From Kofleriaceae bacterium (GTDB taxonomy: Bacteria; Myxococcota_A; Polyangia; Haliangiales; Haliangiaceae): 64,000 nt of DNA. The translations under genes and the position numbers were made by a program. Numbering within the stretch: the first letter of the stretch is position 1; every line of letters begins with the position of its first letter. The notes beneath the pieces are model-generated. The model was not told the DNA's origin. It saw only the letters and a list, made by a program, of their open reading frames with translations, and ran no database searches. The stretch spans positions 1-64,000 of the forward strand of contig JANTGM010000020.1 of NCBI GenBank assembly GCA_024762925.1, given 5' to 3'. Of the stretch, positions 1-64,000 are shown piece after piece.

Positions 1-30
1 TTGTTCTTCCGTGTATCTCTTCTTGCTCAT
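1..30 (-). CDS. IS3-family transposase OrfA, N-terminal fragment
   Basis: Ten codons remain inside the window, reading MSKKRYTEEQ from the ATG at 28-30. Lys/Arg followed by (Y/F)TEEQ is the usual opening of IS3-type OrfA proteins, whose N-terminal helix-turn-helix binds the element's terminal repeats. A good ribosome site (AAAGGA, six bases from the ATG) precedes it. The rest of the gene is beyond the left edge, so nothing can be said about whether it is intact. Confidence 0.55.
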   Translation of the reverse strand, partial: MSKKRYTEEQ

Positions 31-96
31 GTTCTGTCCTTTCAATGTGACAGAACTCTCCAGTTTGATGTGGACCGATTTTCCGATCGCACCTCA
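1..96 (-). mobile_element. End of an IS3-family insertion sequence (cut by window edge)
   Basis: Read on the minus strand, this stretch starts with TGAGGTGCGATCGGAAAATC at about 96, which resembles the terminal repeat of IS3-family elements. It continues through a short leader and an AAAGGA ribosome site into the first codons of a transposase-type ORF at 30. The other end and most of the element lie outside the window. The inferred tip is only about 8 bases beyond the stop codon of the gene at 105-1460. The IS3 assignment rests on the N-terminal residues and the TGAGG tip, both short, so the family is probable but not proven. Confidence 0.6.
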
Positions 97-104
97 GGGC
101 GTAT

Positions 105-1460
105 CTAGAACGCTCGCTGCAACGAAAGGTGCGCTAGATGCACTTCGCTATTATCAAAGCGAAGTTGGATTCCGTAGCCGCCAAGCAGAAGCGTGGCCTT
201 TCCCAGCACAATGCTACCGCTGGCGCCGATCTCGTGAGCCCGAGTCTCCGAGAGATCTATCGGTGATCCGGAAACGTCTTGTCCTAAGTCGTCGAGACAG
301 AAATCGTCCCCGAGACGACCTTGCAAGAATGGCGGCAGTGCAGGCCGCTCAAGCTCTGTACCGAACGCATAGCGAAGCTCTGCGGCCAGAGAACCCCGCG
401 AGAAGCGGCTCTTGATCGCAGCCCCTTGCACAAACTCGCTATCACCACAGTGACGCATCACGCCTCCGAAGTATTGCGCGCCAAGCAACACGTGTTTGTC
501 TATCTGTGATGAGACCAAGGCTGTTCCGCGATGGAGTATGCCCGGCCACTTCATAATGTCGAGATTGTATCGGGCTCCTACAGAAAAATCCCTAGTGATG
601 CGATGCATGGTGCCCACATCACCGCTCCACTGAGGTAGAACCGCTGTGCTGCCGCCACGAAGCGCTGCGCTCAATACTGTTTCGTCACTGACCTGAAGGT
701 TCAGGCGAGCACCAATTCGGTGGTTGTCAGTACCAAAGCGTCGACTGAAGTCGTAGCGAAGTGCCACGCCAAGGCTTGAACCGGGAAGCACGCTTGCAAC
801 AAACGTCTGGCTGTAGGCGCGCCGATTCTCTCCCTCGAGTGCTGGAAAGAACTCCATCTGTGAGGTCGCGTAGAGTTTCACCAGATTGACTCGGCGGCGC
901 AATGCGCTCGCTCGCTTGTGGTCTGGGTCAAGCTGGAGTGCTCGTCCAGCTTCGCGCCTTGCCCTCAATGGGTCGAGTTTCTCCATGGCGATTTGGGCCA
1001 ACTGAAAGTGGTACTCAGCTTTGGGTTGCAGCGCGAGAAGGGTCTCGAGCGTCTTCTCCGCTGTTTCCCAATCTCGACTCCACATGGAGATGGTTACCAA
1101 GAGTTCAAGAGCCGTGATGTTCTTTGGCTCCGCTTCGAGCACCGGGGCGAGAAATTCACGTGCTTGCGCATATGACGTTTCCCAGGAGGTCACCCGGGCT
1201 CGCAAAATGTGAGCGTCCCAATACCTCGGAGCTGCTTCGATCACTTTCTCCGCTTGTGCACGAGCTTCTGGACCACGACCTTGCCACGACAGGCGGTACG
1301 CCAGCTTGAGGCGCATATCGACATCGTCCGGGTTCTTCTCAAGTGACTCCTCAAGGGCCAGGACCTCCGCTTTCAGCTCTGCATCATCTTCGCCGTGGGC
1401 AGCACCAACGTGCAGAAGGAATGCCAGGGGCAGCATTGCCAGCACGTACTTCGCACTCAT
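105..1460 (-). CDS. TPR plus outer-membrane beta-barrel protein (YaiO/PgaA-like)
   Basis: The protein has 451 residues from the ATG at 1460. That start was chosen because MSAKYVLAMLPLAFLLHVGA is a clear signal peptide ending near AHG; the open frame upstream reads back through the divergent gene. Residues about 25-190 are tetratricopeptide repeats (for example PDDVDMRLKLAYRLSWQGR). Residues about 195-451 alternate polar and hydrophobic residues and end in Phe, typical of an outer-membrane barrel. Similar TPR-barrel proteins (YaiO, PgaA) serve exopolysaccharide export. The divergent neighbour, a glycosidase-like lipoprotein, fits that role. Substrate unknown. Confidence 0.7.
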   Translation of the reverse strand: MSAKYVLAMLPLAFLLHVGAAHGEDDAELKAEVLALEESLEKNPDDVDMRLKLAYRLSWQGRGPEARAQAEKVIEAAPRYWDAHILRARVTSWETSYAQAREFLAPVLEAEPKNITALELLVTISMWSRDWETAEKTLETLLALQPKAEYHFQLAQIAMEKLDPLRARREAGRALQLDPDHKRASALRRRVNLVKLYATSQMEFFPALEGENRRAYSQTFVASVLPGSSLGVALRYDFSRRFGTDNHRIGARLNLQVSDETVLSAALRGGSTAVLPQWSGDVGTMHRITRDFSVGARYNLDIMKWPGILHRGTALVSSQIDKHVLLGAQYFGGVMRHCGDSEFVQGAAIKSRFSRGSLAAELRYAFGTELERPALPPFLQGRLGDDFCLDDLGQDVSGSPIDLSETRAHEIGASGSIVLGKATLLLGGYGIQLRFDNSEVHLAHLSLQRAF

Positions 1461-1548
1461 TCCATGCAATCGTAGCAAGCTGCTGTACGATGTGGAAATG
1501 GGAGTTGCCGATGTGCGCGTTTCGGCCACGAGAGAAAATGCCAAAATC

Positions 1549-3444
1549 ATGGCCGTTTTCCATAGTGCCTGGCTCCTGTGTGTCGTGTTGTTGAGTTGCG
1601 GCGGCAAGCAAAGTGCTACACATTCAGGGACACGCAAGGGGGGGCTCACTGCACCAAACGTTTCTGCTGAACTCTCCGACTGGGGGGTGTCGTCAGTTGA
1701 GGACGTTGGCTTTGTCACAGTCGCATTGTTGAAGCACGCGTCTCGAGACGTGGAACTCACTCTGTACCAGATTCGCAAGCTCGCTCCAATCAAGGAGCGC
1801 GCAAGCACACGAGTTTGGCGTTCTGAGGCGCCAATGATGTCCTCGGGGGCCTTTCTTCTGAGCCGCTTCGATCGAGGAAACTACAACCGCTTGGGTGGCA
1901 CGTTTGGGAGTTTTTCTAAGCTTCCTTCGACAGGCGATGTACGTTTGCTTGGTGGAACATCTGGGCTGCGCTTTCGATTTCGACGCAAGCAGGCGGGCTA
2001 CTCTGGTCTCTGGTTGCATCTCTTTGATGATCGCGCCTCAGCCGAAGAACGAACGTATTTGCACACAGGCTCCGCTTCACACTTGAGTTTCGAAATTCGC
2101 GGTGCGAGTGGCGGAGAGTCCCTGTCCTTGGCAGTTGCGGATCGCGAGTGGTTGGAGCGAGGTGATGCTCGCACTATTGGAGATTTGTCGAAGTACCTTG
2201 GGGAAGGGGGCGTGACAAAGAGTTGGCAACGCGTGTTGGTTCCTCTCAGTGACCTCCCTTCGGACGTTGAACACGAGGAGCTTGCATCCTTGGTCTTGCA
2301 GGTGGGCGCGCCTTCAGCGGGAGAAATTGCGATTCGCAATCTTGGCCTGCTCGCAAGTGCACAAGCTCATCTACCAGTCGACTCCACCGCTTCCACTCCC
2401 CTCTCTCGGAAACGCCGTTTGCGTCGCGCCATGTGGGTGTGGGAAACCGAAACCCTCCTGAGCGATTCGGCACTTCGAGAGCGCCTCTTGTCAACGTGCC
2501 AGTCTAATCGCATCTCAGATGTTTTCTTACAACTGATCTCTGCTGAGCCGGACAGTGGCTCTTGGGACTCCATGCTGGGCCTCGTCGCCGAACTGCATGG
2601 TATTGGTGTGCGAGTCGAAGCGCTTGATGGAAGTCCAGAGTACGCTCAGGCGAAGCACCACAGAAAGGCTCTCAGAGTTGTCACTGCTGTTGCAGCATCG
2701 AATCGACGGCAGTCGAGTGAGCGCAGTTTCGACGGCTTGCGCTTTGATATTGAACCGTACTTGTTGCCAGGCTTTTCGGGGCCGAGCAAGGGTACGATTC
2801 TCCGCGACTATCTCGCGCTGCTCGACAAACTGCGTCACGCGACCAAGGTGGCAGGTCTTGTGTTGGGAGCGGATATTCCTTTCTGGTTCGATGGTCTTGA
2901 TCGATATCAGGAGCCAACCGCACGCGTCGAAGGAAGACCCGTAAGTGAACTCATTATGGACCGAGTCGACAACATCGCCGTCATGGCATATCGCACTCGT
3001 GTCTACGGACCAGACGGGGTGATTGCTCACGCCATTGACGAAATCGAATATGCCGAAGCGACGGGCAAGCAGGTGTTTGTGGGGGTCGAAACCGGAGCAC
3101 TGCCAAATGAGCACGTACAAGACTTCGACCGGGAAAGGCGAGACTCGGCCGACCGCTTGCTCCTCTGGAATGAGGAGCGAGGGATTCGGTTGGCGTACTT
3201 TCGCGCATCAGAGAAGAGGGCCTTGGCGGCCGCTCGTGCAGCACATCCGAAAGCGCAAATGCTCTACCTACGCTCAGAATCGGTTGCACCTGCAAGCAAG
3301 GTAACGTTCAGTCGCAATGGCTTGAGAAGCTTGCAAGATGCGACCGATCGCATTGGTGAAGAACTCGGGTTCTACGACTCAACGCTTGGAGTTGCGATTC
3401 ACGCGTTTGCGAGCCTCGTGCAACTCTCTGACCGCAGCCCCTAA
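1549..3444 (+). CDS. Lipoprotein with TIM-barrel glycosidase-like domain
   Basis: From the ATG at 1549 the protein has 631 residues. It opens with a short hydrophobic stretch ending in a lipobox (LLSC, Cys17). An ATG at 1498 or GTG at 1513 would give a more positive leader, so the start is uncertain. Residues about 100-270 look like a beta-sandwich carbohydrate-binding region. The C-terminal half carries FDGLRFDIEPY near residue 398, a strand-end acidic motif like those of TIM-barrel glycoside hydrolases, and VDNIAVMAYRTR further on. It is divergent (88-base gap) from a YaiO-like barrel gene, suggesting polysaccharide modification at the outer membrane. The family is not recognised with certainty. 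Confidence 0.6.
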   Translation: MAVFHSAWLLCVVLLSCGGKQSATHSGTRKGGLTAPNVSAELSDWGVSSVEDVGFVTVALLKHASRDVELTLYQIRKLAPIKERASTRVWRSEAPMMSSGAFLLSRFDRGNYNRLGGTFGSFSKLPSTGDVRLLGGTSGLRFRFRRKQAGYSGLWLHLFDDRASAEERTYLHTGSASHLSFEIRGASGGESLSLAVADREWLERGDARTIGDLSKYLGEGGVTKSWQRVLVPLSDLPSDVEHEELASLVLQVGAPSAGEIAIRNLGLLASAQAHLPVDSTASTPLSRKRRLRRAMWVWETETLLSDSALRERLLSTCQSNRISDVFLQLISAEPDSGSWDSMLGLVAELHGIGVRVEALDGSPEYAQAKHHRKALRVVTAVAASNRRQSSERSFDGLRFDIEPYLLPGFSGPSKGTILRDYLALLDKLRHATKVAGLVLGADIPFWFDGLDRYQEPTARVEGRPVSELIMDRVDNIAVMAYRTRVYGPDGVIAHAIDEIEYAEATGKQVFVGVETGALPNEHVQDFDRERRDSADRLLLWNEERGIRLAYFRASEKRALAAARAAHPKAQMLYLRSESVAPASKVTFSRNGLRSLQDATDRIGEELGFYDSTLGVAIHAFASLVQLSDRSP

Positions 3445-3926
3445 TACTTCGGAGTGTCGCCTTGCATAGAATAATTCTGAATGCGTTCGTCTTGCTGGCC
3501 CAACGCTGCGGCCAGCTGCCTCTGCACCATCATCTCGCGCCGCTGCATCGCTCGCTCTTTGCTTGCTCGCAGAACGGCATTTCGGGCAAGGTGGCGAGCC
3601 GCCGCACACGATACTTCCGCAATCACCATGACGACCTTAGCAGTGTCTTCTGGATCTCTGAAGGAACGGTGAACTGCCGCCAACAGGCGCCTACCAACAT
3701 TGTCGCAGTCGACAATCACCGTGGACGGGCTCTCGCCCCAAGCCAATCGTCGGTTCAGTGCATCGCGCAGTGACATGTCGAGCCCGGGCTCCGTTTCCTG
3801 CATTCGCGCAACTCTGCCTATGATTGCGTCAAATACCTCAGAACCTGCTGCATCAGAGCCGTACTCGGCCGTGTTGAGCGCCTCGTCTCGGAGAACCTCA
3901 AGTCGTTCACTTAGTTCGTGGCTCAA
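3441..3926 (-). CDS. Small helical protein, third gene of PP2C module
   Basis: This is a 161-residue, mostly alpha-helical protein without a signal peptide or transmembrane segment. The start is a TTG at 3926 whose bases overlap the TGA stop of the PP2C gene (TTGA), so translation is probably coupled. The middle (STVIVDCDNVGRRLLAAVHRS, then EVSCAAARHLARNAV) resembles the regularly spaced helices seen in the upstream 151-residue protein and in the C-terminal part of the phosphatase. No catalytic motif is visible. The stop codon (TAG) shares bases with the stop of the convergent lipoprotein gene (CTAA, 3441-3444). Function unknown; probable partner of the phosphatase. Confidence 0.6.
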   Translation of the reverse strand: MSHELSERLEVLRDEALNTAEYGSDAAGSEVFDAIIGRVARMQETEPGLDMSLRDALNRRLAWGESPSTVIVDCDNVGRRLLAAVHRSFRDPEDTAKVVMVIAEVSCAAARHLARNAVLRASKERAMQRREMMVQRQLAAALGQQDERIQNYSMQGDTPKY

Positions 3927-5716
3927 GGTTGCACGTCCTCCACGGTATCGAGCTCAAGCTCAAGCTGTGCGAGGTGCTGCTCGTTTCGGGCCAAACGCTC
4001 GCGCATTCGGGAGGTGCTGGAGTTCATCTCCTTGAGGCGGTCGGTGGTTGGCTTACCAGCATCAACGGCAACCAGGGCGAACGCATGAAACAAACTCTGG
4101 TGAGCTAAGGCGAGGGCGCTGAGTGCTTTTGCTCTTGCTACAGGCGAGACGTCCTGCGCGTCCACCGCCGCCATGTGTGCCGAACGTGCCGTATCCAGAC
4201 TATCAAGCATCGGATTGATCTCTTGCTCTGTGAGGAGTCGAGTGCCATACAATTCAACGGCGGTGCTGGCCATTTCCGCTTCTCCGGAAAACTCTGAGGC
4301 GCTCGCGTGGGCGGCGTCGATAATCGTCTTGATGAAGGGGCGCTCTTCCGCTCCTAGCACCTTCCTCGCGTCTTTGGCTCCTTGTACGAGGCATCGATTT
4401 ACTTCCGGCCCGGCAGGCATTGGTGATTCAAGCGAGGTGAAGGGAACGGTGACAACGCTTGCAAACGTTGTATCGGGTAGGTCGGTCGTAGCGCGACGGC
4501 TTGCGAACGTCTCATTTGCTTCCTTGATACAAGCGCTCACTTGTGCGCCAATCACCATTTCGCCAACGACTAGAGCTCGCAGCAGCGCAATCTCAAGGCA
4601 CACGCCAAAGTCTTCATCGGTTTGGCTCACGTCGCGAACAACAGACATGGCGGCCGCTCGAAGAATGTCAAAGAGTTCTTTTACCGGGCCGTATTTGCCT
4701 TCTCGTTCAAACCAGGGCTTCACCAGGCTATCGGCATAGGTCCATACGTGCACTCCTGTGGTGCTTTCAAGGTCGAGATACATCGCTTCACAAAAACTGC
4801 CTCCCAGAAGGTCAAGCGCTTCTGTCTTTGGAAGATTCGCGGCAAGCGGAGATGAGGCGAGCCCCATGCGCTGGCAGACGTCCATGAACAGCGGACGCCG
4901 ACTCCACCATGCGCCCGAGCCAGTCTCCTCGGGCGTATCGGATCGAACAGCATTCGATTGTTCAACCTCGATGACAACGGCGCTGATGTTGTCACCGCCA
5001 CCACCGCGCTTGGCCAGGTCGATGAGGTCGGCAGTGGCTTCGTCTGGACTCGCCGCCCCGCTGAGCACCTGCTCAATCGCGCTTCGTGTGGCGTAGCCGT
5101 TGAGCCCGTCGGAGCAGAGAAGTAGCTTGTCGCCAACTTGCAGCTCAACCTCCAGCAGGTCGACCTCTGTCGTTGGAAGCCCCCCGAGGTTTCGTGAGAG
5201 CACACTCGCGTGCGGGTGGTCGATGGCCTGCTCGGGCGTTAACTTGCCGGCGGCTACCAGTTCTGCGACTACCGTGTGATCGGCGGTTAGCCTTCGCAGT
5301 CGACGCTTGCGCAGCAGGTATGCCCGGGAGTCGCCCACATGTGCAATGAGTGCTTGATTTGGGCGCGGCATCATGAGCGCAACCACCGTGGTCCCCATGC
5401 CGTGCAGCTCTCGATCGGCTTTGGCTCGCAAATGAACCTTCGACCCTGCTGCTTTGCACGCCTCGACTAAGAGTTTTCCCGGAGGACGATGTGATCGTCC
5501 CTGCGCGATCGTATTCACCATCACCTCCCGCGCAACTCGGGAAGCCGTGGCGCCGCCTTGGTGTCCCCCCATGCCGTCAAGAACGATGTAGAGTCCTTGG
5601 TTCTGGTCGACAAAGATGCAGTCTTGGTTCTCTTCGCGAAGAAGCCCGACGTCTGTTTTTCCCGACGAGCGAATATCGAGATCACGAACCTCTCTCGTTT
5701 CGCTAGTTGACGACAT
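3923..5716 (-). CDS. PP2C-type Ser/Thr phosphatase with long helical C-terminal region
   Basis: The protein has 597 residues from the ATG at 5716, which lies inside the last codons of the upstream gene. Residues about 15-255 form a complete PPM/PP2C domain. The metal-binding aspartates are visible at Asp32 (EENQD), Asp47 (LDGMGGH), Asp203 (LLLCSDGLNG) and Asp242 (GGGGDNIS), and GDSRAYLL is near 128. Residues about 261-597 are a separate, largely helical region ending in a likely coiled coil (RERLARNEQHLAQLELELD). Such a tail is not usual for PrpC/Stp phosphatases, which are about 250 residues. It may sense a signal or bind partners. It sits between two small helical proteins in a tight operon (6158 to 3441). 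Phosphatase activity is likely; the substrate is unknown. Confidence 0.88.
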   Translation of the reverse strand: MSSTSETREVRDLDIRSSGKTDVGLLREENQDCIFVDQNQGLYIVLDGMGGHQGGATASRVAREVMVNTIAQGRSHRPPGKLLVEACKAAGSKVHLRAKADRELHGMGTTVVALMMPRPNQALIAHVGDSRAYLLRKRRLRRLTADHTVVAELVAAGKLTPEQAIDHPHASVLSRNLGGLPTTEVDLLEVELQVGDKLLLCSDGLNGYATRSAIEQVLSGAASPDEATADLIDLAKRGGGGDNISAVVIEVEQSNAVRSDTPEETGSGAWWSRRPLFMDVCQRMGLASSPLAANLPKTEALDLLGGSFCEAMYLDLESTTGVHVWTYADSLVKPWFEREGKYGPVKELFDILRAAAMSVVRDVSQTDEDFGVCLEIALLRALVVGEMVIGAQVSACIKEANETFASRRATTDLPDTTFASVVTVPFTSLESPMPAGPEVNRCLVQGAKDARKVLGAEERPFIKTIIDAAHASASEFSGEAEMASTAVELYGTRLLTEQEINPMLDSLDTARSAHMAAVDAQDVSPVARAKALSALALAHQSLFHAFALVAVDAGKPTTDRLKEMNSSTSRMRERLARNEQHLAQLELELDTVEDVQP

Positions 5717-6158
5717 TCGGCTCCTTGCGTTCAGTCGCCGCAGCTCGCTGTTCTTCGAGTTCGTCGTTGAAGATCGCCACAACTTCCCGCGCAGCGTTAA
5801 AATTGAGTCGAACAACCTCACGCACGAATAGGTTTGTGGTGGGGCTCGGTGGCAAACCTTGCTTGGAGACCTGCACAACCAAATCTCCCATTGTAACGAC
5901 GGTTCGCAAGACAGAGCGTGGTGAAAGCCCCATCCCAAGAAGCGTCGCGCTCCAGCTCGATACCGCTTGATGTAGCTGCGCAGGCGAGGGACTCTGGAGG
6001 TACCTCTGCATCTGATCTACGACGGTTTTGAATTGGCGGCGGATCATCACCTCCGGCAACGTCCCAAAGGCGTCATCAATCGAGTGGCGCGACTCAACCA
6101 ACGTGTCGAGCATCTCGATCCTCAGAGACGAGAAGATTTCAGCGTGGCTGTTCGCCAT
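5703..6158 (-). CDS. Small helical protein, first gene of PP2C module (RsbR N-domain-like)
   Basis: This is a 151-residue soluble protein of predicted helices. Its layout (a Gln/Trp helix, then LLGMGLSPRSVLRTVVTMGD, then a long helix near VREVVRLNFNAAREVV) is reminiscent of the globin-like N-terminal domains of RsbR/RsbRD stressosome proteins. This comparison is by pattern only. Its last 14 bases overlap the start of the PP2C gene, so the two should be made together. The ATG at 6158 leads the operon; a divergent CheY-like gene starts 112 bases away. A role as sensor or scaffold for the phosphatase is inferred from position. Confidence 0.6.
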   Translation of the reverse strand: MANSHAEIFSSLRIEMLDTLVESRHSIDDAFGTLPEVMIRRQFKTVVDQMQRYLQSPSPAQLHQAVSSWSATLLGMGLSPRSVLRTVVTMGDLVVQVSKQGLPPSPTTNLFVREVVRLNFNAAREVVAIFNDELEEQRAAATERKEPNVVN

Positions 6159-6269
6159 TCTCGATATCCTAACATCTGACTGCTAGAAGAGGCGCGGGAG
6201 AGGGCCCTCCAAGTTCATCGCGTGCTACATTGAACTTCAAGGCAGCAAATCGCAGCCTCCTTTTTCACC

Positions 6270-6674
6270 ATGTCTGATGGCCGCATACTTGTCGTCGATG
6301 ATGATCCGCTTCTGCGTGGGTCGATTGCCATGGTGCTTGAGGACGAGGGCTACACCGTCGAGCTCGCCGCCGATGGCTGCAAAGCCCTGGAGTCTGTTGC
6401 GGCAAATCGGCCAGACGTAATTCTTCTCGACGTCATGATGCCGAACATGAGTGGAACCCAAGTGCTCAAAGAGCTTCAGGACGATCTGACCACAGCTGAC
6501 ATCCCCGTACTGGTCATGACAGCCATCAATGGAGTTGCTGGTGGCCGCATCCTCAATGGTCCCAACACCGTCGTGGAGAAACCCTTTGATGTGCACGACT
6601 TGCTAAACAAGATCGCGCTCGCCATGTTTCGCAGCCAAGACGCAGGCGATTCGAGCGGCTCCGCCGAGGCATAG
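6270..6674 (+). CDS. Single-domain response regulator (CheY-like receiver)
   Basis: The protein has 134 residues and is a lone receiver domain. The acidic pair is in RILVVDDDP (Asp10-12), the phospho-acceptor Asp is in VILLDVMMP (about residue 54), Thr is in LVMTA, and the invariant Lys is in VVEKPF (about 107). There is no output domain, so it acts by binding a partner or as a phosphorelay carrier. It is divergent from the PP2C module and 31 bases ahead of pepP. No cognate kinase is adjacent. No ribosome site is obvious before the ATG. Confidence 0.9.
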   Translation: MSDGRILVVDDDPLLRGSIAMVLEDEGYTVELAADGCKALESVAANRPDVILLDVMMPNMSGTQVLKELQDDLTTADIPVLVMTAINGVAGGRILNGPNTVVEKPFDVHDLLNKIALAMFRSQDAGDSSGSAEA

Positions 6675-6705
6675 CGCCAGCAACCTGCCGTGGTATACGG
6701 CTTCT

Positions 6706-8013
6706 ATGCTCAAGCCATCGGTATTCGCGAAGCATCGTTCCGACCTCGTGGAGATAATGGAACCCAACTCGGTCGCGCTAATTGGCTCCCCACCTGAGCT
6801 ACTTCGCAACGGTGATGCGAGCTACCCATATCGGCAACGTTCTGATCTCTACTACCTCAGTGGATTCGCTGAGCCGGGAGCAACGTTGGTCCTGCGCACT
6901 GAAGGCGAGAAGCCCTACACCCTCTTTGTGCGCCCCAAAGATCCAGAGCGAGAAACCTGGGATGGCAAGCGCGCTGGCGTGGAAGGGGCGATACGCGACT
7001 TTGCTGCAGACCAAGCATTTTCCAACAAGGTGCTTCGCAAAGAGCTGCGTGAACTCATCGCCAATGTCGACAACCTCTACTACGAGCTGGGCAGCGACCC
7101 GGTTTACGACAAGCTTGTCATCGACCTCATCGGGGAATTGCGCCAAGGAGAACGACGTGGGCAGCGTCCCCCACTTCGCATTGTAGATCCGCGCTTCTCA
7201 TTGCACGAGCTACGCCTTCGCAAGAGTGAAGAAGAAATTGCCGTGCTGCGCAAAGCCTCTGAGCTCACTGCCTCAGCCCACCTTGCGAGCATGCGAGCGG
7301 CGAAACCGGGTGCCAAAGAGAACGAAATCGAAGCGCTCATTGACTACAGCTTTCGCCGGCAAGGGGGAACTGGCCCTGGCTACACTTCCATTGTTGGCGG
7401 TGGTGCGAATGCGACGATCTTGCACTACATAGAGAATGACCAGGAACTCCAAGATGGTGACTTGCTTCTGATTGATGCTGGTTGTGAATACGAGTTCTAT
7501 ACAGCGGACATCACTCGAACCTTTCCCGTCAACGGTACGTTCTCTGAGGCACAAAGGCGTTGCTACGAAATTGTCTTAGACGCGCAAGAGCAGGCGATCG
7601 CCATGACTAAGCCTGGTGCGACGATCGTTCAGATTCACGACCTCTGTGTGGAAGTGCTCACCGCCGGCATGATCGAGATTGGGCTCCTGGAAGGGGCGGT
7701 TGCAGACCGCATAGAAGATGAGAGCTACAAGCGCTTCTACATGCATCGCACAAGTCACTGGCTCGGAATGGACGTGCACGATGTTGGCCCGTACACCATT
7801 GGTGGTGAAGCGAGGCCACTTGAGCCGGGGATGGTGATTACCGTCGAACCTGGGCTCTACATCGCTGCAGATGCCGAGAACGTGCCAGACGAGTATCGCG
7901 GTATTGGTATTCGCATCGAAGATGACATCGTCGTCACGGCTGATGGCAATGAAAACCTCAGCGCAGCCGTGCCTAAAACAGTGGCCGAAGTCGAAGCTGC
8001 CTGCAGATCGTGA
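6706..8013 (+). CDS. pepP: Xaa-Pro aminopeptidase (M24B family)
   Basis: At 435 residues this matches PepP (about 440). It removes the N-terminal residue from peptides with proline in second position. The N-terminal domain contains the usual [15 protein letters not shown] stretch. The C-terminal pita-bread fold shows the five metal ligands: Asp in LLIDAGCEY, Asp in [10 protein letters not shown], His in [10 protein letters not shown], Glu in VITVEPGLY and Glu in GIRIEDDI. It is cytosolic, with no signal peptide. Its TGA stop overlaps the GTG start of kptA (GTGA), so the two are translationally coupled. Confidence 0.95.
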
Positions 8014-8564
8014 ACGAGCGAGAACGCACACGTCGTAGCAAATTTCTTAGTCTTGTCTTGCGCCACCAGCCCGAGACAATCGGGTTGGTTCTCGATGAGG
8101 CTGGCTGGGTGGCAATCGATACGTTACTCGCACAGATGGCGGCCCACGGAAAGAGCACAAGTCGCGAGACACTTGAGGAACTCGTCAGGGCCAGTTCCAA
8201 GCAGCGCTTCGCGATCAGTGATGACGGCTTGCGTATTCGGGCCAATCAAGGCCACTCTGTCTTCGTGCAGCTTGGCCTTGCAGCAGCAAAGCCGCCCGCC
8301 AGGCTCTTTCACGGAACGGTCGCAGCCGCGCTGCAAGCGATACAAGCGGAGGGCCTCTCAAAGATGAATCGACACCACGTTCATCTCTCCGCTGACAGCG
8401 CAACTGCGACGATGGTGGGCCAGAGACGTGGCAAAGCCATCGTCTTGGGAGTGGAGGCCGGTCGTATGAGTGAGGCGGGATTTGTCTTCTATCGGTCGGA
8501 GAACGGGGTCTGGCTCACCGAGGCTGTGCCGCGACAGTTCCTCGTGATGCCTGGCAGCTCATAG
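8010..8564 (+). CDS. kptA: RNA 2'-phosphotransferase (Tpt1/KptA family)
   Basis: The protein has 184 residues from the GTG at 8010, the usual length for bacterial KptA. The family moves a 2'-phosphate from RNA to NAD+, giving ADP-ribose 1'',2''-cyclic phosphate. Family landmarks seen are [13 protein letters not shown] (the Arg-His pair), the winged-helix part with [11 protein letters not shown], then LFHGT and the C-terminal [14 protein letters not shown]. Yeast Tpt1 acts in tRNA splicing; bacterial enzymes have no known splicing role and may repair RNA. The start overlaps the pepP stop (GTGA). Confidence 0.93.
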
Positions 8565-8614
8565 CTGCGGGACCACAATCCCGTGAAGAAACCGTTGCTC
8601 AGGCCAAGGATGGC

Positions 8615-9527
8615 TCAGTGTTGATGCGCTAGTGCGCTTAGCGAGAAATCATCGGTTCGGTGCAAGCTCTTAAAGACGGTGTCGCGATTCTCATGAAGGA
8701 GGTCGACGATGACCTCTTTGTGGATTCGAAGGTCTGGCGGCCTTGCAACGAGTGCATCAAAGGTCAAGCCCGGAGGAGCCAAGGCGTCGGATACGGGTGC
8801 CACAGAATAACTCCAATCGCCTGGCGAGTGCTTGAGACTGCGAATCGCCCTCGCATCAGTCCGGTATTCTTCTGAATCCACCTGATAGGTTGCAAGTGTC
8901 TTCTCAAACGCCTCAAGGGAATTGAGTCGCAGTCGGCCGCCATCGATTGCCGCTGCATAAAACTCCTCCCCGCTGTGCCGAGTCGCGAACTGGGCGAGGT
9001 TTGCCGCATATGCAAGGAACTCCGATCGTATCCGCTCGAGGTCCAGCAGCTCAAAGGGCGTGGTGAGCCTTCCTTGCTCCGCAGCTTCGAGCATAGGACG
9101 GCACAAGCCTTCGGCAAGTTGCCGGGCGGTCTCGTTCCACTTGGGATGAAGCAGGTCGAGCTTTGGTGTGTGGGCAAGCAGGACATACAAGCTCCTCGGG
9201 CAGTTGTTGCCGGCGGCACGCATGAGTGCAGTGCCGTTTTTCGTCATGGCGTTAACGTCCGCGCCGCGGTCGAGCAGCAAGGCAACGAGCTTCATCGTTC
9301 CATCCTCTGATGCAGCGTTGACCAAGGCTTCGGGACTGGTATCGATGGGGGCGTCGGCTGCAACGAGCTGGTCGAGCAATCTCAAGCAGCCTTCTCCTGT
9401 TCCAAGGGCCGAGTTGGACCTCAAGATTGACGTCCCCGATTTGTCCAAGAAGATCGAGAGCAAGTGCAACATCTTGTTCGACGATGGCGGTGTGAAAGAG
9501 TTGGCCTAGTTCGCTATCCCTGCTCAT
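8615..9527 (-). pseudogene. Ankyrin-repeat protein gene interrupted by a frameshift
   Basis: Two frames must be joined to read one protein. From the ATG at 9527 the first frame gives an ankyrin-like start (GQLFHTAIVEQDVALALDLL, then GDVNLEVQ) and then turns into Arg-rich nonsense. The second frame, open from upstream of about 9440 to the stop at 8615, continues with GEGCLRLLDQLVAADAPID and the classic VALLLDRGADVN ankyrin unit. The break lies at about 9390-9440. The C-terminal half (EEFYAAAIDGGRLRLNSLEA and WSYSVAP) looks like a separate domain, perhaps DUF4303-like. Either a real single-indel pseudogene or an assembly error. Confidence 0.65.
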
Positions 9528-9590
9528 CAGACTCTCCCAAAGCCCAAGGTTAGGACTGTACGCGCAAGGTGTCTTGCCCCTTTGGGTTCA

Positions 9591-9613
9591 TCTCTCTCTC
9601 TCTCTCTCTCTCT
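9591..9613. repeat. (TC)11 dinucleotide tract
   Basis: Eleven perfect TC units plus one T lie 64 bases upstream of the ankyrin gene start (minus strand, where the tract reads GA) and 94 bases before yhbY. Long perfect dinucleotide runs are rare in bacterial chromosomes and prone to slippage. Its position upstream of a gene that already contains a frameshift suggests promoter-spacing variation, but no promoter boxes were identified around it. Confidence 0.9.
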
Positions 9614-9706
9614 TTGGTACGGATTTGCGACACTTGCGGCGATGCTGGGCCTGGGGCAATCGCGATGGTTGACATGCGATGGCTCGAAGGCTAAACGGGG
9701 CCCATC

Positions 9707-10012
9707 GTGTCCAAAAACAAGCTCAGTCCCAGTCAGCGAAGCCACCTAAAGTCGCTGGGGCACCACCTCCAGCCCATCGTCACCGTGGGAAAAGAGGGCA
9801 TCACCGATGGTGTGGTCGCCGCGCTTGAACAAGCACTTCTCGATCACGAACTGGTCAAAGTGAAGGTTGGCAAGAGCAGCACTGAGAACCGGCATGATGT
9901 GGGAGAGCCGCTCGCCGAACGCACCAATGCGCACAATGTTGCGATGATTGGCAAGACGATGTTGCTCTACAAACGGCATCCAGAGAAGCCTACGATCAAA
10001 CTCCCCAGGTGA
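9707..10012 (+). CDS. yhbY: YhbY/CRM-domain RNA-binding protein
   Basis: The protein has 101 residues from a GTG at 9707. It is a single CRM (CRS1-YhbY) domain: LSPSQRSHLKSLGHHLQPIV, the GKEGIT loop that replaces the usual GxxG contact segment, then LLDHELVKVKV and GKTMLLYKRH. In E. coli YhbY associates with pre-50S ribosomal subunits and is thought to help assembly. It stands alone between a frameshifted ankyrin gene and a decayed recombinase whose readable remnant begins within five bases of the yhbY stop. Confidence 0.93.
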   Translation: MSKNKLSPSQRSHLKSLGHHLQPIVTVGKEGITDGVVAALEQALLDHELVKVKVGKSSTENRHDVGEPLAERTNAHNVAMIGKTMLLYKRHPEKPTIKLPR

Positions 10013-10016
10013 CCAG

Positions 10017-10675
10017 TTCGACCCAAACGGCTTGGCTGCTCGCTCTGCGGAGCATCTCGACTGGTTGCGCGTTAAGAACTATTCCCAATAGACGATTCGA
10101 AACCGCCACGTCTATCTCCGCTAAGGTGTCCGCGACAGAGCCATCTTAGAACTATTCTACTCCACGGGAATGGGACGCCGCGAGCTGATGGGGCTTAAGC
10201 TCTACGGCCTGGATACCGAGCGGCAGACTCTGATGATTCGACAGGGCAAAGGCGCCAAAGAACGCATGGTGCTGGTCGGCGAGCGGGCGCTGGATTGGGC
10301 GGACAAATACATCACCGACGTGAGGCCGGGGCTTGTCTGCGAGCCCGATGAAGGAATCTTGTTTCTGACGTCGGAAGGCCAGATGTTCACGGCAAACCAT
10401 CTCTCGCATTTGGTGCGAAAAGCGATCGCAGCGGCCGATATCGGCAAGACAGGCTCTTGCCATCTTTTTGCGTCACACCATGGCCACGCTCATGCTCGAG
10501 GGAGGTGGCGACGTGCGCTTTATCCAGGAAATGCTCGGCCACGCCAACCTCGAAACGACGCAGGATCTACACCCAGGTTTCGATTCGGAAGCTGCGAGAG
10601 ATCCACGCGGCGACGCACCCGAGCGCGAAGCGAGGCCACTACAATGCTGAAAGCAATGGGGCTGATGAAGAATGA
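10017..10675 (+). pseudogene. Decayed tyrosine recombinase (XerC/D-type integrase)
   Basis: One frame from 10017 reads the N-terminal SAM-like part (GLAARSAEHLDWLRVKNYS), hits an in-frame TAG, continues to HVYLR and a TAA, and then runs without part of that domain into RDRAILELFYSTGMGRRELM and KGAKERMVLVG. Near 10465 the frame changes: [19 protein letters not shown], with the catalytic HxxR region and GHANLETTQ. It changes again near 10560 to reach [19 protein letters not shown]. So there are two stops, an internal deletion and two frameshifts. It cannot make an active enzyme. It marks a former mobile insertion between yhbY and the toxin-antitoxin pair. Confidence 0.9.
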
Positions 10676-10691
10676 CTAGCGGAAGAACGCC

Positions 10692-10943
10692 ATGGAACGT
10701 ATCTTACAAAGCATGCCGACCCTGAAAGCCATCGTCTCCGGAGGCCGCGCCATCATTGAGAACGTTGGCGACTATACCGATGGGACCGAGCTTGAGTTGG
10801 AGATCGTCGAGAACGACGAGATGAGCGACGAAGAACGAGCGCGACTGCACGCAGCAATCGAAAAATCGATTGAAGAGTACGAAGCTGGCTTGGCTGTTCC
10901 CGCGGAGGAGCTGCTGGCTGAGATGCGTGCCCAGCTGCCATGA
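10692..10943 (+). CDS. Putative type II antitoxin
   Basis: This is an 83-residue acidic protein with a GGAAG ribosome site before the ATG. An N-terminal strand region (LKAIVSGGRAIIENVGDYT) is followed by a long charged helix (MSDEERARLHAAIEKSIEEY), the layout of small ParE/RelE-partner antitoxins. The downstream gene begins at the ATGA overlap with its stop, and that protein opens like a ParE-type toxin, which supports the pairing. No classical ribbon-helix-helix or AbrB signature was recognised. Because the toxin is damaged, the antitoxin may be an orphan. Confidence 0.65.
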   Translation: MERILQSMPTLKAIVSGGRAIIENVGDYTDGTELELEIVENDEMSDEERARLHAAIEKSIEEYEAGLAVPAEELLAEMRAQLP

Positions 10944-11275
10944 CCTACAACGTTAAGGTGTCGCCCAAGGCGAGCCAACTCTTCATAGAGGCGAATGAGT
11001 GGTGGGTCGAAAATCGACCGGCAGCACCAACTCTGGTTACCCAAGAGACGAATCGCATCCTTGCATTCCTATCCGACTCGCCCAAGATCGGCGGGCAAGA
11101 ATTGGGCGCAGGGTCCCTGATGCCAGATGGCGGTTGCCGAATTGACGGTGTGCTCGCCGCGCGAAACTACAGCGTCACTTCGGCCCTTTCGGGCGTGAAA
11201 TTACGATGGAAGGTCGGCTTTCGACTGCTAGGCCAGGGCGCGCAAGGCTTCCTTCACGTTGCTCACGCCGATTAG
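10940..11275 (+). CDS. ParE/RelE-like toxin, C-terminally replaced
   Basis: The open frame gives 111 residues, but only about the first 50 look like toxin: MTYNVKVSPKASQLFIEANE, then WWVENRPAAP and ILAFLSDSPKIG, as in ParE-type proteins. After that the frame enters a dispersed repeat (11094-11222) and reads unrelated sequence, then the antisense of the radA 3' end. The usual C-terminal core strand with its Arg residues is absent. The start overlaps the antitoxin stop (ATGA). Most likely an inactive toxin truncated by the repeat. Confidence 0.6.
   Translation: MTYNVKVSPKASQLFIEANEWWVENRPAAPTLVTQETNRILAFLSDSPKIGGQELGAGSLMPDGGCRIDGVLAARNYSVTSALSGVKLRWKVGFRLLGQGAQGFLHVAHAD
11094..11222 (+). repeat. 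Dispersed repeat R1, copy 1
   Basis: This segment matches 18919-19041 almost base for base: the last 98 bases differ at only about six positions, and the left part (GGCAAGAATTGGGCGCAGGG) aligns with a small gap. It forms the foreign 3' part of the toxin ORF and ends 6 bases before the radA stop codon. No terminal inverted repeats or coding content were recognised. Boundaries on the left are approximate. Confidence 0.85.
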
Positions 11276-12616
11276 CTTGAGGCCGTGATCGCTTTCCAGT
11301 CGTAGCAAGTTTTGCTCTGGCAAGACACACCGCTCAAAGCCCAGCTTGGCAGCTTCGGAGAGGCGAACATCAACCATGTTGACCGCGCGAATTTCGCCAG
11401 CGAGTCCAACCTCACCAAAGACCAGTGTCTTGCCATCGACTGCTTTGTCATACGCAGACGAGGCGAGAGCAACCGCGATACCAAGGTCGACAGCAGGCTC
11501 TGAGACGCGGACGCCTCCCGCAACGTTGACAAAGATGTCTTCGGGCACCAGGTCAAGCCCCGCGCGCTTTGCCAAGACGGCAAGGAGTAGGGCAACCCGA
11601 TTTGAGTCGACACCAGCACAGGTGCGTCGTCCAAAGTTTGCCGCTGGCGGAGCCACCAGGGCTTGCACTTCGACCAGAATCGGCCGAGTCCCCTCAAGCG
11701 TCGCAACGACGACCGAACCTGGCGCTCCCTCGGGGCGCTCTGCTAGGAAAAGTTCTGAAGGGTTGAGTACTTCGCATAGTCCCGATCCACGCATCTCAAA
11801 TACGCCAATCTCCTGCGTTGATCCAAAGCGATTCTTGATGGCCCGCAAGATTCGGTAGGGGCTGGTGCCTTCGCCTTCAAAGTGCAAAACCGTATCGACC
11901 ATGTGCTCGAGTGTCTTTGGACCCGCAATGGAGCCTTCCTTGGTGACATGCCCAACAAGAATGGTTGGGATGCTCGAGGTCTTGCTGAACGCCATGAGCC
12001 TGCCTGTACACTCGCGCACCTGGCCAACAGAACCGGGAATTGAATCGAGTGCGTCACAGTGCACAGTCTGAATGGAATCGATCGCCAAGACCGCAGGCCG
12101 CATCTCGAGTGCATGATCCAAGATCGCGTCGAGGTTGGTCTCGGCAAACAGTGTGAGTCCCTTGTTGGTGGCACCAACGCGTTTTGCCCTGAGACTGGTT
12201 TGTGCGACCGACTCCTCACCACTGGCATAGAGAATTCTGCCGTGTTCCTCTGCAATGCCTTGAAGCATCTGCGCGAGCAAGGTCGACTTTCCAACCCCAG
12301 GGTCACCGCCGAGAAGCACGAGCGAGCCGGGCACCAAGCCGGCCCCGAGGACCCGATCGAGTTCATCAATGCCACACCGAAGCCGCTCGATGTCATCGGC
12401 GTTACCAGCATCGGCGATCGAGATGGGTTTGTTTGCGTGGCTACCTGCGGAAGCAGCAGGCCGTGCCGCAATTCCTCGACCGGCCGGCCGACGTACTTCC
12501 TCGACGAGGCTATTCCACTCCCCGCACTGTGGACAGCGTCCAAGCCACTTTGGCGCATTGTGCCCGCATGACTGGCAAACGTAGCTGGTCTTGGTTTTGG
12601 ATTTTGCCTTGGCCAT
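11228..12616 (-). CDS. radA: DNA repair protein RadA
   Basis: At 462 residues this is the standard RadA length. It helps process recombination intermediates as a RecA-like ATPase. Seen in order: a four-cysteine zinc finger (Cys14, 17, 28, 31), Walker A GGDPGVGKST at 103-112, the RadA-specific KNRFG motif, and a C-terminal Lon-protease-like domain (VNVAGGVRVSEPAVDLGIAV) without an obvious protease active site. It starts at the ATG at 12616 and is a single gene. Its stop lies 6 bases from repeat R1. Confidence 0.97.
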   Translation of the reverse strand: MAKAKSKTKTSYVCQSCGHNAPKWLGRCPQCGEWNSLVEEVRRPAGRGIAARPAASAGSHANKPISIADAGNADDIERLRCGIDELDRVLGAGLVPGSLVLLGGDPGVGKSTLLAQMLQGIAEEHGRILYASGEESVAQTSLRAKRVGATNKGLTLFAETNLDAILDHALEMRPAVLAIDSIQTVHCDALDSIPGSVGQVRECTGRLMAFSKTSSIPTILVGHVTKEGSIAGPKTLEHMVDTVLHFEGEGTSPYRILRAIKNRFGSTQEIGVFEMRGSGLCEVLNPSELFLAERPEGAPGSVVVATLEGTRPILVEVQALVAPPAANFGRRTCAGVDSNRVALLLAVLAKRAGLDLVPEDIFVNVAGGVRVSEPAVDLGIAVALASSAYDKAVDGKTLVFGEVGLAGEIRAVNMVDVRLSEAAKLGFERCVLPEQNLLRLESDHGLKLIGVSNVKEALRALA

Positions 12617-12684
12617 TTCCGAAGGCTAGCTCGTGGCTATGACGATTTAAATGAGCCGCATACAAGCAAGCACGGCCAAGGCCA

Positions 12685-12861
12685 CGAGTGTCGGATTCAA
12701 AACTCTTGCTCGCGCTCGCTCGGCTTTTCGCCCTCTGGACGCCTCCGGCTCTGCGTTGCTCAGCGCCTCACTTGCCCCACCAGCAAGCTCGCTGTTCGCG
12801 CCTTGCCAGTGAACGAACTCCCGTCGCGATCATCGATCAACCATTCTGCACCCGACACTCA
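12685..12861. mobile_element. MITE-like element, copy A
   Basis: The termini are inverted repeats: left GAGTGTCGGATTCAAAA and, read from the right end inward, GAGTGTCGGGTGCAGAA (14 of 17 match). The interior is about nine-tenths identical by eye to copy B at 51524, including the shared block AACGAACTCCCGTCG and CGATCAACCATTCTG. No ORF. Without the element that abuts its right end, the tip would read GACACTAG at the stop codon of the outer-membrane protein gene, like the other copies. Confidence 0.85.
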
Positions 12862-13015
12862 AGCGTATCTCACAACCTCTTCGGTTGTTTGAGTACCGAT
12901 CTGCGGCACATCTCGGCATCACAAAACCTTGTAGAGCCACGATGCCTGTGCGCTCGCTCCTGGACCTGCCCTCAGCTCGGGCCCTCATACTCGGTTAGTG
13001 GTTATGAGATACGCT
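12862..13015. mobile_element. Second inverted-repeat element, abutting MITE copy A
   Basis: The left end AGCGTATCTCACAACC (12862-12877) and the right end read on the other strand, AGCGTATCTCATAACC (13015-13000), match at 15 of 16 positions. The 154-base interior has no coding frame. The flanks are CTC on the left and CTA on the right, a possible imperfect 3-base target duplication. If this is removed, MITE copy A regains its normal GACACTAG end. No second copy was found in the window, and the family is unassigned. Confidence 0.7.
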
Positions 13016-14821
13016 CTAGAACTGAAGCATTAGGCGGGTCTGGATTGTCTGGGCTGTTGCGGCATCACCACCATTGCTGGTGTTGGGACCGAACGGAAAT
13101 GCCGAACCTACTGGATGGTCGAGTGCAGCAAAGGGCAGCAGGATTCCGTACGAGATGCCTGCGAAGAAGCCGTCATTCTCATAGCCAATGTCGGCATCGA
13201 GCTCCAGACCATAGAGCGTTGAGTTGCCAGGCGTTGCCACGGGGCGATGGGCAGCACTGAGAATGCCAGCGCCACGAACTTTGAACTTGCTTGTGAGCTC
13301 GTATTGAAAGCTCGATTTGCTGTAGACCGCGTTGCTCACACCACCGAGTAGCTCGCGGAAGAAAATGAGGTCGACGTGGTAAGCGGGATCAAAGACAAAG
13401 CGCTCAAGGGTGTTGTCCCCTGGGCCCAGGCTCACAGCGCCGCTCACGTGTGTTCGCCCTTGCACCTCGTTGTCCCATTGGTCGCCGCTGGCAAAGCCCA
13501 CCTCTTGCGTTAGCCTGAGGTCGTCATCCATAAGACGGTAGTTCATGCGTGCTACGCCACCAAACTGGCGAATCTTGATGCTGTCGGCGATACCGAGATC
13601 CGGTGCTTTGAGACTACCGATGATGTAGGTCGCTTCTGCTTCGACATCGAACTTGCCCTTTGCATACTTAACCCAAAGGTCTGGGGTATACGTCGTCATG
13701 TCGCGATTCGCATAGCTCTCTGGTGGCGGTGTTTCACCAATCATCACATCCTGTTGCACGTTGTCGCGAGTGATGTATGCGAGAAAGGCGCCGTAGTTGA
13801 GGACTGATTCGCCGTTGGCGATCTTGTCGGCCACACGGGTCGGGCTGTCCATGTTCGAAATCATGAGCAGCCATTGGCCAAGGTCATCTGCATCATCGAG
13901 GTCCCAAGCTTGTCGGCCGTAGCCTGCTTGTTCGCCAACGAGTGCAGAGTTTGGCCCGGTGTTTCCCCAGTCCATCGCGATCCCTGCGTTGAGATTCATG
14001 CCGGGAATTTTCGTAGAGAACGAAAGCCTGTCGACAGTGTCGCCAAAGTCAGCATCGAGGTTGTAGCCACCGTGAATCGGATCGGCACCACCTCCGTTTG
14101 CGACGATTCCCATGCCCCAATGCCAAGGCATGCGACCAAACTTGAGAATGCCAATTGGCGCATCAATCTCGGCCCAAGCGCGCTTGACGACAATCGAGTC
14201 GGCGAGGTTGTTGGTCCCGGCCTGTGGAGCGTCTTGGTTTCCATCGATTGAGTTGATGGGAAGATCGCCCGCACCGCCGTTTGCGCTGTAGCCAAATGGC
14301 GTGGCACCGAGCGTGATGTTGTCGAGCACGTCGACCTGCATGTGCACCGATGAGCGTTCATCAATATGAAAGATGGGTTCGAGGCGCAGGCGCGTGTTGG
14401 CTGTTGAGTAGGAGTTTTTGCAGCTTCCTGCGCTCGATGTTCCTCGGCAGGCGAGGGGATTTGGGAAGGGCGCACCTCCCAAGCTCTCTACATCGGTGAA
14501 GCCCAGGTCCAATTGTTTGAGCCAGTCGTGACGAAAGCGGAAATATCCGTCGAGACTAAAGACCTGCAGCTTCTTGCGTGAGCCTTTGGGCGGCGGAAGC
14601 ACTGGAGTTGTTGGTAGGGCTCCGAGTTTCTTTGGGGCTTGTTCCGCAACTCCATCCGAGCTTGTGCCTGCAGCAGGTGTGGGCATGCCGCCTGGCTGGC
14701 CGCCAGCACCTGGCATTCCTTGGGCCTGTGCATCTGAGATGCTGCCGACTTGCAGGAGGGCTGCCCCGCAAAGGGCGGCCGAGGCGAATGTGATTGCTGT
14801 GGTTAGTTGGTGCCGAGACAT
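13016..14821 (-). CDS. Large outer-membrane protein (TIGR04551-like)
   Basis: The protein has 601 residues. A signal peptide (ending near AQAQG) is followed by a Gly/Pro/Met-rich linker (GMPGAGGQPGGMPTPAAG). From about residue 85 (KLQVFSLDGYFRFRHDWLKQ) there is a long run of amphipathic strands ending MLQF, typical of a beta-barrel with a C-terminal Phe. The overall look (DGYFRFR start, long loops with Asn/Asp/Gly) recalls the TIGR04551 family found mainly in Myxococcota; this naming is from memory of the pattern. It may be a porin or channel. Its stop codon abuts the repeat elements at 12685-13015. Confidence 0.7.
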   Translation of the reverse strand: MSRHQLTTAITFASAALCGAALLQVGSISDAQAQGMPGAGGQPGGMPTPAAGTSSDGVAEQAPKKLGALPTTPVLPPPKGSRKKLQVFSLDGYFRFRHDWLKQLDLGFTDVESLGGAPFPNPLACRGTSSAGSCKNSYSTANTRLRLEPIFHIDERSSVHMQVDVLDNITLGATPFGYSANGGAGDLPINSIDGNQDAPQAGTNNLADSIVVKRAWAEIDAPIGILKFGRMPWHWGMGIVANGGGADPIHGGYNLDADFGDTVDRLSFSTKIPGMNLNAGIAMDWGNTGPNSALVGEQAGYGRQAWDLDDADDLGQWLLMISNMDSPTRVADKIANGESVLNYGAFLAYITRDNVQQDVMIGETPPPESYANRDMTTYTPDLWVKYAKGKFDVEAEATYIIGSLKAPDLGIADSIKIRQFGGVARMNYRLMDDDLRLTQEVGFASGDQWDNEVQGRTHVSGAVSLGPGDNTLERFVFDPAYHVDLIFFRELLGGVSNAVYSKSSFQYELTSKFKVRGAGILSAAHRPVATPGNSTLYGLELDADIGYENDGFFAGISYGILLPFAALDHPVGSAFPFGPNTSNGGDAATAQTIQTRLMLQF

Positions 14822-15051
14822 AGGATGAAATCAGATAGGAAAGCCCACGAAAGACCGCAGTATTACGAGCGCGCACTATACCGGCGCACTGAGGGGGGGC
14901 AAGAGGCTAGGCCGTGGAAATCAAGAGGGATTTGAGTGGGAATCGTGGGCGTTTGGGACTTGGTATCAGGCCCTAAAGCGGTTCGGAGTGGTAATAGAGA
15001 CCCCCTCGTAGGCAACCGAGTTGCCCGCCCGTGACTCTTTTTGAAACAGAG

Positions 15052-15924
15052 ATGCAAATGGACTTTCGAATCACAATCACTCTTGGGCTTGCCGCTTGCG
15101 GGGGAACTCAGAGCAGCCCCCATAAGCCCATCACTGCCACGCCCAAGCCAGCAGTTGTTGAGAAGCCCGCCACTGAAGGCCCAAGTCTCTTGCTGGGTTG
15201 GTATTGCCCCGAGTCCGCAGCCGGGCGTCCGGGCGTGGAGCCGGTCCTGGCGCGAGATCCGGCTTGGACGAATGAGGAGGCAGTGCTCGAGCGAGCAATC
15301 AGCGCTCGTCGAGCCAAGCGCTTTTCGGTGTTGGGCTATCAAGGGCAGCTCTCAGGCATCCTATCTGTGGCTGGTGGGGCAACCTCTGGTGGTGCTCGGC
15401 TTGCGATTGGATCCTATCTCGGAGCTGAGCCTTGCGACATTGTTGATAGCTTGGGGAACGTACGCAGCACAGACGAGCAGTGTCTGCATGCAACACAGAA
15501 CTGTTCGCTTGCGGTTGGGTTGCTCGAACCAGCTGGTGGCTTTGATGCACGACCGTACGAAGAAGATCCTGAGGCCGCGGAGCTTGCGAAGAGTGCTGCT
15601 TGTGAGATTGGCCAGAACCTCGCTGTGGATGTGGATGGGGATGGAACAGCCGAGCGCTTCTCACTCTCCGAGATACTCGCTGGTCGCTCGCCGGTCGAGT
15701 TGCCGTTGCAAGACGAGGGAGGTCGGACATGCGAGAGCAGTTTCGCGAGTCCAATTGCTGATGCGGAAGACCTCGTTCGCGTTGGCGTCTTAGACCTTGA
15801 TGGGGATGGCAGACCCGAAGTTGTGTATCGCAACGCAAGTGAATTCTTGGTCTATGGGGCCCCCAATAGCCCTGCACGCATGGAGCTCCTTGGGCGAGCA
15901 AAGCTCACATCGTCACCAAAGTAG
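15052..15924 (+). CDS. Secreted lipoprotein with FG-GAP/calcium-loop motifs
   Basis: The start was taken as the ATG at 15052 (290 residues); ATG 15058 and GTG 15031 are alternatives. The leader is very short (MQMDFRITITLGLAACGG), with a lipobox-like LAAC. Two Asp-rich loops, DVDGDGTAERF (about residue 200) and DLDGDGRPEVVY (about 255), match the calcium-binding loops of FG-GAP/VCBS proteins. Eight or so scattered cysteines suggest disulfides in the periplasm or outside. No enzyme motif was found. A 231-base gap separates it from the divergent outer-membrane gene. Confidence 0.6.
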   Translation: MQMDFRITITLGLAACGGTQSSPHKPITATPKPAVVEKPATEGPSLLLGWYCPESAAGRPGVEPVLARDPAWTNEEAVLERAISARRAKRFSVLGYQGQLSGILSVAGGATSGGARLAIGSYLGAEPCDIVDSLGNVRSTDEQCLHATQNCSLAVGLLEPAGGFDARPYEEDPEAAELAKSAACEIGQNLAVDVDGDGTAERFSLSEILAGRSPVELPLQDEGGRTCESSFASPIADAEDLVRVGVLDLDGDGRPEVVYRNASEFLVYGAPNSPARMELLGRAKLTSSPK

Positions 15925-16017
15925 GAGGTTTTCTGGGGTAACGGGAGGCAACGATCACTAGGTGGGGTGTGCGTGAAGAGGTATGCTCAGTGTTCCTTAT
16001 TTTTTTGGAGGGACTAG

Positions 16018-17730
16018 ATGCGTACGACTTCCATCTTTAGCCTATTGATTGCGCTCGTTGCTGCTGCTGCTTGCTCAAATGACACCGGGATTCTCATCAA
16101 CGCTTCGGCATCCCCCGCTATTGCCCAAGACATTCAATTCTTGAGGTTCTACGTCGGTGAAGAACTCGGCGTAGAAAATGGGTATTATTCGGATGATCGT
16201 CCTCTGCAGGACGTGTCCTTGGACGGACGTGACATTGCCGTGAATCCCTACTCGCTTCTCATTCGAGGCGGTGACGTAGACACTCCTATCATTGTTGCGG
16301 TCTTGGCGATTGGCCCCCAAGGGGACCCGATTGGTTTTGGACGACTTGAAAACCCGGTGAGCTTCCTCTCGGGCAAAGTGCTCGAATGGGACGTCGAGAT
16401 TGGGCGCATGGACGACGTCTTCGAGACCGACTACTGCCTCAAATGGTACGACGAAGACGGCCGACTGGTTCATATTGGGCGGCCCGGCGATCAAGACTGC
16501 GATGGTGCCTTTGACCCAGAAAATGGTGGGGATGACTGCGACGATCGAAACCCCAATGTATTCCCTGGCAATCAAGAAGACTGCAGCAACTTCATCGACG
16601 ATGACTGCAACGGCTACACTGACATGGAGGACAACTTAGATGCTGATAGGTTAGTTGGAGACAACGATGGCTATGCAGCCTGTGGCAGTGGGCCGCTTGA
16701 TTGCAACAATGCAGATCGTTCGATTCATCCAGGAGCGCTCGATGAGTGCAACGGGATAGACGATGACTGCGATGGCCTGTGCGATGGGGGCTTCGATGTC
16801 GATGGGGACTTCGTGACGACCTGCGGAAGCTTCATTGGCCCCGAGGGCCAGTGCGTGTTCATCGATGAGCAGCAATTTGATTGTGATGACAACGAGCCTA
16901 CGAATTTTCCTGGCAATGAAGAGATCTGTGATGGCCGGGACAATAACTGCTCTGGGGTTTGCGACGATGAGGACTTCGACAAAGATGAGGATGGCTTCAC
17001 CGAATGCGGCTCCGTAGTGGGACTGTGCAACACCCGCCCCGACTTCGCCGACTGCGACGATGACAAGGCAGAGATTCACCCAGGGGCTGTCGAAATCTGT
17101 GATGGCATCGATCAGAATTGCGATGGTGATGAAGATGCGCCGGTGTCTCCCTGTTTTGCGAGCGCCGATGGCGACTGCCAACAGGGAACGCGAAATTGCA
17201 TCGGCGGTGAGCTCATCGGCGAGTGCGAAACTACGGATGCTATCGTGTCGAGTTCGATCTGCGAAAGCTACAACGACTGTCAAGCTCAACCACCACTGGC
17301 CGATCCGCTCACATGCGTGCTCGATGGCGAAGGGTTTGATGCCGAGGAGAGTGTTGACTGTAAGGTTGGCATTGGAGGCAACACACAATGCGAGCAACGC
17401 ACCGTTCGGATTGTCGCACCCGATAACGCTGGCGACTGCAGCTACACCGTCATCGGTGGATCGTTTCAGCAGGGGTATCGAGTTGATCTCGTCGGTTTCG
17501 GTGGCGGTGAGCAAACGCCAGTCTTGTTCGAATGTGATGCAGTCCTGTTTGTTAAGGCGCTGCCTGGCGCTGGGCAAGCGCACATTTTCATCGCCTACTC
17601 CTCGGAGCAGACGCCTTCACACTTGATCGATGTGCGGCTGCAGATAGACCAGCGCAACGATTGTGGGGAACTGCTCGGGCTCGATTGCAACGGCGGTTGG
17701 GACAATGTTCCTCTTCCACCGTCACTCTAG
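16018..17730 (+). CDS. Lipoprotein with MopE-like metal-binding repeats
   Basis: The protein has 570 residues with a strong ribosome site (GGAGGG, 5 bases before the ATG). The lipoprotein leader ends at Cys20 (AAAACSN). From about residue 160 to 390 there are at least four Asp/Cys units of the form DCDDxxPxxxPGxxExCDGxDxxCDG, as in the putative metal-binding motif of MopE. MopE in methanotrophs binds copper; most myxobacterial relatives are uncharacterised surface or secreted proteins. The C-terminal 130 residues form a separate Cys-containing domain. Its end lies 50 bases before nagZ. Confidence 0.85.
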   Translation: MRTTSIFSLLIALVAAAACSNDTGILINASASPAIAQDIQFLRFYVGEELGVENGYYSDDRPLQDVSLDGRDIAVNPYSLLIRGGDVDTPIIVAVLAIGPQGDPIGFGRLENPVSFLSGKVLEWDVEIGRMDDVFETDYCLKWYDEDGRLVHIGRPGDQDCDGAFDPENGGDDCDDRNPNVFPGNQEDCSNFIDDDCNGYTDMEDNLDADRLVGDNDGYAACGSGPLDCNNADRSIHPGALDECNGIDDDCDGLCDGGFDVDGDFVTTCGSFIGPEGQCVFIDEQQFDCDDNEPTNFPGNEEICDGRDNNCSGVCDDEDFDKDEDGFTECGSVVGLCNTRPDFADCDDDKAEIHPGAVEICDGIDQNCDGDEDAPVSPCFASADGDCQQGTRNCIGGELIGECETTDAIVSSSICESYNDCQAQPPLADPLTCVLDGEGFDAEESVDCKVGIGGNTQCEQRTVRIVAPDNAGDCSYTVIGGSFQQGYRVDLVGFGGGEQTPVLFECDAVLFVKALPGAGQAHIFIAYSSEQTPSHLIDVRLQIDQRNDCGELLGLDCNGGWDNVPLPPSL

Positions 17731-17780
17731 GAGCGCTCAAGAGTGCGCCCTGGCCAAGGTTAGGGCGCTATAGTTCGACT

Positions 17781-18803
17781 GTGAGCAAGAGCGAGCTTCG
17801 CAGAAATATTGGCCGACTCCTCTGGATTGGCTTTGAGGGAACCACAGTCGACGAAAGACTGAAAGCCACCCTGGTGGCGGGTGACGCAGGAGGAGTGACG
17901 CTCTTCGCACGCAACCTGCCAAAGAGCGCAGAGGGGACGGACCTTAGCGCTCTGCGAACACTCAATGACTCGTTGCACGAAGCGGGACTGGCATCAGGAG
18001 AAAAACTCTTAATCTCTGTCGACCAAGAGGGCGGACGGGTGCAGCGCATCAAGGCGCCAACAGAGCACTATCCGCCAATGATGAAGGCCGCACCTGGCCA
18101 CGATGCGGCGGCACTTGCCTCGCTCAAAGCGTTGGCACAACACATGGGAAGCGAGCTTGCCGACTGGGGCTTCGACATCGACTTTGCTCCGGTCTTGGAT
18201 GTGCACACCAACCCCTCGAATCCCATTATTGGCGATCGGGCCTTTGGTGAAAACCCGGAGGTTGTCGCTGCGAGGGCGCTGGCGTTTGCCGCCGGCTTGC
18301 AAGCTGCGGGCATTCTTCCATGTGGCAAGCACTTCCCTGGGCATGGGGATACTGCCACCGATAGTCACCTCGCTCTGCCACGTTTGGATTTTGCCATGGA
18401 GCGCCTGCGAGAGATTGAACTGGCGCCGTTCGTCGCAGCAATTGCCGCCAATGTACCAATGCTGATGACGGCGCATGTCGTCTTTGCTTCCCTCGATGAC
18501 ACGGTGCCAGCAACGTTGAGCCGTGCCGTGGTAACAGGCCTTCTTCGAGATGAGCTTGGCTACAAGGGCGTCATCATTAGCGACGATTTGGACATGCGTG
18601 CGATCGCGGACAACTTCAGTGTGGGAGATGCTGCCGTGAGGGCCATCGATGCAGGGTGTGATGTGCTTCTGCTTTGCCGAAACCTTGAGCACCAAGAAGA
18701 GGCGCGCAATGCCCTTATGGCTCGCGCAAAAGACGATGCGGTCTTCCGAGCGAGGATCGCAAGCTCGGCGGCACGTGTGAGAGCGCTCGGCGACGCGACT
18801 TGA
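17781..18803 (+). CDS. nagZ: Beta-N-acetylglucosaminidase (GH3)
   Basis: The protein has 340 residues from the GTG at 17781, the length of NagZ. It removes GlcNAc from anhydro-muropeptides during peptidoglycan recycling in the cytosol. The NagZ signature KHFPGHGDTATDSHLALP at about 184-201 contains the catalytic His loop, and the nucleophile Asp is in IISDDLDM (about 266). SVDQEGGRVQR near residue 80 is also typical. No signal peptide. Longer upstream frames overlap the end of the MopE-like gene and show no conserved residues, so the GTG was preferred. Confidence 0.94.
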   Translation: MSKSELRRNIGRLLWIGFEGTTVDERLKATLVAGDAGGVTLFARNLPKSAEGTDLSALRTLNDSLHEAGLASGEKLLISVDQEGGRVQRIKAPTEHYPPMMKAAPGHDAAALASLKALAQHMGSELADWGFDIDFAPVLDVHTNPSNPIIGDRAFGENPEVVAARALAFAAGLQAAGILPCGKHFPGHGDTATDSHLALPRLDFAMERLREIELAPFVAAIAANVPMLMTAHVVFASLDDTVPATLSRAVVTGLLRDELGYKGVIISDDLDMRAIADNFSVGDAAVRAIDAGCDVLLLCRNLEHQEEARNALMARAKDDAVFRARIASSAARVRALGDAT

Positions 18804-18918
18804 TGTCGCGAGCCTATCTCACGCGCTAGGCTTCGACCGGTATCCCGCCCACTCCGAGCAAATCGCAGCTGCGAGCTCCCATGCGTTGTTGCCGTGAATA
18901 CTGACCTTCGAGGCGTTG

Positions 18919-19041
18919 GGCAAAAATTGGGAGCAGGGCTGAGATGGTGGTTGCCGAATTGACGCTGTGCTCGCCGTGCGAAACTACAGCGTCACTTCGG
19001 CCCTTTCTGGTGTCAAATTACGATGGAAGGTCGGCTTTCAA
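18919..19041 (+). repeat. Dispersed repeat R1, copy 2
   Basis: This matches 11094-11222 (about six differences over the last 98 bases and a short gap near GGGCTGAGATGG). It lies in the 241-base space between the convergent ends of nagZ and the BatA-like gene and finishes 4 bases before the latter's stop codon. The segment upstream (18804-18918) shows no gene or terminator. This copy has no open frame equivalent to that in copy 1. Confidence 0.85.
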
Positions 19042-19044
19042 CAC

Positions 19045-21153
19045 TCATGATGCCTCGGAAACGACATCACTTCGCCGCCCAACCAAGCCAAGGCCTGATT
19101 CGATTAGAAGCAGAAACAGCAAGAGGGCGGCGATTGCGTGCCACAGTTCAATCCGCTGCGTTGGAGCTTCTTCATCTCCACTACTGCCCTGACCCTCGCG
19201 CTCAAGCGCTTCTGTGGGGACCAGGCTCAAGTCGCTCACGGCAGGGTCGAGGTTGGCGGCGAAGGTTGCCTCAGGGCGTGGCTGCAAGATGCCCGTCGAA
19301 TCCACGCTTGAGACGTGGTAGATCCCAGGAACGTCAATGCCATCGAGTCGGGCGCTTTTGTGGCCCTCTACTTTCTCACCCTCGAGAACCATTCGTCCTC
19401 GGCCGGGACCCTCAATCTCGAGGCGAACATCGTCTGCAGCGATCTTGATTAAGACCGAGTTGCCGACCATTGTCTGTTGATTCTTGCCCTGCAAAGGCTT
19501 GGAAGCGAGGTGGCGAATTGTTTGTTGTAGGAACGGCAGAAAGCCTGGGTGAATTGCGAGGTTGTTCCAATCGCGATCGAGGGTGGATCCGAAAAGCATC
19601 AACGTGCCGGCTCCTTGGCGCGCCTCTACGAGTGCTGCGGCGCCGTTGTCGAAGCGGGCCAAGACACGACGGTCCTTTACCGATGTTGTTGGACCGAGCA
19701 GCATGACTTGCCAGAAGCTCGCGCTGTAGAGACCCGGTGCGTCCTTGGCAAATACCGAGAAGACCGGATGCTCAATCTCCAGCTTGCTCAGACGCAATTC
19801 CGCTTGTGGGCTGCGCTTCCGTCCTCGTCGCAGGTCGAGCGCGCTCTTGAGATCTTGCGCGAGCAGGGGCGCCATGGAGCGGTTGTACTGATCGGCGTCA
19901 ACGTTGGCGCCCATCGAAACAAAGAGCCCACCACCTGCGTTGACCCAAGTCGAGAGTGCTGCGACGCGAGCGGCAGGGAGAACGGAAACGTTGGCCAAGA
20001 CAATGACGTCGTAGTCGGCGAGTGTAAGTTTTCCAAGGTCGTCGGGGGTTGTTCTTTCGATCACGGTTCCGCTATCGGAGCGGTCGCCTGGGCGAAGCGC
20101 TGCTTCCACGTAGAAGAGTTCGTCTTCGTGTCGAACCGCGCGGGCATCGCCGTTGACCAAGAGGACCGAGACTTGATCGCGAGCGTTGGCGACAACGTAA
20201 CGAACGTTGTCAGCGGCAAGTGCATCATCTTGCACCTGAACGCGAATCTCGGTGGTGCGAACCTCATCGCTCAGATTGGCGGAAAAGCGCTTGTTCTTAC
20301 TCTCTCGTGGTGCGAGGCCAATCTCCCCGCGTGCCACAGTTTCATCCCCAATGAGCAGCGTGAGTTTCGCAACCTGAGGCTTGTCGCTGAAGTTCGTCAC
20401 CCCGGCAATGATCTGCAACCCCCGACTGCCAATGGAACGGTCAGCTTGCACTCGCAGGTCGGTGATTGCGAGGTTGTCCAGTGCTTCGTCGCCAACAGGG
20501 CTAACAACTCGAATCGTGACGTCTTCGGGAGGCGTTGCGTGAGAGGGCAGGGCGGCCTTCGTTGGTGCAAGGAGCAGAAAGACCGTTTTGCGCTCATGAC
20601 CAGACCCCGCCAGCAGTGAGAAGGCCCGCTCCATTGCGCGATCGCCATATGCTCGCTTGTAGGAAACGTTGGTCGCGTTGATGGATTCTCGCAGGCCAAG
20701 ATGATCGCGAGTCAATTCCTCTTTGCCACCGCCAGTTGTCGTGAGAACCGCGATGTCGGCCTCTGGGCCCAATCGCTCCAGCAGTTGTGAGGCACTCTGC
20801 AGCGAGCGCGAGAGCAGTGTGTGGCCATCGAGTTTGTAGCCCGCGGCGGCGCTATCGTCGATGATGAGCACTGCGGCTTGTGGGCCACCAGCCACCTTGG
20901 GGCCCTCGCTCTCACACGATGCATAGGGTTGCGCCAGGATGAGGGCTGCGACCATGCAAATCAAGATTCGAAAGGTCAACAACAAGACTTGCCGAAGCAC
21001 CAAGCGCTTGGCGATGCGCTTGTCTGTTCCTAAGAGAAATTCTAGTGCAGCAAAAGGCACCACTTTGGCCTTGCGGCGTCCTTGAAGGTGAACTGCGATC
21101 GGGATGGCCGCGCCCAAGAGGCCCAAGAGCATTAGCGGGGAGAGGAAACTCAT
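19045..21153 (-). CDS. BatA-N membrane protein with VWA-like and GATase-like regions
   Basis: The protein has 702 residues. The N-terminus is a BatA-type segment (MSFLSPLMLLGLLGAAIPIA, then VVPFAALEFLL) with two membrane helices by about residue 75. A degenerate von Willebrand A-like domain follows (AVLIIDDSAAAGYKLDGHTL, lacking a clean DxSxS). Then come a beta-rich section and a glutamine-amidotransferase-like part (YDVIVLANVSVLPAARVAAL). A final helix (HAIAALLLFLLLIESGL) anchors the C-terminus. The start overlaps the DUF58 stop (ATGA). These proteins accompany MoxR and DUF58 in membrane-protein assembly or envelope clusters. Confidence 0.85.
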   Translation of the reverse strand: MSFLSPLMLLGLLGAAIPIAVHLQGRRKAKVVPFAALEFLLGTDKRIAKRLVLRQVLLLTFRILICMVAALILAQPYASCESEGPKVAGGPQAAVLIIDDSAAAGYKLDGHTLLSRSLQSASQLLERLGPEADIAVLTTTGGGKEELTRDHLGLRESINATNVSYKRAYGDRAMERAFSLLAGSGHERKTVFLLLAPTKAALPSHATPPEDVTIRVVSPVGDEALDNLAITDLRVQADRSIGSRGLQIIAGVTNFSDKPQVAKLTLLIGDETVARGEIGLAPRESKNKRFSANLSDEVRTTEIRVQVQDDALAADNVRYVVANARDQVSVLLVNGDARAVRHEDELFYVEAALRPGDRSDSGTVIERTTPDDLGKLTLADYDVIVLANVSVLPAARVAALSTWVNAGGGLFVSMGANVDADQYNRSMAPLLAQDLKSALDLRRGRKRSPQAELRLSKLEIEHPVFSVFAKDAPGLYSASFWQVMLLGPTTSVKDRRVLARFDNGAAALVEARQGAGTLMLFGSTLDRDWNNLAIHPGFLPFLQQTIRHLASKPLQGKNQQTMVGNSVLIKIAADDVRLEIEGPGRGRMVLEGEKVEGHKSARLDGIDVPGIYHVSSVDSTGILQPRPEATFAANLDPAVSDLSLVPTEALEREGQGSSGDEEAPTQRIELWHAIAALLLFLLLIESGLGLVGRRSDVVSEAS

Positions 21154-22079
21154 CGTGAGACTCGGCCTTCGCCAAGACGGCTGCCGTTGGCGCTGTTTCG
21201 CGAAGCTAGGAACGACAGCAGCACCTCTTCGTAGGGCGTGTCTGTACGAACTCTGTGGTACTCAATGCCGGCCCGCAGGCACTGCTGCTCACTGCTCTCA
21301 AGGAAGGCCCGCATCTTTTCCTTGTACATTCGGCGAACAGAAGCAGGATCCACCAGCATTCGTCCATCGCCCTCGAGAGACTCAAAGATGCTCAGGCCGT
21401 CAAAGGGAAACTCGATTTCGTCGGGGTCGAGTGTGTGGAACACGACCACATCATGGCCACGAGCTCGCAGGTGACCAAGAACGGACAGTGCCCTGGCGTC
21501 GGTTTCAAAGAGATCCGATGCGACCACCACCAATCCCTGCCGTCTGCGAGCAAGTTCTGCAACGCGCTCAAGCGCGTCGGCCAATGGCTCTGCGCCCTCC
21601 TGCGGGGTCTTACTCACCTGCTCAAGCATCGCGAGCAGTTCGCGCAGGTGCGCTGGCTTGGCCTTCGGCGGCACCCACCGAACATCCTTTGCATTTCCGA
21701 AAATCGATAGTCCAACTCGGTCGCGCTGACCAACCAACAAATACGCCAATGCAGCAACCAGATGGCAGGCGTACTCACGTTTGCTAAGCCCCTTGCCGGA
21801 GTAGTTCATGGAGGCCGATGCATCGAGGACCATGTAGCAGGTGAGTTCCGACTCCTGCTCGAACTGCTTGATGTAGTAGCGGTCCGCCTTGCCTAGCACC
21901 TTCCAGTCAATGTGCCGAATCTCGTCGCCTTGGCTGTACTCTTTGTGCTCTGCGAATTCTACTGAAGAGCCCCGAAGCTTGGCTCGATGAGAGCCTGTTA
22001 GCGCGCCCTCGACAATCACCTTGGCCCGCAGGGGTAGGCTCTCGAGCTTGGAAATCGCTATCGGATCGAGAAATGCCAT
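21150..22079 (-). CDS. DUF58 domain protein (VWA-like)
   Basis: The protein has 309 residues. The DUF58 core RHIDWKVLGKADRYYIKQFE is near residue 75, followed by a metal-site-type VWA strand (MVLDASASMNYSG, DxSxS near 104). Family members are encoded next to MoxR ATPases and BatA proteins and are thought to be MoxR partners. No signal peptide or transmembrane helix. It follows moxR by 28 bases and overlaps the BatA-like start. The VWA metal residues look intact here, unlike in the downstream BatA-like protein. Confidence 0.9.
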   Translation of the reverse strand: MAFLDPIAISKLESLPLRAKVIVEGALTGSHRAKLRGSSVEFAEHKEYSQGDEIRHIDWKVLGKADRYYIKQFEQESELTCYMVLDASASMNYSGKGLSKREYACHLVAALAYLLVGQRDRVGLSIFGNAKDVRWVPPKAKPAHLRELLAMLEQVSKTPQEGAEPLADALERVAELARRRQGLVVVASDLFETDARALSVLGHLRARGHDVVVFHTLDPDEIEFPFDGLSIFESLEGDGRMLVDPASVRRMYKEKMRAFLESSEQQCLRAGIEYHRVRTDTPYEEVLLSFLASRNSANGSRLGEGRVSR

Positions 22080-22107
22080 GAGCAGAACGCCAGCCTGAAC
22101 CCTCGAA

Positions 22108-23142
22108 TTATGGCCGTGGTGTGGATTCGAGCAGGTGGGCGATGACCTGGTGGGTTCGAAGCCCCTCAGCTTCCGCCCGATAGTTCAGAAGTATTCGGTG
22201 TTGCAGGATAGGAAGAGCGAGGGCCGAAACATCATCGATCGATGCGGCGAAGCGACCACTCAAGATCGCTTTTGCTTTGCTCGCCAATATGAGGTTTTGC
22301 GAGGCACGCGGACCCGCTCCCCAGCTTACGTAGTTGCGCACAAGATCGCTTGCGCCCGGCTCGGAGGGACGAGAACCGCGACACAGCGCCACAGCGTATT
22401 TGATGACATGCTCTGCCACCGGAACACGCAAGACCAGTTGTTGAAGCTCCAGAATACGCTCAGGAGATAGGACGGGATTTAGCGTTGCGCGATGGTCCGA
22501 TGTTTGCTGCCGAACAATCTCCTCTTCCTCGCTCTCGCTTGGGTAGGAGACGTCAACTTGGAACATGAAGCGGTCGAGTTGTGCTTCGGGAAGCGGGTAG
22601 GTGCCTTCTTGCTCAATGGGATTCTGGGTGGCAAAGACCGAGAAGGGCAGCTGGAGGTCGTACGTGGTTCCGCCAGCGGTTATCTTGTGTTCCTGCATCG
22701 ATTGCAGAAGTGCCGCTTGCGTCTTTGGCGGCGTGCGATTGATCTCGTCGGCGAGCACGATGTTGGCGAAGAGCGGCCCTTTGATGAATCGAAAGGTGCG
22801 CTTACCGGTCGTTTGCTCTTCTTCGAGAATCTCGGTTCCCGTAATGTCGGATGGCATCAGATCTGGTGTGAACTGGATGCGACTAAAATCGAGGTTCAGC
22901 GTTTCTGCTAGCGTTGAAATGAGCAACGTCTTTGCAAGCCCTGGAACGCCAACAAAGAGACAGTGGCCGCGGGCAAAGAGTGCAGTCAATAGATGATCGA
23001 TCACCAGATCTTGCCCAATGATGCGCTTGTGAATTTCCGTGAGAATCTGATCGCGCGCGTGAGCAATCTCCTCCACCGCAGCGAGGTCGTTCTTGGCGGG
23101 GGCAATCACGTCGACTGCCGTCGTATCCGAGAGTGGGGACAT
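22108..23142 (-). CDS. MoxR-family AAA+ ATPase
   Basis: The protein has 344 residues. Walker A-like GVPGLAKT (about 59-66), Walker B LADEINR (about 125), sensor-1 region FATQNPIEQEGTYPLPEAQ and the arginine-containing DRFMF segment are all present. MoxR ATPases act as chaperone-like remodelling factors for the VWA and membrane proteins encoded beside them, here DUF58 and BatA-like. It is 11 bases downstream of the peptidase gene on the same strand. Confidence 0.95.
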   Translation of the reverse strand: MSPLSDTTAVDVIAPAKNDLAAVEEIAHARDQILTEIHKRIIGQDLVIDHLLTALFARGHCLFVGVPGLAKTLLISTLAETLNLDFSRIQFTPDLMPSDITGTEILEEEQTTGKRTFRFIKGPLFANIVLADEINRTPPKTQAALLQSMQEHKITAGGTTYDLQLPFSVFATQNPIEQEGTYPLPEAQLDRFMFQVDVSYPSESEEEEIVRQQTSDHRATLNPVLSPERILELQQLVLRVPVAEHVIKYAVALCRGSRPSEPGASDLVRNYVSWGAGPRASQNLILASKAKAILSGRFAASIDDVSALALPILQHRILLNYRAEAEGLRTHQVIAHLLESTPRP

Positions 23143-23153
23143 AAGCTGGGGAA

Positions 23154-24752
23154 CTATCTAACTTGCTGCAAGTATTCGCAAGCTTGTCGCTCTCGGCTTG
23201 CAGCTTTGTGATTGAGTTGCTCGTAGCTTTCCGCCAGTCCGCAGCGAACGCGAACGTCGAACGGGCTGATGCGAAGCGCGAGCTCAAAGGCCGTACGTGC
23301 CCCAGAATGGTCCCCTGAGGCAAGTTTGGCGGCTCCCAGGGTGGTTGGTGGAACGGGGTCCATCTCATCGAGTGTGAGCAGAGGTTCGGCGAGCGCGATG
23401 GCTTCTTGATTGCGACCGAGTTCGAGGTAGACCCGGCTTAGCTTGGCGCCAATCAGCGGATCGTCGGGGCCGCTGAGAGCCAACGCTTTTTCGTATTCCA
23501 CAGCTGCTGCCGCCGGCCTGCCGCCAGCTCGGAGCATTCCGGCCAGCCTTGTGAACTTCTTGGCTTGCTCATTGGCGATGGCTTCCACACCCACGTTGTC
23601 AGCGTCACCTTTGCCTTTTCGAAACCGCACCTTGCGGCCGCGCTCGGCGAAGCGCTTGCTCTGCAGCTTTGCGCTCCTTAGGTGACGAATCCAATCGCGC
23701 TCCAAATCGCTCCAACGTGTATCCATCACCTGGGCAACGGCTTTACGTGCACCCATGCCATCGCGAATGTTCTTAATTGCGCTTTGCAGACCGCCATCCC
23801 CAACCGTCTTGTGGATGTAGCCGATCATCGTACTTACTTCCGCAAACGCGAGCGCTGCGGCCTCTTGGCTCGGCAGCTTGGCCATCGAGGGATGCATCTT
23901 GTCAAATGAGATGAGTGTGTCCTTTTTAAGCGCCTGTGACAGTAGGTGCTCGTCAAAACTGGTGAGCTTGCCATCTGCTTTTCCGCGCCATCGAACCTGC
24001 AGATAACGCGCGAGTCCCTCGTGCAGCCACACAGGAACGTTGTCGTGCGACATCTGTGTGACTACATAGTGCACATACTCGTGTGTGAGCGTATCCATCC
24101 ACGGGTATCCAAACACCGTAGCTCTTGGCGAGACGACCATGAGCTTGCCGTACTTGCAAAGGGCGATGGTGCCTGTCGTTTCAATCTCGGCCTCGGTCAA
24201 GGTGGAGACCATGGCCAAGTCTGCGGGCCGACCGAGGAGCTCAACGCGAATTTGGTGGGTGGGTTTGTGCCCCAAATCGGCCCCTAGAGCCTCGTAGGCC
24301 GCTTCTAGCACATCTCCTGTGAGTTCTACGATGGCCTTGTCCTTGCCTGGAGCGTAGAAGATCTTGAAGTGACCACCTGAGGAAACTTCTGAAGCAAACC
24401 CGTTGGTTGCCTGGAGTGATGAAGCTGCGAGACTGCGCAGAGACCCGACATTTCCATCGATGGAGTCATCAGTAAGCCCGTCAAGGCCGCTAATGACTTG
24501 CTCGTACTTACCATCGAAGAAGTTGAGCTCGGCCTTGAGATAGCGGCTGGTTTGGCTGGCGGGACGTTTCGCAACCAACTCGGAAATGAGCGTGCGTGCC
24601 TTGTCGAACTGCCAGGCTCGAAGTGCGCGAGCTGCGGTCACTGCATCCTCGTTCGGGCCAGCGTGTGCTCGGGAAGGGACAAGGAGCCCGACAGCAATTA
24701 CGACGAGGCCAGTGAGGGCCACAGTCACGCGACGTGGTGTCATGGTGCTCAT
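23154..24752 (-). CDS. Secreted gluzincin-type metallopeptidase with TPR repeats
   Basis: The protein has 532 residues. The signal peptide ends near SRAHAG. Short TPR-like helices occupy about 35-110. A zinc-peptidase domain follows with HEYVH (about 224) and a downstream Glu in WLHEGLARYL, the MA-clan gluzincin arrangement. The last 150 residues are TPR repeats (AVEYEKALALSGPDDPLIGA, AFELALRISPFDVRVR). The likely location is the periplasm. It overlaps the end of the DUF4175-like gene (ATGA-type) and precedes moxR by 11 bases, so it may process a component of this operon. Target unknown. Confidence 0.8.
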   Translation of the reverse strand: MSTMTPRRVTVALTGLVVIAVGLLVPSRAHAGPNEDAVTAARALRAWQFDKARTLISELVAKRPASQTSRYLKAELNFFDGKYEQVISGLDGLTDDSIDGNVGSLRSLAASSLQATNGFASEVSSGGHFKIFYAPGKDKAIVELTGDVLEAAYEALGADLGHKPTHQIRVELLGRPADLAMVSTLTEAEIETTGTIALCKYGKLMVVSPRATVFGYPWMDTLTHEYVHYVVTQMSHDNVPVWLHEGLARYLQVRWRGKADGKLTSFDEHLLSQALKKDTLISFDKMHPSMAKLPSQEAAALAFAEVSTMIGYIHKTVGDGGLQSAIKNIRDGMGARKAVAQVMDTRWSDLERDWIRHLRSAKLQSKRFAERGRKVRFRKGKGDADNVGVEAIANEQAKKFTRLAGMLRAGGRPAAAAVEYEKALALSGPDDPLIGAKLSRVYLELGRNQEAIALAEPLLTLDEMDPVPPTTLGAAKLASGDHSGARTAFELALRISPFDVRVRCGLAESYEQLNHKAASRERQACEYLQQVR

Positions 24753-27700
24753 TGAATGATGTCCTTGTAGTACTGTTTGACTTGCTCGCTAAATCCTGAC
24801 GGCGCGCTCTCATCTTGCATCGCATCTAAGATTTCTTCTCGAAATTTCTCTGGGGCTCGGTAGTCTTCGGCTCCAGGAATCCGCACAGGTTCGTCTCTCC
24901 AGCCTTGTTGCCCGAGCTTCTGCTTCTGCCTCGCTGCACCTCGCGCGGTTTTCTGCGCCTCGCGAAGCCGCTCCGAGGCTTCTTGTGCCTGTTGTCGTGC
25001 TCCCGAGGGGTCGCGCGAGCGCATCTGCTTCTCAGCCTGTTGCATATGCTTGAGGGCGGATTCAAGCCCCTTTTCCACCGCCTTGCCCGATGCGCCTGGC
25101 ATGCTCTCAGCCTGCGCTTTGGCCTTCTTGAGCACCTTACTTGTGCGATTGCGGCTCGCCTGCTGTTGCCGCCTAAGCTTGTCGAGCTTGCGCCGGTCTT
25201 CGTCTTCCATGATTTCGGACGGGGAAGGAGTGACCTCTTGCAGCTGTTCGACGAGCTTCTTTGCAACTGGCACGGCATTGCGAGCAGCTTTCTCTGCAAC
25301 CACGCCTTTTCTCGACCAGGCTTCATCCAAGCTGAACTCCAGCTCATCGCGAATGGTCTTTAGCGACTCCTTAGCGTGCTTTGCCATCGACAGCGCTTCA
25401 GCGAGTTCTCCTCGCTCAAGCATGGTCTCGGTGTCCTGCAGTCGCTTCTCAAGCACTGTCATCTCCTCGCGCGTGAAGGGTGTGAGACCCGCCCGAGGGA
25501 TCTTGCTAACGCTCTTGCGCAGCTTCTCGAGTGTTTCGCCGGCAGTCTTCCTGGCTTCGGCGCTCTTGCCTTTTTGCATCTCGTTTACCGCGTCTGAATA
25601 GCGCTTGTAGATTTGACTGGCTTGGTTTGCAATGTCGTCCTGATCTTGGGCAAGGTCGGCGAGATCGTTGAGCATTTCCTCTAGCTGTTTTTGCTCTTCA
25701 GAAAAACTCTCATCACGAAGTTTGCTCAGAGCATTCTCAAGAGCCTCAGCACTCGCGTCCATCTCCTCACTGCACTTCTCCATTTGCGCGTTTGCCGCCG
25801 CCGCATCGCCAGCGTCAAGCAACTCTCGCACCTTCTCGAGGCAGTTCTCTTCTTGCTGGTGCTGCAGCGCCTCGCTGTTCACAAAGCGGTCCAAGACGTC
25901 TTCCGGAAGCGACGCGCTCTTTTGTGCCATCTCGGCAAGCTTGCGCTGCAGAGCCTTGAACTCGCGATCAATCTCGTCGAGCACTTCTTGGGAGCCAGTG
26001 CGCTCGTACTCTTCGAAGAGTCGCTTCAGCCGCTCTCGACTTGCGGCGACTTCGTCAGAGATACCGAGCAGGTTTTCTAGGTCCTGTCGCTGCAGCCAGT
26101 CGCTGAGCAAGAGAACATCCTCCTCGAGTTCCGCGATGATTTTTTCATCCGAAGCTTGGAGAGCCTTGGTATTGGCGTCGTCATCATCGCGCTTCTCAAA
26201 CGAGGCGAGCAGTGTGTCCTCTCGTCGCACCCGCTTGTTCATGCGCTCTCGCATCTCGCTCAAGGCCGCCCGGAGTTTCTTTGTGGCCAGCTCGTCTTCT
26301 TTGAGTGCTGCGACCAACCCACCCATTTCCACAACCACCTCCTCTGCGGCCCGTTGGATGTTTCGATGCAGCGCGACAGATGTTCCTGAGGCCACGAGTC
26401 GCTCGGCCAGCAGTTCCAGCATGTGCTGGGCAAGTTGTTGTTGGCGAGCGATGAGGTCTTCGTGTCGCTCACGAGGGCTAAAGAGCCGCAGCGAGTAGCT
26501 TCGCGAGTGGCCAATGTTTGGTCCCTGGACATCGTCGTTGTCGGCGGCCTCCAGGTGATATTCGATTTGCACACCAGGGCGGAGTGGCAAGACGGATAGG
26601 TCCCACAGGTACTTGTGCTGGGCGTTTCGCGGGGCCAGTGGCCCGCCTGAGACGCCAAGCGAAGGCGTTCCCGAACTCGCAACCTCCAACGGTTGGCGTG
26701 CCTCTTTGCCGCCTTGCGGTGTGTAAACCAGATCGATCTTGCGAATGCCATAGTCATCCGATGCTACATACGCGATCTCGATTCGTTTGAGCTTGGCAAC
26801 GTCGAGTTCATCGGCTGGAGCGTAGAGTTCAATCTTGGGTGCTTGGTCTTTTGCGATGGTGATATGTCGGGCACGAGCCTCGACCTGACGGCTCGATCCG
26901 TTGCTGATTTCAAACCGGTAGTAGGTCTCCTTCATGAGACGGAACGATCCGGTGAGTGAAGTGCCTCGGGAGGATTCGTAAGAAGAGTTCTTTGATAGCA
27001 GGACCTCCTCGTTACTGGCGAGCTCATCGCTTTCGGCGAGCAAGATGCTGGCCTTCTCGACAGCCTCAGTCGTTTGGGTTGAGATTTCGATGGTGCTGCC
27101 AGGCATTGCCTCGAAGTCGCCAGAAGAGGAAGGCAGACTGAGATTCGCCTTGCCGGTGTATTCGGGAAAGACGACTACGATGTCGACATCGCCAACCAGT
27201 GGTGTCTTCGCAAGGCGCGCTCCGTCAAACGGGGCCTTTGCAGGTTCGCGGAAGAGTTGCTTCCAACCTTGGGCTAGTGCGGTGGGCGCGAGGAGAGCGA
27301 CTGCTGTATAGAGCACAACCACCGTGCCAGCGGCGGCAAGTGGGCGACGCACCGTAGAGAAGGGCACAAGTGCTTGCAGCCGCAAAGGTTCGAGGCGTCT
27401 GGCAGTGCTAATCAAAAGCGCTTCGCGCAGTTCCGCCGAGCCGCTCGAAGACGCCTCATCGAGGAACTCAACCGAGGAGAGCAAATCGGAGCGAAGCTCA
27501 CCTTCACAGGTACCGACATAACGAGCCTGTGAGGAAGCGCTGCGCCAGCGCCTGCGGGGGCCAAGAAACGCCAGCAAGTAGCAAACCAGGAGTGATGCAG
27601 TTGCCAGTGCTGCCACTGCCCAGGCCGTTCGCACATCCAGTGTGGCCCAATGTGCGAGCAAGGGGGCAAGGAGCGCGAGCGCCCCCAGAAAGGCAAGCAA

Positions 27701-27787
27701 ATACAGCAGTCCCTCAACGGCCGCACGACGGCGCAGGCGCTGGGCTACAGCACCCAAGAAGCGAACAATTGCAAGGCGGTGTTCCAC
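24749..27787 (-). CDS. Giant membrane-anchored coiled-coil protein (DUF4175-like)
   Basis: The protein has 1012 residues. Helical hairpins at about 23-85 and one helix at about 152-172 anchor it. A beta-rich periplasmic part follows (VFPEYTGKANLSLPSS, then IELYAPADELDVAKLKRIEI). From about residue 440 to 960 it is nearly continuous coiled coil rich in Glu, Lys, Arg and Ala. The layout matches DUF4175-type proteins seen at the head of MoxR/DUF58/BatA clusters. It is the first gene of the five-gene operon ending at 19045. A structural or scaffolding envelope role is inferred. Confidence 0.8.
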   Translation of the reverse strand: MEHRLAIVRFLGAVAQRLRRRAAVEGLLYLLAFLGALALLAPLLAHWATLDVRTAWAVAALATASLLVCYLLAFLGPRRRWRSASSQARYVGTCEGELRSDLLSSVEFLDEASSSGSAELREALLISTARRLEPLRLQALVPFSTVRRPLAAAGTVVVLYTAVALLAPTALAQGWKQLFREPAKAPFDGARLAKTPLVGDVDIVVVFPEYTGKANLSLPSSSGDFEAMPGSTIEISTQTTEAVEKASILLAESDELASNEEVLLSKNSSYESSRGTSLTGSFRLMKETYYRFEISNGSSRQVEARARHITIAKDQAPKIELYAPADELDVAKLKRIEIAYVASDDYGIRKIDLVYTPQGGKEARQPLEVASSGTPSLGVSGGPLAPRNAQHKYLWDLSVLPLRPGVQIEYHLEAADNDDVQGPNIGHSRSYSLRLFSPRERHEDLIARQQQLAQHMLELLAERLVASGTSVALHRNIQRAAEEVVVEMGGLVAALKEDELATKKLRAALSEMRERMNKRVRREDTLLASFEKRDDDDANTKALQASDEKIIAELEEDVLLLSDWLQRQDLENLLGISDEVAASRERLKRLFEEYERTGSQEVLDEIDREFKALQRKLAEMAQKSASLPEDVLDRFVNSEALQHQQEENCLEKVRELLDAGDAAAANAQMEKCSEEMDASAEALENALSKLRDESFSEEQKQLEEMLNDLADLAQDQDDIANQASQIYKRYSDAVNEMQKGKSAEARKTAGETLEKLRKSVSKIPRAGLTPFTREEMTVLEKRLQDTETMLERGELAEALSMAKHAKESLKTIRDELEFSLDEAWSRKGVVAEKAARNAVPVAKKLVEQLQEVTPSPSEIMEDEDRRKLDKLRRQQQASRNRTSKVLKKAKAQAESMPGASGKAVEKGLESALKHMQQAEKQMRSRDPSGARQQAQEASERLREAQKTARGAARQKQKLGQQGWRDEPVRIPGAEDYRAPEKFREEILDAMQDESAPSGFSEQVKQYYKDIIQ

Positions 27788-27948
27788 GATGAGGACCGGA
27801 TTACCCTAGCACCAAGTGCTCTTATGGGCACGGCTGGTTGAGGAGCACGATTCCGAAACCCACCAGCAATGGGGCGCTTGGCGTTTCTGGTGCACCAAGC
27901 CTCGCAATTGGGAGCGGCGATCTCTGGAATTTGATATATCTGGGTGGA

Positions 27949-28602
27949 GTGAATAAGCCCCTTTCCAACGCGTCTTTACGTCACGATGAGACCAACGAGG
28001 TTGACGAAAAAGAGCTTGTGCGCATGGCGAAGGCCGGCGACCACGAGGCGTTCCGCCAGCTCTTCGAGCGACACAACCGGCGGGCCTACGCTTTGGCTCT
28101 CGGAGTGGTCCGAAATCCTGACGATGCACTCGATGTTGTCCAGGAAGGTTTCATCAAGGCTCACCGCTATCTACCCAAATTCGAAGGAACTTCCAGCTTC
28201 TACACCTGGCTGTACCGGATTGTCATGAATCTCGCCATTGATCATCTGCGCAAGCGCAAGCGCGCCAAGCAAGTCGACTTCAACGACGCGCTGTCCCATA
28301 TTGAGGGCGAGGGCTCGGTTGGTGAAGATAGCTTGCTGCCAAGGATTCTTGGTGCCGACCCGTCAAAATCACTCATGCGGCGGGAAATGCGTGAGCACCT
28401 TCGAACTGCCATGGGGCAGCTGAGCGATAACCATCGAAGCGTCCTGATGATGCGAGAACTCGAGGGGCTCTCCTACGAAGAGATGGCAGAGGTCATGAAG
28501 TGCTCCAAGGGGACGATCATGTCGCGGCTTTTCCATGCTCGAAAGAACATGCAGCAGCACTTGTTGGCACTTATGGAAGGCCCAACGGGAGCGGAGGCAT
28601 AA
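27949..28602 (+). CDS. ECF RNA polymerase sigma factor (RpoE-like)
   Basis: The protein has 217 residues from a GTG at 27949 (GGTGG just upstream); the open frame extends to 27838 but reads unlike sigma factor. Region 2 is clear: [58 protein letters not shown]. Region 4 follows: [20 protein letters not shown] and [18 protein letters not shown]. An anti-sigma-like gene follows after 3 bases. Likely responds to envelope stress, given the downstream secreted protein and peptidoglycan synthase. Confidence 0.94.
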
Positions 28603-28605
28603 GCG

Positions 28606-29271
28606 ATGACAGCAAATGCAACAAAGCCAACGGACGTTGAGATCATGATGTTTCTCGATGGCGAGCTTGAGGGCGACGAGGCCAAGGCTGTGGAGCGCTT
28701 TCTCGAAGAGAGCGATGCGGCCTCGGATGTCGCCGCATCACTGAGTCAAGTGAGCGAGCTTGTGCGTGGCAGTGTTGAGCTTGAGGCCGACGCCGCCGAG
28801 GAAAAACTGGCGGGTCTGTGGGCTGGAATCGACAAGGCCATTGGCAGTAATGGCGCTTCTAAGCAGCCCCTAGAGGCTCCTGTCATCTCGATTCAGTCAA
28901 GGGCCGAAGAGAGAGCGACAGAGAAGCTCGTAGAAAAGGCAAGCTGGTTTGGCGGTTGGCAATCTCATGTGATGATCGGTGCGCTTGCGGCAGCAGCAGC
29001 GCTCCTCGTTGTGTGGACACAGCGGTCTGATACGCCCGTGCCGGTGGTGGCGGAAACAACCAATCGTGGGCAGGACAGGACAACAGGACCCGTGCAGCCC
29101 ACGATCGTTCCAGTGGCATTGCGTTCCCAAGAGCCCGAGGTCGAAGCACTTGAAGTTTACGACGGCAGCGGCGTCATTATGACTGTACCAGGGGATGCGG
29201 AAAGCGACGAAGCGGCAACCGCCGTAATCTGGATCTCCAGCGACACCGATGTGGTGGAGGACCCTATATGA
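28606..29271 (+). CDS. Anti-sigma factor, membrane-anchored
   Basis: The protein has 221 residues. The N-terminal 60 residues (EIMMFLDGELEGDEAKAVER) match the short helical start of anti-sigma factors; the HxxxCxxC zinc site is absent, so it is not a ZAS type. A transmembrane helix lies at about 123-139 (VMIGALAAAAALLVVW), placing the C-terminal 80 residues in the periplasm. Start 3 bases after the sigma stop and ATGA overlap with the next gene show one operon. It should hold the sigma factor at the membrane until a signal is received. Confidence 0.85.
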   Translation: MTANATKPTDVEIMMFLDGELEGDEAKAVERFLEESDAASDVAASLSQVSELVRGSVELEADAAEEKLAGLWAGIDKAIGSNGASKQPLEAPVISIQSRAEERATEKLVEKASWFGGWQSHVMIGALAAAAALLVVWTQRSDTPVPVVAETTNRGQDRTTGPVQPTIVPVALRSQEPEVEALEVYDGSGVIMTVPGDAESDEAATAVIWISSDTDVVEDPI

Positions 29272-29795
29272 GCAAGACCATGCAAACTCCTCTTCGAATT
29301 TCAAAGCGACGTTCTTCTTCCAACGTGCGATGGGTGCTTTCAGCGCTTGTACTCTGTGTTGCTGTCGCGGGCTTCGGCTCATCGGCCATGGCGGATGAAG
29401 CGAACTGCACCGTTTTTGAAATCAAAGCGACCAGTGGCGATGGCGGGATCGATGCCGAACTCAAGCCAATCACCAAGAAGCTAAAGAAGCCTCCATTTTC
29501 TGCCTGGAAGACATTCAAGGTTGTGGGGAAGCACGATGTCAAAGCGCCCCAGAAGAAGGCGGTCTCCATCTCTCTTGATGGTGGCGGCAAATTGGGTCTG
29601 CTCTACAAAGAGCGCAGTGATGCCAAGGGCAGCAAACCACGGCTTCGGGTTGGGCTCACGCTCGACAACAAAGCGGGCAAGCGCAAGGCCGATATCACAC
29701 TCAAGGTCGATTCGGGCGATTATACCTTGGTGGGCCAAGATGCCGACAAAGATGGGTCATCTCGGCTACTTGCGATTCGCTGCGCCATCAAATAA
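29268..29795 (+). CDS. Secreted basic protein of sigma operon
   Basis: This 175-residue Lys-rich protein has a long positive leader and a signal peptide ending SSAMADEA (about residue 44). The mature part is beta-strand rich (VSISLDGGGKLGLLYKERSD, KADITLKVDSGDYTLVGQDA) with two cysteines that may pair. No family was recognised. Its ATG overlaps the anti-sigma stop codon. Position suggests it is either the envelope signal sensed by the anti-sigma factor or a regulon member. Confidence 0.7.
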   Translation: MSKTMQTPLRISKRRSSSNVRWVLSALVLCVAVAGFGSSAMADEANCTVFEIKATSGDGGIDAELKPITKKLKKPPFSAWKTFKVVGKHDVKAPQKKAVSISLDGGGKLGLLYKERSDAKGSKPRLRVGLTLDNKAGKRKADITLKVDSGDYTLVGQDADKDGSSRLLAIRCAIK

Positions 29796-29836
29796 GAGCA
29801 ACTTCGGGCTCTTGAGGGCTGTGCTATAAGCCGCAC

Positions 29837-31969
29837 ATGCGCAGGCGTCTGCTCATGGCCGGCGCCGGATTGCTCGGTCTGCTTCTGATTGCGGTTTGCA
29901 CCCTCTGGGTGTTGTACGGCCGTATTGGTGCGTGGGCGGTTCGTGAAAAAGTCCTACCAAAGCTCGAAGCTCGCCTTGGGCGCGATCTCACCGTCGGCTC
30001 GATCGATGTATCTCGAGGCACAGTGGTCTTGCGTGAGATTGTCGTGCCCTCCGTCATCGCAGGTGCTGAGCCACTGGTGCAGGTTGACCGCCTTGAGGTG
30101 GAGTATGACTACGGAGCTTCTTGGTTTGGCAACGTGAAGCTCTTTGAAGCCCGCGCCGAAGGATTGAGTGCTCGCGCGACGAGACATGCCGATGGCAGCA
30201 GTGAGCTTGAAGAGCTCATGAAGAAGCTGCGAGGCAAAACGCGCAGCGAAGAGAACGGCTCGGCACGGTCTGGTCGCTCCCTGCGCCCGAAGAAGCTGCG
30301 ACTCGAAGGTGGCACGATCGATCTTCTGGACGAAGCCACAGGCCGCAGAGTGGTCGCAAACATCGCTTCGGGACAGGCCGACCAGGGCCAAGACGCCACT
30401 TTGGAACTCGAAGAGGTCACCCTGGGAAACGGCGCTGCGCTTCGCGATCTCACTGTCACCGTGAATCCGAAGGAGCCGCTTTCGACTGCGCGAGTGGAAA
30501 TCGGGGATGGCGAAATGACGCTGTGGCCGGGCATGTCGCTCTCGGGCATTGAGGGCAGCATCGCGCAAGGAGATACCGCAGAGCAGTTGGTCGTTGCGCT
30601 CTCGGGAAGCTATGGCGGTTCCAGCGAGACACTATGGCAGGCGGAAGGTTGGCTTGAGCCTGTGTCCCGTCGTGGCCAGCTTTCCGTGGTAGCGGATCGC
30701 TTCACCTTCGATCGCATCGCTCCCGTCCTCCAGGACTCGGTGGTGAAGGATTTTGCGAATACTTCTGTAGACGCCAAACTCGTTATTGAAGTGAGCGACG
30801 GTGTGGCCGATTTCTCGGGTGGACTCAACCTCCACAATCTCAACGTTGAGCATCCAATGCTATCGCAACAGCGACTCTCCAACATGAGCTTCGACGTGAG
30901 TCTGGCGGCATCACTCGACACCAAGGCCAAGCACCTGGTACTCGAATCGATGTCAGTGGTCTCGCAGGGAGTGAACTACCTGCTCAGTGGCGACTACCTA
31001 ATGGCAGGCGGCCTTGATGAAGAAGGTGTGTTGCGGAAAAAACCACGTTTGGCTGTGCGTGCACAGGTGCCAAAGACCGACTGCCAAGCGGTGTTGCGAT
31101 CAATTCCTGCGGGTTTCATTCCCAAGCTTCAGGGCTTTCAGCTTCGTGGGCCATTCTCGGCCAACATTGAGTTGGCGATCGATTGGGAGAACCTCGAAGA
31201 AGACACCAAGCTTGATGGTTATGTCGATTTGCCAAAGTGTAGAGTGCTCAGCCCACCGGAAGAATTCGATGCCGAAAGGCTGCTCAGCAGCTTTGAGCAC
31301 CAGATTCTCGTGGGTCCGGATGAGTACGAGACCGTGGACATTGGCATGGAAAGCGATAACTACGCCCAGATTGTCGATATCTCATCCTACTTCCTCAACG
31401 CCGTGCTCACACAGGAAGACTCGCGCTTCTACGATCACGATGGCTTCATTGGTCGCGAGTTTCGCTCGGCCTTGGTTCGCAATCTCCAGGCAGGGCGCTT
31501 CAAGTTCGGCGCGTCGTCGATCAGCATGCAGATGGTGAAGAATGTTTTTCTCTACCGCGACAAGACCATGTCGAGAAAGCTCCAGGAACTCTTCCTCACT
31601 TGGTACGTGGAGCGCACCCTAGAGAAAGATCGCATTCTCGAGATCTATGTCAACGCGATCGAATACGGACCGGGAGTCTACGGAATTGTCTCAGCTGCAA
31701 GGATCTACTTTGGGAAGCATCCGCGTGACATCACACCGAGGGAAGCAGCGTTCTTGGCGCAGCTTCTGCCTTCACCCCGCAAGCGGTACTTTCAATACTG
31801 CAAAGACAAACTCTCACGCAGAACCTCGGCCAAGATTGGTCGAATTCTCGGCAACATGCGCACGCGAAATCGTCTAACTGCCGCCGAGTTTGCTGAGGCA
31901 AAAGAAACCACAATCGAGTTCAACCCGCAAAAGGTAAGAGAGCTGTGCCGAAAACAACCAGACTGGTAG
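29837..31969 (+). CDS. AsmA-like domain fused to GT51 peptidoglycan glycosyltransferase
   Basis: The protein has 710 residues. After one membrane helix (about 9-28) comes an AsmA-type start (KLEARLGRDLTVGSIDVSRG, VVLREIVVPS) and about 450 residues of repetitive beta sheet. From about 510 a GT51 domain is clear: catalytic Glu in LTQEDSRFYDHDGF, FGASSISMQMVKN, then ILEIYVNAIEYGPGVYGI and FGKHPRDITPREAAFLA. No transpeptidase domain follows. Ordinary monofunctional GT51 enzymes (MtgA) are about 240 residues, so the long AsmA-like periplasmic part is distinctive. It polymerises lipid II in the periplasm. Confidence 0.88.
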   Translation: MRRRLLMAGAGLLGLLLIAVCTLWVLYGRIGAWAVREKVLPKLEARLGRDLTVGSIDVSRGTVVLREIVVPSVIAGAEPLVQVDRLEVEYDYGASWFGNVKLFEARAEGLSARATRHADGSSELEELMKKLRGKTRSEENGSARSGRSLRPKKLRLEGGTIDLLDEATGRRVVANIASGQADQGQDATLELEEVTLGNGAALRDLTVTVNPKEPLSTARVEIGDGEMTLWPGMSLSGIEGSIAQGDTAEQLVVALSGSYGGSSETLWQAEGWLEPVSRRGQLSVVADRFTFDRIAPVLQDSVVKDFANTSVDAKLVIEVSDGVADFSGGLNLHNLNVEHPMLSQQRLSNMSFDVSLAASLDTKAKHLVLESMSVVSQGVNYLLSGDYLMAGGLDEEGVLRKKPRLAVRAQVPKTDCQAVLRSIPAGFIPKLQGFQLRGPFSANIELAIDWENLEEDTKLDGYVDLPKCRVLSPPEEFDAERLLSSFEHQILVGPDEYETVDIGMESDNYAQIVDISSYFLNAVLTQEDSRFYDHDGFIGREFRSALVRNLQAGRFKFGASSISMQMVKNVFLYRDKTMSRKLQELFLTWYVERTLEKDRILEIYVNAIEYGPGVYGIVSAARIYFGKHPRDITPREAAFLAQLLPSPRKRYFQYCKDKLSRRTSAKIGRILGNMRTRNRLTAAEFAEAKETTIEFNPQKVRELCRKQPDW

Positions 31970-31971
31970 CC

Positions 31972-32241
31972 ATGAGCCGTCGTGCTCTTCTAGGTATTTT
32001 ACTGATTTCCGCCGTCATGCTCGCATGGCCGAACAACGCTGCCATGGCGCAGGAACAGCCCGAGCAAACCTGGGGCGAAAAGACGCCTCCAAAGAACTAC
32101 GTGCGGAGTAAAGAGCCCAATAAGGGCGGTGGGGCCTACAAGTGGAAGCAGATGGCCTACGCAAGTGGCGTCATGGCGGGGATGGGGCTCTTTATCGTTT
32201 GGCTCGTCCGCCGGAGCAAGCGCGAGCAAGACCACGCATGA
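31972..32241 (+). CDS. Small membrane protein, unknown function
   Basis: The protein has 89 residues from the ATG at 31972 (signal-like helix MSRRALLGILLISAVMLAWP, ending near AMAQ), chosen over an upstream ATG at 31945 inside the GT51 gene. A second helix near residue 65-80 (ASGVMAGMGLFIVWLVRR) is followed by Arg/Lys and a short cytosolic tail. Between them is a 35-residue Pro/Lys/Gly-rich periplasmic loop. It starts 2 bases after the GT51 stop and overlaps trmH (ATGA). It could be an accessory to the synthase; no family recognised. Confidence 0.65.
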   Translation: MSRRALLGILLISAVMLAWPNNAAMAQEQPEQTWGEKTPPKNYVRSKEPNKGGGAYKWKQMAYASGVMAGMGLFIVWLVRRSKREQDHA

Positions 32242-32945
32242 AGGGTCACGAAGTAGACGCTCTTATCGAGCAATACGGAATCGAGGCGGTGTGTCAGGCA
32301 GCAACTCCGCTGCTCGAAGAGCAGCGCATTGAAAGGCTTGATCGCGGTCTCGATGCAAAACTCGAGAGCCTTACTGTCGTGCTCGAGAACCTCTACGATC
32401 CACACAACGGCGCAGCAGCAGTCCGATCTGCCGAGGCCTTTGGCCTTTGCGATTTGCACACTGTTGATGGAGCGACCGGCGCGTTTGAAGCGGCGCCCGA
32501 TGTCTCCTTGGGAACCCAGAAGTGGATCGACTTGCATCGTCACCAAACCGCAACAGGATGCGGACACCTTCTGCGGGAGCAGGGCTTTGTCTTGTGTGCA
32601 ACCGTGCCGGGTGCGGACCTCGAACTTGAGGAGCTGCCAGTCGACAAGCCACTGGCGATTTGGTTTGGCAACGAGCGCGATGGCCTTAGTGCCGAGGCAC
32701 AAGAGCTGTGTGATCATCGTGTGTCCATTGCAATGCACGGCTTCTGTCAGAGCTTTAATCTCTCGGTATCGGTGGCGATGTTTGTGCACCGACTGGCCGC
32801 AAAACGCCGGGCACACTTGGGGGCTGTGGGGGATCTGGGCGAGGCCCGACGGGAGCTGCTGCGAGCCAGGTGGCGCGGAATCAGCGTTCGCGGGCTGGAC
32901 ATGGTGATGCGACGCCTGGAGGATGACAAAGCTGTGTCATCCTAG
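32238..32945 (+). CDS. trmH: SpoU/TrmH-family RNA 2'-O-methyltransferase
   Basis: The protein has 235 residues from ATG 32238, coupled to the preceding stop. SPOUT landmarks are NLYDPHNGAAAVRSAEAFGL (motif 1), WFGNERDGLSAEA (motif 2, AdoMet-loop knot) and HGFCQSFNLSVSVAMFVHRL (motif 3). The order and the short N-terminal helix (RIERLDRGLDAKLESLTVVL) fit TrmH, which methylates G18 of tRNA. An rRNA target cannot be excluded. It is cytosolic. The gene begins in-frame sense with no promoter evident ahead of it. Confidence 0.9.
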   Translation: MKGHEVDALIEQYGIEAVCQAATPLLEEQRIERLDRGLDAKLESLTVVLENLYDPHNGAAAVRSAEAFGLCDLHTVDGATGAFEAAPDVSLGTQKWIDLHRHQTATGCGHLLREQGFVLCATVPGADLELEELPVDKPLAIWFGNERDGLSAEAQELCDHRVSIAMHGFCQSFNLSVSVAMFVHRLAAKRRAHLGAVGDLGEARRELLRARWRGISVRGLDMVMRRLEDDKAVSS

Positions 32946-33063
32946 ACACGCCAAAGATGTGGCCGAATCGACGCAGGTAGGGCAGAATTTAGCCATTCGA
33001 CCTAATGTTACGATGGTTTAGCACTGTGTCCTCTCTCTTGCAGTCAAGGCAATCTCCTTCGAT

Positions 33064-35700
33064 ATGACGCCCACAGCTACTACTCGGAAGGCCAAACCCA
33101 AGGCGAAGTCAGCTGGCAACAGCAAGGGGACGGGTTCGTCTTCAGGGCGAAAGAGGGGAGGAGCAAAGGCCCGGACCAAGGCCAAATCCACGGCTCCAAA
33201 GCCCAAGCCTAAGAACCGCAAGTCACACACCAAGGCGAACGCCAAGAAGAAGCAGAGTGGCAAGTCCAAGCGCCGCGGCGCATCGGGCGGAGGAACACGT
33301 GCACCGCGAACGCGTGGCCAGTGGGCACTCCTCATTGCCAAGTGGGGCACCATTGTTGGCTTCTTGTTGGCGGCGCTTGGCGCGGCCGGTCTCGCAGGCA
33401 TGTTCTGGTACTACGGCTCAGATCCAAAGCTGCCTCGGATTGCGAGCTTGCAGGACTACAAGCCAGCGCAGGTCAATCGAGTTGTCACATCTGATGGCAA
33501 ACTCATCGGAGAAATCTTTGAGAAGCGCCGTTCGCGGGTGACGTTCGATCAGTTGCCCGAGTCGCTAGTCAACGCCTTCGTTTCCGCCGAGGACAAAGGG
33601 TTTTGGAAGCACGAAGGAATCGACTACATCGGAATGCTCCGGGCGGCCATCGTCAATGTTCGAGAGGGCAAGAAGAAGCAAGGCGCTTCCACGATCACTC
33701 AGCAGGTTGTGAAGAACCTCCTGCTCACTCCTGAGAGGAGCTTTCGCCGAAAGTTTCAAGAGATTCTCTTAGCAAGGCGTCTTGAGAAAACGCTCTCAAA
33801 AGAAGAGATCCTCATGCTCTATGCGAATGAAATCTTCTTCGGGCATGGACGCTTTGGTGTTCAGGAAGCATCTCGCTACTACTTTGGCAAGGATGTTGGT
33901 GACCTCAACGTAGGAGAGTCGGCGCTACTTGCTGGGCTTCCAAAGGGACCAAACCGCTATTCGCCAAAGAAGCCAAAGAACCACGAGAGGGCCAAAGAGC
34001 GGCAAAGCTACGTGTTGCAGGAAATGATGCACAACGGCTACCTCACGCGTGAGGAAGCACAGCGCTGGATCGACGAGCCGATCGCTGTTGTCGCGGAAGC
34101 CAACCCCCAACTCGGTGCTGCACCAGAGTTTGTCGAGCTCGCCAAAGCGGAACTCTTGGCCTCTATCGGGGAAGAGGAACTCACCGAGTCTGGGGCTGAG
34201 GTGGTTGTTACTGCCGATCTCAAGGTGCAGGCTCTGGCTCGCAAGGCACTTCAAAAGAACCTTCGCAAGTATGATGAGCGCAAAGGCTACGGCCATCCCA
34301 TCAAGAAGCTTCGCGAAAACAAGATCGAGCTCGAACTTGTTCGTATGACCAAACACCTGCCCAAGAAGGGCCCAAAGAAAGGCAAGGTCTATCGCGCGAT
34401 CGTTCTCAAGGCGTACGATGCAGATGCGGAAATCACCGTCGACCTTGGTGGGTACAAGGCGGGTGTCCTGCTCAGTGGTGATTCTGAGGCTCGGTATAAT
34501 CCTGAGAAGAAATCTGCTTCGGAGCGTTTTCCGAGGGGCAGTGTTGTTCGCGTAATGTTGGGCAAAGCTGTTGAGGGCAACGAGAAGAAGTCCCCCAAGC
34601 ACAGCGAAAAGCAACTCGTACTAGCTCCAGGTCCCGAAGGCGCCGTTGTCATCATTGACCCCAAGACTCGCCGAGTGAGAGCACTCGTCGGCGGCTACGA
34701 TATGCGTCTGGCCGGCTTCGATCGCGCAACCATGGCAAAACGCCAGGCCGGCTCCACATTCAAGCCCTTTGTCTACGCCGCTGCAATCGATAGCGGTGAC
34801 TTCACCGCGGCGAGCATCGTGAATGATGCCCCAGAGGTTTATGATTTGTGGAAGCCAGAGAACTACAAAAAGGGCGCCTTTGCTGGGCCTGTGCGGCTAC
34901 GTCATGCGCTCAACAAGTCCATCAACACTGTGGCGATTCGCGTTTGTCACGATATTGGGCCTCAGCGGGTTCGGGACTTGGCACATGCCTTAGGCATTCA
35001 GAGTGATCTCCCGGATGGGCTTTCACTGGCGCTCGGTTCGGGCGAGGTAACACCACTCGAACTTACGAATGCATTTGCATCGATCGCAGCTGCTGGCCGC
35101 TACGCGCCACCGCTTTCCGTCGAATCGCTAGGAGGAGATGCACGGGTTGTTGGGGAAGGCACCGAGGCTATGCGTCCCGAAGTGGCTTACATCGTTCTCG
35201 ACATGATGCGCACCGTGATGACAAAAGGGACTGGTGCCAAAGCTGCGTCGCTGGGCATGGACCTAGCTGGCAAGACGGGCACCTCAAACAATGCACGCGA
35301 TGCTTGGTTTGTTGGTATGAGCCCCGACGTTGTGGTGGGCGTTTGGGTTGGTTTTGATGATTTTCGTCAGGAACTCGGATCCAAAGAGGGCGGTAGTCGC
35401 ACAGCCCTTCCCGTCTTCATCGACCTTATGAAGGAACTCGGATCCAAGTCGGCGCGCTTTCCGCGACCACCTGGCATTGAAGCTCTTCGCATCGATGAAA
35501 CCACAGGGCTGTTAGCAGCAGATGGAGCCATCGAAGGTAGCTATGAAGAAGTATTCTTAGAAGGCAGCGCACCGACTGAGGTTGCTCCGACCAAAGGCGA
35601 GGTTGGTGCAGACGATGCAATCCTCGATCAGTACGGTGACTTCGATGCTCCAGTCCCCAGCCTCGAGACGCCGCCTTCACCAGCGGCTGGGGCGCAATGA
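33064..35700 (+). CDS. Penicillin-binding protein 1A, bifunctional
   Basis: The protein has 878 residues. About 80 residues of Lys/Ala/Ser-rich cytosolic tail precede a membrane helix (about 95-118). The GT51 domain starts near 170 with EDKGFWKHEGIDYIG and has QGASTITQQVVKN. The transpeptidase domain shows SxxK as STFKPF (Ser563), SIN (about 618) and KTGT (about 737). Length and order match PBP1A. The highly basic tail is unusual and might bind nucleic acid or a partner. It begins the run 33064-36749 (ATGA overlap with the next gene). Confidence 0.95.
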   Translation: MTPTATTRKAKPKAKSAGNSKGTGSSSGRKRGGAKARTKAKSTAPKPKPKNRKSHTKANAKKKQSGKSKRRGASGGGTRAPRTRGQWALLIAKWGTIVGFLLAALGAAGLAGMFWYYGSDPKLPRIASLQDYKPAQVNRVVTSDGKLIGEIFEKRRSRVTFDQLPESLVNAFVSAEDKGFWKHEGIDYIGMLRAAIVNVREGKKKQGASTITQQVVKNLLLTPERSFRRKFQEILLARRLEKTLSKEEILMLYANEIFFGHGRFGVQEASRYYFGKDVGDLNVGESALLAGLPKGPNRYSPKKPKNHERAKERQSYVLQEMMHNGYLTREEAQRWIDEPIAVVAEANPQLGAAPEFVELAKAELLASIGEEELTESGAEVVVTADLKVQALARKALQKNLRKYDERKGYGHPIKKLRENKIELELVRMTKHLPKKGPKKGKVYRAIVLKAYDADAEITVDLGGYKAGVLLSGDSEARYNPEKKSASERFPRGSVVRVMLGKAVEGNEKKSPKHSEKQLVLAPGPEGAVVIIDPKTRRVRALVGGYDMRLAGFDRATMAKRQAGSTFKPFVYAAAIDSGDFTAASIVNDAPEVYDLWKPENYKKGAFAGPVRLRHALNKSINTVAIRVCHDIGPQRVRDLAHALGIQSDLPDGLSLALGSGEVTPLELTNAFASIAAAGRYAPPLSVESLGGDARVVGEGTEAMRPEVAYIVLDMMRTVMTKGTGAKAASLGMDLAGKTGTSNNARDAWFVGMSPDVVVGVWVGFDDFRQELGSKEGGSRTALPVFIDLMKELGSKSARFPRPPGIEALRIDETTGLLAADGAIEGSYEEVFLEGSAPTEVAPTKGEVGADDAILDQYGDFDAPVPSLETPPSPAAGAQ

Positions 35701-36749
35701 AACCGGTCTGTAGCGCACTGCTGCTTGCGTCTATGGCGTTGTTTTCGTCGCAAGCCATCGCTGCCGAACCCACCCCTCTGCAGCAGTGGTGGAAACGCTT
35801 GAACGCTGACATCAACGCGTTAGTCGAGCAACATCGATTGGTGCCGCCAACGCCTGTCACTGTTCGCTTTCGCGCTCGTCGCATTTGGTCTGGAGCGCTG
35901 TCTGGAGAACTCTTGGACCTGGGTGTCGCGGATTTGGGAAATGATGGTCAAGACGAACTCATTGCTCTCACGTCGGATTCGCTGCTCATTCTTTCTCGCC
36001 GACGAGGACTCATTGACGTTCGACAACAGGTGGCGTTGCCCATGACCGTTGCCGCGACTCGATCGCGCGACCCAATTGGAATGCTCTCGATCGAAGAGAC
36101 GAAGATGCGAGAGCTGGTGGGGGGCGGAACGAATGAGGTCTCGGTGCGAGCGCGCAGCAGTGAGCGCGGTGCGGGTGGAGTGTATTCTTGGCGGAGTGGC
36201 ACCTTGGAGCTGGATTCAGAATTTGTCGGATACCCGCTCTGTGACACAGGGCGAATCGAGGCGGAACCTGGACGCAATTACTTCCTTGGCAGCACCGCAA
36301 AGCCGTCGGTCGAGCCCCCGCTTGCGCCCAAGGTCCAGCTTGCTCGATGCAGTCGCGGGCTGCGAGACCCACTCGGGAACGATGTGCGCTATGTGAGCGA
36401 TGTGTCGGTGGCCGGGATACTTTCGGTTCGGTGTGAAGGCGGAGATGATGTCTGTAGCCAGGAGGTTACGAGATATTCTGATGTAGGGTATGCGCATCTT
36501 GTTAGCGACCTAGATAACGATGGTCATGCTGAAATCGTGACCACCAAGGCCTCCGCCCAAGGAGATGCAGACCGGGTGCAAGTTTTCTCGCACAGCACGG
36601 GGGAGAAGCGGTTGCTCTTTGAACGCGAGTTTGAACGAGGTATCGTCGCCCTCACCGCTGGCGACTTCGATGGGGATGGAGCCTTGGAGCTTCTGGCCGC
36701 GGAGCGTCAGGCGAAGGCGGGAAGGGTGAGCCTGTGGCTTCTCAACTGA
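35697..36749 (+). CDS. Secreted FG-GAP/VCBS-like repeat protein
   Basis: The protein has 350 residues with a signal peptide ending near AIAAEP. Three Asp-rich loops characteristic of FG-GAP/VCBS beta-propellers are visible: DLGNDGQDELIAL (about 78), DLDNDGHAEIVT (about 270) and DFDGDGALELLA (about 328). Four cysteines lie in the middle. Probably periplasmic or surface-exposed and calcium binding. It overlaps the PBP1A stop by ATGA, and its last 16 bases overlap the start of the solute-binding gene. Confidence 0.75.
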   Translation: MKPVCSALLLASMALFSSQAIAAEPTPLQQWWKRLNADINALVEQHRLVPPTPVTVRFRARRIWSGALSGELLDLGVADLGNDGQDELIALTSDSLLILSRRRGLIDVRQQVALPMTVAATRSRDPIGMLSIEETKMRELVGGGTNEVSVRARSSERGAGGVYSWRSGTLELDSEFVGYPLCDTGRIEAEPGRNYFLGSTAKPSVEPPLAPKVQLARCSRGLRDPLGNDVRYVSDVSVAGILSVRCEGGDDVCSQEVTRYSDVGYAHLVSDLDNDGHAEIVTTKASAQGDADRVQVFSHSTGEKRLLFEREFERGIVALTAGDFDGDGALELLAAERQAKAGRVSLWLLN

Positions 36750-38215
36750 CACAGCTCTTGCTCCCTCTGGTGCTCGCTTTGGTGCTTCCCCAGGCATCGG
36801 CCCATGCTGAGAGCCGTCCCACCTACGGGAAAACGCTGGTCGCATCACTCCTCGAAGAGCCGCTTGTGATCGATCCAGTTGCAGCTCGAAGCCACACTGA
36901 TATGACAGTCATATCGCTGCTGTTCGACACGTTGTACCGAGTCGAGCGAGGCAAAGTCGTTCCACACCTGGCCGCGGCAATGCCGGACACAAGCGATCCA
37001 CTCCAGGTGTCGATTGCCTTGCGTTCAGGCGTTAGGTTTCACGATGGCACATCGCTTCGCTCCCAAGATGTTGCATCGAGTTTGGAACGCGTGCGAAATA
37101 GCGACCTGGGATTTCTCTTAGAAGGCGTAAAGAGTATTGCAGTTGGTGACAATAACGACAGCCAATTCAATCGTGTTGTTCTTACGCTGCGAAAGGCGGA
37201 TTCTGGATTGGCGCGACGACTCGCCGATTTGCACACATCCATCGTAGCTCGAGGAAAAACTCCAACATGGCGTAGATTGGTTGGCAGTGGTGCTTGGCGG
37301 CTTGGTCAGCGCTCGGGTCGCAAGAACTCGCTGACCCTAAAGCCCTTTGAAGCCCACTTTGCTGGCAGAACGTACCTCGATTCGCTCGTGCTCAATTGGT
37401 ATGAGAGCGCCGCAGCTGAGGCGAGAAACTATGAGGCTGGCGGTTCTCACATCTCTGCACGCGGTGAGATTGCCTTCGCCGGTCACCGACCGAAATACGA
37501 AACCAAGAGCACCCAAGGCGACATTGGGGCTCTGTCCTACTTGGGATTTGGAACAGCGTCGCCCATCACCAAGGAAAGCGCGTTTCGCCGAGCTGTCTCC
37601 CTGGCAATGGGCCGGTCGGGCATGAGCCAAATTGGCAGTGGTGAAGAGGTCACTCCAACGACCAGTGTTCTCCTTCCCCGCCGTCCTCCGCGACCGTTCG
37701 CCTTGAAGGCCAACCCCAGGGCTGCCACCGATCTCTTGAAGTCGCTGAGCAGTCGATACCCAGCAGTCGAGGCAAAGACGCTCACCTTGCAGCTCATCGT
37801 CAATAGTTCACGCCCCGACGATGCCGTTATCGCTGCGCGAGTGGCAGCTGGACTCTACGTACTTGGTATCACTACACGCATCGTTTCGCTTACCGCTGAT
37901 GTCTTTGCTCGACGTGTCCGCGCAGGGGACTGCGACTTGTACCTTGGGCAGCTTGCTGCCAGCGGCTCTCCTGGCCTCGCTCGGCTGCGAAAGGCCTTTG
38001 TGATTGGTGGCCAGGTGAAGACAGCACAAAAACTCTTTGGGCAAAGTCGAGCAAGCATGGAACGACAATTTGCGGCGACACTTCCCATCGTTCCGCTCTT
38101 TCGCAGAAGTCTGCGATTGCACATTCGAAGCGATGTGAATGGGGTTGACTTCGAGGCTACAAGGACCATCGACTATCCTGGTGTCTTCTTCTTCGGCGAG
38201 CCCGTTAAGAATTAG
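36734..38215 (+). CDS. Family 5 solute-binding protein (peptide/nickel type)
   Basis: The protein has 493 residues from a GTG at 36734 (AAGGGTGAG just before it), with a signal peptide ending near ASAHAES. Recognisable SBP_bac_5 features: LLFDTLYRVERGKVVPHLAA, then SIALRSGVRFHDGTSLRSQD and RRAVSLAMGR. These proteins bind peptides or metals in the periplasm for ABC importers; no permease or ATPase genes are nearby. The next gene is a membrane histidine kinase, so it may feed signal sensing. The stop codon TAG is the left tip of MITE copy C. Confidence 0.85.
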   Translation: MASQLTQLLLPLVLALVLPQASAHAESRPTYGKTLVASLLEEPLVIDPVAARSHTDMTVISLLFDTLYRVERGKVVPHLAAAMPDTSDPLQVSIALRSGVRFHDGTSLRSQDVASSLERVRNSDLGFLLEGVKSIAVGDNNDSQFNRVVLTLRKADSGLARRLADLHTSIVARGKTPTWRRLVGSGAWRLGQRSGRKNSLTLKPFEAHFAGRTYLDSLVLNWYESAAAEARNYEAGGSHISARGEIAFAGHRPKYETKSTQGDIGALSYLGFGTASPITKESAFRRAVSLAMGRSGMSQIGSGEEVTPTTSVLLPRRPPRPFALKANPRAATDLLKSLSSRYPAVEAKTLTLQLIVNSSRPDDAVIAARVAAGLYVLGITTRIVSLTADVFARRVRAGDCDLYLGQLAASGSPGLARLRKAFVIGGQVKTAQKLFGQSRASMERQFAATLPIVPLFRRSLRLHIRSDVNGVDFEATRTIDYPGVFFFGEPVKN

Positions 38216-38372
38216 TGTGCATTTCACTGACATTGCTTCGTGCTCGTTGGTTGTCAAGCTCGTCGTCCAGCGTTGCGGCAGTCTCTGCGCCCAGCCTGTT
38301 CCCGCTTCGTGCCTCGGTAGGAACCACGATACCTGCGCGAGATTCGCACCAACTCCAATGGAACGGACACTA
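38213..38372. mobile_element. MITE-like element, copy C (degenerate interior)
   Basis: The ends are TAGTGTGC on the left and GGACACTA on the right, flanked by a TA duplication as expected for IS630/Tc1-type insertions. The interior is diverged from copies A and B but keeps CTTCGTGCCT and nearby GAAC blocks. The left TA lies in the TAG stop of the solute-binding gene. The right end is two bases from the ATG of the histidine kinase gene. Removing one TA plus the element restores stop, one base, ATG. Confidence 0.75.
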
Positions 38373-38374
38373 GA

Positions 38375-40126
38375 ATGAAGCTTCGTGGACGGTTTACTCT
38401 CTGGTTTGGCCTTGCGGCTCTTGTTCCCATTACCGCCGCTGCGTTGGTGACAAGGTCAATTGTCTCCGGAGCCCTGCGCGATGATGCGGAGCGTGGGCGC
38501 GCTGTGAGTACCAAGGAGATGCAGCGAGTTCTCTCGGTGCTGGAAGACGACGTGAAGAGTCGAGTCGCAGGATTGGCAACGTCGGAGGGTGGCTATGCGG
38601 GAGGCACACTTCTCGAGCTACAAACTCACGAGGGGGTACTGCCAAGTGAGTCGCGCAAGCGGCTGAGTGACTCGGGAGGGCCGCTTATGCGCCAGCTCTC
38701 ATTGGACCTCCTGTACCTGCTCGACCACAACGATCGCGTGCTTGACGCACCACACTATGTGCCGGCGCTTGGCGAAAAGGCCGAAGACCTGGGCACAGCA
38801 GCGCGCGAGAACGATGGCAAGCCGTATTACGCGATGGAGACGCTGTTGGAGCCCGATGGGATTAAGAGCGTGCTGGTGCTTGAGGCGGCGAGAACCTTGC
38901 AACAAAAAGGGTATGCAGTATCGGTTGTGGGAGCGAGGCGAATTGAAGCGGAACTCTTTACCTCGGTTCGCAAGTTAGAGGGAGTGCGACTCCGGGTTGT
39001 TGGTCCCCGAGGCAACGAGATCATCGCTCCTGAGGGCGCGTGGAGCGAGAAATCAGAACGATTCTCATTCCCTCTCCTTGGGCGGGACGGCAAGGAGATT
39101 GCGCGGGTAGAGATGAGCATCGTCAACGAGGCTCTTCCTGCGGTCTTGGAAAAGGTGACGCTGTATTCGGCTGCTCTTGCCCTTGCTGCACTATTGCTCA
39201 CACTACTTTTGGGGTTCTTAGTAGCGAAGCGTATTACTCGCGACCTGGACTTCCTGGTCGATGGTGCACACGCGGTTGCGAGGGGCGAGCTCGACCACCA
39301 AGTACAGACGCGAAGTGATGATGAGGTTGGAGAAGTGGCGGAGGCGCTTAATACAATGATGGTGGAGCTTGCCGATTCGAAGGAGCGTCTCATGATGGCC
39401 GAGCGAGTTGCTGCCTGGCAGGAGATTGCCCGTCGCCTGGCCCACGAAATCAAGAATCCGCTAACGCCGATTCAGATGTCGATGGAGACGCTGCGCAAGA
39501 CCTATCAGAAGAAGCATCCTTCCTTTGACGAGATCTTCGAGGAGTCTACCGCAACGGTGCTTGAAGAAGCCGGTCGACTCAAGCGGATTGTGGCGGAGTT
39601 TTCTGAGTTCGCCCGGATGCCAAAGCCCAACAAGGTATCACTCGATGTGGGCGCACTCATTACCGCACAGCTTTCGCTATACGCGGGCAGTGCAAGAATA
39701 GAAAAACACTTAGCTGACACTCTTCCGCAAATTCAGGGTGACAAAGACACACTCAGCCAGCTAATTCTAAATCTGATTGAGAACGCGCGCGATGCGACCA
39801 GAGACGTGCCTGAAGGAGCTGTTGGAGTGACAACGGAGGTCTCTCGAGAGGGGCGGGCTGTGGCCATTCATGTTGATGACAACGGCCCAGGTGTGTCCGG
39901 GGAGGCCCGTGACAAGCTCTTCACTCCCTACTACACGACAAAGCACGCCCACGGTGGAACCGGGCTTGGCTTGGCGATTGCCCATCGCATCGTCTCAGAT
40001 CATCATGGAAAGATCAGCGTGGGCCAGAGCCCCATGGGGGGCGCGCGCTTTAGTGTCGAGCTGCCGATTGTTGGCGAAGACAGCGTGCCTGCGGGCATGA
40101 GTGCGTCGATGAAACGCTTCCGCTAG
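38375..40126 (+). CDS. NtrY-like membrane histidine kinase
   Basis: The protein has 583 residues. A first membrane helix lies at about 7-27 and a second at about 260-285, with a 230-residue extracytoplasmic sensor between. HAMP (RITRDLDFLVDGAHAVARGE) leads to the HisKA box RRLAHEIKNPLTPIQMS (His near 356). The ATP-binding N box (LILNLIENARDATR) and G boxes (DDNGPGVSG, HGGTGLGLAIAH) are complete. The linker FAEFARMPKP-type segment resembles NtrY. No response regulator is adjacent. Its start is two bases from MITE copy C. Confidence 0.92.
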   Translation: MKLRGRFTLWFGLAALVPITAAALVTRSIVSGALRDDAERGRAVSTKEMQRVLSVLEDDVKSRVAGLATSEGGYAGGTLLELQTHEGVLPSESRKRLSDSGGPLMRQLSLDLLYLLDHNDRVLDAPHYVPALGEKAEDLGTAARENDGKPYYAMETLLEPDGIKSVLVLEAARTLQQKGYAVSVVGARRIEAELFTSVRKLEGVRLRVVGPRGNEIIAPEGAWSEKSERFSFPLLGRDGKEIARVEMSIVNEALPAVLEKVTLYSAALALAALLLTLLLGFLVAKRITRDLDFLVDGAHAVARGELDHQVQTRSDDEVGEVAEALNTMMVELADSKERLMMAERVAAWQEIARRLAHEIKNPLTPIQMSMETLRKTYQKKHPSFDEIFEESTATVLEEAGRLKRIVAEFSEFARMPKPNKVSLDVGALITAQLSLYAGSARIEKHLADTLPQIQGDKDTLSQLILNLIENARDATRDVPEGAVGVTTEVSREGRAVAIHVDDNGPGVSGEARDKLFTPYYTTKHAHGGTGLGLAIAHRIVSDHHGKISVGQSPMGGARFSVELPIVGEDSVPAGMSASMKRFR

Positions 40127-41232
40127 ATAGCGTTGCCGGCTTCACTTCCACGCATCTTCATGACTGTGTAGTGCGTGACTAGCAAGATGCTCGCGACAGC
40201 AAACGCACCGAGCATGATGCTGAGCGATATGCGACGCATGTTGAAGATGAGAAGCAGTGCAGTGCCTGTGATGTTGGCGTCCCGTCGAATGAAGTAGCCG
40301 ATGATGTTCACCGCCTTGCCAAAGAAGCCGTCGGGGCCGTCTGTAGTGCTGGCAGAGGCTGTTCCGAAGAACCACGGGAACTGCGCTGTATCGATGGGAA
40401 GCCTGCGGCGATGAAGATCTGCGTACATTGGCGCAAGAGTCATGATTGCCACCGCAGCTCCGGCAAAGCCAAGAAACATCCAGTAGTCACCATAGCCGTC
40501 CCTCGCAAGGCCTATCCCCAGACCGGTGATGAGCGAGACGGTGGAAAACTCGTCAACCATGCTGTCGAGCCACTCGCCGATCTTGGAACTCTGCAACCGC
40601 ATCCGAGCAAGTTCACCATCGATGCAATCGAGGACCCCCCCGAACCAATATAGGATTCCAGCGAGAGCCACATAGCTAGCCCCCCCAATGCCTGCACAAA
40701 TCGCTGCGCCGATACCGCAAGCTAAGGCCGATAGCGTGGCTTGGTTGGGACTCACTGATGTATTGAGAAGGAGCCGGGTGAACACGCGGGCCAACGGGCG
40801 CATGACGTAATAGGCAATCACTCCATCAAGCTCAACCGACTTGCGAATCTGCGCGTAGAGAAATGCTTCGGCGCGCCCCACATCGGCCGCTTCCTTCAGT
40901 GAAAAGTCTGGAGTTGGCGCCGATGAGGGCGCCAGTGCGCTAAGAGTATCTCGCAAGTAGATTGCTGGGCCGATCAGAAGGACTTCGTGGTCTCTGGCTG
41001 GTGCTTCACTGCGCACGAATTCTGTCTGAAAGCCCGCGGGTGCCGGAGCCTGAGCGAAGAGCGCTTGAACCGCAGCGCGCTCATGCTCGTTGTCGATGAC
41101 AAAACGCAAGCCTGCCCAGCCCACTCGCGATGCTGTTCGCGCATGGCGGAGCGCCAGAGTGGTTCCGCCAACCATCGTGGTGAGCGAGAGGTCCCCTTGG
41201 GAATACTCAATTCGTGCCCAGGTCTCGCTCAT
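40123..41232 (-). CDS. CDP-alcohol phosphatidyltransferase with N-terminal extension
   Basis: The protein has 369 residues. The diagnostic motif D-x2-DG-x2-AR-x8-G-x3-D-x3-D is intact (DCIDGELARMRLQSSKIGEW, then LDSMVDEF) at about 205-232, with several flanking membrane helices. The N-terminal 110 residues are soluble and might be a reduced nucleotidyltransferase, as in the bifunctional enzymes that make di-myo-inositol phosphate, but no catalytic motif remains. It should transfer an alcohol phosphate from a CDP-linked donor. It shares a palindromic CTAG stop with the histidine kinase gene. Confidence 0.85.
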   Translation of the reverse strand: MSETWARIEYSQGDLSLTTMVGGTTLALRHARTASRVGWAGLRFVIDNEHERAAVQALFAQAPAPAGFQTEFVRSEAPARDHEVLLIGPAIYLRDTLSALAPSSAPTPDFSLKEAADVGRAEAFLYAQIRKSVELDGVIAYYVMRPLARVFTRLLLNTSVSPNQATLSALACGIGAAICAGIGGASYVALAGILYWFGGVLDCIDGELARMRLQSSKIGEWLDSMVDEFSTVSLITGLGIGLARDGYGDYWMFLGFAGAAVAIMTLAPMYADLHRRRLPIDTAQFPWFFGTASASTTDGPDGFFGKAVNIIGYFIRRDANITGTALLLIFNMRRISLSIMLGAFAVASILLVTHYTVMKMRGSEAGNAI

Positions 41233-41244
41233 GATCGACTTTGC

Positions 41245-41808
41245 CTAACCGTCGAAGGCAGCACCGATGGCGTTGAGAACAGTCTTCTCGGTGCTCGATA
41301 CGGTGCCCATGCCAAGGTAGCCGCCGGCGGCACTTGCGACGTCGTGAGCAAGTCCGAGAATGCTCTCTTTGAGTGCTGTCATTTCACTCTCGCTAACGTG
41401 ATCGTGAAGTGCTTCAACGTAGCCAGCCCACGCAGTGAACAGGTCATCGTTTGGAGCAGAGGAAAGCCACGCTTCAAGCAGCTCGTGGCTGTGGCAGGCG
41501 TGTGTGACGCCCTGTGCTTTGGCAGCCTTTAGGATCGCAGCACGCTCTTTCTCATCTACCGAACCATCTGCCCACGCAACTTGAACCAATGGCACCAAAG
41601 CGAGAGCTGAGACATCATGCGCTCCAACTTCGAGTCTTGTCAGGGTGTCGAGAACAACGGCGTCTTCAATTCCGCAAACCGAGGCGAGTTCTTCGCGGTT
41701 CTTCTTGGCGGCGAGCGTTTCGCGGAGGTGAGAAATCTGTCTTGCCTCTTCTTTTTTGAAGAAGCTGTCTTCGAGAGCCTGGCGGCGTGTTGAGAGTGAA
41801 TTGGGCAC
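41245..41808 (-). CDS. TerB-like protein
   Basis: The protein has 187 residues from a GTG at 41808 preceded by AAGGAG. The N-terminal 60 residues are a charged coil; the rest is a TerB-like seven-helix bundle (VPLVQVAWADGSVDEKERAA, the typical acidic ADGxVxxxE motif, and HDHVSESEMTALKESILGLA). TerB domains occur in tellurite-resistance and general stress proteins. It ends 12 bases before the CDP-alcohol transferase, which suggests co-transcription. Confidence 0.8.
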   Translation of the reverse strand: MPNSLSTRRQALEDSFFKKEEARQISHLRETLAAKKNREELASVCGIEDAVVLDTLTRLEVGAHDVSALALVPLVQVAWADGSVDEKERAAILKAAKAQGVTHACHSHELLEAWLSSAPNDDLFTAWAGYVEALHDHVSESEMTALKESILGLAHDVASAAGGYLGMGTVSSTEKTVLNAIGAAFDG

Positions 41809-41971
41809 GAGGTACTCCTTTTGGGGCTACAGGCGGAAATCGCCAATGCGATGTTGGCCGCATCCTACAGCGGTGTTGCGGCCAGGTCATGTCCGTGAGG
41901 CGTATTCAGCACAGTCATGAAACTACAGGCAAATTTTGGATGAATCGCTGTTTTGGCATCCACAAGGTAGA

Positions 41972-42730
41972 ATGGTGAGAGTGAGTGCGATCGGAGCTGA
42001 GCGCGAAATCTGGCAAGAGCGTACCGGGGCGTTCTACCCACTAGTGGTAGCCACACAGGCGCAGACACGTCTGCCCCTCACGGGACGCCTGATACCAACC
42101 GAGGAAGATCTGCAGACCTCGTTGTGTTGGCTGCCGGTCATTGGCTTGGCGCTTGGCGTGTTTTGGGCGTTTGTGGCAGCTGCCTGCTTCGAGATCGGTC
42201 TCTCCCAATTGGTGACTGCGGTGATCGTTGTGATTGCCATGGTCGCGACGGGGGGCCTCTGCTTTGAGCGAGCCCTGGCTCGAACAACATCGACGGCTCT
42301 TGGCCGCTGGCGGCGCGCAGCAGGTCAGGGGGAGGATGGCGATGATGCGTTGCTCACAACCGTGGCCGTCATTAGCCTGTCCATCGCAATGCGAGCTGCA
42401 GCAGTTGCTTCTGTTGCGTCGAGCGAGATGACCGCTGGGCTCATTGCGGCCGCTGTGCTCAGTCGCTGGGTGCTCTCCCTCGGTCCATTTGTTCGTTCGC
42501 TGAGAAGTTCGGATAGCGAGATGCGCGCACTGCTGCGTTATGTATCGATTGCTGCCAGTGTTGCCATTGTGATGGCACTTAGTCAGGGCGTATCGGGGTT
42601 GGTTTTGATGATTCTAAGCGGTGGCGCTATGTTCCTCTTGTCGCGGAAGTCGGTTGAGGCTTCTAAGAGTATTTCTAGTGCTATGGGGCTCGCGCTCTTG
42701 GTGGTCGTCTTGACGTTGCTCTGCCAGTAG
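41972..42730 (+). CDS. CobS-like membrane protein lacking active-site motif
   Basis: The protein has 252 residues from the ATG at 41972 (AAGG nearby). It has an opening like cobalamin synthase (TQAQTRLPLTGR, then LCWLPVIGLALGVFWAFVAA) and about six membrane helices. The catalytic stretch of CobS, with its DGLAD-type aspartates, should follow but is replaced by CFERALARTTSTALGRWRRA. Enzyme activity as adenosylcobinamide-GDP ribazoletransferase is therefore doubtful. No other cobalamin gene is present. An orphan divergent paralogue is the best description. Confidence 0.6.
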   Translation: MVRVSAIGAEREIWQERTGAFYPLVVATQAQTRLPLTGRLIPTEEDLQTSLCWLPVIGLALGVFWAFVAAACFEIGLSQLVTAVIVVIAMVATGGLCFERALARTTSTALGRWRRAAGQGEDGDDALLTTVAVISLSIAMRAAAVASVASSEMTAGLIAAAVLSRWVLSLGPFVRSLRSSDSEMRALLRYVSIAASVAIVMALSQGVSGLVLMILSGGAMFLLSRKSVEASKSISSAMGLALLVVVLTLLCQ

Positions 42731-42735
42731 CCGCA

Positions 42736-42978
42736 CTACCGCTCTCGAAACACGTGCTCTAGCCTAGCGAGTACAACGCCAGCTGAAGTTGTCAGCCAGA
42801 TCCGGACGTTCGCCATGGCTTTTTCACAACCCGCAATATCGCCTTGCGCAATCGCATCACCGAGCTCTTTGCCCATTGCTGCCACGTCGTCGGAGACTGC
42901 ATCCTGGCCATTGGCGGTGACGAGGACCCAAACCGATTGCAGACTGCGGTGAGCCGTCTTGGCAGCCTCCAAATCCAT
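42736..42978 (-). CDS. Short helical protein coupled to Ser/Thr kinase
   Basis: The protein has 80 residues. Its ATG overlaps the kinase gene's TAA stop (TAATG), which argues it is real and made with the kinase. It is predicted mostly helical (MDLEAAKTAHRSLQSVWVLV, GKELGDAIAQGDIAGCEKAM). No signal peptide or family motif is visible. It converges with the CobS-like gene with a 5-base gap. A kinase partner or substrate role is inferred only from coupling. Confidence 0.6.
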   Translation of the reverse strand: MDLEAAKTAHRSLQSVWVLVTANGQDAVSDDVAAMGKELGDAIAQGDIAGCEKAMANVRIWLTTSAGVVLARLEHVFRER

Positions 42979-45900
42979 TATGACTTGCTTAGGCTCGCAC
43001 CTTCATCCCATCCGACTTCCATGGCGAGCTTGTGGGCGAGACGAAGAGCGGATTTTGGGTCGGCTTCGGGCAGTCCGTTTTGCGTTGATGCTCGGCGGGT
43101 TGATGCGGTCTGGGTCTTGGCGGTCTCAATGAGAAGTTCGGCCGTGGACCGGCGATCGCCAAGCGCCTTCATGGCGTCAATCGCGTTAGACCGGTGTCTC
43201 AGAGCCTGGCTGCGTTCACCGGCCGCCTCACAAATTTGCGCGAGCAACGCAGAGACTCGTCCACGTGCATGCGCATTGCCAGTGCGAGTTGCTGCGCTCA
43301 GAGCGAGCTGTGCGGTCTCGGCAGCGTCATCAAGAGAACCACGCTTCGCCAGACGCTCTGCGAGTTTCAGCCCAAGGCGCCACAGCCTGTCGGGGCCTTG
43401 GGTTGTGCGAAGGCCTTCTCCAAGAGTGATGATGTTGATGCCTTCTTGGAGCTCTTTGGTGCCGTCGTCAAACTTGTTCTGAGCATCGAGGGCCCGGATT
43501 GAATCGAGATAACACTGACAGAGAAATTCGCGTTTACCCGAGCGGATGGCATCGCCAATTGCCAACTTCAGGTGTTGCTCTGCCTCGGCCGCATTGCCAG
43601 CATCAAGCGCAATCACGCCGAGTGTTCGGTGAATCATGGCGCGCTGTTTATCGTCGGGCCCAAACAGTTGGGCCTCTTCGCAGATGCCCGAAGCAAGCCC
43701 AAACTCACCGGTCTGGCGCAGCACCTCCGCCAAGAGCACACTCGCTTCAGCGAGGCGAGGTAGCGAGCCTTCGACAGCTCTTGAGTGCAAGTGGCGAGCA
43801 CATGACACCGCACGTCCATACCAAACAGCTGCACCGGGATCATCGAAGCGTCGCACTGAGTCTGTGCCGGCCCTGATGTATAGGTCGTACGCCGTTGCGA
43901 TGTCGCCAGCCTCTTCAGCGTGGTGCGCTCGAATGCCAGCTGGGCCTTCGCGGCCATAGGCTTCCAGGGCACGTCTGTGGAGGCGCATTCGCACGTCTGC
44001 CGGAGTGCAGGCAGATATCACCTGGGCGACAAGATCGGTCGGAATGGTGAGCGTTGCAAGCTCAACGACAAGCAGACCCGTCCAACTCGATGACATCAGC
44101 GTCTTGGCCTCCTCTGCATCGATCGTCGATTCCACCAGCGCGCGCGGCGCCACCGTGCCGTGAATTGCGACCGCTTGCAGCACTCGACGGGCTGGAGCCG
44201 GTAGACGATTGACGCGAATGGAAACGAGATCAACCAGCAGCGAAGGCATGTTGTTGGTGCCATGGCCGAGCTTGATCCATCCTGCGAGTTGTTCGACAGA
44301 AGCGGGTGAGCCACCGGTAATCGAGTGGATGGCGAGAGCATCGGGAACAGCGTGTTTCTTCCCCGCGAGTTTCTGTGCCAGGTCTCGAGCGTGCTGAGGT
44401 GGAAGGCCCTTGAGTTCGAGTTTGTCGACGATACCTCCCCCAAGTGTTGGCATCTTCGCGCACGTGAGGATTAGGCGCATGTTTTCCGGGAGCTGATTTT
44501 GCAGCTCTTGGATGATATTTAAGCTGGGGTAGTCGTATCGATCTGCGTCGGCGAAGACAATTACCGATGAGACGAATCGTTTACTTGCTGCAAGAAAAGT
44601 TCTTAGTGCCGCGGCGCGCGCTTCGCGCCTGCGAACTGCGAGCTCCAACTGCATGGCGGGCCCATCAAGCCCAAAGGCTTCGGCAAGACCTGGCACATCG
44701 CGCTCGGGCAGTCCGCACCGAGCTGCTGCTTTGCTCAGCGATTCCAGTGTTGGAGTGCCCACAACGCCGAGGATCTGCTCAAGCACGCTCAACAGCGGGT
44801 ACCACGGCAGTTTTAGACCACTCGGATCCGCGGCCCCCGCAAAGATCTTGATGTTCTTGCCCGCTTTCGATGTCGCCTCGCGAGTGAGTCGGGCTTTCCC
44901 AACACCGTGAGGCCCCTCGATTACCAATGTGCGGCAGTCGGCCGTCTTGGCATCACGCTCCCCCTGGCAGAAGGCAACGATTTGTGCGATTTCCTCTTTG
45001 CGGCCAACGAGTGCCGAGTCCTTCTTGCCTAAGACGCAGGTGAGGCGAGTGGTGTGCCGGGTTGGAGCCTGACGCCGAATGTCAGAGCGGACAGGCGGTG
45101 TGGGGCGTGAGGATCGTGCCGCACCTCGCGTAGTTGGAGAAGCCGTGCTTGGAAAAACAGCTAAGAGTTGTTCGCGCATTGCAGCAGCGCTCTCAGGGCG
45201 ATCTTCTGGCTTCTTGCTCAGCGCATCGAGGATGAGTTCGCCGAGTTCTGGAGGACAGCCCGGAATGATGTGGTGTGGGGCATCGGGCTCCGCTTCAAGG
45301 TGCCCCTTCAAAACGACTTGTGTGCTTGAGCCCGCGAAAGGAGTTCGTCCAACGATCATCTCGTAGAGCAAGATACCCATGGCGTAGAGATCGGTTTGTG
45401 GGGTAAGCGGGGCGCCCTGAATCTGCTCTGGGGAAACGTATTCTGCCGTCCCGACAAGTTGCTTGCCTTGGCCCTGCACATCGTTGAGTCGTGCCAGACC
45501 AAAATCGATCACTTTGGCAAAATCGTCACCGTCTCGCAGGCGTTCGACAATGACGTTATCTGCAGTAAGATCGCAGTGCACAACTCGGCAAGCGTGCGCT
45601 TCGTCCAGGGCACTGAGGCACTGCGCAGCAATACGAACAATTCGGTCCGGACTGAGTGGCTCCTCTTCGATAACAGCGGAGAGCGCTCGACCTCGAAGTC
45701 GCTCCATCACGAGGTATGGAACTTCGCTATCGGTCACACCAAAGTCGTAAATTGCTACAGCGTGCGGATGATTGATGCGGCTTGCAGCCATGGCCTCTGC
45801 GCGAAACCAATCAATCCGAGCGTCAACCAATTCTGGTCGTAGAAGCTTGATGGCGACGGATCGCCCAAGGCCAATTTGCTCCGCTTCGTAGACGAAGCCC

Positions 45901-46055
45901 ATGCCCCCCGAGCCAATAAGGCCCGTTAGCTCGTACTTCTCGGCAAATACAGAACCCACGAGTCTCTCTAGCTGAGTTGCCTCATGCTGCGCTGCCCCCG
46001 CATTCGCCGAGCGACGTGCGGAACCAAGCCGGTTGAATTCTTCGGACTTCGACAA
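42978..46055 (-). CDS. Ser/Thr protein kinase fused to AAA ATPase and TPR regions
   Basis: The protein has 1025 residues from a TTG at 46055, without a good ribosome site; a GTG at LVGSVF (about residue 33) is an alternative. Kinase domain: glycine loop GSGGMGFVYEAE (about 49-58), Lys in VAIKLLRPE, catalytic loop VVHCDLTADN, then IDFGLARL. The usual HRD Arg is Cys (HCD), making it a non-RD kinase. A second ATPase region begins near 345 with a Walker-like GPHGVGKARLT (Gly-rich, Lys). The C-terminal 350 residues are TPR-like helices. No transmembrane helix. The layout resembles the multidomain kinases common in Myxococcota. Confidence 0.88.
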   Translation of the reverse strand: MSKSEEFNRLGSARRSANAGAAQHEATQLERLVGSVFAEKYELTGLIGSGGMGFVYEAEQIGLGRSVAIKLLRPELVDARIDWFRAEAMAASRINHPHAVAIYDFGVTDSEVPYLVMERLRGRALSAVIEEEPLSPDRIVRIAAQCLSALDEAHACRVVHCDLTADNVIVERLRDGDDFAKVIDFGLARLNDVQGQGKQLVGTAEYVSPEQIQGAPLTPQTDLYAMGILLYEMIVGRTPFAGSSTQVVLKGHLEAEPDAPHHIIPGCPPELGELILDALSKKPEDRPESAAAMREQLLAVFPSTASPTTRGAARSSRPTPPVRSDIRRQAPTRHTTRLTCVLGKKDSALVGRKEEIAQIVAFCQGERDAKTADCRTLVIEGPHGVGKARLTREATSKAGKNIKIFAGAADPSGLKLPWYPLLSVLEQILGVVGTPTLESLSKAAARCGLPERDVPGLAEAFGLDGPAMQLELAVRRREARAAALRTFLAASKRFVSSVIVFADADRYDYPSLNIIQELQNQLPENMRLILTCAKMPTLGGGIVDKLELKGLPPQHARDLAQKLAGKKHAVPDALAIHSITGGSPASVEQLAGWIKLGHGTNNMPSLLVDLVSIRVNRLPAPARRVLQAVAIHGTVAPRALVESTIDAEEAKTLMSSSWTGLLVVELATLTIPTDLVAQVISACTPADVRMRLHRRALEAYGREGPAGIRAHHAEEAGDIATAYDLYIRAGTDSVRRFDDPGAAVWYGRAVSCARHLHSRAVEGSLPRLAEASVLLAEVLRQTGEFGLASGICEEAQLFGPDDKQRAMIHRTLGVIALDAGNAAEAEQHLKLAIGDAIRSGKREFLCQCYLDSIRALDAQNKFDDGTKELQEGINIITLGEGLRTTQGPDRLWRLGLKLAERLAKRGSLDDAAETAQLALSAATRTGNAHARGRVSALLAQICEAAGERSQALRHRSNAIDAMKALGDRRSTAELLIETAKTQTASTRRASTQNGLPEADPKSALRLAHKLAMEVGWDEGASLSKS

Positions 46056-46108
46056 CTGTACCCGTGGCTAATACTACCTCAGGTCCTTGTTCACGGCGCA
46101 TAGAAATC

Positions 46109-47944
46109 TTAGGAGTTCTTGACGGGCCAGAGCTTTGAGAGTTGCATCGAAATACTGTCGGCGCCGATGGGTTTTTGTAGGCAAAGGGAGGCGATTTCTC
46201 GGTGTTCCTGGGGAACCTGATCAAGTTGTTGCGAAATCCACAACAGTGCACTTCCTCCGCGATTTGCGCGGTCTCCAAAACTCGCGATATCGACGTCTGC
46301 ACTGCTGATATCACAGAGGATTGCGTCCAGTGGTTCCCCATCAAGTTCCGGGCTAGCGATGCTCATCTTGCCGGCAATTCGGATCCGATTTCCTCTTAGA
46401 GCGATCTGAGCCGCTTCGAGGAGACGAACGTCATCTGTAACCACCAGTACGCTCTTTTCCCCTGCCTGCTCACCAGGGCGCTCTTGTGCGCAGGGTAGGT
46501 GGATCTGAATTGTTGTGCCTTCTCCAGTCTTGGTAGAGACGTCGATGCTGCCACCCATGGCAACAACGATGCTGTGGGCCACCGAGAGACCTAGCCCTGT
46601 GCCTTGCCCGTCTGCACTCGCACTGAAGAATGGATCGAAAATGTTTGAGAGGACTTCTTCTGGAATTCCAGGACCGTTGTCGCTTACCTCGATGACAACG
46701 TTCTCCCCCTCTTCGTAGGAAGCAATGGTCACGACGCTCTCAGCAATGTGCTGAGCAGAAAGCGCAGCAGAGGCGTTTAGCAGGAGCGCCAGGAACACTT
46801 GGCCCAAACGCGATGTGTTGCCGCGAACCGAGGAAACGGGCAAAAGATGAGTCTGCAACCTGGCAGAGCGCCTCACGTGGTTCCACGACATTCGCACCGC
46901 AGCTTCGATTGCCGCACGAGGGTCGATGAGTTCCTCAACCTCGGAGTCTACTCGTGTGAACTCGTTTAGCTGGCGAACAATGTCCTTTACTCGCCCCGTT
47001 CCGTCTTGCACATCGCGCAAAGCGTGGTGAAGCTCGGCATTGTCCTCGCTCTCATTTGGCGGCAAGAGTCGAGTGAGCTCTTCGATGATGAAACTCAGGT
47101 TGGCCGTCATATATGCCAGAGGATTGTTGATCTCGTGCCCGACCCCGCCTGCTAGCGTTCCAAGCGATGCAAGACGCTCGGTTTGTGCAAGCTTGGTTTG
47201 CATGCGCAGCGCTTGGGTGATGTCTCGCGCAACGTGCACGGTCGCCGTGCCCCCATCGTACTGGACTGCCATCGTTGTAACCTCGAAAGCGCCCTCGTCG
47301 CCTGATCGGCGAATGAGGCGAAAACGATCTTGGAATTGTTCTGAACTCGTCGCAGCATCGCGAATGCGCTGCATGGCCTGCGGCCGGTCTTCCTTGGCAA
47401 AGAACTCCAATACGGGCTTGCCCTTGAGGTCCGAGGCATCGCTGTGTTGAAGCAAGTCTCCAGCGGCGCGATTCGCATAAACGATTCGACCAAAGCGGTG
47501 CACGATAACAGCGTCGGGCGAGGACTCTGTGAGTACGCGAAAACTGGCTTCTGAACGCCCCAGTTCCTCGGCGGCTTGTGCGCGCTCCGTGATGTCGACA
47601 AAGACTGCGGTGACTCCCGCAATGGCCCCGCGTTGATCGACCATAGGAGTGAGACGGATTTCGAACTGGCAACCTGAGAGCGGAATCTCGGAGGTGCCAA
47701 ACTCCCCCATGAACGCCTGCTGCAGGCCGCGGAGCGTGGGCTCATGGGTTGAGATAAATTCTGAGAAGCTTGTGCCCAGCAGGCTCTCGGCAGAAAGCCC
47801 TAGAGCCTCAAGGTGGTACCCAGCTGCGAAGCGGATCGTTGCACCTGCGTCAATCTGCAGAATCACAGGGGCCGCATGCTCAACGATTCGCTGAAGCTGG
47901 TGCTCATCGGGGGTTGAGCCTGCCCACAGGGATCTCAGCGGCAC
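46109..47944 (-). CDS. PAS-domain histidine kinase with degenerate receiver
   Basis: The protein has 611 residues from the GTG at 47944, chosen because AGAGGAG lies six bases upstream; the open frame begins at a TTG at 47992. Two PAS domains (about 15-125 and 135-255) precede HisKA, GGVGHEINNPLAYMTANLSF, and a HATPase with DNGPGIPEE and GQGTGLGLSVAHSI. The last 115 residues resemble a receiver (SVLVVTDDVRLLEAA, Asp in ILCDIS, Lys in LQKPIG) but with few of the conserved acidic residues. No membrane helix, so it is cytosolic. It lies 53 bases upstream of the Ser/Thr kinase on the same strand. Confidence 0.88.
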   Translation of the reverse strand: MPLRSLWAGSTPDEHQLQRIVEHAAPVILQIDAGATIRFAAGYHLEALGLSAESLLGTSFSEFISTHEPTLRGLQQAFMGEFGTSEIPLSGCQFEIRLTPMVDQRGAIAGVTAVFVDITERAQAAEELGRSEASFRVLTESSPDAVIVHRFGRIVYANRAAGDLLQHSDASDLKGKPVLEFFAKEDRPQAMQRIRDAATSSEQFQDRFRLIRRSGDEGAFEVTTMAVQYDGGTATVHVARDITQALRMQTKLAQTERLASLGTLAGGVGHEINNPLAYMTANLSFIIEELTRLLPPNESEDNAELHHALRDVQDGTGRVKDIVRQLNEFTRVDSEVEELIDPRAAIEAAVRMSWNHVRRSARLQTHLLPVSSVRGNTSRLGQVFLALLLNASAALSAQHIAESVVTIASYEEGENVVIEVSDNGPGIPEEVLSNIFDPFFSASADGQGTGLGLSVAHSIVVAMGGSIDVSTKTGEGTTIQIHLPCAQERPGEQAGEKSVLVVTDDVRLLEAAQIALRGNRIRIAGKMSIASPELDGEPLDAILCDISSADVDIASFGDRANRGGSALLWISQQLDQVPQEHREIASLCLQKPIGADSISMQLSKLWPVKNS

Positions 47945-48019
47945 ACCATTCTCCTCTTCCACAGTGGGCAATGATACCAGCTGCTTTGCCAATTAGGCGA
48001 GGTGGGACATACTGCGCAT

Positions 48020-48349
48020 GTGCAAGATGATGAGGAGGACGAACTCTCGAACGACGAGCTTTCACAGGAAGAAGGCATTTACGAGATCGGCGATGAACTC
48101 GACTTGCACACCTTTCAGCCCAAAGACGTCAAGAGTCTGGTGCCCAACTATCTCGACGAATGCGTGACTCGAGGGTTCCGGCAAGTGCGAATTATTCACG
48201 GCAAAGGCAAAGGAGTGCAGCGGCGTATCGTGCATGCAGCTTTGGAACGGCACCCAGCGGTCGATAGCTTCGCTTTGGGGGATCCCGGGGCAGGCGGTTG
48301 GGGAGCGACTTTGGTCGTATTGAAGACTCCTAAGAAAGAAGAAGCATGA
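48020..48349 (+). CDS. Smr domain protein
   Basis: The protein has 109 residues from GTG 48020; a GTG at 48002 is possible but leaves no room for the divergent promoters. After an acidic leader ([17 protein letters not shown]), a compact Smr domain follows: [15 protein letters not shown] (the LDLH motif) and [20 protein letters not shown] (HGKG), the residues typical of Smr nuclease folds. Standalone Smr proteins nick DNA or cleave RNA in some bacteria. It overlaps the DUF938 gene by ATGA. Confidence 0.88.
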
Positions 48350-48939
48350 AGAAAACCTGGCCAGCACCTCAGCGAAACGCAGCGCACATTCTCGAAATTC
48401 TGAAACGAGTCTTGCCAACGCCTGGACTCACAATCGAGGTTGCCAGCGGAAGCGGCCAGCACGCAGAGTACTTCACCCGCGCTATGCCAGGAGTGAAGTG
48501 GCAGCCAACGGATTTCGACCCAACATCGCTGCCTAGCATTGATGCCTGGCGAGTCGAGTCTGGGGCGGAAAATTTCTTACCAGCGGCCTTCTTGGATGTG
48601 AGTACCGATACGTGGCCACTCGAACATGCTGACGCGCTCTTTTGCGCCAACATGATTCACATAGCTCCTTGGGAGTGTTGCTTGGGACTCTTTCGCGGTG
48701 CTGGGCGCATACTTTCTGCTGGCGGTGTCGCCGTGCTCTACGGTCCTTTCATTGAGAGCGACGTCGAAACCGCCGAGAGCAATTTGGGGTTTGATGTCTC
48801 TTTGCGAAGCCGAAATCCTGAATGGGGAATTCGTGATCTGGACGAAGTTGTGACGGTTGCAAAGCGCGAGGGGTTGGAACTGGAAGAGCGAGTCTCCATG
48901 CCAGCCAACAACCTCTGCCTGGTGTTTCGACGCACCTAA
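48346..48939 (+). CDS. DUF938 SAM-dependent methyltransferase
   Basis: The protein has 197 residues. A class I methyltransferase motif ([20 protein letters not shown], residues about 30-50) is followed by the DUF938-typical [17 protein letters not shown] and [20 protein letters not shown], then VLYGPF and [12 protein letters not shown]938 proteins are predicted methyltransferases of unknown substrate. It starts at ATGA with the Smr gene, so the two are coupled. No membrane segment. Confidence 0.9.
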
Positions 48940-48944
48940 GCCGG

Positions 48945-49796
48945 CTAGCCAGGCCAGGTCTTTGTCTTCGGCACAAAGGGCACGATTCGTTCGCGAAGGT
49001 TTGGCGGGCAACGCCGATCTAGAATCTCCACAACCTCGGCGGGTTTGTACAGCTGACTGAAGTGCATGAGGACAAGCGTCTCGTTCTCAAACCGCTCGGC
49101 ACGTTCGATGATTTCGTCCAAGTGAATGTGGCAACCTGCTCGAGCCAGCTTGATTGGCTTTCGTTCATCGAGAAAGGTGCATTCCAATACCAAGACTCGG
49201 CTTTGATAGAGTTCTGGATTGTTGTCGAGCGCCTGAATGAGCGTGTCGGTGCAGTAGCTCAGTTCCTTCCGCTCAATCACGTTGAAGAGGTCTTCTCCGG
49301 CGCGCTTTCTCTCGGCAATCACTCTTCCAGAAAGCCCTCGGAATTCTTCTTTGAGCTTTTTGATTTGCCGAACCAAACTAAAGCCGAGAGAGGGCACCAC
49401 ATGGTGAGTCTGAAACGCGCGAACTTGTAGGTCACCTCGCATCGGTGCAAGGTCGCCAGGTTTCATCGCAACCGTGTCGATGGCCAGGTCGTAACGCTGA
49501 AGTTCAGTCATCGCTTCTAACGCGCGCAGCACTGGTGATTCGATTTCGTGTGGCAAGAACACCTTGGGAGCCTTCTGCTTCCCAACCAGGGCACGAATTC
49601 CCAGGTGACTCGAGAGTGCACCAACGTGGTCAACATGGCCGTGGCTCAGGAAAATGAAATCCGCGGCCGCAGAAGATCGCGGGGCGATTCCCATGTCAAA
49701 GACAGAATTGAGCTCTGGACAGAAGATGGATGTGTAAACGCCGCCCAGAGAAACGCCTCGTAGGGTGAGCGCACCAGCGCGTATGCGAGTAATCAC
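48945..49796 (-). CDS. Metallo-beta-lactamase-fold hydrolase (RNase Z-like)
   Basis: The protein has 283 residues. The zinc motif SHGHVDHVGAL (HxHxDH) is at about 51-61, with further His at TTHHVVPSLGF-type position (about 130) and ECTF plus the MHFSQLY His near the end (about 245). The spacing and lack of a signal peptide fit a tRNase Z-like or general MBL hydrolase; the flexible arm of tRNase Z is not recognised. It converges with DUF938 (5-base gap). Substrate uncertain. Confidence 0.8.
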   Translation of the reverse strand: MITRIRAGALTLRGVSLGGVYTSIFCPELNSVFDMGIAPRSSAAADFIFLSHGHVDHVGALSSHLGIRALVGKQKAPKVFLPHEIESPVLRALEAMTELQRYDLAIDTVAMKPGDLAPMRGDLQVRAFQTHHVVPSLGFSLVRQIKKLKEEFRGLSGRVIAERKRAGEDLFNVIERKELSYCTDTLIQALDNNPELYQSRVLVLECTFLDERKPIKLARAGCHIHLDEIIERAERFENETLVLMHFSQLYKPAEVVEILDRRCPPNLRERIVPFVPKTKTWPG

Positions 49797-50150
49797 AGAG
49801 TGAGACCCGTTTGGCGCTGGGGGGAAATGCGAGGGAAGACAGCCGGCTGGAGTGGTTTTGCGGACGCGGAAAAATCGTCACACAGTCGGGCGCGGGTACA
49901 ACGAGGCGAGGGATTCGCCAGAAGAGCAGACTTCATACCGACGCTAGTATAGCGGCAAAGCCTTGTGGTGAATCTGCTCCAACGGTGCAGTTTCGGGGCT
50001 CTAATGCCAAGTTCTTCCTGCATGGTGGCGTCCGAGCACAGCCGGCCCGAATTGCGATCGGGGGCCAGTTGGAGCTGGCGCGCATCGGGCGAGGGCGCGA
50101 GGAAGAGTCTTGGGGGCCAAGGGGAAGTGAGCTAGCATTGCCACTGTCCT
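49797..50150. other. 354-base intergenic region between divergent genes
   Basis: No convincing gene was found. A plus-strand frame of 130 codons from 49811 runs over the ABC1 start and has no recognisable domain or codon bias like its neighbours. A TATACT-like box at about 49951-49957 (minus strand) with a weak TTCACC 15 bases upstream could be the promoter for the metallo-beta-lactamase gene, giving a 130-base leader. No terminator or repeat was seen. Confidence 0.5.
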
Positions 50151-51527
50151 ATGAGCCCCCTCAACATTGTTCTCATTGTCATCGGCGTGCTCTTTCTTCT
50201 TAGTGTTGTCTCCCCAACGCTCCGTCGCGTATGGACCTTTCACATCTTGGTGCTCAAGTACATGCTCTTTGGCTTGGGCGATGTGGTGCGCATTCGTCCC
50301 TTGGTCTTGAAGCTCAAGGGGAAGCGATACGTTCGCATGACGCGGCCCATGGCACTTCGTCTCTTTTGCGAAGACATGGGGGTTACCTTCGTTAAATTTG
50401 GGCAGATTATCGCTTCGTCTTCGGGAATCTTTCCGCAGCGCTACGTGGAAGAGTTTCAAAAGGTGCTGGATCGAGTTCGCCCGTTTGACTTTGCCTTGGT
50501 TTCGCAGACTATCGAGGACGAACTCGGAGAGAGCGCATCGCGGCTCACAAACATTGAGGCCAAGCCACTCGCATCTGCTTCGGTTGCCCAGGTGCATGCC
50601 GCAGAGTTGCGAGATGGCACGAACGTCGTCCTCAAGATTCAACGACCAGGCATCGACAAGATCATCGACGCAGACATGCGCATAATGCGCTTCTTGGCTG
50701 TGGTCGCGGAGAAGGTCGTTAAGGATGCCGAACTGATGAACCCCGTCGGGATCGTGGAGGACTTGGCAAGCACGCTTCTTGAGGAGACTGACTTTCGCAA
50801 AGAGGCAAACAACCTCGAACAGTTCAATCAAATCATGCAACAACACGGGCACGTTCGTGTGCATGCGCCAGTGCCTCAGTGGGAACTGGTGACAAAACGC
50901 GTCCTCGTGATGGAGCGCTTCTACGGCACTCGCGTCGATGACGTCAAGGGCATTGAGGCGCGAGGTGTCAATGCGGAGGACTCATTGGTCGAAGGCATGC
51001 AGGCCTGGTTTCAATGCGTGGTGTTTCACGGTTTCTTCCACGGCGATGTACACGCGGGAAATCTCATGCTGCTGGACAACGAGGACCTCGGCTTTCTCGA
51101 TTTCGGCATTGTAGGGCGCTTTGACGACACTCAGCGCTATCAGGTAACCGACTACATCGTTGGGTTCGCGAGTTCCGATTTCAAGAAGGTCGCCGAGGTG
51201 ATTGGACAGATGGGGGGCGTTTCAACCGGCGTTGATATGGAGGTCTTTGCAGACGACCTGAAGGAGGTCTATGGCCCTTTGCTAACGATGTCGTTCTCGG
51301 AGGTCAACTACGCGAACATCATTCCCAAGATCAACGCTGTGGCTCGCAAGCATCGAATGTCGATGCCCAAGGAATTTGTGCTTATCACCAAACAACTTCT
51401 CTACTTTGATCGCTATGCGAAGTTGCTCGCTCCAACGCTCAACATCTTCACAGATCCGCGGCTCATCATGAGCATGATGAACGACATCGTCAAAGTTCGA
51501 CAAGAGCAAGCCGCAAAAGCGCCCTAG
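50151..51527 (+). CDS. ABC1/UbiB-family atypical kinase
   Basis: The protein has 458 residues. An N-terminal membrane helix (about 3-22) precedes the ABC1 core: KFGQIIASSSGIFP (the KxGQ motif, about 83), then ASASVAQVHAAELRDG (Ala-rich loop) and VVLKIQRPGI (Lys), catalytic HGDVHAGNLMLL (about 300) and LDFGIVGRF. UbiB-type proteins bind lipids and ATP and support quinone biosynthesis or membrane lipid homeostasis. Its TAG stop is the left tip of MITE copy B. Confidence 0.94.
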   Translation: MSPLNIVLIVIGVLFLLSVVSPTLRRVWTFHILVLKYMLFGLGDVVRIRPLVLKLKGKRYVRMTRPMALRLFCEDMGVTFVKFGQIIASSSGIFPQRYVEEFQKVLDRVRPFDFALVSQTIEDELGESASRLTNIEAKPLASASVAQVHAAELRDGTNVVLKIQRPGIDKIIDADMRIMRFLAVVAEKVVKDAELMNPVGIVEDLASTLLEETDFRKEANNLEQFNQIMQQHGHVRVHAPVPQWELVTKRVLVMERFYGTRVDDVKGIEARGVNAEDSLVEGMQAWFQCVVFHGFFHGDVHAGNLMLLDNEDLGFLDFGIVGRFDDTQRYQVTDYIVGFASSDFKKVAEVIGQMGGVSTGVDMEVFADDLKEVYGPLLTMSFSEVNYANIIPKINAVARKHRMSMPKEFVLITKQLLYFDRYAKLLAPTLNIFTDPRLIMSMMNDIVKVRQEQAAKAP

Positions 51528-51697
51528 TGTGGGATCCAGAGGCATAGAACGCCCTGGCTCGGTTCTTCGCCCTCTGGGCGCCTTCGGATCGGCGTTACTC
51601 AGCGCCTCACTTGCCCCAGCAAGCTCGTTGTTCGTGCCTTGCCAGAGAACGAACTCCCGTCGTGATCATCGATCAACCATTCTGGACCGGACACTAG
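51524..51697. mobile_element. MITE-like element, copy B (best preserved)
   Basis: The left end CTAGTGTGGGATCCAGA and the right end read inward, CTAGTGTCCGGTCCAGA, match at 14 of 17 positions. The element is flanked by TA on both sides, with a target reading CTAG when removed (GCGCC CTAG CGCAC). The left TAG is the stop codon of the ABC1 kinase gene. It is about 90 percent identical by eye to copy A. No ORF. The CTAG target with TA duplication is known for IS630-type elements. Confidence 0.88.
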
Positions 51698-51716
51698 CGC
51701 ACAGAACACAAGCGCC

Positions 51717-51908
51717 CTACTCAAGGGCGAAGGCGAGCTGCACTTCAACGCAGTGGGCTAGGTCGCTCGTGCCGAAGAAGCCATCTTTATTGGGGGCAAA
51801 AATGCTGTATCCGTTTCGCAGGCCCAATCCTTTGCCGAGCTTCTCAATCCTTGTGAAGGCGTCATCGCTGGTCGACTCACAGGCTAGAGTGAGAAGTAGT
51901 GCACACGT
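51717..51908 (-). pseudogene. Degraded small lipoprotein gene (start codon lost)
   Basis: A clear frame of 63 codons reads TCALLLTLACES, a lipoprotein signal and lipobox, then DDAFTRIEKLGKGLGLRNGY, SIFAPNKDGFFGTSDLAHCV and EVQLAFALE. The codon where the start should be is ACG (51906-51908); one change would make ATG. No ATG, GTG or TTG lies upstream before an in-frame TGA. It follows the DUF3570 locus on the same strand by 32 bases. Either decayed or using an unusual start. Family not recognised. Confidence 0.45.
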
Positions 51909-51940
51909 GCAGGTACTGCTTGTGTGGGAACGGCGATGTT

Positions 51941-52507
51941 CTAAAACTGGACGGCTTCAACAGCAAGCAAACCTGAGAGCTGCATTTGCTCGCTCACTGG
52001 GTCGAGACCTTCGCATGTGATGGTCATTGGAACCGATGCATCGAGCTTGAGGCTGTAGCCTTCTTCGCCATCCCCGTCGCCGCAGATGCCGGGAAAGGCA
52101 ATCGTTCCGGTCGGTGACGTTGAGCGATCGAGGCTGGCAACGCAGTCAGCATCAACCTGGGCAAAGATGTCCACGATCTGAACTCGTGTGGCAAGTTTGA
52201 TGTCGACAGGACTGGCCGAGAGTTTGTCGGGGCGGGGTAGACAGAGTGTTAGAGCAAAGTTGCTGCCCTCTTGCTGGGCATCAAGAGTGAGGCTTACAGG
52301 GCCACCGGTTTCGCCACAATCGTTGTTTGGAGATGAGCGCCAGTCCGTCCACGTGACGCTTGCGTCGCCAATTGAAGCGGAGAGTGTGGCTTGCGATCCT
52401 TCAATGGGACCACAGACCTCGTCGTCGCAGCCAACGGAGAGCAGCGATGTGAGTGCCAATGAGATGAAAAGCGCGTATTGCGTCCCATATTGCATTTTCA
52501 TGTGCAT
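51941..52507 (-). CDS. Lipoprotein of DUF3570 locus
   Basis: The protein has 188 residues. The leader (MHMKMQYGTQYALFISLALT) ends in the lipobox LLSVGC (Cys26). The mature part has six more cysteines and beta-strand patterns (ASVTWTDWRSSPN, SLKLDASVPMTITCEGL). The ATG overlaps the TAA of the DUF3570 gene (TAATG), so it is coupled. No family recognised. Probably an outer-membrane-attached accessory of the DUF3570 protein. Confidence 0.75.
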   Translation of the reverse strand: MHMKMQYGTQYALFISLALTSLLSVGCDDEVCGPIEGSQATLSASIGDASVTWTDWRSSPNNDCGETGGPVSLTLDAQQEGSNFALTLCLPRPDKLSASPVDIKLATRVQIVDIFAQVDADCVASLDRSTSPTGTIAFPGICGDGDGEEGYSLKLDASVPMTITCEGLDPVSEQMQLSGLLAVEAVQF

Positions 52508-53643
52508 TAGTAGTCCACCGGCACGATAAGCGCTAGCTGTGAAATTATCGCATCACCGTAACGAGTATCTTGCTTCAGATATTGGCCTAGCGCCTCGACC
52601 CGAACATCGGCCCAGCCGCCTTCAATGCCGAAGAGGTCGAGTGTGGCGGCAAGCTTCAGCCCCATGGTGTGAGTGCGAACTCTTCCGAGTTTATCGTCGT
52701 CAGTAAGGTAGGGCTCGATTGTCACATCGCCTGAGTCGTAGACTTTCTCGTAGAAATCCGCTGCTCGTTGTCGGTGGTAGCGATAGCCCAGGTGAGCTTC
52801 GAGCTTTCCTGAGAAGAACTCTTGAATTGCCCGCACATCAGGTGTGTGGGCCAGAATTCCCCAATCGTCGAAGTAGAAGCGGTATGTCGCAACAAGTGCT
52901 GTATTGGAGGCGTCTACGAAGTAGCGAAGGTTACCGGCGAGCGCGTGACGAAGGCGGGTGTCGGGTACCCGCTCTGGCTGCACCATTCCCCCTGCGACAA
53001 CGGTGCGATAGATATTCTGTTGAAAGCCGTCAAGATAGCTAAGGTCGTAGCTCACTGACGCAGTGCTATTGGTGCTAAGAATTTGACGTAGTGAGGTGGA
53101 GACAAGCGTGGTATCGAGCTCACCTGAGATAATTGCTGAAATACCACCTTGCGATCCTGAGTTGTCGATTGAATCCATGCCGCGAGCCAGGTTGACGCCA
53201 ACCGTGGTGTTGCGCTGCGCGAAATCTGATTCCAATCTGAGCATGACAAAATCGCTTGTGTAGTCGGGCTCGCCGCTGTGTCGGAATCCTGCGCCCAGAC
53301 GGATTGTGTCCAGGCTATGTGTGTAGTTCGCACCGAACTGTGTGCGCGTTTCTGTGAAGGGAGCTCCAGCCGCTCCAGACGCTGCCGAGGCAGACGTAAT
53401 GGCATCGACCAAGGTGTGCGCTTGCAGGCGGCCATTGTCCCCAGCCTCAAGGTCGGCATCGAGCATGGGTTGAACCACGCGGGTTGATTTTTCTTTGTAG
53501 TACACGCCACGCATCGTGACCGTGCCATCTGCGTGGGCGTCATGGGCGGTCGCGATGAGGAGCACGCATCCAATGGCGAGTCCATACAGGCATGTCAAGG
53601 ACGAGAGCCAGCGAGAACGAACCAATGTCAATGACTCACGCAC
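52507..53643 (-). CDS. DUF3570 outer-membrane beta-barrel protein
   Basis: The protein has 378 residues from a GTG at 53643, which overlaps the preceding gene's TAG stop by one base. The signal peptide ends near AHADGT. Long amphipathic strands follow (AGFRHSGEPDYTSDFVMLRL, LVATYRFYFDDWG, HLGYRYHRQRAADF) to a C-terminal VDY. The start GTVTMRGVYYKEKSTRVVQP is typical of DUF3570 proteins. These are usually found beside DUF4266 and ApbE flavin transferase genes; ApbE is absent here. Function unknown. Confidence 0.88.
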   Translation of the reverse strand: MRESLTLVRSRWLSSLTCLYGLAIGCVLLIATAHDAHADGTVTMRGVYYKEKSTRVVQPMLDADLEAGDNGRLQAHTLVDAITSASAASGAAGAPFTETRTQFGANYTHSLDTIRLGAGFRHSGEPDYTSDFVMLRLESDFAQRNTTVGVNLARGMDSIDNSGSQGGISAIISGELDTTLVSTSLRQILSTNSTASVSYDLSYLDGFQQNIYRTVVAGGMVQPERVPDTRLRHALAGNLRYFVDASNTALVATYRFYFDDWGILAHTPDVRAIQEFFSGKLEAHLGYRYHRQRAADFYEKVYDSGDVTIEPYLTDDDKLGRVRTHTMGLKLAATLDLFGIEGGWADVRVEALGQYLKQDTRYGDAIISQLALIVPVDY

Positions 53644-53855
53644 TAGTTACACCCGCAGCCGCCACCCGCTTCACCAGTGCCGCCATCCGCTCCTTCACGG
53701 GATCCTTTGGCATGTTGCTCAAAGCGAGCTTCACCAGCATCTTTGTCAGCCGTCATCGCGGGCTTGGAAAGCGTCGCTCGTTGGTATGGCTTGACACGCA
53801 CACAGCTCGTTAGGGAGGTGGCCAGAATTGCGCTCGCAATCGTGAACTTCAGCAC
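53643..53855 (-). CDS. DUF4266 small lipoprotein
   Basis: The protein has 70 residues from a GTG at 53855. Leader and lipobox TSC (about residue 18) are followed by the family signature CVRVKPYQRATLSKPAM and the C-terminal EAGGGCGCN. It was recognised as DUF4266 from this combined start and ending. It is the first gene of the 53855-51717 cluster and overlaps DUF3570 by one base (TAGTG). The intergenic region to the divergent 53926 gene is 70 bases and should hold both promoters. Confidence 0.9.
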   Translation of the reverse strand: MLKFTIASAILATSLTSCVRVKPYQRATLSKPAMTADKDAGEARFEQHAKGSREGADGGTGEAGGGCGCN

Positions 53856-53925
53856 ACGCGCAGAGTATCAGTTCCAGAAGGCAGTCTACACTGACCCCGT
53901 GGAGTACTCGAAGCGAAGAGGAAGT

Positions 53926-54426
53926 ATGCTGCTGCTGAGTGTGCTTGGGGCCACGGCTACCGTGGTTTTCGGGTGCACTTCTCAGGCTTCGCCTAGTGCC
54001 TCGGTCGATCTTCCCACTGGATCGGCCAGCAACGCCGACCAAGATGAGAGCGCTTCGGGCCCGGCCGACTTGCGCGTCCACCTGGAAGCCATCGTCTTAG
54101 GAGGTGTGTCTGCGACACCACCGACTTCTGCTGCTCACAACGAGCACAGTCAAGCTGCGCTTCAGTCAGCCATCGAAGAGCATAGGGCCGAGCTTGTGGT
54201 CTGCACGGACAAGAGCGGCGGGGCATCCGGAGAGTTCTCTCTCTTCTTAGAGCTCGACGCGGACGGCTACGTTCTCGGCGGAAGCAGCAATCCTCCAGCT
54301 GGACAGGAAGGGCTCTCGGCCGTTGCGGGCTGCACCCAGGAGCTAGCGCGCAGTTGGCTATTCCCTTCGCGTAAGCGGCGGGGGAGAACTATTCTGATCG
54401 TCCCGTTCATCATTGCTGGCATGTGA
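53926..54426 (+). CDS. Lipoprotein with AgmX/PglI-type C-terminal domain
   Basis: The protein has 166 residues from the ATG at 53926, which has GAAGAGGAAG before it; the open frame upstream is antisense to DUF4266. The leader has a lipobox-like VFGC (Cys18). The C-terminal 85 residues resemble the AgmX/PglI domain: VVCTDKSGGASGEFSLFLEL, a second Cys in VAGCTQELARSWLFP and RGRTILIVPFII. Such domains are common in Myxococcota motility and transport proteins. Its 3' end overlaps the convergent TPR gene by 69 bases. Confidence 0.7.
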   Translation: MLLLSVLGATATVVFGCTSQASPSASVDLPTGSASNADQDESASGPADLRVHLEAIVLGGVSATPPTSAAHNEHSQAALQSAIEEHRAELVVCTDKSGGASGEFSLFLELDADGYVLGGSSNPPAGQEGLSAVAGCTQELARSWLFPSRKRRGRTILIVPFIIAGM

Positions 54427-55851
54427 CGAGCTTGCCAGCCCATAACTCAGCACAAGCTCTCTCGCTACCGTGCGCTGTCTTGCATCTCCAGCCGCGGAGC
54501 ACCCGAGGTAGTCTTTTAGGGCGAGAAAACACTCGCCAATCCGCCCCTCTTGATGCGCCAAGGCTGCCCGATTCCAGTGGTAGCGGCCAACATCAGGAGC
54601 TAGTTCCGCTGCTCTGTTTAGGTACTTTCGAGCTTTCTCGGTTTCTCCTGTTCGCACGAGGCAGGTACCTAAGGTGGCAAGCGCTTCGCAGTCCGTGGGA
54701 TGCCCCTTTGCATAGAGCAGCAGTAGATCGCGCGCAACCTCAACACGTCCTCGGCTCAAGAGTTCAGTGCCGCGGGCAAGGAGCGCCGCGTCTTGGACTC
54801 GTCGCTCTGCCAGTTTCGAACGCTTTGGCATGTGTTCATCGCGAAGTCCCATGAGGTCGCGGCCAAGGTAGTAGGAGCGGGGGAGGGCCTTGCCACTTCG
54901 AAGACGGAACTGTGCGGCGGCGATTGCGTGCTGCTTGAGCGCGCCAGGGGCGACTGGGGAAAGTTCGTATCCGGCTTCGGCAAGCGGCTGCAGCAACAGG
55001 CTCTCAACAGTGCTATGGGGCACTTGCTCGAGGTACTCGCAGTCTTGAAGAACCCCCGAGGCGTCGACCAGTAATGACAGGGCACGGTATCTCCTGGGCC
55101 CATGTGCCTGACCGCTGGCGTATGCGATGAGTGCCGAGCGCCCGCTTGCATGCTTGGCGAGACGCAAGCCTGGCCGGCTAGAGGCAGTCTGCAGTGGTTT
55201 CGTTGGAAGTGAAATCGAGCGACACTCGAGGCTCGCACTTGCACCGAGCTCCCGCAGAGACGCCCGTGTCCGTTCGGTGAGCGAGTCTCGCACCAGAAGT
55301 TCGTCGATGAGCAGGAGAGCGATGCTTGGCTCTTGGCTTGCGAAGTCCTCGACAAACTCGACTACCTCTGTGATTGGTAGGTCAGCCAAGAGGGTGTCTG
55401 CTGCTCGCGCAAGCTCTGCTGGGGAATCGATGCAGGTCGCAAGGTCACAGAGCGAATGCTGTGCGCTATCTTCTGCGGACACGAATTCTGGCCATGGCAC
55501 GGGTTCGCCGAGATACCCAAGCAACTCAGCGACGGCAAACTTGCAATCCTCGCGAAGCGCCGTTGCTTGCAACTCAACAAGCAGCGCCTTAGTGATTCGC
55601 CGACACCGAGCCTCAGAGTCAGCCAGTCGTATCAAGAGCTCCGTTGCCCATTGTGCTGAACTCGAATCAACGAAGAGCTGTCGCAACAACGTCGGCACAG
55701 CAAGGGCACCAATGTGATCTACGAGTTGGTAGATCGCACTCTTGTGCTCAAGCGATCTCGGACTCCCTTCCACATGTTCCTCAAAACTCGCCATGAGTTG
55801 ACGTAACTCAAAGAAAGTAAAAGAAATCTGCCCTTTTGGAAGAGAAGCCAT
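54358..55851 (-). CDS. HEAT/TPR repeat protein
   Basis: The protein has 497 residues from the ATG at 55851, chosen because a sigma-70-like promoter lies just upstream and an earlier TTG would precede it. The first 290 residues are HEAT-like helices (FELRQLMASFEEHVEGSPRS, LAVPTLLRQLF); the C-terminal 130 are TPR units (ALLARGTELLSRGRVEVARD, ALATLGTCLVRTGETEKARK). There is no catalytic motif, signal peptide or membrane helix. Likely a scaffold. The last 22 codons overlap the convergent AgmX-like gene. Confidence 0.7.
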   Translation of the reverse strand: MASLPKGQISFTFFELRQLMASFEEHVEGSPRSLEHKSAIYQLVDHIGALAVPTLLRQLFVDSSSAQWATELLIRLADSEARCRRITKALLVELQATALREDCKFAVAELLGYLGEPVPWPEFVSAEDSAQHSLCDLATCIDSPAELARAADTLLADLPITEVVEFVEDFASQEPSIALLLIDELLVRDSLTERTRASLRELGASASLECRSISLPTKPLQTASSRPGLRLAKHASGRSALIAYASGQAHGPRRYRALSLLVDASGVLQDCEYLEQVPHSTVESLLLQPLAEAGYELSPVAPGALKQHAIAAAQFRLRSGKALPRSYYLGRDLMGLRDEHMPKRSKLAERRVQDAALLARGTELLSRGRVEVARDLLLLYAKGHPTDCEALATLGTCLVRTGETEKARKYLNRAAELAPDVGRYHWNRAALAHQEGRIGECFLALKDYLGCSAAGDARQRTVARELVLSYGLASSSHASNDERDDQNSSPPPLTRRE

Positions 55852-55864
55852 CAACCGATAAATA

Positions 55865-55893
55865 AGCCTATCGGTCGGGCAGATCAGTGTCAA
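55865..55893 (-). promoter_or_regulatory. Sigma-70-like promoter for TPR gene
   Basis: On the minus strand TTGACA (55893-55888) and TAGGCT (55870-55865) are separated by 17 bases. Transcription would start near 55858, about 7 bases from the ATG at 55851, giving a nearly leaderless message. The TTGACA is perfect; the -10 is a weak match. Confidence 0.55.
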
Positions 55894-55962
55894 TGTGGCT
55901 TGATCCAAACTCGATCCTAGGATCCAGAAAGAGTCACTCCATCACGTTGGAAATCGACCTCG

Positions 55963-56574
55963 CTAGATCAGATTTGGATGGCTCGCGGTGACGAGTTTGA
56001 TGAATTCTTGGCGCGTCGACATCTGATCGAGGAAGGCGCCACGCATCGCGCTTGTGACTACGCGCGTCTCATGTGCGCCGGCACCGCGGGATGCCATGCA
56101 CATGTGCAGTCCCTCGATGTAGGTGCCCGAGCCATCACTCTGCAGGTCTTCGTAGAGAATTCGAGAGAGCTCATGAGTGAGGTCTTCTTGAAGCATTGGT
56201 GCCCGAGCCAGGAGCTTTGCTAGGCGCGAGAGCTTTGAGATACCCAGTACCTTGGAGGTTGGGATGTACGCGACCGAGATGCGATAGACGACCGGGAGAA
56301 GGTGGTGCGGGCAAACGCCGAAAGCGACGTTGTGCTTGGAGATAACCATATCCTTGTACTTGGCGGGAAAGGTCTTGGTCAGCATCTCTTCGACCTCAGT
56401 CTTGACCTCTTGCTTGTCTCGCATGAGTTGACCGAGCCCCTTTGCTGCGCGTGCTGCAGTGCCCGCAAAGTTTGCATCGTCATTTACTTGGTAGCCAAGG
56501 ACGTCAAGACCTTCGAGAATCTTGTCGTAGCCCTGTTCAAAAAGTGCGAGTGCTTCGTTGTTCTTATCGTTCAT
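55963..56574 (-). CDS. folE: GTP cyclohydrolase I
   Basis: The protein has 203 residues from the ATG at 56574, within the last 11 bases of mutY. It converts GTP to dihydroneopterin triphosphate for folate. The core motif VCPHHLLPVVYRISVAYIPT supplies Cys and His zinc ligands, and the third ligand is Cys in GLHMCMASRG. Conserved SKLSRLAKLLARAPMLQEDL follows. The usual CEHH is CPHH here, a small deviation. Coupled to mutY. A longer upstream start at 56628 lies inside mutY and adds no conserved sequence. Confidence 0.93.
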   Translation of the reverse strand: MNDKNNEALALFEQGYDKILEGLDVLGYQVNDDANFAGTAARAAKGLGQLMRDKQEVKTEVEEMLTKTFPAKYKDMVISKHNVAFGVCPHHLLPVVYRISVAYIPTSKVLGISKLSRLAKLLARAPMLQEDLTHELSRILYEDLQSDGSGTYIEGLHMCMASRGAGAHETRVVTSAMRGAFLDQMSTRQEFIKLVTASHPNLI

Positions 56575-57643
56575 ATCGAATCTCTGATCTGCGCTGGAGG
56601 ATAGACCGAGTTGCTGTCGAGATACCAATCGACGGGAGTTCCGAGAGTCGCAACCAGGAGAGGCGTTGGTAGGGCGAGCCCTGTACGAGCCTCGTTCGAC
56701 CCGAGACTTGTGCGGGCCATACTCGGATTCGAAGGCGTCTATGACTTAGCACTTGCTCGTGTTCAAGGCTTGCGGTCCTGCCGAGGAAGCTGAGTTTCAA
56801 GCCGGTGAGGGCACTGAGTTCATCTCGGCTCTCGCTTGATGGCAATTCCCATAGCCCACCAAAGAGGCCTTCCGCTTTGCGATGCGCAAGCAATAGCTTG
56901 CCACCGCGTTCAAAGAAACCGGCTTCGAGAGCCAGGAGTGGCTTCTCGCGCGCGGCCTTGCGTTTGGAGACAACGGGCAGCTCGGCAATGCGACCTTCGT
57001 TGCGAGCGCGACAGTGTTCACTGAGTGGACACAGATCGCAGTCTGGATTCTTGGGTTTGCACAAGAGCGCTCCAATCTCCATAAGTCCCTGGTTAAAGTC
57101 CCCCGGAGCGCTACTGGGAACGAGAGCTTCGCATATTCGCCACTGTTCTTTGATTCCTGCCGTGGACTTGATGTTGTCCTCGATCGCGAAGACGCGGCTG
57201 ATCACGCGAGCAACATTGCCATCAACCAGGGCCTCGTGCTGCTTGTAGGCAATGGATGAGATTGCTCCCGCGGTGTAGCGACCAATGCCCGGCAGTGTAC
57301 GAAGCTCCTTGGCCGTGCGAGGTAGGTGCCCGCCATAGCTCGTCGTGACTTCCTTAGCGCAGCTGTGGATGTTGCGAGCGCGACTGTAGTAGCCGAGCCC
57401 AGACCAATGTGCGAGCACGTCATCAAGGTCCGCCTTGGCCAGAGCGTCGATCGTAGGAAAACTTCTTAGCCAACGCTCATAGTAAGGAATCACCGCAGCA
57501 ACACGAGTTTGCTGCAGCATGATCTCTGAGATCCAAACACCATAGGCATCGCCACGTTCGCGCCAGGGCAAGTCACGGCGGTTCTTTCGGTAGTAGCGGA
57601 CCACGCACCGAGCGATGTTCTTGGCTGTGCTTGAGTCTGGCAT
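56564..57643 (-). CDS. mutY: A/G-specific adenine glycosylase
   Basis: The protein has 359 residues from the ATG at 57643. It removes adenine mispaired with 8-oxoguanine. Catalytic Glu is in EIMLQQTRVA (about 42), the HhH-GPD segment has LPGIGRYTAGAISSIAY, the catalytic Asp is in LVDGNVARV, and the Fe-S loop is CKPKNPDCDLCPLSEHC (spacing C-x6-C-x2-C-x5-C). The C-terminal Nudix-like domain (GGLWELPSSES) recognises 8-oxoG. The start lies 13 bases after the groEL terminator, so its message may depend on read-through. Confidence 0.96.
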   Translation of the reverse strand: MPDSSTAKNIARCVVRYYRKNRRDLPWRERGDAYGVWISEIMLQQTRVAAVIPYYERWLRSFPTIDALAKADLDDVLAHWSGLGYYSRARNIHSCAKEVTTSYGGHLPRTAKELRTLPGIGRYTAGAISSIAYKQHEALVDGNVARVISRVFAIEDNIKSTAGIKEQWRICEALVPSSAPGDFNQGLMEIGALLCKPKNPDCDLCPLSEHCRARNEGRIAELPVVSKRKAAREKPLLALEAGFFERGGKLLLAHRKAEGLFGGLWELPSSESRDELSALTGLKLSFLGRTASLEHEQVLSHRRLRIRVWPAQVSGRTRLVQGSPYQRLSWLRLSELPSIGISTATRSILQRRSEIRYER

Positions 57644-57655
57644 GCTCAACGAAAC

Positions 57656-57690
57656 AAAAAAGGGCCGAGAACGTCGCGTTCTCGACCCTT
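57656..57690 (-). terminator. Rho-independent terminator of groESL
   Basis: On the minus strand AAGGGTCGAGAACG (57690-57677), loop CGA, then CGTTCTCGGCCCTT (57673-57660), 14 base pairs with one G-T pair, followed by a run of T (57661-57656). It sits 62 bases after the groEL stop and 13 bases before the mutY start. Confidence 0.93.
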
Positions 57691-57751
57691 GGGTACCACA
57701 CTCCGGAGGGCTGCATAGACTGCAGCCCGAAAGAGTCCTGGGACACAGCTC

Positions 57752-59425
<1,674 letters not shown>

Positions 59426-59506
59426 ATGCTGAATCCTTAGGTTTTTTGAGAAAACTTCTGGTTGAAAGTTTGGTAGTTGAAAGAATGGTAGATGTGAGGA
59501 CGAGCG

Positions 59507-59794
59507 TTACTCGACGACAGCGAGAATGTCGTCTTCGCGCATGATGAGGTGTTCCTCGCCATCGATTTTGACTTCGGTGCCGCTGTACTTGGAGAACAGA
59601 ACTCGGTCCCCCTCAGAGAGGTTGAGTGCGTGTACGGTGCCGCTCTTGTCGCGCTTGCCAGCACCGACAGCAATGACCTTGCCTTGAATGGGCTTCTCTT
59701 TAGCGGTGTCGGGAATGATGAGCCCACCAGCAGTGGTGGTCTCGCTCTCGAGTCGTTGGACAATGACGCGGTCGTGCAGTGGTCGAATTTTCAT
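59507..59794 (-). CDS. groES: 10 kDa chaperonin GroES
   Basis: The protein has 95 residues from the ATG at 59794 ([18 protein letters not shown]); an upstream frame to 59848 has no family residues. It is the co-chaperonin cap of GroEL, with the mobile loop [20 protein letters not shown] and [15 protein letters not shown] at the end. It precedes groEL on the minus strand. The 72-base leader and promoter lie at 59874-59901. Confidence 0.97.
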
Positions 59795-59873
59795 AGTTTT
59801 CAGTCTCGTTGTTTCGTTGTTTGTTGGTGTTCCAGGGCGAGGCCACAAGGCCCTGCCTCAAAGCGTTGGCATG

Positions 59874-59901
59874 TATGTAAGCACCGCCCCACCTTTGTCA
59901 A
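59874..59901 (-). promoter_or_regulatory. Promoter of groES-groEL
   Basis: On the minus strand a perfect TTGACA (59901-59896) is followed after 16 bases by TACATA (59879-59874). Transcription would begin near 59867. A sigma-32-like box was not recognised. Confidence 0.6.
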
Positions 59902-59913
59902 CCCCAGGGGGGA

Positions 59914-59922
59914 GAGTGCTAA
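59914..59922 (-). promoter_or_regulatory. CIRCE-like half-site for HrcA
   Basis: TTAGCACTC (minus strand, 59922-59914) is the exact left half of the HrcA operator CIRCE. Nine bases on, the expected GAGTGCTAA is only GGGTTGACA, which overlaps the -35 box. So half of the operator is lost or altered. HrcA control would be weakened; a single half-site by chance cannot be excluded. Confidence 0.5.
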
Positions 59923-60023
59923 GAATTCGAAAAAAGTGCCTATAAAATCACTCGCTTATAAATACGCGATTTGTGCTTTTTTGCCCTCCTGCAGGCCCCG
60001 CGACCCTGAGGTACTGTCCAGCC

Positions 60024-60395
60024 ATGCCGCATCTGCAGCGCCATATCTTCATTTGTGTCAATGCTCGCGAGGCCGGCAGCATCAAGGGCTGTTGCGCTTC
60101 AAAGGGCGGTAGTGAGGTGCGAGACGAACTCAAGAAGCGGTTGGCGGCTCATAAACTGCGTGGCATTGTGCGCGCAAACAAAGCCGGTTGTCTCGATCAG
60201 TGCGAGGCGGGCGTTGTGGTGGTCGTCTACCCAGAGCAAGTTTGGTACGGCGGAGTCACCCTCGATGATGTGCAGGAGATTGTCGATCGGCACATCCTCG
60301 GCGGCGAGTATGTGCAGCGTTTGATGATGCCAAATCAGGACCACCTCAATGGTGCAACGTCCGGTCGCAAACTCGAGGTTCTCCAGGATGCGTAG
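60024..60395 (+). CDS. Thioredoxin-like [2Fe-2S] ferredoxin
   Basis: The protein has 123 residues from the ATG at 60024. It has the thioredoxin-like 2Fe-2S layout with Cys in ICVNARE, CCASKGG, then KAGCLDQCEAGVVVVVYPEQ and VWYGGVTLDDVQEIVDRHI. This is the (2Fe-2S) ferredoxin family related to NuoE C-terminal domains. Likely an electron carrier in the cytosol. The preceding AT-rich gap has TATAAA boxes at about 59941 and 59957 that could be its promoter. It overlaps the next gene by 8 bases. Confidence 0.85.
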   Translation: MPHLQRHIFICVNAREAGSIKGCCASKGGSEVRDELKKRLAAHKLRGIVRANKAGCLDQCEAGVVVVVYPEQVWYGGVTLDDVQEIVDRHILGGEYVQRLMMPNQDHLNGATSGRKLEVLQDA

Positions 60396-60975
60396 GTGGC
60401 AATGGCTCGCCCTTCTTGCGGTGCTGCCGTTCACCTACCCAACTACGACGGAGGCGAAGCGGTCACTGCTCGTCGAAGGCCCATCCGAGCTTGAATCCCA
60501 AGACGCCGAAGAGAGCGAGACGAGTTTCAAACGCGAGGGCTTTGCGATCGGCGTGGGGCTAGGTTCGGCATTGTTCTTAGGCTCTGGCGAGCAGGCCTAT
60601 GCGCGCACCGGTGGCGGCAGCATTTCTTTGCGAGTGGGCACGAGCGCCGGGGAAAACCTCCTGTGGTTCCTGCAACTCGACGCCGCCGCCTATGGTAAGA
60701 AGAATTCATCAAGCCTTCTGGGGCTTGCTGCTCATTACTACTTTCGTGAGCGCCTGTGGACCCGAGGCGGTGTGAGTCTTGCGAGCATCCTAAAGGTCGA
60801 AGATGATGATACGAGTTCTACTGAAGGTGGGCTTGCATTGGTTGGTGGCTTGGGAGTCGATGTCTATCGCCGAGGAATCTTCGCACTCGATCTCGAAGTT
60901 GGGCTTAGCCACGCGCGATTCGAGAACGGCACGCTCTCACTAGCGCTCTTGCAACTCATGGCGAACTGGTACTGA
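60388..60975 (+). CDS. Secreted beta-barrel-like protein
   Basis: The protein has 195 residues from the ATG at 60388, overlapping the ferredoxin stop. The signal peptide (MRRWQWLALLAVLPFTYP) ends near TEAKR. The mature part has alternating strands (FAIGVGLGSALFLGSGEQAY, LALVGGLGVDVYRRGIFALD) typical of a small outer-membrane barrel. It ends in WY. No family recognised. Its 3' end overlaps the convergent gene by 20 bases. Confidence 0.65.
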   Translation: MRRWQWLALLAVLPFTYPTTTEAKRSLLVEGPSELESQDAEESETSFKREGFAIGVGLGSALFLGSGEQAYARTGGGSISLRVGTSAGENLLWFLQLDAAAYGKKNSSSLLGLAAHYYFRERLWTRGGVSLASILKVEDDDTSSTEGGLALVGGLGVDVYRRGIFALDLEVGLSHARFENGTLSLALLQLMANWY

Positions 60976-62521
60976 GTCTGAGAATTACTTCCTCGTTCTT
61001 GAGGACTTCTAGGGAAAATGGTCGCTGGGCGCCCTCTACAGAGAAACGCCCCACGACAGGGCATGCGGGGACATCGTCGATGCGGAACGTGCCTGCGGCG
61101 ACAGGCACCAAGAGCGTTTGCATCGGCATGGAGAGTTCATCCGCGCGCGCCGCTTCCTCACCCAAATCAAAGACGCACTGGTAACGCATTTCGAAAGAGC
61201 CATTCGCGATTCCCGTGGCACTGCCGATGATGGCACCAACCCCACCGAGGCGAAGCGGAACGCCCGTGCTTGGCACATCGACAAGTGCGAGGGTGGCTCC
61301 TTTACCCGGCATGTAGACTGAGAGTTGGTAGGGGCCGTTGGGCACGGAGAAGAACGCAAACTCCCCTTGAGCATCAGCGCGCTCCTGCTGCGTCGCACCT
61401 CCGGGGTCAAGGCCAAAGAGATCCACAAAGGCAAACGCTACAGGCTCCCCATCGGCGTCGGTGACAGTTCCCGTGAGACTGGCGGTTGCGTCAGGGATAA
61501 CAAAGATCGCATCGGTGTAGTGCTCGCCATCTGCACATCGAAATTCTTGGTCCTCGCTTGGCGGGCTCTTCCACGGCCAAGCGCGCAGCGTCACAAGTCC
61601 TTCGCGGTCCATGGCGAAGCGCACTTTGCCATGGTGGATTTCTCCAATCGGGGTGTAGCTACCATCATAGCGCTTTTGCTCGAAGGAACCGCTGAGTACC
61701 AACTCACCATCGCTGTCGACTACCTGTCCTTCCACGATGCAGCCCGCGGTAAGAACGATGTCTCTCTCCAACACTTCACCCGCGCGAAGGTACGCGGAAT
61801 TTCTACTCGCCATCGCGGCATAGCGCTCGTGGTTTGCCTCTAGTTGCACCGAGCCTGCAGGTAAGAGAAGTTCGTAGGATCCGCTGCCGTCACTCTCTGT
61901 CACATCACTGCCGGAAATGACGCGAAGCTCTCCTGGCGCTTTTCCCGCGACGACAGCACCCGAGATCGAGTAGCCATCTTTGTCCATGACTCGACCTCGA
62001 ATGTGTGCGCCAGGGGTTAGGCTCAAATGAACCGAGGCTTGGTCGCGAAAGACACCCACCATCGGTGCAATGCCTTCGCGTGGCATTGCTACGGCGGCCG
62101 CTGACACAGGCCCAGGCAATCGCTTTGCCGCCGCTCGCGCCACCGCGACATAGCCCTCCGCCTGCGCATAGCTTCGGTACAAGCCCGGCATCAGCTCCGC
62201 TCGGTAGTTTCCCGCACCATCGCAAAGAACGCTGCTCTCCCCGCTTGGGCCCGTGAACAAAACTTCCGCTCCCGCGATTGGCTCACCACTGTGGCGATCA
62301 CGCACCGTTCCGCTGATGATGACGGTGCCAATAGTGCGTGCGGCAACCATGCTAAAGGCGCGGGCCAGGCCATTGATGTCTTTGCGCAAGCGGTCCTTTG
62401 TGGGCTGGTGAACCGTAGACGTTGCTGATGTCGCTTTTTTCTTCGGCTTTGAATCTGGCGGCCACAAGAAATACAAGACCAGCGCAAGAACCACCGCGGA
62501 ACCACCGAGGAGTGAACGCAT
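60956..62521 (-). CDS. Membrane-anchored protein with carboxypeptidase-regulatory-like domains
   Basis: The protein has 521 residues. One N-terminal membrane helix (about 5-20, MRSLLGGSAVVLALVLYFLW) followed by Lys-rich linker. At least four beta-sandwich units of the CarboxypepD_reg type are seen, each opening like GTVRDRHSGEPIAGAEVLFT, GRVMDKDGYSISGAVVAGKA, GTVTDADGEPVAFAFVDLFG. Such domains bind or present extracellular partners. It lies 38 bases after the PP2C gene on the same strand, suggesting one operon. Confidence 0.8.
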   Translation of the reverse strand: MRSLLGGSAVVLALVLYFLWPPDSKPKKKATSATSTVHQPTKDRLRKDINGLARAFSMVAARTIGTVIISGTVRDRHSGEPIAGAEVLFTGPSGESSVLCDGAGNYRAELMPGLYRSYAQAEGYVAVARAAAKRLPGPVSAAAVAMPREGIAPMVGVFRDQASVHLSLTPGAHIRGRVMDKDGYSISGAVVAGKAPGELRVISGSDVTESDGSGSYELLLPAGSVQLEANHERYAAMASRNSAYLRAGEVLERDIVLTAGCIVEGQVVDSDGELVLSGSFEQKRYDGSYTPIGEIHHGKVRFAMDREGLVTLRAWPWKSPPSEDQEFRCADGEHYTDAIFVIPDATASLTGTVTDADGEPVAFAFVDLFGLDPGGATQQERADAQGEFAFFSVPNGPYQLSVYMPGKGATLALVDVPSTGVPLRLGGVGAIIGSATGIANGSFEMRYQCVFDLGEEAARADELSMPMQTLLVPVAAGTFRIDDVPACPVVGRFSVEGAQRPFSLEVLKNEEVILRLSTSSP

Positions 62522-62559
62522 GGACCTACAATGACAAATCGAGGGAAGCGCGCAAGCTA

Positions 62560-63330
62560 TTACGAAACTTCGACTGCGACCGCTGTGATGTTGTCTTTGC
62601 CGCCTCGATTGTTGGCCAAAGAGATTGCCGCGTAGACTCCAGTTCCCAGGTCGCCTTCACTGAGCAGGTCGGCTACTTCGGAGTCGTCGTGGAAGTACCC
62701 ATGTAGACCGTCGGAACAGAGCAGAAAACGATCACCTGATTGCACATCCAAATCCACGGTATCGATTTGCACATGGTCTTTGTGTCCAACCGCTCGCGTG
62801 ATGACGTTCTTTCCCTTTGCGGTCTCCGCTTCCTCTGGAGTTATCAGACCGTGCTTTAGCTTGTAGTTGATTAAGGTGTGATCCTCGGTGACCTGTAGGA
62901 CCTCACCATTTCGCAATCGATAAACGCGGCTATCGCCAACGTGCGCGGCATAGCAGGAGCGTGGCCCGATAAGGAGCGCCGAAATCGTTGTCGACATTCC
63001 GCGCTTCTCGGGATCGAGTTCGGCCATGCCAAAGATCATGTAGCAGGCAGATTGCACACCGCTCTCAAGAAGGCGTCGGATTTCCCAGCGCGCTTCCGGA
63101 TCACCAGCTTCGACATCGGTAAAGAGGGCCTGCAATTCTTGTTGAGAGCGAAGCACCCAAAGCTGCAATTGTTCGGCAGCCTCCTGTGAGGCAACTTCAC
63201 CTTTTGCATGGCCGCCAACACCATCGGCAACAACGTAGAAACCCAAGCTGTCGTCCGCGAAGAAAGCATCTTCGTTGTGCGAACGTTTGCGTCCAGGGTC
63301 ACTCAACGCAGCGGATGTGGTTCGGAACAT
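62560..63330 (-). CDS. PP2C-type Ser/Thr phosphatase
   Basis: The protein has 256 residues from the ATG at 63330 (MFRTTSAALSDPGRKRSHNE), with an earlier start giving a foreign leader. It is a compact PrpC/Stp-type phosphatase: Asp in HNEDAFF (about 22), VADGVGGHAKG, GDSRVYRL, LLCSDGLHGYF, GGKDNITAV. All metal aspartates present. It would reverse Ser/Thr kinase phosphorylation, possibly of the kinase at 42978. First gene of a short operon with 62521; divergent from a STAS-like gene. Confidence 0.94.
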   Translation of the reverse strand: MFRTTSAALSDPGRKRSHNEDAFFADDSLGFYVVADGVGGHAKGEVASQEAAEQLQLWVLRSQQELQALFTDVEAGDPEARWEIRRLLESGVQSACYMIFGMAELDPEKRGMSTTISALLIGPRSCYAAHVGDSRVYRLRNGEVLQVTEDHTLINYKLKHGLITPEEAETAKGKNVITRAVGHKDHVQIDTVDLDVQSGDRFLLCSDGLHGYFHDDSEVADLLSEGDLGTGVYAAISLANNRGGKDNITAVAVEVS

Positions 63331-63410
63331 GAGACTACATAGTAGGCAAGGCAGACACAGGGTCGCAAGCATCCTGGTCTCAGATAGGGAATCGAACTAC
63401 GCTGGGTGTC

Positions 63411-64000
63411 ATGCACAGCGGGCACAACTACGATGGCTTGGTCAATCTGCTGGCAGATCCGACACACACACTGGCGCTGTGGGCTGAGGCGTTCACCCAA
63501 AGTCCAATGCGGCTGCCCCACAAAATCGACTCGGAGTCCCTGATAGCAACGCTTGAGCCGATAACAGACGCTTTGGCCGATGTGGTGGCTCCTGACCGAG
63601 AGGGCAATTGTCGCGAGCCGCGTTTTCATCCCGGTGCTCAAGAGCTTCGCGAGGTGGAAAAGGCTGTCTCCTTTGCAGCAGCAAACCTGGCGGTGGCTGG
63701 GTTTTCTGGGTTTGACGTGGGTGCCTTGTTGTTTAGTTTGCGGGATGTGATCTGCGCCCCGATCGGTGGGACAGCATTGACTGAGATGCAAGCGTACATG
63801 GAGTGGTTGGTCGTGCTCGCCGCCGACTCGCTTGCAACTGGACGTGAGCAGGCCGCGATTGAACGCTGGCATAACCAGCTAGATGAGGGCACGCCACTCA
63901 TCATGATTACCCCCCAGCTTCCAGCGGTTCTCTTTGTCTGCCAACCGGATCGCCGAGTCATTGCGAGTGTCTTTGGTCGACTCTTGCTGACCATCGTTCG
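63411..64000 (+). CDS. RsbR/STAS-like signalling protein (cut by right edge)
   Basis: A frame from the ATG at 63411 runs open to the window end (196 residues so far). It starts MHSGHNYDGLVNLLADPTHT. A helical N-terminal region resembling RsbRD sensors (AANLAVAGFSGFDVGALLFS, MEWLVVLAADSL) is followed by what looks like the start of a STAS domain (EGTPLIMITPQLPAVLFVCQ, VIASVFGRLLLTIV). No signal peptide. It is divergent from the PP2C at 63330, a combination that suggests a partner-switch unit. Confidence 0.6.
   Translation, partial: MHSGHNYDGLVNLLADPTHTLALWAEAFTQSPMRLPHKIDSESLIATLEPITDALADVVAPDREGNCREPRFHPGAQELREVEKAVSFAAANLAVAGFSGFDVGALLFSLRDVICAPIGGTALTEMQAYMEWLVVLAADSLATGREQAAIERWHNQLDEGTPLIMITPQLPAVLFVCQPDRRVIASVFGRLLLTIV

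Follow-up and report, generated by a model that had tools for sequence, protein, structure and literature searches.

In an uncultured, Kofleriaceae-like relative of myxobacteria (6.8-Mb genome, labelled G000), a 160-bp MITE relic, here called element C, lies between the gene of a family-5 solute-binding protein (SBP) and that of a histidine kinase (HK). Very probably, a MITE inserted into the SBP stop codon, the stop was rebuilt by the element itself, and stop-start re-initiation of the kinase was lost. The genes and elements found in the 64,000-nucleotide stretch of DNA that was analysed (the window) are listed in Table 1.

Table 1. Genes and mobile-element sequences in the window
Feature	Position	Strand	Basis
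Penicillin-binding protein of the PBP1A family, heading the conserved cluster	33064..35700	+	Pfam Transgly and Transpeptidase; synteny
FG-GAP repeat protein	35697..36749	+	PF13517/PF01839; synteny
Family-5 solute-binding protein (SBP), N-terminal signal-like segment	36734..38215	+	PF00496, 1e-31
SBP stop codon TAG (target TA and first G of element C)	38213..38215	+	sequence
Element C, 160-bp MITE relic including both flanking TAs	38213..38372	+	TIRs, family alignment, empty site in relatives
Second TA copy and GA, sole original bases between element C and the kinase ATG	38371..38374	+	sequence
Histidine kinase (HK)	38375..40126	+	Pfam HAMP, HisKA, HATPase_c
Element A, distant member of the MITE superfamily	about 12688..12860	+	model match, 7e-6; sequence
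Element B, distant member; own subfamily with about 50 genome matches	about 51525..51696	+	model match
53-bp superfamily fragment, left end	53593..53645	-	model match

The PBP1A–FG-GAP–SBP–HK cluster

The four genes form a tight run on the plus strand. PBP1A and FG-GAP overlap by 4 nt and FG-GAP and SBP by 16 nt. SBP and HK are the sole separated pair, with a gap of 159 nt whose sequence is the body of element C. The PBP1A gene scores above the cutoff of NCBIfam TIGR02074. The SBP ORF runs from a GTG start to a TAG stop, and both its SBP_bac_5 domain and its fold place it in family 5. HK has a HisKA domain with the phospho-acceptor histidine and a HATPase_c domain, as expected of a histidine kinase. 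Its predicted layout is an N-terminal TM helix, an extracytoplasmic mixed alpha/beta domain, a second TM helix, HAMP, HisKA and HATPase_c. M1 and H357 (HEIKNP motif) are invariant in an alignment of 27 orthologues.

A search for the SBP covered 55 other genomes at the levels of genus, family, order and class, and the regions surrounding the best matches were extracted. The SBP-HK pair is present in 30 relatives, Kofleriaceae-like Myxococcota and other members of the class, and mostly sits inside the full PBP1A-FGGAP-SBP-HK arrangement. Apart from loci on short contigs and in a handful of distant members, nearly all of them keep this gene order. Counterparts on GTDB contigs come from MAGs labelled Kofleriaceae, Myxococcales, Nannocystineae and Deltaproteobacteria. 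No response regulator was recognised downstream of the cluster in the loci viewed (window, L064-L094); dapA/dapB-like ORFs lie further downstream in L066 and L072. The literature searched holds no description of this cluster.

Spacing between SBP and HK was counted in the 30 loci with a readable SBP stop and kinase start. The genes overlap by 4 nt in 19 loci (18 by script and L093, with GTGA, by eye) and by 1 nt in four. Spacings of +2 nt occur twice, and +8, +13 and +16 nt once each, so that 28 of the 30 junctions fall within -4 to +16 nt. Element C is present at none of the 30. The comparison with element-free relatives that the original prediction had proposed thus came out in its favour.

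Element C is a MITE relic

Element C (38213-38372, with its body at 38215-38370) starts with TAGTGTGCATTTCA and finishes with TGGAACGGACACTA. Its TIRs are imperfect, TAGTGTGCATTTCA and TAGTGTCCGTTCCA being identical at 19 of the first 28 positions. TA stands at each end; the target-site duplication may be TA, TAG or CTAG, and the empty site is identical for the first two. At 160 bp the element is too short for a transposase gene, and the single listed ORF that touches it (38254-38514, minus strand, 86 aa) extends into the kinase gene. Short length, TIRs, lack of a transposase, multiple copies at unrelated sites and TA ends with an empty site together identify a MITE. Full-length relatives with the same ends elsewhere in the genome bear out the earlier view of a real TIR element and not a chance palindrome. 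Removing the element and one TA also leaves the junction that had been claimed: AAG AAT TAG, a single A, then ATG AAG CTT, with stop and start one base apart. A reading of element C as a structured RNA was rejected: its fold energy is no better than that of shuffles (z 0.30), and it has no Rfam match and no tRNA.

A probable insertion that hit and rebuilt the SBP stop codon

The SBP ends in GEPVKN-stop in the window, GEPEKN-stop in the same-genus genome G001 and GLPEKN-stop in G002. These C-termini align through the last residue and the stop, so that the SBP has kept its original end. The kinase ATG corresponds to the conserved M1 of the orthologues, and an earlier in-frame start is absent. 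Since the SBP end and the kinase M1 are both conserved, the target can be placed at the TA of the TAG stop; since element C starts with G, TAG was restored. As far as these alignments go, the insertion altered neither protein.

The junction of G001 reads AAC TAG TG (GAAAAACTAGTG) and includes CTAG. Before the insertion, the lineage of the window probably had the same arrangement, AAC TAG beside the kinase start, and a change of AAC to AAT (both Asn) would yield the TTAG of the window. This ancestral junction is read through the nearest relatives compared, at 50% (SBP) and 68% (HK) protein identity. CTAG is the commonest end motif among sampled copies of the element (25 of 41 left ends and 30 of 42 right ends), followed by CTCG. 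We therefore propose that a non-autonomous MITE with TIRs, targeting TA in a CTAG-like context, entered the stop codon between SBP and kinase. TA and the G of the element would then have re-formed the stop, leaving SBP and kinase intact, and the stop-start distance, about 1 nt before, would have become 159 nt.

The MITE superfamily of element C

Close full copies of element C are found in its own genome at C30:25432-25603 and C143:1321-1492, together with an end fragment in contig C5. A sequence model built from the three full copies (window, C30 and C143) has at least 150 matches in G000 (150 scored of 929 candidates). The same model gives 19 matches in G001 (best E 1.2e-7, those listed being partial) and six in G002, all with E 0.16 or worse. 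Elements A and B, which the original prediction had already pointed out, both prove to be distant members of the superfamily of element C. Most of 40 sampled copies share 93-99% identity with a consensus of ~180 bp (TAGTGCGCGATTCATGAA...CATGGATCGCGCACT), as against about 64-65% for the window, C30 and C143 copies. These identities indicate that a young burst overlies an old relic subfamily, which includes the window copy.

Two transposase relics adjoin the superfamily. One is a broken DDE_3 (IS630-type) relic at C40, next to a superfamily end (L187:1620-2100); the other is a DDE_Tnp_1 relic at C213, next to superfamily end or body sequence (L189:1-480). When GTDB contigs, which may exclude the genome of the window itself, were scanned with a pattern of the conserved right end, there was no match. 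Many G000 contigs (e.g. C190, C108, C6 and C164) start or stop inside superfamily copies. Because contig ends fall inside copies, the superfamily probably breaks up the assembly and its true copy number is probably higher. Two further repeats were seen in the window: a 101-nt direct repeat (11125-11225 and 18942-19042, 93% identical) with no evident relation to the TAGTG family, and a 9-nt tandem repeat, GCCCATGCC, in six overlapping copies (57758-57829).

Relic copies at start codons

All three relic copies finish 0-2 nt before a start codon, always by their right end. The downstream starts are the kinase ATG in the window, the GTG of an MshEN-domain protein for the C30 copy and the ATG of a GlpX-like ORF for the C143 copy. 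The C30 copy (L191:933-1104) directly precedes its GTG and supplies a suitably spaced AAAGGAG (-7.9 kcal/mol). The C143 copy (L190:821-993, minus strand) directly precedes, on the minus strand, the ATG of a putative GlpX-like fructose-bisphosphatase ORF, named by eye from its sequence; its Shine-Dalgarno match is weak (-3.3 kcal/mol). In G002 (L231), the MshEN gene and the same neighbour are about 29 nt apart, element-free and with a native AAGGAG (-8.5 kcal/mol). This locus thus shows the C30 insertion site unoccupied, the second such case after the SBP-kinase junction. The corresponding gap in G000 is filled by an element-B-type copy and the C30 copy.

For none of 40 other sampled copies does an ORF of at least 200 aa start 2 nt or less away. 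The idea that the superfamily in general prefers start codons was rejected on this count. The difference between relics (3/3) and other copies (0/40) gives a Fisher p of 8e-5, a post hoc value with n=3; random positions show such adjacency at a rate of 1.6% per side.

This pattern may reflect survival of relics as leaders; chance is another reading. Element C could have been retained as the 5' leader of the kinase, old relics surviving where their right end serves downstream initiation. The shared end and position, the low random rate and the strong Shine-Dalgarno of C30 speak for this, but the pattern was spotted afterwards in three copies, and the Shine-Dalgarno is good in C30 alone, being weak in the window copy (-3.9 kcal/mol) as in that of C143. 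We regard retention of element C for this reason as doubtful. The broader proposal, that decayed copies persist mainly where they serve as translation leader of the downstream gene, appears improbable. Under it, the right TIR would place a variable Shine-Dalgarno-like GGA(G) 7-9 nt ahead of the start, and TA insertion at a stop/start junction would rebuild the stop while giving the downstream gene a new start region.

Two widened junctions in relatives

Genes lying far apart with no element between them had been named as the observation that would speak against a split by element C. Only G002, with a spacing of +70 nt, shows this; the +269 nt of G043 is repeat-bearing, and the 28 other junctions are tight. 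The G043 spacer holds an inverted repeat with 89-nt arms, present in tens of copies in that genome (L091:2339-2538, G043:C283). Judged from its sequence, it is an independent insertion, unrelated to element C, at the same SBP-kinase junction. Similarity between the 70-nt spacer of G002 and element C is not above that of shuffles, and the spacer is unique in the G002 genome and not repeat-like. On this score and this uniqueness, common ancestry with element C was rejected.

G002 is the closest relative by kinase identity (68%), and one may ask whether element C entered a junction already loosened as in G002 and broke no coupling. We consider this very unlikely: removing the element leaves the tight 1-nt stop-start spacing of the AATTAGAATG junction, and the G002 spacer looks like a separate event. 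A non-mobile origin of the 160 nt, either as inherited intergenic sequence or as a regulatory leader of the kinase, is hardly credible even though G002 and G043 also hold sequence at this place. These two spacers are a unique sequence dissimilar to element C and an unrelated multicopy repeat; element C, for its part, is bounded by TIRs and TA, has family copies next to unrelated genes, and folds no better than shuffles. Insertion of a MITE into the SBP stop codon thus remains the preferred reading.

Likely effect on kinase expression

Simple scans found no terminator-like and no sigma-70-like site in element C, non-sigma-70 promoters being outside their reach. Within that reach, a promoter or terminator inside the element was rejected. 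Since neither was detected, co-transcription of SBP and kinase may persist. The idea of a split operon therefore holds for translational coupling (159 nt as against -4 to +16 nt).

The arrangement with overlaps of 4 or 1 nt is one in which stop-start re-initiation works, and in pairs from E. coli and H. volcanii little coupling is left once the genes are about 20 nt apart (PMC10666635). Coupling over long spacers is reported by other studies, as cited in that paper. At a spacing of 159 nt, loss of translational coupling is thus the best-supported effect of the insertion. Our analysis points to this loss, and not to a broken transcript, as the likely consequence.

The element had been said to provide everything ahead of the kinase, including its ribosome site. 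It supplies all but 2 nt, and the candidate ribosome site there is a weak Shine-Dalgarno match: GGA, 7 nt from the ATG, in the right end of the element. Its energy of -3.9 kcal/mol compares with -2.2 kcal/mol at the element-free junction, a mean of -6.1 kcal/mol in the relatives and -3.0 +/- 2.5 kcal/mol for random 20-mers. On a still common transcript, the kinase would be initiated de novo from this weak GGA, and the SBP:kinase ratio would have changed. The kinase is presumably still made, since its frame and catalytic motifs are intact.

The SBP-kinase pair as a candidate sensor

The AlphaFold model of the SBP has a pLDDT of 87.8. It matches many family-5 binding proteins about equally well, among them AapF, a sialic-acid SBP, PrgZ, MppA, OppA and NikA (VIA Z about 28-35). 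A cell-wall peptide is a reasonable guess for the ligand, since the murein-peptide binder MppA is among these model-based matches and PBP1A is linked. The extracytoplasmic domain of the kinase lies between two predicted TM helices and is modelled with a pLDDT of about 90. Foldseek assigned no known fold to this sensor domain, the listed matches being kinase cores or long models with low overlap. Genetic linkage of SBP and kinase is conserved in the 30 relatives, and SBP-assisted sensing by the pair, as originally suggested, is plausible from this adjacency. Neighbouring sbp and kinase genes are not always functionally linked, and some adjacent pairs did not interact (PMC11113362).

Discussion

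Element C resembles IS630/Tc1-mariner-derived MITEs in being short and non-coding, with TIRs, TA ends and a CTAG context. IS630-family elements enter TA and duplicate it (PMC2170065); their preference for CTAG is stated in the title of a 1991 study by Tenzen and Ohtsubo, as listed in that paper. In contrast to such MITEs, the ends of the element C family show CTCG besides CTAG, and relics of both DDE_3 and DDE_Tnp_1 type adjoin the superfamily.

Bacterial intergenic MITEs and repeats can change gene expression, according to two reviews (PMC10969869, PMC2229807). Like the elements treated there, element C lies between co-directional genes and may have changed downstream expression. Unlike them, it sits exactly in a TAG stop that its first base rebuilds, and relatives show the element-free state. 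A MITE between genes of an operon is a known kind of event, of which this case is unusually clean.

As in SBP-assisted histidine kinases (PMC11113362), the gene of a periplasmic-type binding protein directly precedes that of a kinase with an extracytoplasmic domain. Here, by contrast with the pairs described in that work, the SBP belongs to family 5 (peptide/nickel/murein-peptide type) and is linked to PBP1A and FG-GAP genes.

The finding draws attention to an extensive MITE superfamily of a Kofleriaceae-like genome, and to a conserved PBP1A-FGGAP-SBP-kinase cluster whose ligands may be peptides or come from the cell wall. It also amounts to a natural experiment, in which a junction of -4 to +16 nt, as kept in 28 of 30 relatives, was widened to 159 nt with both proteins apparently unchanged. 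The case can thereby show how much translational coupling matters for a binding protein and the kinase presumed to work with it.
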